DNA of 29,768 nucleotides from positions 1 through 29,768 of the IMG/VR virus record IMGVR_UViG_3300050821_019845, one strand, 5' to 3'. This DNA comes from a virus. The notes under the pieces were generated by a model, which was given only the letters and a program-made list of their open reading frames with translations, did no database searches and was not told the DNA's origin. The translations under genes and the position numbers were made by a program. Each line of letters opens with the position of its first letter. Within the stretch, counting starts at the first letter, position 1. Shown piece by piece: positions 1 through 29,768 of this stretch.

Positions 1-72
1 CCTGGCGGCCCAGGCGGCCCAGGCGGCCCTGGCGGCCCTGGCGGCCCTGGCGGCCCAGGCGGCCCTGGCGGC
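1..72. repeat. 9-bp tandem repeat, 8 copies
   Basis: Eight contiguous 9-mers of the form CCTGGCGGC or CCAGGCGGC fill positions 1-72 and continue to the window edge. The only variation is T/A at the third position of the repeat. On the minus strand this switches the encoded residue between Arg (AGG) and Trp (TGG). The copy number is a minimum, because the array is cut by the window. Confidence 0.95.
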
Positions 73-258
73 CTTCAAAATTTCCGCGCCGGAACCGACG
101 AAGCGTAGCTTCATCGGTTCCTTGATGATCCGATCAGACCAACGCTTGACGCTCGCCAGGATCCGCTCGCGATCAACAACCTGTTTTAAATCACAGGCAA
201 CTTTGTAGCGTTCCTGCAATTGCTCGGTGGTGGGTAGTTTGAGTTCAGTCTTGGACAC
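1..258 (-). CDS. Hypothetical protein with Ala-Ala-Arg/Trp repeats, partial (runs off left edge)
   Basis: An open leftward frame runs from a GTG at 258 to the window edge (86 codons, no stop). It starts MSKTELKLPTTEQ and continues through a charged helical stretch. The last 24 visible residues are eight AAR or AAW triplets, encoded by 9-bp repeats at 1-72. The GTG start overlaps the end of the upstream gene (stop 245-247) by 14 nt, as expected for translational coupling in this operon. No family is recognised. Alanine-rich repeats with regular Arg/Trp suggest an extended helix. The C-terminus is missing, so length and function cannot be judged. The start is inferred; no ATG precedes the repeats in this frame near the overlap. 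Confidence 0.55.
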   Translation of the reverse strand, partial: MSKTELKLPTTEQLQERYKVACDLKQVVDRERILASVKRWSDRIIKEPMKLRFVGSGAEILKAARAAWAARAARAARAAWAAWAAR

Positions 259-706
259 GGCGAATTTCTCCACGGTTATAGCCACGCTGCGGCTCTTGGT
301 TATGGTTGCCTTCCAGAATTGCATGAACGTCGTGCTCCCCATGTTTGAGGAGCGTGAAGCGGCCGCTGATGCTGGCCACGCCATCAGTCTGGCTGAGGTC
401 GCTATGCGAGAAAGCGACCTTACCGAGTTTCGGATGATTGACGATAACGCGGAGCTTGTTCTGTTCGACGATCGGGAACTTCCCTTTTATGGATATTCCG
501 ATGAGATTGTAATGCAGGTTGCCGGTCTCGTCGCGGAACTGCACGCTGGCCTTATCATCGATATAATGCGGATTACCGTTCGAGGTTCCGAGTGCGACGA
601 TGATCCTCCCGTTGACTCGTGGAACTTTAGTGAGTCCCTTTTTAGGCAAAGAGTCGACGCGCTTCATAAGCACATCGCCCTGGCGGTAGTGTTTTTTGGT
701 GTTCAT
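245..706 (-). CDS. QGDVL-type phage/bacterial protein of unknown function
   Basis: A 153-aa soluble protein. The N-terminus has the RQGDVLMKRVDSLP pattern and the C-terminus has HGEHDVHAI...QRGY...IRRVQD. This pairing of an N-terminal QGDVL motif with a C-terminal H-x-EH / QREY-like / IRRV-D motif is shared, from memory, by a widespread uncharacterised family. In that family a TGH-H motif usually lies in the middle; here the matching place reads NGNPHYI. It lies 14 bp downstream of the MazG/DnaA-like gene and overlaps the next gene, so it belongs to the early operon. No enzymatic role is known to me. Confidence 0.7.
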   Translation of the reverse strand: MNTKKHYRQGDVLMKRVDSLPKKGLTKVPRVNGRIIVALGTSNGNPHYIDDKASVQFRDETGNLHYNLIGISIKGKFPIVEQNKLRVIVNHPKLGKVAFSHSDLSQTDGVASISGRFTLLKHGEHDVHAILEGNHNQEPQRGYNRGEIRRVQD

Positions 707-720
707 GGTGAAAATTTAGT

Positions 721-1437
721 TCACTGATTGGATGCTTTTTTCTCTGGCGCTGATGGCGGGCTTAAAAGGTCTAGAACTTCAGTTTCGATTATCTCGAAAC
801 TGAGTTTAAAATTGGCATCGGTCTCCATCCGCTCATCGACTGATTCGCACGCGTACAAGACCGTGCTGTGATTAAAATTACCGAAGGCTTTCCCCACTTC
901 GTCTTGAGAGAGCCGCGTGTGTTCGTAAGCCAACTTCATTGCGCACTGCCGGCAAAGCGCCACGCGCTGCCGGCGATCATGGATCGCCAAACATTCAACA
1001 GGTATCCCGAAAGACTCGGCGCATTTATTTTTGATGAGATCAAGTTTGGCGATTTCGCCGTTCCAGCAGAGATGACGGATGATTATGGATTTATCCGGTT
1101 CCGGTTTTATTTGGACTACAACTGATGGCGGCGTATTTTTTAACGCTCGGTACATGATCGCATCGCTCCAGGCCAGGGCGACGGCAGCGATATCGGCCAG
1201 CTCGGCACGCAAGCGTTCAGGATCGACCTCGCAGGCGACCTCGTGCAGTTCCTCACGCAGAATTGTCATCCAGGATATGCTGCCTGTTGCGCGTTCATGT
1301 TCGGTCTGCGCCTTGGATGAGGCTGCGCGGGCACGGCGCCGGCTATTCGCGGCCGTGCCATCAGGATAATCCTTTCGGCCAAATTTCTCGATGGCATGCT
1401 GCTGCGCATCGAGCATGAGATGGAGCGAAGTTTTCAC
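721..1437 (-). CDS. Fusion protein: MazG-like N-terminal region plus DnaA domain IV
   Basis: A 238-aa protein with two recognisable parts. Residues about 55-95 contain W-x-x-IL-x-EEL-x-E and, further on, RAELADIAAVALAW. These match the helical acidic-residue pattern of phage MazG-like proteins (E62, E63 and E66 with D82 as candidate metal ligands). Residues about 130-210 match DnaA domain IV, the DnaA-box-binding HTH: RRQRVALCRQCAMKLAYE, then VGKAFGNFNHSTVLYA, equivalent to the DnaA signature G-RDH-TV-HA. No AAA+ ATPase domain is present. Its ATG overlaps the gam stop by 4 bp (ATGA), so it is co-translated in the early operon. Probable roles are nucleotide-pool hydrolysis and/or sequence-specific DNA binding; neither is proven. 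Confidence 0.75.
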   Translation of the reverse strand: MKTSLHLMLDAQQHAIEKFGRKDYPDGTAANSRRRARAASSKAQTEHERATGSISWMTILREELHEVACEVDPERLRAELADIAAVALAWSDAIMYRALKNTPPSVVVQIKPEPDKSIIIRHLCWNGEIAKLDLIKNKCAESFGIPVECLAIHDRRQRVALCRQCAMKLAYEHTRLSQDEVGKAFGNFNHSTVLYACESVDERMETDANFKLSFEIIETEVLDLLSPPSAPEKKASNQ

Positions 1438-1985
1438 GGGGATTCGGTTTCCTTCGCGCCCTCTTCGAGAATTTTGGCAATGACCTTGTCGAGATCGGAG
1501 TCGGCTGCCTTGATGATTATCTTGTCGCCGACCTCCTCGATCGTGACGCCGATCCGCTTGAGATCGACGCCATCCAGATTGGCCAGGGCATCGCGGGACG
1601 GCTTTCGCTCGGTGACGATCAAGATTTCCGCCTGATCGGGAAGATGTTTTTCGATGAGCGCGATCACGCGCGCATCATCCTCCCAGGTGAGCTTTCCTTT
1701 GCCCTTCTGGAAGCCGACTTTTACTCCATGGAGCGTGAATGTGCGAGGCTTGATAAAGAGGTCCGGCGCGGCCGCAATCGCGCGCTGGAGGTCATCCTGC
1801 GCGGTTTTGGCGATGGCCAGGGCGGATCGTATGCCGGGCAACCGGCGATTGCGGACCTGGTGCAATTCGGCTTCGAGGGAAGCCACGCGTTCAGCCAGGA
1901 CTTCCCGGACAGTTGCGTAATCCCTGGCGAGAAGATCGATCGCATCGAGCGCCGCCTGGGTGGGAGTTGAAATAATATGTGTCAT
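1434..1985 (-). CDS. gam: Mu Gam-like host-nuclease inhibitor / DNA-end protector
   Basis: A 183-aa protein. Residues 10-75 are a long helical, coiled-coil-like stretch with a charged middle (LEAELHQVRNRR). They are followed by RTFTLHGVKVGF (81-92) and GKGKLTWED (95-103), the conserved core of the Mu Gam family. The end PDQAEILI...KRIGVTIEEVGDKIIIKA also fits the family. Mu Gam binds double-stranded DNA ends as a dimer, is Ku-like, and shields linear phage DNA from exonucleases. Size and early-operon position downstream of A and B match Mu. The start at 1985 is the first Met and lies 5 bp after the stop of the upstream gene. Confidence 0.9.
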   Translation of the reverse strand: MTHIISTPTQAALDAIDLLARDYATVREVLAERVASLEAELHQVRNRRLPGIRSALAIAKTAQDDLQRAIAAAPDLFIKPRTFTLHGVKVGFQKGKGKLTWEDDARVIALIEKHLPDQAEILIVTERKPSRDALANLDGVDLKRIGVTIEEVGDKIIIKAADSDLDKVIAKILEEGAKETESP

Positions 1986-1990
1986 GGGAA

Positions 1991-2467
1991 TTATCGGCTG
2001 GATTTGTAGATGCGCTGATCAGGGTGAGAGACCCGGTATTGAATGGCCTGGCTCCAGGTCATTTCGACTAGGCGAGAATCGCTGCGTGATTCGATCAGGA
2101 ACGTGTAGGTGTCGCCCTCCGGTTGTGATTCGATCCATGAGGACTTGCCGGCCGTATAAAAGGCCAAGAGCTCCCCGACATAGGCCACAGCCAGACAGAT
2201 GGCGAAAATGCGAAGGCCTCGGGAAATCTTCTGCCGGCGGATTTGTTCGAGCTGTTTTTTTATCTTCTGCTGACGATTCAATGTCGTGGCTCCGGCTTTC
2301 GGAGAAACGACGGCCGGGCCAATTTTCACGCGATCGCACTGCGGCCAGGCGATCCGAAAGGCATCGGCTTCGGTCGCGTAATTTCCGACTGCACTGTCAA
2401 TAGGCTCGCCTTCGTAGCGCATCGACCAGCCGCCGGATTTATTCGGCTCGATCAAGATCGTAGTCAT
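1991..2467 (-). CDS. Single-pass membrane protein of unknown function
   Basis: A 158-aa protein starting at the ATG at 2467. That start overlaps the upstream stop as ATGA and has a good GGAGG upstream. The longer open frame to 2644 is judged non-coding because it would overlap the neighbour. Residues 1-50 (GGWSMRYEG...YATEADAFRIAWPQ) weakly resemble small DUF2188-like domains. A basic stretch (65-84) precedes one hydrophobic segment at about 85-106. About 50 residues follow. No function can be assigned. It sits between gam and two further small ORFs in the early operon. Confidence 0.65.
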   Translation of the reverse strand: MTTILIEPNKSGGWSMRYEGEPIDSAVGNYATEADAFRIAWPQCDRVKIGPAVVSPKAGATTLNRQQKIKKQLEQIRRQKISRGLRIFAICLAVAYVGELLAFYTAGKSSWIESQPEGDTYTFLIESRSDSRLVEMTWSQAIQYRVSHPDQRIYKSSR

Positions 2468-2715
2468 GCGGCCTCCTTCGCGCCGGCTGCGGCAGCATAG
2501 ACGCTGACTTTCCCCTGCGCGTCGATCAGGCCGACGATATCGAGATGATGGCGCGCACCGTCTTCGCGCCAGCATCCATCCTCGCGCCATAGCTGTGAGC
2601 ATTGATCGGCCAAGGTCAGGCCGGTGAAAACGAATGGCGCGCAATTCTGAGCGCGCTTCGTGATGACCGCATGCTCCTTGTTACGCAGCATGACGCGTTG
2701 GGGAGGGTTGATCAT
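2464..2715 (-). CDS. Small hypothetical early protein
   Basis: An 83-aa protein joined by 4-bp ATGA overlaps to both neighbours, which supports it as a real operon gene. It carries a short internal repetition (REDGCWREDGARHH). The C-terminal half reads LDIVGLIDAQGKVSVYAAA, as in a small beta-rich fold. No membrane segment is seen and no family is recognised. Confidence 0.6.
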   Translation of the reverse strand: MINPPQRVMLRNKEHAVITKRAQNCAPFVFTGLTLADQCSQLWREDGCWREDGARHHLDIVGLIDAQGKVSVYAAAAGAKEAA

Positions 2716-3011
2716 TGCTGCGCCCTCGTTTCAGCGTTCAAGCGGCCTTCCAGGTGAAGGATTTCCGCTCGTAGATTGTTATTGATCGCGCGCTCGATGC
2801 TCAGCGCCTCGGTATCACCGCTTGTGCGTGATTCGATATCGAGGATGCGCAATTCGGCCTGGAGGAGTTCCCAGCAAATGCAGATGAGGATGGAACCGAT
2901 GCAGCCGCACAGAAAAAATCCGAGTAACGACCCGAAAAAGGCGGATGCCGAACAAGACAAAGCCGTTGCAGCGCCGAGGAGTACCGCGAAAATATAGATG
3001 AATTTGATCAT
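2712..3011 (-). CDS. Small membrane protein with C-terminal coiled coil
   Basis: A 99-aa protein. Residues about 3-50 form one or two strongly hydrophobic helices (FIYIFAVLLGAATAL and LLGFFLCGCIGSILICICW) rich in Cys. They are followed by a charged helical tail with heptad-like spacing (LLQAELRILDIESR...LRAEILHLEGRL). The ATG at 3011 lies 3 bp after the stop of the MuB-like gene. The function is unknown. A cytoplasmic-membrane location is inferred from the hydrophobicity. Confidence 0.65.
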   Translation of the reverse strand: MIKFIYIFAVLLGAATALSCSASAFFGSLLGFFLCGCIGSILICICWELLQAELRILDIESRTSGDTEALSIERAINNNLRAEILHLEGRLNAETRAQQ

Positions 3012-3014
3012 GGC

Positions 3015-4130
3015 TTATTCCTTTCCGCTTTTGAGGCCCGCGATGATGCCGTAGGCCTTGGTGAAATGTTCCCACCCGAAGGCCTTGCCTTGTTTCTTGG
3101 CGATCTTCTTGCCGAAGCGGATGAACTCGGTGAGCGCGGTCAGCCCGCGCGTCTTGTTTACATCGCGCACAATCTCCAGCGTCTCGCCCTGGGGCCAGTC
3201 CAGGTCCACGCTCTTGAAGATCGCGCGCAGATCGCCATCGGTCGGGCACGGCGGCAGCTGCAGCTGGAAGATGCCGCGGCGCTCCATCTGTTCGAGGAGG
3301 TGCTTGTCCTTCCCATCCGCGAGTTCGTCGCGCCAGATATTGGTCCCGATCAGGACCATTCCGCAACCGGTCATGTCGTGCAGCCAGCGCAGCAGCTCGA
3401 CGCAGGATAGCTTCGACCGGTTCTTATAGGTGAAAGTCAGCTCGTGGATTTCATCGATCAGCAGGAGATTGTCCTTGTCGATCGCCTTCACGATCCGGCG
3501 CTTCAGGTTGTCGAAGCCGGTCTTTGGCGAGATCGCGCACTGGATGGCGAGCTGGCGCATGAGCTCGTGCGTGCCGCTAGCCGGCTCGATGCGGATATAT
3601 TTCGTTCGGCCGTGATTGTGCGCGGCCTGGTATTCCTTGAGCGCCGTGGTCTTTCCTGTCTGGCTTGGCCCATAGATGCTGCCGATCCGGTTGCTCTCGG
3701 CGCACAGCTCGCAAATCTGGTGAATCTTGCGCGCCGTTGGCGTCAGCACGAAGGCAACGCCATCGCGCTTGACGTGCTGCTCGATCTCTTTTCGAAAATC
3801 GATGATATTGCGGATCAGCTTGGCCGGGACGATTTTTTTGCCGCCATCGTCAACGTAACGGCCGCGATAGACGCGGTGCAACGTGGAGTGATCGACGCCG
3901 ACGTGCTTTGCCGCCTCGGTGCTGCTGATTTCCGACTCGATGCAGTAGAAAAAGAACCAGCGCAGGGCTTCGCGGTCCTCTTCCGCCATGTGCGCGGTGT
4001 TCTGTGTGACCTCGTCGCCTCCGATATTCCAGGAGGAGCGGGGATTGTTGCCGTCATTGGTATCGGCTGGCCGAGCATCTTCGACGCCTGTTGATGCGGA
4101 ATCAGTGTGGACTGTGGTTGTAGTGAGCAT
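3015..4130 (-). CDS. B: MuB-like AAA+ ATPase, transposition target protein
   Basis: A 371-aa protein. An N-terminal HTH-like segment (about 68-92, SSTEAAKHVGVDHSTLHRVYRG) precedes a P-loop ATPase. Walker A is GPSQTGKTT (154-162) and Walker B is LLLIDEIHE (222-230). An arginine-rich region (MERRG) lies near the place of sensor/Arg-finger residues. In Mu, B binds target DNA in an ATP-dependent filament, stimulates the transposase and gives target immunity. The HTH-plus-AAA order and its place directly downstream of the A-like transposase match Mu. The start is the first Met after an intergenic gap of 17 bp. Phage-specific N-terminal residues 1-50 are low-complexity. Confidence 0.9.
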   Translation of the reverse strand: MLTTTTVHTDSASTGVEDARPADTNDGNNPRSSWNIGGDEVTQNTAHMAEEDREALRWFFFYCIESEISSTEAAKHVGVDHSTLHRVYRGRYVDDGGKKIVPAKLIRNIIDFRKEIEQHVKRDGVAFVLTPTARKIHQICELCAESNRIGSIYGPSQTGKTTALKEYQAAHNHGRTKYIRIEPASGTHELMRQLAIQCAISPKTGFDNLKRRIVKAIDKDNLLLIDEIHELTFTYKNRSKLSCVELLRWLHDMTGCGMVLIGTNIWRDELADGKDKHLLEQMERRGIFQLQLPPCPTDGDLRAIFKSVDLDWPQGETLEIVRDVNKTRGLTALTEFIRFGKKIAKKQGKAFGWEHFTKAYGIIAGLKSGKE

Positions 4131-4147
4131 GGGATATTCGCTGAGGG

Positions 4148-6427
4148 TTAGTTGATCAGTTCATCCAGGTCATTTTTTGGATTGGATTCTGGAAATGGAG
4201 CCTTAGCGGGGCTGATGGCCGTGCCGCCGGTGAGATCGTCGAGCGAGACATCGTCGGCACTGGCGGCCGCCTCGCTCGCGCGCCTGGCGCGGCCTTCCTG
4301 CTCGGCCTCGGTGTTGGCGATCCCGGCGGCGAGCTGCTCGCGATATACCGTGAACGCATCGCGGGCGGGGGCATGCCGGCCGAGCTTCATGGAAAGGGAT
4401 GCCACCGCCGGCCGGCCGGGCGTTTCCGCGTTTTTCGAAATTATCTGCTTTTCTTGTCGAGTTTGTGCAGTCGGTTCAGCGGGCGGTGGCAAAAGTTTTT
4501 CCGGCACACCCCATCCAGCGAGGAGCGACCGGTTGTGCGCGGCATCCGCCGCGAGCTGGGCATCCTCCGCGGTATGGCGGGCGCGGACAGGATTGAGAAC
4601 GTGCTTGGTGATGAGCCGCGTGATCTCGCCGGCCTCCGCGCTGATGGCGGCATGGTCGCGGATGTCGATCGCACCGCGGCGTTTCACACTCCCGCACGGC
4701 AGGCCGTTAAGATGCGTGCAGTGCAGGCGATCCGGGCGCGTCGGGTCGAAATAGCCGAGCAGTTCCGTGCCTTCCGGTAGCGATAGGACCGGCGAATCGG
4801 CGTCGGCGAAGGTGTAGCCCTCGCTCAGATGGGAGAAAGTAATCTTGTGGTTTTTCAGCTGCACCCGCTTTGGCGTGAGTAGCAGGCACGCGAGGACATG
4901 CTCTGGAACCTTCTGGAACGAAATCCCCTGGCTGATGCGGACCCAGCGCTCGCGCGGGCTTTCCATGCGCGGGACTGGTGTGCAGGCGAGGACCTGGTCG
5001 CGATCGAGAATGGTGAGCTGCGCCTCCGGCACGATGCTTGAGCGGTCAGGCAGCATGTATTCAACGACCTCGGCGAAGCCCTGCATGTGATGCCTGGTCC
5101 GCTCTTCCATCCTGGCGAAGATGCGATCGTAGGCCGTGAGCGCGTCCTCGAATTTCATGAACTGCACGCGTAGCTGGGAGAGCTGCTCGGCGGTGAGGCC
5201 TTCGGTCGAAAGAAGTTTTTCGGAGTAGAGAAGCTTGGCCTCCAGGTCGCCGGGCTTGAGCTGATAGCAGGAGCCTTTTTGCCCTGGCAGCGAGGCCGCC
5301 ATGTTGGCCATCAAATTGTAGAAGCTCTCAATCCAGCCCTTTTCCCAAGGCTTGCCTCCGCGTTCCACGAAGCCATTGCGCAGCGTCTTGTCCGCGAGCA
5401 GCCCCGTCCTGGCCACCTGGACGCCGAGCAGCAGTTCAAGAGATAATTCGAAGTCGCTGCTGATGGCAGCCGAGGCGTTTTCGCAGAGGATCGTGACGCC
5501 ATAGCCCTGCGGGATGCCGTGATCCATGAAGATGCCGTAGAGGAGGCCCTGGACATCGTGGCGCGTGATCGAGAGACGCTTGCCTTCATCGCTCTTGAAA
5601 CGAGGTTTCAAGCCGTGGGAAAGTTTCCTGCTCGTGGCCACATCGATGGCCACGAGACCAGTGCAGGTGCAAAGCTCATAGCGGCCGGTCTCGGGATGCC
5701 TCGCCTGGACAATCTGATCGCTCTCGAAATCGTCGATCGTAATCAGCTCCATCGGACGCAGCTGGCTGCGATCGCGGACCAGGTGGGGGAGGTAACGCTT
5801 GGCGGCCGCGAAGCCGCGGCGCTTGAGCGCCCGCTCGGCCTTGGACGATTGCTTGGTGTAGAGATTGGACGTGGACCAGCCCTTGGGAAAAAAGCCCATG
5901 GGAAAACGGACGGGCAAATCGCGCTCGGGAAATTCGGTGAGGAAAAATTCGCTCCAGGTCCCGTAGCCAGGGATGGATTTTCCGGCGCACCATTCGGCCT
6001 TGATTTCCTGCATGGCCTGGCGGGCGCCGCGGCTATTCTGCTCGACCCTCATGCGGACGAATTCGATGAATTCCTTCGGCAGAGAGGTCGGGCCGCGGTA
6101 CTGCCTGACCAGCACGCGCCAGTCGCGCTTCGAATTGCGGAAGGCATAGTAAAGGCGCTGCAAGGTCTTCGCGGAGAAACCCGGCTCCGAGTTGGTGAGT
6201 GCGATGCGCTGTGATGCCGCGACCACGCCCTCGGGCCCGGCTTCCATCTCGTCGAAGAACCCAAGCAGGAGCCCTACGCGCAGCCTGTCCTCCTGCGTCG
6301 TCGATTGGTAGAACTGCTCGTGATGCTGCAGCGGCACGATCTTCGCGAGGCTTACGGGCACTTCCGCGCTAGTATCGGCCTTCGGGGCGGCAGGATCGAT
6401 CGAAAGTAGTGCAGAGGCGGTTTGCAT
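4148..6427 (-). CDS. A: MuA-like DDE-family transposase
   Basis: A 759-aa protein. Residues about 35-150 are an N-terminal DNA-binding region with HTH-like helices (SAKTLQRLYYAFR). A retroviral-integrase-like core follows: ELITIDDFESDQ (D231/D232), then GIPQGYGVTILCENAS (316-317), then KGWIESFYNLMA (E367). A Mu-type beta-barrel is inferred around 470-600 (FSHLSEGYTFAD...LLGYFDPTRPDRLHC). The C-terminal 150 residues are low-complexity and should contact B. It would cut and join phage ends for replicative transposition. The second catalytic position reads Glu (E316) rather than the expected Asp. The gene starts 2 bp after the DUF3102 stop and is longer than Mu A (663 aa). Confidence 0.9.
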   Translation of the reverse strand: MQTASALLSIDPAAPKADTSAEVPVSLAKIVPLQHHEQFYQSTTQEDRLRVGLLLGFFDEMEAGPEGVVAASQRIALTNSEPGFSAKTLQRLYYAFRNSKRDWRVLVRQYRGPTSLPKEFIEFVRMRVEQNSRGARQAMQEIKAEWCAGKSIPGYGTWSEFFLTEFPERDLPVRFPMGFFPKGWSTSNLYTKQSSKAERALKRRGFAAAKRYLPHLVRDRSQLRPMELITIDDFESDQIVQARHPETGRYELCTCTGLVAIDVATSRKLSHGLKPRFKSDEGKRLSITRHDVQGLLYGIFMDHGIPQGYGVTILCENASAAISSDFELSLELLLGVQVARTGLLADKTLRNGFVERGGKPWEKGWIESFYNLMANMAASLPGQKGSCYQLKPGDLEAKLLYSEKLLSTEGLTAEQLSQLRVQFMKFEDALTAYDRIFARMEERTRHHMQGFAEVVEYMLPDRSSIVPEAQLTILDRDQVLACTPVPRMESPRERWVRISQGISFQKVPEHVLACLLLTPKRVQLKNHKITFSHLSEGYTFADADSPVLSLPEGTELLGYFDPTRPDRLHCTHLNGLPCGSVKRRGAIDIRDHAAISAEAGEITRLITKHVLNPVRARHTAEDAQLAADAAHNRSLLAGWGVPEKLLPPPAEPTAQTRQEKQIISKNAETPGRPAVASLSMKLGRHAPARDAFTVYREQLAAGIANTEAEQEGRARRASEAAASADDVSLDDLTGGTAISPAKAPFPESNPKNDLDELIN

Positions 6428-6429
6428 GG

Positions 6430-7107
6430 TCAGGCTTTCTTCTTCCCCAGGGCCGCATCGCAGAGTTTATGGAGTGTGGCATTCTGGGCGTCGTGCTCTT
6501 CGAGGATTTGCCGCAGATGCTTCGGGTCGGTCTGCATCACGGCCTCTGCCTTGAGAAACTGCGTGCGGAAATTATACATACATTCCACCGCGAAATTGAA
6601 AGTGGTCTGACCGTCGCTGCCGTCGCCCTGGCTGGAGCTGGCCAGGGACGATTTCATGCCGACGCCCTTGATGTCGTGCTTGATCAGAAGTTCGTTGAGC
6701 GACAGGTCGCCGACGAAATCCGAAATGCGCTTCACGAAGCGCCGGCCATTCACGTCATCAGTCGATAGCTCGAATTTGCCGGCCGAAAGAAGGAGCATTT
6801 CCGGCTTGGTCGCCTTCGTCTCCTCAAGGAAGGTGAGAGCGAGCTTCATGTAGAAGCCGCACTGCGCACGGCCCGATGAAGCATTTTGCTCCAACCACGG
6901 CCCAAATTTGCCATGCGAAAGAGAAGCCTTGATCTGATGCAGGCCGATCCCGGTAAGGATCGCGCGGAAGGCCGCTTCGCCTTCGAGTTTTTTAATCAGA
7001 TCGAGCTGCTTCAGTGTGGCTGCCTGGAGATCGGTCAAATTCCTACCACTGGTAGGAATTTGGGTTTGGGCGATGAGCGTCAGGGCGTGAGATTTGGGTG
7101 AAGACAT
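6430..7107 (-). CDS. DUF3102-like early protein
   Basis: A 225-aa protein. Residues 48-95 match the DUF3102 core (ILTGIGLHQIKASLSHGKFGPWLEQ, with the H-G-x-F-x-x-W-L motif at 65-72, then SSGRAQCGFYMKLA). The family occurs in phages and mobile elements and has no established function. A DNA-related role is only an inference. The rest is helical with a Ser/Gly-rich linker around 155-165. Codons about 16-24 lie within a strong palindrome (7036-7062). The stop is 2 bp before the transposase start, so it is probably coupled to it. Confidence 0.7.
   Translation of the reverse strand: MSSPKSHALTLIAQTQIPTSGRNLTDLQAATLKQLDLIKKLEGEAAFRAILTGIGLHQIKASLSHGKFGPWLEQNASSGRAQCGFYMKLALTFLEETKATKPEMLLLSAGKFELSTDDVNGRRFVKRISDFVGDLSLNELLIKHDIKGVGMKSSLASSSQGDGSDGQTTFNFAVECMYNFRTQFLKAEAVMQTDPKHLRQILEEHDAQNATLHKLCDAALGKKKA
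7036..7062. promoter_or_regulatory. 27-bp near-perfect palindrome, operator or RNA hairpin
   Basis: The left arm CAAATTCCTACCA (7036-7048) and right arm TGGTAGGAATTTG (7050-7062) are exact reverse complements around a single base. It lies inside the start of the DUF3102-like gene. It could be a dimeric-protein operator or a strong stem in the early mRNA just upstream of the transposase gene. No second copy was noticed in the window. Confidence 0.6.
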
Positions 7108-7112
7108 GGAAA

Positions 7113-7487
7113 TTAATTGCCGTTTTTCACGGCAAGCTGGCGCGCGGCCTCGGCAATATTGAGCAGCTCATGGCCTTTGAATTCGCGCAGGCAGGAGATG
7201 ATCGCATCGACGCGCGTCTCGGCATCGTACTTCGCCGATTTAACCAGGAGCGTGATGACAAATAGCCTGGGGATGCGCTTCGTCATCCGCTCGCCCTTCC
7301 CGCCATTGTATTCGTGGCCGGCGATCTGGCTACCCTCATCAAAGAGCTTCTCGATGAAGCTATCGCTCAAGCCGGTCATGGCCGCGACTTCCTTGAGCGA
7401 GAAAGAAGGCTTGAACGGAACCTGCCAGTCGAAGTTCAGCGTCGCCTTGGCGGCGGCGTTACGTGTTGAAGCGAGGATGGAAGGCAT
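7113..7487 (-). CDS. HTH-containing early protein
   Basis: A 124-aa protein. Residues about 28-52 read FSLKEVAAMTGLSDSFIEKLFDEG, the pattern of a MerR/excisionase-like helix-turn-helix. This is followed by a basic segment (GKGERMTKRIPRLFVITLLV) that may form the wing. The last 40 residues are helical. It is probably a DNA-binding regulator or accessory factor of the early operon. It lies 9 bp after its upstream neighbour and 5 bp before the DUF3102 gene. No SD sequence is visible before ATG 7487. Confidence 0.65.
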   Translation of the reverse strand: MPSILASTRNAAAKATLNFDWQVPFKPSFSLKEVAAMTGLSDSFIEKLFDEGSQIAGHEYNGGKGERMTKRIPRLFVITLLVKSAKYDAETRVDAIISCLREFKGHELLNIAEAARQLAVKNGN

Positions 7488-7496
7488 GGGGGTTAA

Positions 7497-7703
7497 TCAG
7501 GCCGCTCTTCGTCGCTGGTTTACCGGCACGACGTATCCGTGCTCTTCCAATACTTTCCGCGCCACGGTCGATCCGGCCGGATGGGCCCCAACCTGCGCCG
7601 TAAGATTATAGAGCTCGAAGGAAGGCGTAATTCCGAAGCCATCCTGGATACCGATGAAAACGGCAGGCACTGGGCGGTGAGAAATTGAACTGGCGGGACT
7701 CAT
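7497..7703 (-). CDS. Small hypothetical early protein
   Basis: A 68-aa protein whose ATG (7703) overlaps the upstream stop as ATGA, which supports translation. The visible pattern is GITPSFELYNLTAQVGAHPAGSTVARKVLEEHGY, then a basic tail (QRRRAA). The end resembles a short helical DNA- or RNA-contacting tail, but no family is recognised. Confidence 0.55.
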   Translation of the reverse strand: MSPASSISHRPVPAVFIGIQDGFGITPSFELYNLTAQVGAHPAGSTVARKVLEEHGYVVPVNQRRRAA

Positions 7704-7888
7704 GATTTCCTTTCGTCGGCATGTAATTTGGAGTACCGATTCAAGAGCCGCTTACTCTGACGACGTCCGCTGAGCACATGCCAAAGATGGCTGCGGGAGA
7801 CGCCTAAGCGGGCTGCATCGCTAATAATTCCGTTAAAACGCCGCTTCATTGGGACTTGATGCAGGTTTTTGGCTTTCATTTTCTTCAT
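7700..7888 (-). CDS. Small HTH protein, first gene of the early operon (Ner/Cro-like position)
   Basis: A 62-aa basic protein. Residues 21-42 (ISDAARLGVSRSHLWHVLSGRR) fit a Cro/phage-type HTH: D-AARLGVS turn, SHLWHVLSG recognition helix. It is the first gene leftward of the control region and divergent from the repressor, the position of ner in Mu and cro in lambda. A role in dampening repressor or early transcription is inferred. The ATG at 7888 lies inside the 16-bp inverted repeat 7887-7902. Confidence 0.65.
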   Translation of the reverse strand: MKKMKAKNLHQVPMKRRFNGIISDAARLGVSRSHLWHVLSGRRQSKRLLNRYSKLHADERKS

Positions 7889-7902
7889 GTTCCGGGGAAC
7901 AT
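7887..7902. promoter_or_regulatory. Inverted repeat ATGTTCC-GG-GGAACAT at the early start codon
   Basis: Perfect 7-bp arms flank a 2-bp centre and overlap the ATG of the first early gene. This is a candidate operator for the repressor or the HTH protein, able to block early transcription or translation. Confidence 0.55.
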
Positions 7903-7930
7903 CAGCAAACGATGATCAACGTTTGTTTAG
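7901..7930. promoter_or_regulatory. Inverted repeat CAAACG-N8-CGTTTG in the divergent control region
   Basis: CAAACG (7906-7911) and CGTTTG (7920-7925) are exact inverted repeats. The longer ATCAGCAAA (7901-7909) recurs inverted as TTTGCTGAT at 7952-7960, inside the repressor gene. Three related half-sites around a divergent promoter region are typical of phage repressor operators. No convincing -35/-10 pair could be assigned by eye. Confidence 0.55.
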
Positions 7931-8272
7931 ATGCAAGAAAGAAAATCCACATTTGCTGATTTTGGGCCAAGGCTGGCTCAACAGATAAAATTACGCCTTG
8001 GAAGCGAGGCGGATGCCGCGCGTAAAACAGGAATAACTCCCCAGGCAATTAACACCTATGTTAGGGAAAACCGCCTTCCCAAAGCAGAGCAGCTTCACGC
8101 ATTAGCTGAAGCAATGGGCGTCACGATGGAATTTCTTTTGACCGGAAAGCAATCGACCGAATGGGCCGTAAACGAACCGTTGCCACAATCCAGCTCGCCG
8201 GAAGCGCGGAAACTCATCCGGCAATTACTTTCTACCGCTAAAGCGTTGGAAACTGAGCTAGAAAAATATTAA
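7931..8272 (+). CDS. cI-like HTH repressor
   Basis: A 113-aa protein. Residues 11-71 form an HTH_3/Xre-type domain (LAQQIKLRLGSEADAARKTGITPQAINTYVRENRLPKAEQLHALAEAMGV). A short linker and a C-terminal helical segment (RKLIRQLLSTAKALETELEKY), probably for dimerisation, follow. There is no RecA-sensitive peptidase domain, so LexA-like self-cleavage is not expected. It is divergent from the early operon, with candidate operators between. A TAG stop immediately precedes the ATG and no SD is visible, so translation may be leaderless or nearly so. Confidence 0.8.
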   Translation: MQERKSTFADFGPRLAQQIKLRLGSEADAARKTGITPQAINTYVRENRLPKAEQLHALAEAMGVTMEFLLTGKQSTEWAVNEPLPQSSSPEARKLIRQLLSTAKALETELEKY

Positions 8273-8283
8273 GTCTTAAAATT

Positions 8284-8556
8284 ATGCCATTCATCGAATC
8301 AAAACCATCGACCATCGTTCCCACCGCAGTGTCTAAATATGCTACAGGCCGAAGCGCTACAAATTTTGCCACTTTAATCGGCACCATAACGATTGTCATC
8401 GAAGCAGGATGGTTTCTTTCGAGCGATTTGCCCATAAATATGGGAGGACAAGCATTGATCATTCTTGGATCGTTATGTGTTCTATTGGCGATTATAGCGA
8501 CTCGATGTGTGTTTCACGCCATCTTCGATTTAGCGGAGAAATCAAATTCGCACTGA
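8284..8556 (+). CDS. Small two-helix membrane protein downstream of the repressor
   Basis: A 90-aa protein. Hydrophobic segments lie at about 27-46 (NFATLIGTITIVIEAGWFL) and 54-80 (GGQALIILGSLCVLLAIIATRCVFHAIF). It starts 11 bp after the repressor and is probably co-transcribed with it in the lysogen. The gene is richer in A/T than the late genes. Lysogenic conversion or superinfection exclusion is possible from position alone. No family is recognised. Confidence 0.55.
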   Translation: MPFIESKPSTIVPTAVSKYATGRSATNFATLIGTITIVIEAGWFLSSDLPINMGGQALIILGSLCVLLAIIATRCVFHAIFDLAEKSNSH

Positions 8557-8570
8557 ATGCGAATTTCAGC

Positions 8571-8642
8571 GAGGTAAGTAGGTCGCCACCTACCTCACTA
8601 AATAGGTTCTAAATCCACTTGTGACGCAAAAATAAGCGTCAC
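8571..8642 (+). promoter_or_regulatory. Two consecutive hairpins between repressor unit and late genes
   Basis: GTAGGT (8578-8583) pairs with ACCTAC (8588-8593) across a 4-nt loop. GTGACGC (8621-8627) pairs exactly with GCGTCAC (8636-8642) across 8 nt. Neither is followed by a T-tract. They may be protein-binding sites for late-gene control or part of a composite termination region. Confidence 0.4.
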
Positions 8643-8654
8643 CTTTCCCATGGT

Positions 8655-8687
8655 TCCCACCGAAGGCTAACGGTGGGACTTTTTTTT
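8655..8687 (+). terminator. Rho-independent terminator after the repressor unit
   Basis: The perfect 8-bp stem TCCCACCG (8655-8662) / CGGTGGGA (8671-8678) with an 8-nt loop is followed after one base by eight T residues (8680-8687). It closes the repressor/membrane-protein unit before the late genes. Confidence 0.85.
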
Positions 8688-8713
8688 GTTTATGCTGACG
8701 CCTTCCTTACCAG

Positions 8714-9025
8714 ATGGCGTCCACAAAACCAATTACGATTTCGACGACGGGCGGCGATGACGCGGGTCAACGGCTCAATCATCTGACCGATCGGATCGAA
8801 GGCACGGTCCATAAAATGCCGCGCCTTGCCTCGTATCATTTCGATGCAACAGCCATCGGCGTGGCCGAAAGCTCCAAGAATTCGCGAGTGACTCTGCTCA
8901 CCGTCGTCACGCGCGAGGGCAAGAGCTTCCAGTTTGCGCTGAGCCGCGCCGTTGCCGTGGCCGCCGTCATGAAAATCTCCGGCATAGGCCATGCCGAACA
9001 TCACGAAACTTCCCACCATGAATAA
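8714..9025 (+). CDS. Hypothetical protein, first rightward gene after the repressor terminator
   Basis: A 103-aa protein with no signal peptide or membrane helix. It starts MASTKPITISTTGGDDAGQRL and contains a beta-rich central part (ASYHFDATAIGV, SRVTLLTVVTREGKSF). It ends in a His-rich tail (GHAEHHETSHHE). The stop overlaps the next gene. Codon third positions look G/C-rich, as in neighbours. An opposite-strand frame of similar length exists but lacks operon context. No family is recognised, and no SD is seen at the ATG. Confidence 0.5.
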   Translation: MASTKPITISTTGGDDAGQRLNHLTDRIEGTVHKMPRLASYHFDATAIGVAESSKNSRVTLLTVVTREGKSFQFALSRAVAVAAVMKISGIGHAEHHETSHHE

Positions 9026-9416
9026 AAAAACCGTCCTGTTTCTATTCGGGCTATTAGCCTTCGGGCTATGGGCCCTTCCGATTTCTCTCCATGCGCAAAC
9101 ATCGGCGCCACTCGTCGCCGATCAACCGCCCGCGATCGTTGTGACAGCAGAGACCGTTGCCACGCCTTTCATCGTTTCCTTCGCGCAGGCCCATCCCTGG
9201 CTCGCGACGGTCCTCACCGTCATGGCCGCCATCGGTTCGGTTGCGAAGCCGATCATGACCGGCATCGAAATTACCGTGCAAAATTTTCCTCCCGAAGAGG
9301 AGGAGCTGCAGAAAGCCGAGGCCTCGACCGCCTTCAAGATCGTGGCATGGCTGCTCGATTTTTTCACGCGGATCAAAATCGGCCCGCAGTTCAAGGCCAC
9401 GCCGCCGAAGAGCTGA
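9018..9416 (+). CDS. Exported/membrane protein, holin-like candidate
   Basis: A 132-aa protein, taking the ATG at 9018 because it begins a clear signal peptide (MNKKTVLFLFGLLAFGLWALPISLHAQ). The longer frame from 8991 is less likely. A second hydrophobic segment lies at about 62-85 (WLATVLTVMAAIGSVAKPIM), and a third amphipathic stretch at about 110-122. Its location in a block of small membrane genes before the head genes suggests a holin or lysis-accessory protein, but this is inference. It overlaps the upstream stop by 8 bp. Confidence 0.6.
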   Translation: MNKKTVLFLFGLLAFGLWALPISLHAQTSAPLVADQPPAIVVTAETVATPFIVSFAQAHPWLATVLTVMAAIGSVAKPIMTGIEITVQNFPPEEEELQKAEASTAFKIVAWLLDFFTRIKIGPQFKATPPKS

Positions 9417-9473
9417 GTTTTGAAATAAGCAAAAAACTCTCGATCACAAACCTCCAACAAAACGAAAAACAAA

Positions 9474-9716
9474 ATGCAATATAGAAACGGAAGAGAAGCA
9501 AAGAACGGCGATAAAATTGTACGCTTAAACGGCGGCAAAATCGAAGCTTTCGGCGTCCTGCACGGCGCTACGCCTGGCAATGATCACTGCAATGGCAATA
9601 TCGCCATCGTTCAGTCCGCGCAGGAATACGCCTGCCTGTGCGACTGCATCCACATCGAAGACCTCGCCGCGATCCTCGCCGAAAAGGGCCTCGATAAACG
9701 TCCTGCAGGCAAGTGA
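9474..9716 (+). CDS. Small hypothetical protein
   Basis: An 80-aa protein. The pattern YRNGREAKNGDKIVRLNGGKIEAFGVLHGATPGNDHCNGNIA suggests a small beta-barrel, followed by three Cys within YACLCDC and a C-terminal helix. It resembles small phage proteins of the KOW/SH3-like fold in spacing only. No SD is seen; the leader is A-rich. Confidence 0.6.
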   Translation: MQYRNGREAKNGDKIVRLNGGKIEAFGVLHGATPGNDHCNGNIAIVQSAQEYACLCDCIHIEDLAAILAEKGLDKRPAGK

Positions 9717-9756
9717 CGGATCAAAGTAACCCGTATCCAAAAAATAAGTCCGAATC

Positions 9757-10173
9757 ATGAAAAAAATTCTCTTCTCGATCGTTCTCGCGGCCAGCCTGTT
9801 TGTCATCGGCTGCACGCTCGCTCCCGGCGGCGCCTATTCCGACAAATATCTCTATACCGCAGATCTCACGATCAGCTCGTCCTACAAGGTCCTCGATACC
9901 TTTTTGAAATTCGAGACGGACAACCGCGACGTGCTCCTGGCCAAGAACCCGAAGGTCAAGGTTGTCGCGGATGATATCCGCACGCATGCGCAAGCATGGT
10001 TCGATGCCGCCGAAGCGCTGCGCGATTCCTATGCCGCAAACCCGAGCGCGATCAACAAGGCCAATCTGCAATCGGCCATCGCGGTCATCCAGGACGCCTG
10101 CACGGCCGCCGCCGCGTATATGGCCGCACCGCCTCCGATCTTATCGCCCGCACCCGCAGCCTCAAATTCTTAA
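9757..10173 (+). CDS. Phage-encoded lipoprotein
   Basis: A 138-aa protein. The N-terminus MKKILFSIVLAASLFVIGC is a lipoprotein signal with the cleavage Cys at 19. The mature part is helical (YTADLTISSSYKVLDTFLKFE...HAQAWFDAAEALRDSY...AVIQDACTAAAAYM) and ends in a Pro/Ala tail. Lipoproteins in this position of phage genomes may be outer spanins (Rz1-like) or accessory proteins. At 138 aa it is longer than most Rz1 proteins, so spanin is only a candidate. The host is implied to be diderm. Confidence 0.65.
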   Translation: MKKILFSIVLAASLFVIGCTLAPGGAYSDKYLYTADLTISSSYKVLDTFLKFETDNRDVLLAKNPKVKVVADDIRTHAQAWFDAAEALRDSYAANPSAINKANLQSAIAVIQDACTAAAAYMAAPPPILSPAPAASNS

Positions 10174-10175
10174 CC

Positions 10176-10373
10176 ATGGACCCTGTCACTCTCCTCGCGC
10201 TGGCGAACGCCGGCATCCAGCTCTCGCAGCAATTACTTCCGATCGCTCAACAGGCGATCGCCGGCACTCCGGTCACGGCCGAACAGCAGGCCGCCGTCCT
10301 GGCCGCCTATGATTCGCTGAAGACTCTCAGCGAAAAACAATTCTCCGGTCCGGAGTGGGCCATTTCGAAATAA
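10176..10373 (+). CDS. Small helical hypothetical protein
   Basis: A 65-aa protein starting at the ATG 2 bp after the lipoprotein stop. An in-frame extension upstream to 9996 would overlap the lipoprotein gene and looks non-coding. The sequence (TLLALANAGIQLSQQLLPIAQQAIAG...TAEQQAAVLAAYDSLKTLSEKQF) is amphipathic helical. No function is recognised. Confidence 0.55.
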   Translation: MDPVTLLALANAGIQLSQQLLPIAQQAIAGTPVTAEQQAAVLAAYDSLKTLSEKQFSGPEWAISK

Positions 10374-10404
10374 TCAACCGGTTCGAACTCCAGCTCGAAT
10401 CCAA

Positions 10405-10809
10405 ATGATCCCCATCCTCGCACAAGCCGCCGCCGAGACATCTTCTTCATCGTGGATTGTCATCGGGGTGATCGCTCTCCTGTCGAATCTCGCGGTGACC
10501 ATCCTGCAGTTTTTCCGCATGTCATCGGGAACGGATGGTCAACGCCAGATCGAACCGACAAATATCGCGGAGATCAAAGACGAGCTCAAGGAGCAGACGG
10601 CGACACTCAACAAGCTCGATCGCGAAATGGGCGAGGCGAAACAGCAGGTCGCCAGTGTCGCCCGAGATGTCGTCGAAATAAAACAAGTCCATCGCCAGGA
10701 GATCGAGGGAGTGCATCTGCGCATTGGCGGCATCAGCCGCGAGCTCACTTCCACGACGACGATGGTCAAGGGCATACAAGAACGCGAGAACCACAAACGG
10801 CCATCATGA
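10405..10809 (+). CDS. Mu gp25-like (DUF2730-type) membrane coiled-coil protein
   Basis: A 134-aa protein. One N-terminal membrane helix (about 16-37, SWIVIGVIALLSNLAVTILQFF) is followed by a coiled coil (about 55-115, IKDELKEQTATLNKLDREMGEAKQQVASV). This matches the Mu gp25/DUF2730 architecture and its position two genes before the small terminase. An inner-spanin-like role is an alternative. Its stop overlaps the next start (ATGATGA). Confidence 0.6.
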   Translation: MIPILAQAAAETSSSSWIVIGVIALLSNLAVTILQFFRMSSGTDGQRQIEPTNIAEIKDELKEQTATLNKLDREMGEAKQQVASVARDVVEIKQVHRQEIEGVHLRIGGISRELTSTTTMVKGIQERENHKRPS

Positions 10810-11066
10810 TGAATTCACGCTCGATCAAGATCCGCCGTGCCCTGCTGCGTGTGCTCAAGGCGATGCCCGATGGCTACCTTTTGACCGATGAGCTGTTGCG
10901 CGAGGATATCGGCCGCTTCGTTATACCTACGCCGACCACGGCCGAACTCGACGAGCAGATCAGCGCGGCCGACGCCGTGCGACAGATCGTCGGCATCCCG
11001 ACCGATGAAGGCACGAAATGGAAAATCGGCGACGCCGGCCGCGCCTGGCTGGCGGAACATCCATGA
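10806..11066 (+). CDS. Small late protein, possible winged helix (Mu gp26 position)
   Basis: An 86-aa protein from the ATG at 10806, which overlaps the upstream stop. The upstream open frame to 10452 is a shadow. The pattern IRRALLRVLKAMPDGYLLTDELL...TTAELDEQISAADAVRQIVGIPTDEGTKWKIGDAGRAWLAE fits a compact three-helix plus beta-wing fold, as in winged-helix proteins. By synteny it occupies the gp26 place in Mu. The function is unknown. Confidence 0.65.
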   Translation: MMNSRSIKIRRALLRVLKAMPDGYLLTDELLREDIGRFVIPTPTTAELDEQISAADAVRQIVGIPTDEGTKWKIGDAGRAWLAEHP

Positions 11067-11140
11067 ATTTTTCCCCGTTCATTCCCTCTTCCTTTCCCGC
11101 CGTTAGGGGTAGCGGCGGGCGCTTGGTGTTAAATGGTCAT

Positions 11141-11176
11141 CCGGCGGCGGGGCTTGTTTTAGGGCCCTGCCGCCGG
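11141..11176 (+). promoter_or_regulatory. GC-rich stem-loop upstream of the terminase genes
   Basis: CCGGCGGC (11141-11148) pairs with GCCGCCGG (11169-11176). The pairing extends by GGGC/GCCC after one mismatch. It lies in the 136-bp gene-free gap before the small terminase gene, with no T-tract. It could be a processing or attenuation structure. Confidence 0.4.
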
Positions 11177-11202
11177 TCATCCCCCAAAAAATCTCCGCAT
11201 GT

Positions 11203-11739
11203 ATGAGCAGAAAAAAACGCTCGGATTCCAAGCTCGATGCCCTTCCTCCTCATCAGAAGAAGATGCTTCGCGACTGGCTCGTGGACGAAAATCTCTCCTA
11301 CGAAAAAGCGCGGGACCGGCTCTCGCAGGATTTCAACGTCGAGACATCGGTCGGCGCGCTCTCTCAGTTTTACGCCACGCAGTGCTTTGCCTTGCGCTTC
11401 TCCCAGGCCAAGTCGTTTGCCGAGCAGGTGGAGAAGGAGCTGCTGACGGCCGATCCGACCTTCGACCGGGTCACGCTTGCACTCATCAAGCAGAAGGCGT
11501 TCGAGCGGGCGGCGGCGAAGAATGGGGATATCGACGAGCTGGCCAAGCTCGCGATGATCATCGGCGATTCGCAGCGCATTACATTGAAGCAGCGCGAGGT
11601 CTCGATCTCGGAGCGCCGGATCACGCTCCTGGAACAAAAGGCGAAGCAGGCCGATGCGGCGAAGGATGTGACGCGCGACGAAACGCTCACACCTGCGAAG
11701 CGCGAGGCGAAACTCAAGGAAATCTTCGGGCTGAAATGA
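11203..11739 (+). CDS. Mu gp27-like (DUF3486) small terminase subunit
   Basis: A 178-aa protein. It begins with the typical basic start MSRKKRSDSKLDALPPHQKKMLRDWLVDENLSYEKARDRL and an HTH-like SVGALSQFY segment, then helical repeats and a charged coiled-coil C-terminus. This is the DUF3486/Mu gp27 pattern. It would recognise phage DNA and deliver it to TerL for headful packaging. The ATG of terL overlaps its stop by 4 bp. Confidence 0.85.
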   Translation: MSRKKRSDSKLDALPPHQKKMLRDWLVDENLSYEKARDRLSQDFNVETSVGALSQFYATQCFALRFSQAKSFAEQVEKELLTADPTFDRVTLALIKQKAFERAAAKNGDIDELAKLAMIIGDSQRITLKQREVSISERRITLLEQKAKQADAAKDVTRDETLTPAKREAKLKEIFGLK

Positions 11740-13112
11740 TCAGTCCCCTCGAAATCCTTCTGCCCTATCAGCGCGCCTTCGTTGACGACGATGCGCGGTT
11801 CAAAATCTGGCTGGCCTCGCGCCAGATCGGAAAGTCCATGGGTCTGGGCGCGGAAGCGGTGCGCGACAGCGCCGCAAAAAAGGGCGATATGTGGGTGATC
11901 CTCTCGGCCGGCGAGCGCCAGGCGCTTGAATTCATGGAGAAGGCCAAGCAATGGGCCGAGGCCTTCGAGCTTTCTACCGCGGACTATTTTGAGGAGCGGG
12001 CACACTCCGAGGCCCTGATCAAATCGGCCGAGATTCGCTGGGGCAATGGATCACGCATGATCGCGCTTCCAGCCAATGCCAGCACGGCGCGCGGCTACTC
12101 TGCCAATCTCATCCTGGATGAATTCGCATTCCACGAGAGGCCCGATGAAATCTGGCGCGGAATTTATCCTTCCATCTCCAATCCGCTCAAGCAGCAGTTC
12201 AAGCTGCGGATCGCGAGCACGGCGAACGGCAAGGGCAACAAATTTTTCGACCTGTGGGATAAGGCCAACGGATATTCGAAGCACAAGACGACGATCCATG
12301 ACGCGGTCGCGGCCGGGCTCGCCGACAAGGCTGGAATTTCGCGCGAGCAGTTCATCATCGATCTAAAAGTCGGCCTGGATGATCCCGAGGGCTGGGCGCA
12401 GGAATTCGAGTGCGAATTTCTCGATGGCAGCAACGTGCTGCTGCCCTACGATGTCATCGCCCTGGCCGAGAGCGCGGATGCGAGCGAGTTCTGCGACCCG
12501 GAGTTTTGGCAGGTGGCCGGGCAGAATCCCGTTGTGCTCGGCATCGACTTCGGCCGCACGAACGATCCCACGGTTTGCATCGCCCTGGAGCGGATCGGCG
12601 ATATCCAGCGCGTTCGCGAGTCGATCGCCGAGCGCGGCATTTCCACGCCCGATCAGTTGCGCCTGCTACGCAAGCGCATCGCGCGCGCCACGCGCGTTTG
12701 CTTCGACTACACGGGGCCTGGCATCGGCCTGGGCGATCTCATGGTCGAGGAATTCAGGGAATGGAACCCGGAGAAGCACAAGTTCGGCAAGATCGAGCTC
12801 TGCACTTTCACCGCGCCTTTCAAACGGGAAATTTTCCCTCGGCTGCGCCGGGGATTCGAGGCTCCGACCAAATTGCGCATTCCGATCTCGCGGGTGTTTC
12901 GCGAGGACCTGCACGCGATGCAGCAGGTCGTGAACAACGGCGAATACAATTATTGGGCGCCGCGCACGCGCGAAGGCCACAGCGACCGTTGCACTGCTCT
13001 GGCGCTCGCCTTGCGCGCGGCCGGATCGACTAGCGGCGGCGGCGGATACCAGGTCGTCAAGATTCCCAAGCGAAACCGGTCCTGCTCGGCCGGCCGGAGG
13101 ATGCCGATATGA
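11736..13112 (+). CDS. terL: Terminase large subunit (Mu gp28-like)
   Basis: A 458-aa protein from the ATG at 11736 (ATGA overlap). The frame is open further upstream but not coding there. The ATPase half has a Walker-A-like SRQIGKS (28-34) and Walker B LILDEF (125-130, D128/E129). The nuclease half has an RNase H-like metal triad: GIDFGRTND (D271), CFDYTGPG (D324) and HSDRCTALALAL (D417). It powers DNA packaging and cuts concatemeric or integrated DNA. Length is normal for Mu-type TerL. Its stop overlaps the portal start by 4 bp. Confidence 0.92.
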   Translation: MISPLEILLPYQRAFVDDDARFKIWLASRQIGKSMGLGAEAVRDSAAKKGDMWVILSAGERQALEFMEKAKQWAEAFELSTADYFEERAHSEALIKSAEIRWGNGSRMIALPANASTARGYSANLILDEFAFHERPDEIWRGIYPSISNPLKQQFKLRIASTANGKGNKFFDLWDKANGYSKHKTTIHDAVAAGLADKAGISREQFIIDLKVGLDDPEGWAQEFECEFLDGSNVLLPYDVIALAESADASEFCDPEFWQVAGQNPVVLGIDFGRTNDPTVCIALERIGDIQRVRESIAERGISTPDQLRLLRKRIARATRVCFDYTGPGIGLGDLMVEEFREWNPEKHKFGKIELCTFTAPFKREIFPRLRRGFEAPTKLRIPISRVFREDLHAMQQVVNNGEYNYWAPRTREGHSDRCTALALALRAAGSTSGGGGYQVVKIPKRNRSCSAGRRMPI

Positions 13113-14752
13113 AGGCCGCCCGAAAAACATCCAGGCAGCGCGCGGCCGCCGCGGTCGAACTTGCCAATGCCGCCCTGGTGTCACCGCATATCGCCCCGGA
13201 GATGGTCACATGGGTCAAGCGTTCTCGCTATAACCCGATCCGCCAGCTGACGCCCGAATATCTTTCGCGCATCATCGATACCTGGAACAACGGGTTCCTC
13301 CGCGAATTCTCCCTGATGGCCGATGCGATCAAGCATCGCGACCCGATTATCCAGACTGCCCTCGGGAAAAGGGAGAAGGCCGTCTCACGATACGGTTTCG
13401 AGGTTCTCCTGGCTGACGGCCTCGATGAGGCCGAAAAGGAGCAGGCGCTCGCACATCAGAAGGCGCTCAAATATTTTTATGACAATCTCACGGTGACGCA
13501 CGTCCTTGAGCAGGATATCCGCGGCGGGTTCCGGCTGCTGGTCCGGCAAATGATGGAAGCCCAGGGCATGCGCTATAGCGCGCATGAAATCATCTGGCAG
13601 CCGACGATCGACAAGCGCACCAACCAGCCGCGGCTGACGGCCACGTTCAATTTCGTGCCGGTCTGGTTCTTCGAGGCCACGACGGGGAAACTTCGCTTCG
13701 TCAGCAAATATTTTGGCACGATCATGGGCGAGGACATGAATGACGGCGATTGGCTCGTCACGGTGGGCGAGGGCCTGATGGAAGCGCTCTCGGTCTGTTT
13801 CATGCTCAAGACTTTTTCGCTCAAGGATTGGGCCGCTTTCAGCGAAAAGTTCGGCATGCCCGGCATCCTGGGCAAGACCACGGCCTCGAAGGATTCCCCG
13901 GCCTGGACCGCCATGGTCGAAGCCGTCGAATCGTTCGGCCAGGAATGGTCCGCCGTATGCAATACCGAGGGCAGCATCGACCTAGTGAAGGCCGAGGGGG
14001 GATCGGGCTCGCTGCCCTTCTCACCGCTCGTCGAATACATGGACAAGGTGATCCCTGCGCTCTGCCGCGGCGCGGACCTCTCCACGATCAGCTCCGGTTC
14101 TCATGGCTCGGGCGGCCAAGGCCGCGGAGCCAGCCTCCAGGGCGAGGAGAGCTCCCTCCTGGAAGAGGACGATGCCGAGCATATTTCTGAGACGCTCCAG
14201 GAGATCAGCCGGCAGGTGATCGAGCAGCTCTTCGGCGATGATCGCCCGCTCGCCTACCTGACGATCGTGATCCCGGAGAAGAAAGACACTGACGATGTTA
14301 TCAAGCGCCTTACTTTTCTCGCAAGTTCCGGCGTCCCTGTCGGCCAGGAGTATGCCCGTCGCGAGCTCGGTGTCCCTCCTCCGGCCGAAGGTGAGGAGAC
14401 GCTCAAGGTCTCGATGGCGGCCGCCGCTATGCCACCCGAGACGCCAGCCGAACTCGCCAATGCCGCCACACCTGATCGGGAGGAGATTTTCCGCAACCAG
14501 GCGCTTTCCAAGCTGAGCCGCGCCCAGGCTGAGGCGCTGAAGCCTCTCACCGACCGGCTCCAGGAGATCATGGGGATCGAGGATGAGCCCGCTTTCGACG
14601 CCGCGCTGCTCAAGCTCCAGCGGGAAATGCCCGCCATGTTGAAGCGCATGGGGGCGGATAAGGCGCTGATTTCCACCTGGGAAGACATTCTCGGCACCGC
14701 GCTGGCCAGTTCGGCCATCGAAGCCACCAAAACTCAAAAATCCAACTCATGA
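13109..14752 (+). CDS. Portal protein, DUF935 family (Mu gp29-like)
   Basis: A 547-aa protein. The N-terminal half shows DUF935 hallmarks: PIRQLTPEYLSRIIDTWNNGFL, HRDPIIQTALGKREKAVSRYGFEV, and YSAHEIIWQP. The middle has KFGMPGILGKT. The C-terminal third holds a Gly-rich loop (SSGSHGSGGQGRGAS, about 330-345) and a helical end. The dodecameric portal is the DNA gate at one capsid vertex. It is overlapped by terL at the start and by the protease gene at the end. Confidence 0.92.
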   Translation: MKAARKTSRQRAAAAVELANAALVSPHIAPEMVTWVKRSRYNPIRQLTPEYLSRIIDTWNNGFLREFSLMADAIKHRDPIIQTALGKREKAVSRYGFEVLLADGLDEAEKEQALAHQKALKYFYDNLTVTHVLEQDIRGGFRLLVRQMMEAQGMRYSAHEIIWQPTIDKRTNQPRLTATFNFVPVWFFEATTGKLRFVSKYFGTIMGEDMNDGDWLVTVGEGLMEALSVCFMLKTFSLKDWAAFSEKFGMPGILGKTTASKDSPAWTAMVEAVESFGQEWSAVCNTEGSIDLVKAEGGSGSLPFSPLVEYMDKVIPALCRGADLSTISSGSHGSGGQGRGASLQGEESSLLEEDDAEHISETLQEISRQVIEQLFGDDRPLAYLTIVIPEKKDTDDVIKRLTFLASSGVPVGQEYARRELGVPPPAEGEETLKVSMAAAAMPPETPAELANAATPDREEIFRNQALSKLSRAQAEALKPLTDRLQEIMGIEDEPAFDAALLKLQREMPAMLKRMGADKALISTWEDILGTALASSAIEATKTQKSNS

Positions 14753-16164
14753 ACAAAACCTCCACAAATGCCCGACGTTTATTTGGGCCGTCCGTTGATA
14801 CGGCCAGGGGCCTGATCGTCGTTTTGCAAAAGCTTTCCTGCGCGTTGCAAAAGGGTGGGAAGACCAGCGAGACCCTCGAATTGGCCAACTCAGCGGACTA
14901 CGAGTTGATGCTTGGCGATCAGTCTGATGAAACCTTCAGCCTGGCCAACGGCCTGGAGGCTGCCGATGGCTGGGCATTGATCGCCCGTTACGGCGATCAT
15001 CCGCATCCTGGTCTCAAGGACCAGAAAAAGCCGATCATCCAGCGCTTCAACCAGGAGATCGCCGGGCAGTTAGTCGCCAACTTCAAGCAAGGCATGGGGC
15101 GTATCCGGCGCGCCGTGGTGGGGCTCCCGATTTTCAATGGCCATCCCGACGTCAAGGGCTACGAAACCATGTTCCCGGACAAACGTGTTTATGGCACATT
15201 CGCCGATCTGGAAGCACGCAGCGACGGCTTCTATGGCAAACCGATCCTGACCAATGATGGCAGCCGGCTGGTCGAGGACGGCAAGGATCGCCTTTCCCCG
15301 ACATGGCTGGGCCAAAAGATCGGCGAGACCCGTGACGGTGTAACGATTGTCGCTCCCTTCAGGCTCAAATCGGTCGGGCTCGTCGAATTAGGCAACATTC
15401 CCGGCCCATCCCTCATGAATTCCGCACCGAAAACTTCAACCACATCTCCCATGAATCCGAAAGAACTGCTCATCCAACTGCTCGTGGCCCTGGGCTACGA
15501 AGCTCCCAACGGCATCAGCGATGATGACCTTACTTCGCTCGCGCAACAGGCAGTGCGCGAATGCGCTGAAGACGAAACGGCGAACGCCGACATCTCCGAA
15601 CTCAAGAAACAGCATAAGACGATCGCCGCCCAGCGTCGCGTGCTGATCGCCGATCGCAAGACGCTCGCCAATGCCAAGACCACGCTCGAAACCGAGACGG
15701 TCACGCTCTCCAATGCGAAGACTGCTCTCGAAGGCGAAAAAGTCACCCTGACCAATGCCAAGACGGTCGCCGAACAGGAGCGGGATACGCTAAAGACCAA
15801 TTTTGCGGCTGAGCGCAAGGAACGCTGCATGCTGCTCGTCAATACGGCCGTCGCTGAAGGTCGCATCCCGGCCGCACAGCGCGATGCCGAAGTTGTCACA
15901 CTTTGCAATGCCAGCGATTTCCCGGCCGCCCTGGCCACGCTCGCGGCGAAGAAAAAGACGATCAAGACGGCTTCCGTTACCGCGCATCTCAGCGCGGGCC
16001 GGGCCGAAGGCGGCGACCGCATGGGCAAGATCATCGAGCTCGTGAACATCCGCATGGCGAAAAACGGCGAGGATTACACGACCGCCTACATCGCCGTGCA
16101 AACCGACAAGGAGAACGCCGCGCTCTTCGCGCAGATGAAGAAACCGGAGCAGGCCGTCAACTGA
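14749..16164 (+). CDS. Mu I-like capsid maturation protease/scaffold
   Basis: A 471-aa protein. Residues about 60-220 match the phage I-type protease region: RAVVGLPIFNGHPDVKG (candidate His132), RVYGTFADLEA, and RLSPTWLG (candidate Ser183). Residues about 235-470 form the scaffold part, with a coiled coil containing three 14-residue repeats TLxNAKTxxExExV (305-346). ATGs at 15415 and 15451 could give a separate scaffold product, as gene Z does inside Mu gene I. The 60-residue N-terminal extension is family-variable. It acts in prohead assembly before the capsid matures. Confidence 0.82.
   Translation: MNKTSTNARRLFGPSVDTARGLIVVLQKLSCALQKGGKTSETLELANSADYELMLGDQSDETFSLANGLEAADGWALIARYGDHPHPGLKDQKKPIIQRFNQEIAGQLVANFKQGMGRIRRAVVGLPIFNGHPDVKGYETMFPDKRVYGTFADLEARSDGFYGKPILTNDGSRLVEDGKDRLSPTWLGQKIGETRDGVTIVAPFRLKSVGLVELGNIPGPSLMNSAPKTSTTSPMNPKELLIQLLVALGYEAPNGISDDDLTSLAQQAVRECAEDETANADISELKKQHKTIAAQRRVLIADRKTLANAKTTLETETVTLSNAKTALEGEKVTLTNAKTVAEQERDTLKTNFAAERKERCMLLVNTAVAEGRIPAAQRDAEVVTLCNASDFPAALATLAAKKKTIKTASVTAHLSAGRAEGGDRMGKIIELVNIRMAKNGEDYTTAYIAVQTDKENAALFAQMKKPEQAVN
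15451..16164 (+). CDS. Possible internal start: scaffold-only product (Mu Z-like)
   Basis: An in-frame ATG at 15451 (MNPKELLIQLLVALGYEAPNG) lies exactly where the protease part ends, after a Ser/Thr-rich linker. Starting here gives 237 aa with the coiled-coil scaffold alone. Mu makes Z from within I in the same way. No strong SD is visible, but many genes here lack one. Confidence 0.4.
   Translation: MNPKELLIQLLVALGYEAPNGISDDDLTSLAQQAVRECAEDETANADISELKKQHKTIAAQRRVLIADRKTLANAKTTLETETVTLSNAKTALEGEKVTLTNAKTVAEQERDTLKTNFAAERKERCMLLVNTAVAEGRIPAAQRDAEVVTLCNASDFPAALATLAAKKKTIKTASVTAHLSAGRAEGGDRMGKIIELVNIRMAKNGEDYTTAYIAVQTDKENAALFAQMKKPEQAVN
15661..15786 (+). repeat. Three 42-bp repeats in the scaffold coiled coil
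   Basis: Three consecutive 42-bp units (15661-15702, 15703-15744, 15745-15786) encode TLANAKT-, TLSNAKT- and TLTNAKT- modules of 14 residues, two heptads each. DNA copies differ at several positions, so the duplication is not recent. Confidence 0.8.
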
Positions 16165-16221
16165 TCTTCCGGTTCCTCAATAAAAATTCACTCAGAAATC
16201 CAAACTCAACCAATCATCCAT

Positions 16222-16395
16222 ATGGCAAAAAAAGAAACAGTTCCCGCGGGCGACAAGCTCGCCTCGCTGGTCGCGGTCAAAATCGCGGCCGGCCTTTCCC
16301 AGGCCGACGCTCTCGAAGTCGCCGAGCGCCAGATCAAGCACGACGAGGCCATCGCCGCCCAGGCGGCGGCAAAGTCTTCGCCGGCCGCCGAGTAA
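16222..16395 (+). CDS. Small hypothetical head-region protein
   Basis: A 57-aa protein, MAKKETVPAGDKLASLV..., ending KSSPAAE. It is amphipathic (VAVKIAAGLSQADALEVAERQIKHDEAIAAQ) and Ala-rich. It sits between the protease and decoration genes. The same leader (CAACCAATCAT) precedes it and the next gene. The base pattern fits coding. No family is recognised. Confidence 0.6.
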   Translation: MAKKETVPAGDKLASLVAVKIAAGLSQADALEVAERQIKHDEAIAAQAAAKSSPAAE

Positions 16396-16453
16396 TTCCC
16401 GGCAAAAACAACCCGTTATTTTTCCCACAGTTCAAACAACCAATCATTCAAAC

Positions 16454-17257
16454 ATGTATACGTTCCTCCTCTTCATTATTCTCGCCTCGCTCCTGGTCGC
16501 GGTCACGCGCACCTGGGCGAAGGGCTTTTTGTTTTCCCATCCGCGTGGGTCCGGCAAACGCCATCACTATACCGTGGTCAGGCAGCTGCCGGTCCTCTCC
16601 CGCCTGCGTTATTCATTCGCGATGCTGATTTCCGGTTTCATGCCGAAACCACAGGGCGAATATCTCCTGGCGAACTTCAATTCTTCCGAGCATCCGCACG
16701 GCCAGGTCACCTATACGGCCGATAATGCCTTTGCGATCAGCGGCACCGCCACGCGGTTCCTGATGGCGAAGATCGGCACCGATTCCGCGCATATCGATCT
16801 ATGCGGGGCTGCCGATGAACCACTTGGTATTTGCTCGGATGCGCCCGCTGCTGGCGATGTCGCCACTGTGGAGGTCCTGGGTGCAGGTTCAAAAACTAAG
16901 CGCGGAATTGCTGCCGCAGCGATTACGGCCGGCGCCGATGTTTATACGGCCGCGGGCGGCGAGCTGCAGTCCGAGCCCGCCGGTGCTGGCACTTACTGGC
17001 TTGTCGGCCGGGCCATCTCGGCCGCGACCGGTGCCGGTGATGATTTCGAATTCGCGCCCTGCAAGGCGGTCAAGGTCATCGTCCTCGCAGCTCCGACGCA
17101 AACCTCGGCCACGACCATCGCGAATCTGCATTCGACCGCGGTGAATCCCACCAAGGCCGATTTCGATGCGCTTCTGGCCGAGGCCGGCAAGTTGCAGGCC
17201 GATTATTACGCCCTGCGCGCGGCGATGGCCACGCCTTCGCTGCTCAAGATGTTGTGA
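16454..17257 (+). CDS. Capsid decoration-like protein (DUF2190-type) with N-terminal hydrophobic extension
   Basis: A 267-aa protein. Residues about 65-210 fit a head decoration/DUF2190 pattern: PLGICSDAPAAGDVATVEVLGAG, then TAGADVYTAAGGEL, then GTYWLVGRAISAATGAGDDFEFAPC. Residues 1-60 are unusual for the family: a membrane-like helix (TFLLFIILASLLVAVT) and a basic stretch. ATGs at 16622 and 16640 would remove this part. The shared CAACCAATCAT leader favours the start at 16454. The product should cover the capsid surface. The C-terminal 45 residues are helical. Confidence 0.7.
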   Translation: MYTFLLFIILASLLVAVTRTWAKGFLFSHPRGSGKRHHYTVVRQLPVLSRLRYSFAMLISGFMPKPQGEYLLANFNSSEHPHGQVTYTADNAFAISGTATRFLMAKIGTDSAHIDLCGAADEPLGICSDAPAAGDVATVEVLGAGSKTKRGIAAAAITAGADVYTAAGGELQSEPAGAGTYWLVGRAISAATGAGDDFEFAPCKAVKVIVLAAPTQTSATTIANLHSTAVNPTKADFDALLAEAGKLQADYYALRAAMATPSLLKML

Positions 17258-17308
17258 CCATTTTGGTCCCGTTAAACCAATCCAGAAATTTCACTCAAAA
17301 AATTCATT

Positions 17309-18379
17309 ATGAAACAATCCTCTCTCGAACGCCGCATCGCGCGGCATCTTCCGGCGGTCATCACGCTCGCCAACAGCGATCGGCTGCCCGTTTACAACGC
17401 CGCCCAGGGCGCGATCCCAGGCCAAATCTACGAGCTCGGCAATGACTCCCGCTTCTCCGAAGCGATGTTCAGCGAGCCGCTCACCACGTTCGCCACCGGT
17501 TTCAAGGACCCGAACGATATCGAGGCCACCCTCGAATTCTTCGCGCCGAAGGTCCTCGTGCCAGGCCGTCTCTTCGAATGGAAGAAATGGGCGAACTCCG
17601 AGGAGTTCTACTCGGAGTCTGATGACGTTCGCGCCATCGGCGGCGATTTCAAGCGCGTTGAATACACCGGCTCGGACCAGACCGGAAAGACGTTCAACAA
17701 GGGCCTGATGATGGAAATCGATCTCGACCAGGTTGTGCAGCAACCCGGCTGGGAAAATCGCTACGTCGCCAAACTGATCCGCCGCCTGCTGCGCAATGAA
17801 CTGCGCCGCGCGCTCACGCTGGTCTCCGCGGCCGCGACCAATACCGGCAAGACCTGGGACGTGAACGCCGATCCCGACCAGGATGTCATCAGCGAGCTCG
17901 TGACGGCCGCTGATGCGAGCGGTATTCCCATCAACCGCATCGGCTACGGCCACACCGCCTGGAGCAAGCGTTCGCTCGCCCTGCGCGGCAATGCCAATGC
18001 CTCCAAGTTCACCACGGCCGGGTTCAATAAGGAACAGCTCGCCGGTCTACTGAACGTCGATGAGGTCCTGGTCTCGCGCGAGCGCTACCAGACGGCCGCT
18101 GCCACGAAATCACAGATCGTCGGCAACCTGGTCCTGATGTTCTGCGCCGCCGCCGGCCAGGACATCGAAGACCCGTCCAACATCAAGCGCTTCGTGTCAC
18201 CGCCGCCCAATCTGGGCGTGGACGCGGACAATAAAGTCATGGCCCGGCCGGCCGGCGGCCTCGATCTCAATGTTTACCTACAGCAGGTGAGCCCGAAGAT
18301 CGTGCGCATCTTCGTCGAGCATTACTCGAACCTGATCATGACGAGCACACTGGGCATCCGCCAGTTCACGGTCAGCTGA
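17309..18379 (+). CDS. Major capsid protein
   Basis: A 356-aa protein. It reads as a typical HK97-fold coat protein of the Mu-like head block: IYELGNDSRFSEAMFSEPLTTFATGFKD at the N-arm, then RRLLRNELRRALTLVSAAATNTGKTWD (spine helix region). GIPINRIGYGHTAWSKRSLALRGN and DEVLVSRERYQTAAATKSQIVGNLVLMFCA belong to the P/A-domain. It is followed immediately by a strong terminator, common after highly expressed coat genes. Assignment rests on position, size and pattern. Confidence 0.8.
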   Translation: MKQSSLERRIARHLPAVITLANSDRLPVYNAAQGAIPGQIYELGNDSRFSEAMFSEPLTTFATGFKDPNDIEATLEFFAPKVLVPGRLFEWKKWANSEEFYSESDDVRAIGGDFKRVEYTGSDQTGKTFNKGLMMEIDLDQVVQQPGWENRYVAKLIRRLLRNELRRALTLVSAAATNTGKTWDVNADPDQDVISELVTAADASGIPINRIGYGHTAWSKRSLALRGNANASKFTTAGFNKEQLAGLLNVDEVLVSRERYQTAAATKSQIVGNLVLMFCAAAGQDIEDPSNIKRFVSPPPNLGVDADNKVMARPAGGLDLNVYLQQVSPKIVRIFVEHYSNLIMTSTLGIRQFTVS

Positions 18380-18404
18380 TCAAAAGCAAAAGTGATTTCT
18401 TCGA

Positions 18405-18433
18405 GCTCTGCGCGAAGGCGCGCAGGGCTTTTT
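18405..18433 (+). terminator. Rho-independent terminator after the major capsid gene
   Basis: A 9-bp stem GCTCTGCGC (18405-18413) / GCGCAGGGC (18420-18428), with one T-G pair and a 6-nt loop, is followed by TTTTT (18429-18433). It probably lowers transcription into the distal head and tail genes. Confidence 0.75.
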
Positions 18434-18450
18434 AGAAACCATCCCGCATC

Positions 18451-18906
18451 ATGTCCTGGATCACGATCGACGAAACCAATGTCCTGACGACGCTCACCGG
18501 CGCCGAAGTGACCGCATTGCAGACGGCCGCTCTGGGCAGCGGCCAGCCCGATCCCTTGCTCGATACGATCGCCAAGGTAATCCAGGAGGTCCGCGGCTAT
18601 GTGGCCGGCAACCAGATCAACCGGCTGGGCGCAGGTGCAGTGATTCCCCAGGAGCTTGAAGCCGACGCCCTGGCGATCATCCGCTACCGCGCCTTTAATC
18701 GCCTGCCGGTCGGTCGCGGGCTGCTCACGCAATCGCGCGTCGATGAATACAAGGACGCGATCGCGAAGTTGCATGACGTCGCGGCCGGGCGCTTCCGCAT
18801 CGAGCAGCCCACGGATATTTCCACCCAGGTGATCGCCGGTCCAGCCGTGCAGCTTGCTTCGAAGAGCCGGCGCGAGATGAAACGCGGAAAGATGAGGGGA
18901 ATCTGA
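18451..18906 (+). CDS. Mu gp36-like (DUF1320) head-completion protein
   Basis: A 151-aa protein. The pattern SWITIDETNVLTTLTGAEVTAL, then LLDTIAKVIQEVRGYVAG, then ADALAIIRYRAFNRLP, then RVDEYKDAIAKLHDVAAGRFRI matches DUF1320/gp36. This is an adaptor-type helical protein at the head-tail junction. The family usual length is about 140-150 aa. It is the first gene after the capsid terminator. Confidence 0.8.
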   Translation: MSWITIDETNVLTTLTGAEVTALQTAALGSGQPDPLLDTIAKVIQEVRGYVAGNQINRLGAGAVIPQELEADALAIIRYRAFNRLPVGRGLLTQSRVDEYKDAIAKLHDVAAGRFRIEQPTDISTQVIAGPAVQLASKSRREMKRGKMRGI

Positions 18907-18908
18907 CC

Positions 18909-19730
18909 ATGCTATTTCGCACGCCACTTCCTTTCCAGGATGCGCTCGATTCACGCCTGGTGAAATCGATTTTGCCCACGGATTTTCGCACGCAGCTCCT
19001 GCGCGAGATTCCCGCCGTCCTGCGCGAGCGCGCGATGTTCTCGGCCGGCGTGACGAACGCGGAATTCTTGGAAAAGGCGAACGATTCGATCAATGAGCTC
19101 GTCTCCGGGACCACGGATCGGGCGACCAAGCGGCTTGAACTCAAAAAGCTGCTCGACCAGCTCGGCTATCATCCGGCCGAGGGCGAGGAGGGCACGCTCA
19201 CCGATCTTTCCAGCGATGCCAGGCTGAACCTGATCCTCGATACCAACCTTGAACAGGCGCAGGGCTACGGCTATTGGAAACAGGGCCAGCAAAAGTCCGT
19301 CCTTGATCAGTGGCCCGCGCAGGAGCTGATCCGAGTGACTGAGCCAAAGGGCGAAGAGCGCGATTGGGCGGCCAGGTGGACGAAGTGCGGCGGTGAATTC
19401 TTCGGCGGCCGCATGATCGCCCTCAAGAACGATGACATCTGGGACCAGCTGGGTGATTCCGATACTTTTTCCGATGGGCTCGATAATCCCTATCCTCCCT
19501 TCGCGTTTAATTCCGGCATGGACGTGACCGACGTGGATCGCGATGAGGCGGTGAAGCTCGGTTTGATCAACGAGGACACGCAGATCGAGCCGGAGGATCG
19601 CGGCTTCAATGACGATCTTCAGGCGAGCCCGGAAGTGCGCGAGAAAGCGTTGCAGCAGGCCTTGGTCGAATCATTGGCCGGCATCGCGAAACTGGTCGGC
19701 GGCGTCCTCAAATTCACCGGGGGAAACTGA
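18909..19730 (+). CDS. Minor head/head-morphogenesis protein candidate (Mu F/gp30-like)
   Basis: A 273-aa protein. The centre RLNLILDTNLEQAQGYGYWKQGQ is like the R-x-x-x-I-x-x-T-N-x-x-x-A-x-x-x-G motif of minor head proteins. It is followed by CGGEFFGGRMIALKNDDIWDQLG and NPYPPFAFNSGMDVTDVDRDEAVKLGL, resembling Mu F-type C-termini. In Mu this gene follows the portal directly; here it is displaced past the capsid and gp36-like genes. The start is 2 bp after the gp36-like stop. The assignment is moderate. Confidence 0.55.
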   Translation: MLFRTPLPFQDALDSRLVKSILPTDFRTQLLREIPAVLRERAMFSAGVTNAEFLEKANDSINELVSGTTDRATKRLELKKLLDQLGYHPAEGEEGTLTDLSSDARLNLILDTNLEQAQGYGYWKQGQQKSVLDQWPAQELIRVTEPKGEERDWAARWTKCGGEFFGGRMIALKNDDIWDQLGDSDTFSDGLDNPYPPFAFNSGMDVTDVDRDEAVKLGLINEDTQIEPEDRGFNDDLQASPEVREKALQQALVESLAGIAKLVGGVLKFTGGN

Positions 19731-19731
19731 C

Positions 19732-20382
19732 ATGGGAATCACGCTTTCATTTTCTTCAGCGGATTCGGTTGGTCCCGCTCTGCGCGTGATTAAGGACGCA
19801 TTACTGCCGGAAAATCTTTTTCCGATCATCGGCCGTTCGGCCACGAACGCGATTCGCGACCATCTCTTCGGCCTCAATTTGTCCAGGCCAAACGCGCTCG
19901 GTGGACCGCGCACAAACTTTTACGCCTCGGCCGCGCGCGCGACGCACTTCGATGAGGTTGATGATGGCGTCGTGATCTCGATCAACCATGTGGGCATTGC
20001 CCAACGCTGTTACGGCGGAACGATCCGGCCTGTTCACGCGAAATATCTGACCATCCCCGCACGCGCCGAGGCCCATGGAAAGCGTGCGGGTGAATTTGCC
20101 GGGCTCGTGGTCCTCTGGGGCCGCAATGGCCCTTACGCGCTTGCGATCGGAGAAAAGACCTTTTCACAGCGCACATATGGCCAGGGAAAAAAGCGCGGCG
20201 CGGTTTCCACGAGGAATATTTCCAGCCAGCAAGGAGCCATCCTTTTCTGGCTGGTCAAGAGTTCCACCCAAGAAGCCGATCCCACCGTGTTGCCGGACAA
20301 GGACAACATCTATCAGAATATCCGATACGACGTGGCCAATTACATGGATCGTTCGCTGCGCAGAGGAGGCCCAGCAACATGA
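19732..20382 (+). CDS. Virion-morphogenesis/tail-completion candidate
   Basis: A 216-aa protein from the ATG at 19732, one base after the minor head stop. The upstream open frame is a shadow. Residues 1-50 are helical (VIKDALLPENLFPIIGRSATNAIRDHLF). They are followed by beta-rich YASAARATHFDEVDDGVVISINHVGIAQRCYGGTI and a region with KYLTIPARAEAHGKRAGEF. The plan resembles phage virion-morphogenesis/Mu G-type proteins that finish the head-tail junction. Its stop overlaps the next ATG. Confidence 0.5.
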   Translation: MGITLSFSSADSVGPALRVIKDALLPENLFPIIGRSATNAIRDHLFGLNLSRPNALGGPRTNFYASAARATHFDEVDDGVVISINHVGIAQRCYGGTIRPVHAKYLTIPARAEAHGKRAGEFAGLVVLWGRNGPYALAIGEKTFSQRTYGQGKKRGAVSTRNISSQQGAILFWLVKSSTQEADPTVLPDKDNIYQNIRYDVANYMDRSLRRGGPAT

Positions 20383-21086
20383 GCGCCAACCTTCGCCAGG
20401 AGCAGGACGACTTCGCCGGCCGCATGGCCGTCGATCCTTATTTTTCCGAGATCGCGACCTTCGTCCAGCACAAGGGCGTTACCGAAAACGACATTCAGAC
20501 GGCGCTCGCGGTGCTCAACCAAAATAGCGGAAAGATCGGCGCCTGCGTAATCGTTCTCATGCCTGTCATCATCCCCGATCCGAAGGATGAAATCGGAATC
20601 GAATATTTCATCCAGGAGACGCTCCAGGTGATCGAGCAGCCGCTCTTCAATCTTGGCCCTACCGGCACGCAGAAAAACGCCGAGGAAATCGCCGAGTATC
20701 TGCGAGGATTATTCCGTGTTTTCACGACCGGCCTGGGCGGAACCTATGTGTTCGATGGCATGGAGCCGATCCCGCGCGACGCCGGACAGATCAGTTATGG
20801 CGTCAAGTTCAAGCGCCTCTCGCGCGATGCACGGCCGGCCAAGATAGCAACGCCCATCCTCTCATCGGATTCTCCTTCGGCCCCGGCGAACGTCACCATC
20901 ACCTGCGCCACGCCCGGTGCGGCGATCTGGTACACGCTCGATGGGACCTATCCTTCATCGGCCAACTCATCCGCCACGCTTTACACCGCGCCATTCAACC
21001 AGGCGGCCTCATGCACGGTGCGCGCGGCCGCGCAAAATCCCGGCGTCATACAGCAATCGAATATTTCACAACTCGTCCTCTCCTAA
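20379..21086 (+). CDS. Tail-terminator-like protein fused to a CHB_HEX_C-like beta-sandwich
   Basis: A 235-aa protein with a clear SD (AGAGGAGG, 9 nt before ATG). Residues 1-150 have a size and pattern compatible with tail terminators/Gp37-type proteins (IGACVIVLMPVIIPDPKDEIGIEYFIQETLQVIEQPLFN). Residues about 156-235 match the chitobiase/hexosaminidase C-terminal type sandwich: NVTITCATPGAAIWYTLDGTYPSS, then LYTAPF, then TVRAAAQNPG. The second domain is an unusual addition, perhaps displayed on the virion to touch carbohydrate. Confidence 0.6.
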   Translation: MSANLRQEQDDFAGRMAVDPYFSEIATFVQHKGVTENDIQTALAVLNQNSGKIGACVIVLMPVIIPDPKDEIGIEYFIQETLQVIEQPLFNLGPTGTQKNAEEIAEYLRGLFRVFTTGLGGTYVFDGMEPIPRDAGQISYGVKFKRLSRDARPAKIATPILSSDSPSAPANVTITCATPGAAIWYTLDGTYPSSANSSATLYTAPFNQAASCTVRAAAQNPGVIQQSNISQLVLS

Positions 21087-21106
21087 AAATCTAATCCACA
21101 CACGCT

Positions 21107-22285
21107 ATGTCCACAAATCTCGCTCAACTCATCGGCGGTCCCTGCCTGATCCAATACGCGGGTTCGACGTTCAGGTCGAAAGCCGACGTGAAACTCGAAC
21201 TGACACTCGAAACCTATGATATCGTCACCGATCTTTATGGCCTGGTTGACAAGCGCGTCTCGGGACAGCCGATGAAGATTTCCTTCATCCCGGAAGGCCG
21301 TTTCGCCGATCTTGCCGTCCTCTTCCCATATCTTTCCGCCCCGCTTGGTTCACTGATCACTCCGGTTTATACCGTTGGTGCGGTCGATACCGCAGGCGAT
21401 ACGATCGCCGTCGCTCAGACGTCGCTTGCGGCCGGCACGCCGGTCAGTTTCGGCACGACAGGAACGATGATAGGCGGCCTCACCGCCGCGACCTTGTATT
21501 ATCTCGGCGCGGATGCCGCGGGTGTCCGTCACGTTCACCTTACGGCCGCGGCGGCGATCGCCGGGACCGGGGCCATCGATCTCACCACGGCCGGCACCGG
21601 CACGATCAAGTTCGTCATCCAGCAAGCACTGGTCATCATCGGCAATGACGGTCAACGCGTGACTTTCTATAACGCGGCCGTGACGAAGATGCCCACGATC
21701 AATGGCGCTTCGCTGAAAACGCTCTGGGATGGCGGCGTCGAATTCGAAGCCTTCCCGAAAAACGGCATCCCCTGGGCCACCGCCAACTCCTTCTTCACGA
21801 TCGATACCGCCGCCTTCGCGGATGCCGGATTCAACGATTCCGACCTTATCACCCAGCCTTACCAGGGGTCATGGGGCAACGCGCCCTGGGACACCTTTTA
21901 TACCAAGACCGGTTTCGTCATTTCAAATACGCTTTCGCTTGAACCGGTCGAGGATGATGCCTCGGGCGTGCTCACGCGGCGCATCTCCGGCCTTTCCTTT
22001 ACCGCGAAGGCACAACCGCTCGGTCCCGATCTGCCGGCCTTGGTTGCGGCCCTGACGCTGCAGGGAGCAGGAGCCGTGCGCGGCCGCTCCCTCGCAGGCT
22101 CCAACCTCAATATCACCGCGACCGGTGTTTATATGCGGCTTTATGCCGCGGCCCTGGTCGGTGGACCGGCGCAGTGGGCGACCAAGCTCGACCGGATCGG
22201 CGAGCTCACCTGGCAGGCCACGCGCACCTTCACCGGCGGTGCTCCCAATCCGCTCTTCTATATCGGTTCGGTCGCACCGTCCTGA
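21107..22285 (+). CDS. Tail tube (major tail) protein
   Basis: A 392-aa protein. The start STNLAQLIGGPCLIQYAGSTFRSKADVKLELTLETYDI is a beta-rich tube-type N-terminus. Residues about 88-172 form an inserted Ig-like module (AAGTPVSFGTTGTMIGGLTAATLYYLGADAAGVRHVHL). The tube pattern resumes with DGQRVTFYNAAVTKMPTI...GGVEFEAFPKNG. No sheath gene lies next to it, consistent with a non-contractile tail. Tube identity is by position and pattern. Confidence 0.65.
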   Translation: MSTNLAQLIGGPCLIQYAGSTFRSKADVKLELTLETYDIVTDLYGLVDKRVSGQPMKISFIPEGRFADLAVLFPYLSAPLGSLITPVYTVGAVDTAGDTIAVAQTSLAAGTPVSFGTTGTMIGGLTAATLYYLGADAAGVRHVHLTAAAAIAGTGAIDLTTAGTGTIKFVIQQALVIIGNDGQRVTFYNAAVTKMPTINGASLKTLWDGGVEFEAFPKNGIPWATANSFFTIDTAAFADAGFNDSDLITQPYQGSWGNAPWDTFYTKTGFVISNTLSLEPVEDDASGVLTRRISGLSFTAKAQPLGPDLPALVAALTLQGAGAVRGRSLAGSNLNITATGVYMRLYAAALVGGPAQWATKLDRIGELTWQATRTFTGGAPNPLFYIGSVAPS

Positions 22286-22305
22286 TCCTTTACCCGCCTC
22301 GATGA

Positions 22306-22971
22306 ATGAAAGTTGTCTTCGGCACAGTCAGCCTTACGCCCAGCGATGTGGAGACCACGGCCGGGCTCACCGTCAATGGCGAGCAAGTCAATGACACCGC
22401 CCAATTCTACCGCGCCCTGGCCGAGACATTCTTCGGCCGGGGAAATCGCAGTGCGACGATCGGCTTCTCCGTTCTTCGCATCTTCGATACAGCGCGCATC
22501 GCCGGGCGCTTCTGTTTCGAACATCTCACCCTTCTGCCCCTACAGGATTCGCTTTATATCACGGTGGGCGACGATGTGGATAACGAGGTTGTTCGGTTCG
22601 ATGGGGCCGTTCCCCAGGCTGTTCCCATCACCGTCAAGGGAGGCGTCAGCGTCCAGGTCAATTATTCATTCCTATGCGGCCTGCCTGTTTTCAACAGCAC
22701 TCCCGCCAATGTCGTCGAACCCAGCAGCAGCATGATCCAACGCATCAATGTTCCTCTCACGGCAGGCGATACCAGCAAGGTCATCACCTGGCCTTCGGCC
22801 TTTGGTTCGCTACCGGTGGTTTCACGGCCGAGCGTGGAAGTGCCCGATGGCAGCGACTGGATTGATGCCTGGGTCATCGCCGGCACGCCCTCAACCACGG
22901 GTTGCACCGTCAAATTCAACGCGCCGATTCCGGGCAGCGGATATTCCGTGTCTCTCGTCGCATGCGCTTGA
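22306..22971 (+). CDS. Beta-rich tail protein, possible adhesin/tail-tip component
   Basis: A 221-aa protein. The N-terminal 110 residues read like a second tail component (FGTVSLTPSDVETTAGLTVNGEQVNDTAQFYRALAETFFGRGN). The last 75 residues (INVPLTAGDTSKVITWPSAFGSLPVVSRPSVEVP...AWVIAGTPSTTGCTVKFNAPIPGSGYSVSLVACA) resemble the compact C-terminal sandwich found at the end of tail fibres. Fusion of the two is plausible. The ATG at 22306 is chosen; an overlapping ATG at 22302 is out of frame. Confidence 0.5.
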   Translation: MKVVFGTVSLTPSDVETTAGLTVNGEQVNDTAQFYRALAETFFGRGNRSATIGFSVLRIFDTARIAGRFCFEHLTLLPLQDSLYITVGDDVDNEVVRFDGAVPQAVPITVKGGVSVQVNYSFLCGLPVFNSTPANVVEPSSSMIQRINVPLTAGDTSKVITWPSAFGSLPVVSRPSVEVPDGSDWIDAWVIAGTPSTTGCTVKFNAPIPGSGYSVSLVACA

Positions 22972-22978
22972 TTTTTCC

Positions 22979-25342
22979 ATGAAAAAACTATTTCTCATTT
23001 TTTGCCTGATGGTATCAAACTTGAGCGCGGGCATTACCTATACCGATCTTCATATCAACGGTAGTGCAGCCACGGTGAATTCTGGCGCCACACTCACTGT
23101 CCAATCGGGGGCAACATTAGCGATCGCGAGCGGCGCCATCCTTAATATTGCGGATGGGATTGCGACGACCAGCGGAGGGACCGGGCTAAATTCCTACGCC
23201 CAGGGCGACATCATTTATGCGAGCGCGACGAATGTGCTTTCGAAGCTTTCGAAAAACACTTCGGCAACCCGCTATTTGGCCAACACCGGCACGAGCAACA
23301 ATCCGGCATGGGATTTTATCAATCTCGCCAACGGCGTCACCGGGAACCTGCCAGTAGGAAATCTGTTCAGTGGAACCAATGCCGATGCCAGCCATTATTT
23401 ATCCGGCACAGGATGGGAAGTGCCAACATTCTCCGGAACCAGCGGGAATTTGACGGTGAATGGAACGGCGGGCGCAGGCTATCTCGAACTCCAAGCCCAA
23501 AGCTCCACTCCTGCCACGCCGGCGACCCATAATCTTCGAATTTATTCCGATGGTACGGGCCGCCTCTCGGTCAAAAATAATGCAGGCAATATCGCTTCAT
23601 TAGACTTCTCGGGCTTGTCTGCTGCTCGTGGATTTACTTTTCCAGATTCGACCGGTACAATCGCGCTGAATCAAACCTCTGCAGTTAATTATGGCATCAC
23701 CGGAGGTGCTTCGTTGGATGCCTTGGCCGCATTGAATTCAACGGGCACGATCTGTCAGACCGGTGCGTCAACATTTGCCGATCGAACGATCACGGCTGGA
23801 TCGGGAATAACCGTTACGAATGGAACCGGTGCGGCCGGTAATCCTACGATCGCATTGGCAAACATTCCGGATACGACGGCCATGCTTGGTTCCTTGCTAG
23901 CGACGAATGTCGCCGCGCCGTCGACACCGGCCACCGGGTATAGTTCGATCTATGTCGATTCCACCTCGAAGAACATCGCGGCGAAGAACGATGCCGGCAC
24001 CGTGAACCACGGCATTCAGAGCAACGCTGGGGCATCGCACAATTTCCTCACAGCGATCGCCGATGACGGATCTAGCACGAAGGCTCAGCCGGCATCGAGC
24101 GATCTTTCCGATTCCTCGAATATCCCGCTGCTCAACGCGGCCAATGTGTTTTCGAGTGCGACGGGGCAGTCGATGAAGAAACTGCTGCTTCCCGGTTCGA
24201 CCTCCGGCACATTGACGGTCATCGCGGCGGCGGCGGCCGGCACCAATACCATCACGTTACCAGCCGGGACCACGGATTTTTCCGCCACCGGCGGCACAAG
24301 CCAGGTGGTGAAGCAGACCAGCGCCGGCGGCGCCTTAACGGTCGGTCAATTGGCGCTGACTGACATCAGTGGCACGCTGCAGGCCAGCCAGGAGCCAGCC
24401 CATACTGGCGATGTGACGAACAGTGCCGGGTCACTGGCACTAGCGCTGCAAAATATTCCGTCCGCCACACCGATGGCCGGCTCCGAGCTTGCGACGAACA
24501 TCGCAGCCCCGGCCACGCCGGCCGCCGGCAAGACCTCGATCTATGTCGATTCCACCTCGAAGAACATCGCGGCGAAGAACGATGCCGGCACCGTGAACCA
24601 CGGCATTCAGAGCAACGCTGGGGCATCGCACAATTTCCTCACAGCGATCGCCGATGACGGATCTAGCACGAAGGCTCAGCCCGCCGCCAGCGACATCACT
24701 GGCCTGGCGGCATCAGCCACTACCGATACGACCAATGCCAGTAATATTTCGAGTGGAACATTGGCTGCGGCGCGTGTTGCCATACTTAATCAAAATACCA
24801 CCGGAAGCGCCGCAACATTAACAACAGCCCGCGCAATTAACGGAATAAATTTCGATGGTTCGGCAAATATCACTGTCCATGATTATCCCACCACTTTGCT
24901 TAATTTCGCTCAAGCAACCGATATTGGGCAAATTACGGCGGCAGGTTCAACTTGGGTGACGGTTGTCCCTGATCAAACTTTTACCGTTACTAATGCCAGC
25001 GCACCAATCGAGATTTTTGTCCGCTGCTCTATTTTAGCGAAGGATGATAACATATCAGTCGGCACTACCATGAATGGAATTTGCCGCATTGATATTGATG
25101 ATGGCGGTCAGCAATACCGGCTTGGCGCATCTGGCAATGAGGGATCATTGAGTAATAATGCCCGCACCTATATTCCAGGTGGCACTGTGAGCATTGGCAC
25201 ATTATCCGCAGGCTCTCATACCATCCGAATTCAGGCGGCGAGTGAGAACGATTTAAGCAGCGGTTTGTCAGGATTTTATTTGCGCGCTAGCACCACTGGC
25301 TTTTCAGAATTCGCCTTAATCCAGGTGATTCAGAGGGGATAA
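22979..25342 (+). CDS. Long tail fibre with N-terminal signal-like segment and internal duplication
   Basis: A 787-aa protein from the ATG at 22979. Upstream open codons overlap the previous gene and are not used. It starts with a signal-peptide-like MKKLFLIFCLMVSNLSAG, then GATLTVQSGATLAIASGAIL repeats, then fibre modules (TTSGGTGLNSYAQGDIIYAS, GVTGNLPVGNLFSGTNADASHYL). Two copies of a 48-residue module beginning SIYVDSTSKNIAAKNDAG occur at about 323-370 and 520-567. The C-terminal 150 residues (QITAAGSTWVTVVPDQTF...GSHTIRIQAASENDLSSG...FALIQVIQRG) form the likely tip. It would bind the host receptor. Confidence 0.75.
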   Translation: MKKLFLIFCLMVSNLSAGITYTDLHINGSAATVNSGATLTVQSGATLAIASGAILNIADGIATTSGGTGLNSYAQGDIIYASATNVLSKLSKNTSATRYLANTGTSNNPAWDFINLANGVTGNLPVGNLFSGTNADASHYLSGTGWEVPTFSGTSGNLTVNGTAGAGYLELQAQSSTPATPATHNLRIYSDGTGRLSVKNNAGNIASLDFSGLSAARGFTFPDSTGTIALNQTSAVNYGITGGASLDALAALNSTGTICQTGASTFADRTITAGSGITVTNGTGAAGNPTIALANIPDTTAMLGSLLATNVAAPSTPATGYSSIYVDSTSKNIAAKNDAGTVNHGIQSNAGASHNFLTAIADDGSSTKAQPASSDLSDSSNIPLLNAANVFSSATGQSMKKLLLPGSTSGTLTVIAAAAAGTNTITLPAGTTDFSATGGTSQVVKQTSAGGALTVGQLALTDISGTLQASQEPAHTGDVTNSAGSLALALQNIPSATPMAGSELATNIAAPATPAAGKTSIYVDSTSKNIAAKNDAGTVNHGIQSNAGASHNFLTAIADDGSSTKAQPAASDITGLAASATTDTTNASNISSGTLAAARVAILNQNTTGSAATLTTARAINGINFDGSANITVHDYPTTLLNFAQATDIGQITAAGSTWVTVVPDQTFTVTNASAPIEIFVRCSILAKDDNISVGTTMNGICRIDIDDGGQQYRLGASGNEGSLSNNARTYIPGGTVSIGTLSAGSHTIRIQAASENDLSSGLSGFYLRASTTGFSEFALIQVIQRG
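23945..24090 (+). repeat. 146-bp perfect direct repeat, copy 1
   Basis: Identical to 24536-24681, spaced 591 bp (197 codons), in frame. It lies in the tail-fibre gene. Confidence 0.97.
24536..24681 (+). repeat. 146-bp perfect direct repeat, copy 2
   Basis: Identical to 23945-24090. The flanks (NIPxxTxMxGSxLATNxAAPxTPA) are similar at the protein level only. The duplicated unit may therefore be longer and older, with the core kept identical by recombination or recent gene conversion. Confidence 0.97.
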
Positions 25343-25345
25343 CCC

Positions 25346-27067
25346 ATGTCTGACTCCGACGATTCAGCCCTGAAGGTGAAGGTTCAAGTCGATGGCGCTG
25401 AAGAGGCGGCATCGGAAATCAAATGGGTCAAGCAGTCGGTGGACGAAGCGAGCGATTCGACGAAGAAAATCAGCGACAGTTCCAAGGAGGCGTCCTCCAG
25501 CATGCGCGAATTCTTGCGCTCGGGCAGCGAGGCAAGGCTCGGTATCAGCGAGCTGGAGGCGGCCTCTCAGGGCGGCATCCGCGGACTTTTTGGTCTGGCT
25601 GGAGCCTTCCGCAGCTTCATCGGATTTGTGCGCACTACCATCGGCGCCAGCGGTCCGATCGGGCTCTTGATCGTCGCCTTGGGCGCAATCATCGGCCTTT
25701 TCCTCTCGATGAAGAAGGGCGCCGAGGAAGCCGGAGATGGAATCAAGAAAAATGCCGAATCGACAGAAGACCTTAGAAAAAAACTCGAAGCCCTCGAAGA
25801 GGCCGCAAAAAAAGAAGGCGAGACGCAGATCGAGGCGCTCAAGAAAATCCACGATGGATATGACCAGGAGTTGAGCGACATCGATGCCGCGATGGCCCGG
25901 ACGGAAAAACTCCGCGAGGCCAATAAAAAGCTTGCCGAAGATCAGCTCGAATCAGCCCGGCAGGATGCATTAAAGAGCGCCAAGACGCCCGAAGAAAAAG
26001 CGAAGATCGAGGATTCGTTCAACAAACAGAAGGCCGATCTGGAGGAGGACAATTCCAGCGCCACCGCTGAGACCAAACGCGCCCAGGCTGCGAACAAGCT
26101 TAGGGTGTTGAATGAGAAAAAGGCAGCTGATGAAAAAGCCTTGACTGATGCTAGAAAAACAGCCTCTGAAGCCGATGAAAAAATTGAGCAAGCCAGAGAA
26201 GAAGGATCTCCCGCTTTAAGAGAAAATGAATCTATTTCTAAGAACGGTGTTCCGAATCTCGGCTACCGAAAAATTTACGAGGAAAATAAACGTCAGATCG
26301 CCGCAGGACTCGATACTATCTATAAGCAGCTGGGATTTAAAAAAGCTGCTCAAGATGTAATCAATGCTGCCAATAAAGACCTGGACGAAACCAATCGAAA
26401 AATAGAGGACGTACAGGCTGAATTCCAAATCGCCGGCATAGAGGATCAGGATGCGGCAATCGAAAAGGCCAACAAGGACAAGGCCATCGATAATGAAGCT
26501 ACCGATCGCGCGAAAAAAATCGCTGAGGAAAAAGCGAAACAAGCGAACGAGGAAAACGCCAGGGCGCAGGAAAAGGCCAATTCTGAGGCCAAAAAATCGG
26601 ATGCGAAAGACGCCTATGAGGACGAGGTAAATGCGGAGGCGAACGTCGCCGATGCCCAGCTCGAATCGCTCCCTGGCTCAGAGGAGCGTCACGGCTCGAA
26701 GTCATCACGCAAATCCCGGCACCCGTCACCGGCTGGCGATGGTTCATTTTCCGAACTCCCATCTTCACCTAGCGTTTCAAGTGCCCGCGGATCAGGCGAT
26801 CCCGAAGGCAGCACCACGGCATTTAAGGAAGCAGCCGCCAAGGTTCCACCTCCGCTTGATCCGAGCAAGCTACTGGAGGCGTTTAAGGCCTATCAGGCAA
26901 AGATCGTCGATATGCAGACTCAGAATGCAAAGGCCCTTGACGCCGTCACGCGCGCCCTTGCCGCCGAGCTGGCGCAAATCGAAAAACTCGCCCAGCAGGT
27001 CCAGCAGCAGGCCAGTCAGATATCCACCCTTGCTCGGCAGATTTCCAATATGAGGACGGCTTCATGA
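25346..27067 (+). CDS. Tail tape measure protein (short)
   Basis: A 573-aa protein with SD-like GAGGGG 7 nt before the ATG. The start KVKVQVDGAEEAASEIKWV is a typical tape-measure head. Hydrophobic helices lie around 79-122 (GLFGLAGAFRSFIGFV, GPIGLLIVALGAIIGLFL). A long charged coiled coil follows (125-440, many Lys/Glu/Ala). A Ser/Pro-rich linker (445-500) comes next, and a second coiled coil (515-570, LAQQVQQQASQISTLARQI) ends the protein. A tape this short implies a tail of roughly 80-90 nm if the usual 0.15 nm per residue applies. Codons at about 26200-26420 are richer in A/T than the surroundings. Confidence 0.7.
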   Translation: MSDSDDSALKVKVQVDGAEEAASEIKWVKQSVDEASDSTKKISDSSKEASSSMREFLRSGSEARLGISELEAASQGGIRGLFGLAGAFRSFIGFVRTTIGASGPIGLLIVALGAIIGLFLSMKKGAEEAGDGIKKNAESTEDLRKKLEALEEAAKKEGETQIEALKKIHDGYDQELSDIDAAMARTEKLREANKKLAEDQLESARQDALKSAKTPEEKAKIEDSFNKQKADLEEDNSSATAETKRAQAANKLRVLNEKKAADEKALTDARKTASEADEKIEQAREEGSPALRENESISKNGVPNLGYRKIYEENKRQIAAGLDTIYKQLGFKKAAQDVINAANKDLDETNRKIEDVQAEFQIAGIEDQDAAIEKANKDKAIDNEATDRAKKIAEEKAKQANEENARAQEKANSEAKKSDAKDAYEDEVNAEANVADAQLESLPGSEERHGSKSSRKSRHPSPAGDGSFSELPSSPSVSSARGSGDPEGSTTAFKEAAAKVPPPLDPSKLLEAFKAYQAKIVDMQTQNAKALDAVTRALAAELAQIEKLAQQVQQQASQISTLARQISNMRTAS

Positions 27068-28389
27068 GTGCCAGTTTCTATCTCAAATATGGAAATGACA
27101 AACGGCTGCTCGCCAACTGGGGCATCGACAAGGCAAACGCTCTTTTCATCTCGTTCGCGCCCGACCAATTCTCCTTCGAAATCCCGGTAAGCTCGATCAA
27201 CCCCGGTTCAATTTTTCCTTACGGCGCAGTAATCGAGATTTGGCGCGACTCTGTCCGCTGGTTCGTTGGTACCATCACCAAGCTAGAGTGCATCGGTACG
27301 GCGAAACGCGATTATTTTTCCTATGTGGCCTCCGGTCCATGGTGGGCACTGGAAAATCTCGTTTACCAAGACTTGATGAACCAGCTGGTCAATATCGGGA
27401 ATTTCACGCAGGGCGTTCAACTTACTTTCTGCTCAAATACCGTGCTTTTTCAGGACATCACAGGCGCTCCCATCACCACTTTTCAGCAGATCATAAAGGC
27501 TCTCACCTATGCCTCTTCCAAAGGGGCAAATATTGTCACCGGAACGGTCGATGCAGGGTGGTACGTTCCAGCCCAACAGGCCAGCGATATAAGCTGCGCT
27601 GAGGTCATTCGCCGCTGCTGCGCATTGATCCCGGATGCCATCAGTTTTTTCGATTATACCCAGGCTAATCCAACCTTAAATATCATCCGGCGAAATAACC
27701 TGACTACTGTCGGTCTTGATCTCAATGCTGCCAGCCTGGTGGAATCGGTTCAACTCAATCCGCGCTACGATCTCCAGCCGCCAGGCATCAAGATATTCAT
27801 CAAGCATACGGCGATTTCTCCTTCTGGACCCACCGCAGGGCAAACCGCAAACTCCTACGAAATCCAGACGGCGGGTAATGCTGATGCCATTGGATCGGTC
27901 GTCGTGACTATTCCGTTAAGCGGAGCGAACACAGGGGCCCCAGGTGCGGAAGAATCTACCCCGATCGGGCTCGCCACCAATTATTTTTCAGCGATCAATT
28001 TCCTCAGTTTCGAAGGCGATCTCAAGATCAAGGAGGACGTTTGCTCCGGGCAATTTAGGCCTGGAAAACTTCTCAATCTCACCAACGGGAATCCTGCGTG
28101 GGCCACGATGGGCGCGCTGATCCAGAGCGTGCAGGAAAATCTCATTACCGGTGAAACAACCGTCCACACAGGACCGCCAACCCAGATATCCGTTCAAGAT
28201 TTCATCGCATTATTGAAAGCAATCTGGGGTGGATTGGTGGGTCTTTCTCCTCCTGCTGCGCGCGCATCGGCGGCTCCCTCCTCCCCGTCCTTCGCTCAGG
28301 CGATCATGGATTCGGGTATACCCATCCAAGTCTGCGACTCTGACACTGGCGTTTCCGAAACGATCTACGTCCGGTCCGCTGGTTCGTAA
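27064..28389 (+). CDS. Tail hub/baseplate-like protein
   Basis: A 441-aa protein whose ATG overlaps the tape-measure stop. Beta-rich N-terminus FYLKYGNDKRLLANWGI...FSFEIPVSSINPGSIFPYGAVIEIWRDSVRWFVGTITKLECIG fits a gpD/gp27-type hub barrel. Later TLNIIRRNNLTTVGLDLNA and DLKIKEDVCSGQFRPGKLLNLTNG resemble hub domains too. It would close the tube end below the tape measure. Assignment rests on order (tape measure then hub) and pattern. Confidence 0.6.
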   Translation: MSASFYLKYGNDKRLLANWGIDKANALFISFAPDQFSFEIPVSSINPGSIFPYGAVIEIWRDSVRWFVGTITKLECIGTAKRDYFSYVASGPWWALENLVYQDLMNQLVNIGNFTQGVQLTFCSNTVLFQDITGAPITTFQQIIKALTYASSKGANIVTGTVDAGWYVPAQQASDISCAEVIRRCCALIPDAISFFDYTQANPTLNIIRRNNLTTVGLDLNAASLVESVQLNPRYDLQPPGIKIFIKHTAISPSGPTAGQTANSYEIQTAGNADAIGSVVVTIPLSGANTGAPGAEESTPIGLATNYFSAINFLSFEGDLKIKEDVCSGQFRPGKLLNLTNGNPAWATMGALIQSVQENLITGETTVHTGPPTQISVQDFIALLKAIWGGLVGLSPPAARASAAPSSPSFAQAIMDSGIPIQVCDSDTGVSETIYVRSAGS

Positions 28390-28394
28390 AATCC

Positions 28395-29282
28395 ATGCTC
28401 GTGGTCCTTCCATGTAATTGTAAGTGCGCGCCATCGGTCGATCCCTGCAATTGCGCTGGGAGTTGCTCGGTCGAATGCAGCACGATTTCGGGCACATACA
28501 CACTTTGCGGATGGAGTGAATTTACCAGTCCTAGCACGCCTCCAAAAAAATATCTAAATCGAACAATTTCAGGGTCAATTTCGACTAACAGTTATAACCC
28601 GAATAATTCATGCTCAGCTAATTTCGATGGGGTTGTCACCTACACCTTCGGTGGATTTCAAAATTATAGCGCGACCGATTGTTCGATAACTACAGGAGGA
28701 TCAACCACGTGTTCTCCTGCAGACGGGCATAATTGTCCACATGCTCCTATCTGTCCGAGATGTGACTCCACTCCAGTCCCAGGTATCGATGGACTTGGCT
28801 GCCTTTGTGCAAACCTTTTACCCGATACATATACCCCAACCGTTCACATTATTTCGGCAGATGGAATATGCCATCCCACTGGTCCTGCCTCAAGTAATCG
28901 GTCATCTGGTAGTGCCGTAGATACTCTTTCAAACGAAGACACAGAGGAGAATGCAATCGCTCGAATGCCACCTCCAAAATGGTCTGATTGGTCTTCAGCT
29001 GCCCTCTGTTGTGCGTCAATGCCGCCTCGCACGGCCTTTTCTGGGGCGGTTAATAGGGCAAAAATTAGAGTTAAAGGTAAAGGCACGCCGGGTACTCTTG
29101 CGACAGCTTCGGTTAAAATAAACCGTCGTGTTTACGGGACCGGTGTCTTCGCTCTTTTCATGACTGTACCGCTCCAGCTCAACTTTGATTCTTCCGGCAA
29201 TGCCACGAGCAATGAGTTCGAAATTCCCAACCAATATGGATACGAAACCTGCTACGGTTCCTGCTCCGTGAAGGCTAATTAG
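28395..29282 (+). CDS. Cysteine-rich protein of unknown function
   Basis: A 295-aa protein with more than 20 Cys, many in CxC, CxxC and CC arrangements: PCNCKCA, PCNCAGSCSVEC, NCPHAPICPRC, GCLCAN, ALCCAS, CYGSC. There is no signal peptide or membrane helix. The C-terminal 90 residues (AKIRVKGKGTPGTLATASVKINRRVYGTGVFALFMTVPLQL) look like a beta-sandwich. It begins 5 bp after the hub gene and shares its direction, so a tail-tip or spike component is plausible. Metal binding or disulphides are possible. Confidence 0.6.
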   Translation: MLVVLPCNCKCAPSVDPCNCAGSCSVECSTISGTYTLCGWSEFTSPSTPPKKYLNRTISGSISTNSYNPNNSCSANFDGVVTYTFGGFQNYSATDCSITTGGSTTCSPADGHNCPHAPICPRCDSTPVPGIDGLGCLCANLLPDTYTPTVHIISADGICHPTGPASSNRSSGSAVDTLSNEDTEENAIARMPPPKWSDWSSAALCCASMPPRTAFSGAVNRAKIRVKGKGTPGTLATASVKINRRVYGTGVFALFMTVPLQLNFDSSGNATSNEFEIPNQYGYETCYGSCSVKAN

Positions 29283-29289
29283 TGCGCCA

Positions 29290-29682
29290 ATGAGTGAGCC
29301 AAAAGTCATCATCCACCGGCCCGACCTAATGCGGGATTTGAGACAGGAACCTGCGGTTTTTTCTACCGTCTATTACCGACCGATTCAAGGCCTTGGCGAC
29401 TGGGTTGAAGGCTGGGCTAAACCCATCGGATGCTGGCTGGATCGCCGCACCGCTAAATGGAAGTATAAGACGGCACTTTGTGGCTGCTCGGCCTGTTCGC
29501 GCCGTCGCCGGTTCTTAAACATCATCGTGCCGAATTGCAGGGCCTATGCAGGCGGATGGAAAGGCTGTTTCCTGCGCATTGTTCCGGCCTGGTATGTCAT
29601 CTATCGCCCTGCTTCTGCGCCTGCAGTTAAAGGCTTTTTTCTCGGTGCTTACATTAACCGTAATCCGCCAAAAGACCCCTAG
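29290..29682 (+). CDS. Hypothetical protein with CxC-x2-C motif
   Basis: A 130-aa protein. It contains YYRPIQGLGDWVEGWAKPIGCWLDRRTAKWK, then ALCGCSACSRRRRFLN, where three Cys precede a basic patch. Trp/Tyr are abundant and the C-terminus is hydrophobic. It follows the Cys-rich gene after 7 bp, so the two may form a functional pair. No family is recognised. Confidence 0.5.
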   Translation: MSEPKVIIHRPDLMRDLRQEPAVFSTVYYRPIQGLGDWVEGWAKPIGCWLDRRTAKWKYKTALCGCSACSRRRRFLNIIVPNCRAYAGGWKGCFLRIVPAWYVIYRPASAPAVKGFFLGAYINRNPPKDP

Positions 29683-29750
29683 TTTCTCAAACGTACTGGA
29701 ATTCTCCTCAAACCTCGCTGGAAATCACATCCCGACGATATGGGTTGATA

Positions 29751-29768
29751 ATGATCACGGAATTGTCC
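29751..29768 (+). CDS. Possible start of a further gene, cut by the right edge
   Basis: An ATG at 29751 opens a frame of six codons (MITELS) to the window end. Positions 29683-29750 hold nothing else recognisable. The evidence is minimal. Confidence 0.15.

Follow-up and report, generated by a model that had tools for sequence, protein, structure and literature searches.

An early gene of a transposable phage fuses a phrog_2831 family domain, MazG-like in motif, to a DnaA domain IV without the AAA+ motor

The window analysed is the whole of a 29,768-base IMG/VR virus record (IMGVR_UViG_3300050821_019845, positions 1–29,768), and its main features are collected in Table 1. Positions 721–1437, where the first-pass annotation had placed a MazG-like region fused to a DnaA domain IV in a transposable phage, correspond exactly to one minus-strand open reading frame of 238 aa with no internal stops. 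Genes for a MuB-like ATPase and a MuA-like transposase lie upstream in the same leftward operon, and the phage is therefore regarded as transposable, in agreement with that annotation, with transposase, ATPase and Gam together in one early region; relatives of the transposase showed 36–62% identity over the best segment. The gam stop and the GTG start of the fused gene overlap by 4 nt (GTGA), an arrangement that suggests translational coupling. A phrog_27831 gene (245–706, minus strand) adjoins the fused gene and also occurs in L003, near gam, and in L124. At its left end the contig begins within a tandem repeat with a unit of 9 bases (1–75), whose translation is (PGG)n-like or (AAx)n and which is likely an assembly break, and a long tail-fibre-like ORF (22748–25342) contains stretches that are repeated near-identically.

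Table 1. Coordinates of the fused gene, its parts and the neighbouring operon genes in the window.
Feature	Position	Strand	Remarks
Fused gene	721..1437	-	single open frame, 238 aa; GTG start at 1437, stop 721-723
DnaA domain IV, residues 133-200	838..1041	-	PF08299; structural match 1j1v, 3pvp
FNHSTVLYA recognition-helix signature, residues 188-196	850..876	-	H434, T436 kept; D433->N, T435->S
R155, equivalent of E. coli DnaA R399	973..975	-	alignment with 1j1v
Linker, residues 101-131	1045..1137	-	pLDDT low past about residue 105
N domain, residues 13-96	1150..1401	-	phrog_2831, PHROG E 2.7e-12
Internal ATG (M95), in frame	1153..1155	-	GGAG 10 nt upstream, read from sequence
ELAD, residues 79-82, candidate metal ligands	1192..1203	-	fourth helix
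EELHE, residues 62-66, candidate metal ligands	1240..1254	-	third helix
Mu Gam-like gene	1434..1985	-	phrog_491 E 2e-12; PF07352 E 3.4e-6, slightly under cut-off
MuB-like DNA transposition ATPase	3015..4130	-	phrog_296 E 2e-36
MuA-like transposase	4148..6427	-	phrog_310 E 4.9e-17

The C-terminal half of the fused protein is almost certainly a genuine DnaA domain IV. It matched Bac_DnaA_C (PF08299) over residues 133–200 with an E value of 2.9e-17 and a score of 62.9 bits (cut-off 31.5), and the E. coli DnaA domain IV (1j1v) with an E value of 2.7e-10. The two halves were modelled separately with AF2; the C-half model had a pLDDT of 90.5 and its best Foldseek matches in the PDB were 1j1v and M. 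tuberculosis 3pvp (probability 1.00, rmsd 1.0–1.7 Å, 93–96 columns). Profile search and structure prediction both returned domain IV, the FNHSTVLYA signature that had first been read as DnaA-like falls inside the PF08299 match, and the proposal of a DnaA domain IV within a transposable phage is supported by this match together with the MuA/MuB/Gam neighbourhood. Likeness to DnaA extends over sequence, helical fold and most of the DNA-contact residues: in the alignment with 1j1v, R399, R407, Q408, T418, H434 and T436 are kept, whereas D433, T435, P423 and H439 are changed to N, S, D and Y. Within the set R399, D433, H434 and T435, drawn from the DnaA residues that contact the box (PMC7561715), the arginine and the histidine are retained and the other two replaced. 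Binding to TTATNCACA would be expected of a PF08299 domain, and box binding by the fused protein is predicted. Unlike DnaA, the fused protein is without domains I–III; neither the AAA+ domain III nor the helicase-recruiting domain I was present, no Pfam domain other than Bac_DnaA_C was detected, as the first reading of the sequence had implied for the AAA+ domain, and the NCBIfam DnaA match was confined to the C-terminal 92 positions (66 versus 343.9 bits). A full-length DnaA initiator was ruled out on the absence of domains III and I.

The N-terminal half belongs with a phage-wide family whose phrog_2831 profile matched 23 of 23 aligned members, and its AF2 model (pLDDT 85.8) consists of four helices (residues 2–19, 32–51, 56–69 and 73–100). 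The EE..E (62–66) and E..D (79–82) motifs reported for this half are present, on two consecutive helices of the predicted four-helix domain, and together they read EExxE-x12-ExxD, in which E63, E66, E79 and D82 follow the type of spacing seen in MazG metal ligands; those of S. solfataricus MazG (1vmg) are E35, E38, E54 and D57 (PMC2954211). Among the 23 members (alignment A4), E62, E63, E66 and E79 are invariant, and the position of D82 holds Q in 20, with D only in the fused protein and in two transposable-phage relatives, L007 and L034. Small phage proteins of phrog_2831 and phrog_4022 share with the N half a KWGEQ..DGTG-type loop, EExxE, the E of ExxD and a helical make-up, but they mostly carry Q in place of D82 and no fusion to a DnaA domain IV was found among them.

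The earlier description of this half as MazG-like is borne out for the metal-ligand motif and the predicted all-helical domain, but not to the level of the family. The Pfam MazG profile (PF03819) gave 12.9 bits (E 0.14), short of its 22-bit cut-off, and hhalign of the N family with six MazG sequences gave a best probability of 1%, equalled by shuffled columns, a weak negative from small alignments. Profile search and structure prediction of this half thus yielded phrog_2831 and four helices, without a weighty fold match in the PDB: Foldseek and VIA-align listed unrelated helical proteins only, and that MazG was not listed excludes nothing. In BFVD one relative of the N domain is named MazG-like (E 6e-3), and phrog_2831 relatives are otherwise annotated as hypothetical, NUDIX hydrolase or hydrolase domain protein. 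In contrast to MazG, two helices precede the motif and none follows it. We therefore call the N half MazG-like by motif, with membership of MazG not established. Nucleotide hydrolysis by this half is possible in view of the D82 kept in its branch, and only a possibility because the MazG threshold was missed and the profiles aligned no better than shuffled columns.

Relatives of the phage were reached via the transposase, Gam and alignments. Only L007 and L034 were found to carry both parts, as separate genes in each: in L007 the N domain and a DnaA-IV protein are encoded by adjoining genes shortly downstream of gam, and in L034, a prophage carried by an Opitutaceae MAG, the stop of gam is overlapped by the N gene, with the DnaA-IV gene following some 0.7 kb further along. 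In L004 a DnaA-IV protein with a different N-terminal part directly follows gam. Protein searches with the whole ORF or the N half found no full-length relative among viral contigs, species genomes and phage records; the N domain was not found in the other 372 genomes of the searched order nor, barring one weak match, in the rest of the 388 phylum genomes. As both parts are separate neighbouring genes in the sole relatives carrying both, their pairing in the window is likely a lineage-specific fusion, to judge from this gene layout. The fused protein is real and is a novel combination of known parts, possibly unique to the lineage of this phage. An in-frame ATG at M95 is a possible internal start that would yield the DnaA-IV part alone.

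The most similar prophage by transposase (genome G019, 60% identity) belongs to the same order as the Opitutaceae MAG of L034, and the phage host is therefore probably of an Opitutales type. In the DnaA of that MAG (L036:112–1785) the residue at E. coli position 435 is G (RDHGTVIHA); the phage proteins of L007 and L034 share this residue, a hint that recognition may be matched to the host. The DnaA-IV proteins of L007 (14140–14625), L034 (4901–5386) and L112 (5012–5584) have in common an alternative N-terminal domain of about 60 aa (EIEAxLxxxxCAxVxDGxxFALVYPxGxE), without a Pfam match in L007. Beyond the DnaA-IV gene lies a variable accessory zone (L007:14553–17489, L034:5808–6683, L004:13388–14455), which by inspection contains an ASCH-domain protein (L007), DUF5131-like genes and C5 cytosine methylase-like genes.

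A scan with four transposable-phage DnaA-IV domains gave 80 viral loci (L140–L219), an approximate figure that includes a few loci cut by contig ends. The best frame was without a Walker A motif at 79 of these loci, the sole Walker-like match was in a 287-aa frame that is too short for a normal DnaA, and full-length DnaA was shown at none of the 80. The AAA+-less proteins of viral contigs measure about 100–300 aa and, judging from these frames, appear to be widespread in phages and little noticed; the literature searched, subscription journals lying outside it, yielded neither a phage protein of the DnaA-IV-only kind nor a fusion between MazG and DnaA. Of 65 distinct DnaA-IV sequences, 64 retain R399 and all retain R407, conservation at 432–437 and partly at 399 and 407 being biased by the search patterns. 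The neighbouring genes of DnaA-IV, 72 of which were sampled without a background sample, most often match DnaB-like helicase, primase/helicase, O-like initiators and helicase loaders. The AAA+-less gene follows the transposition genes or gam in several transposable phages (L004, L007, L034, L112, L118, L127, L196 and L210), and since the N-terminal partners differ among these proteins, the DNA-binding part is the constant one. These stand-alone phage proteins (L140–L219, L004, L007 and L034) resemble the fused protein in their domain IV, in lacking AAA+ and in their early or replication-region position; their own N-terminal extensions, however, are short or unrelated, and none is fused to a phrog_2831 domain.

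DnaA boxes were counted as TTWTNCACA, with expectations from an order-2 Markov model and permuted patterns as control. In 56 non-redundant DnaA-IV loci 19 boxes were found against 42.7 expected, and 6 of 300 permuted patterns fell this low, whereas 38 gam loci without a DnaA-IV gene had an observed/expected ratio of 0.80, inside the permuted range; the depletion is modest and the control loci differ in composition. No DnaA-IV locus had three or more matches, and no cluster of canonical boxes was seen near DnaA-IV genes. As canonical boxes are fewer than expected in these loci, the result suggests non-phage DNA as the target of such proteins. The scan of phage DNA proposed by the first-pass annotation found a single consensus box in the 30-kb window, where about one is expected, and thus no depletion; its alternative, that the protein regulates the phage itself through such boxes, receives less weight on this count, and canonical boxes as phage operators were rejected.

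Mu-type replication by transposition is not known to depend on DnaA or to need an origin. We tentatively favour, with a probability of roughly 0.4, the reading that this early phage protein sits on the DnaA boxes of the host in competition with DnaA. As an early-region product of a transposable phage, the predicted DnaA-IV half would bind DnaA boxes, chiefly those of the host at oriC and at DnaA-controlled promoters, and competition with host DnaA would hold back host initiation during transposition-replication of the phage; the helical N domain may dimerise and so raise avidity, and may additionally hydrolyse a nucleotide. Redirection or blocking of host initiation, as originally proposed, is plausible for such a protein. 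This reading is consistent with the identity and fold of the DnaA-IV half, the retained equivalents of R399, R407, Q408, H434 and T436, the recurrence of DnaA-IV in transposable phages and the shortage of boxes. Against it, the N, S, D and Y at positions 433, 435, 423 and 439 could alter specificity or affinity, the box depletion is modest and nil in the window, and in non-transposable phages DnaA-IV genes lie beside helicase, helicase-loader and initiator genes, a setting that also fits a positive replication role.

Such a positive factor in replication or recombination, in which DnaA-IV marks a phage or host site and helps to recruit helicase loaders or the transposition machinery, appears somewhat unlikely here. 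The genes beside DnaA-IV in other phages match DnaB-like helicase, DnaC/DnaD-like loaders, O-like initiators, primase and primosomal proteins, the DnaA-IV gene of phage C72C1 is next to SSB and a Sak-like annealing protein, and the fused gene itself follows gam; however, boxes do not cluster near DnaA-IV genes, Mu-type replication is generally known to proceed without an origin, and no loader gene was seen beside the fused gene in the window. The substitutions at 423, 433, 435 and 439 would also suit a transcriptional regulator in which DnaA-IV serves as a plain helix-turn-helix of changed specificity and the N domain as a dimerisation module, and Bac_DnaA_C domains are indeed used outside DnaA, as in HuH transposase-like proteins whose flanking repeats are unlike DnaA boxes (PMC6006769). 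We consider a regulator of this kind unlikely, as the main base-reading residues are kept and no candidate operator repeat turned up in the early control region of the window.

Two further explanations concern the N half and the fusion. The N domain would be the active part if it were a MazG-type NTP pyrophosphohydrolase that DnaA-IV merely places near replication sites, and the agreement of its four candidate ligands with those of 1vmg (PMC2954211), together with a D82 confined to the fused protein and its two transposable-phage relatives in alignment A4, points that way; we judge this improbable given the missed MazG cut-off, the negative profile comparison, the lack of a weighty PDB fold match and a motif on the third and fourth helices with no helix beyond. 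Chance read-through or an assembly artefact that joined adjacent genes without combined function would account for a fusion that was seen in the window alone, and nowhere else including the 388 phylum and 373 order genomes, for the separate genes of L007 and L034, and for the differing G+C of the N half (60%), residues 99–131 (43%) and the C half (50%). Yet the frame is intact, the 31-residue linker contains no ATG, GTG or TTG, and both halves keep their family motifs, which leaves this explanation with very little probability. Also to be regarded with considerable doubt is a bolder form of the competition reading, whereby motorless DnaA proteins are widely phage-borne, occupy host start sites and have had such sites purged from phage DNA, and whereby the domain tethered here would cleave nucleotides and so hit initiation and the local nucleotide/alarmone pool together.

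To our knowledge, the phage proteins that act on DnaA all bind the DnaA protein. Phage action against DnaA has precedents, by a different route, in lambda P and YfdR (PMC4776307): they resemble the outcome proposed here in that host initiation is hindered, but they bind DnaA itself, whereas the fused protein would occupy its DNA sites. A motorless DnaA domain IV made by a phage would thereby provide a simple and portable switch-off of host initiation. Our scan suggests that phages commonly encode DnaA-IV-only proteins, with repeated occurrences among the transposable ones, and this wider class of motorless DnaA proteins is a more interesting lead than the single fusion.
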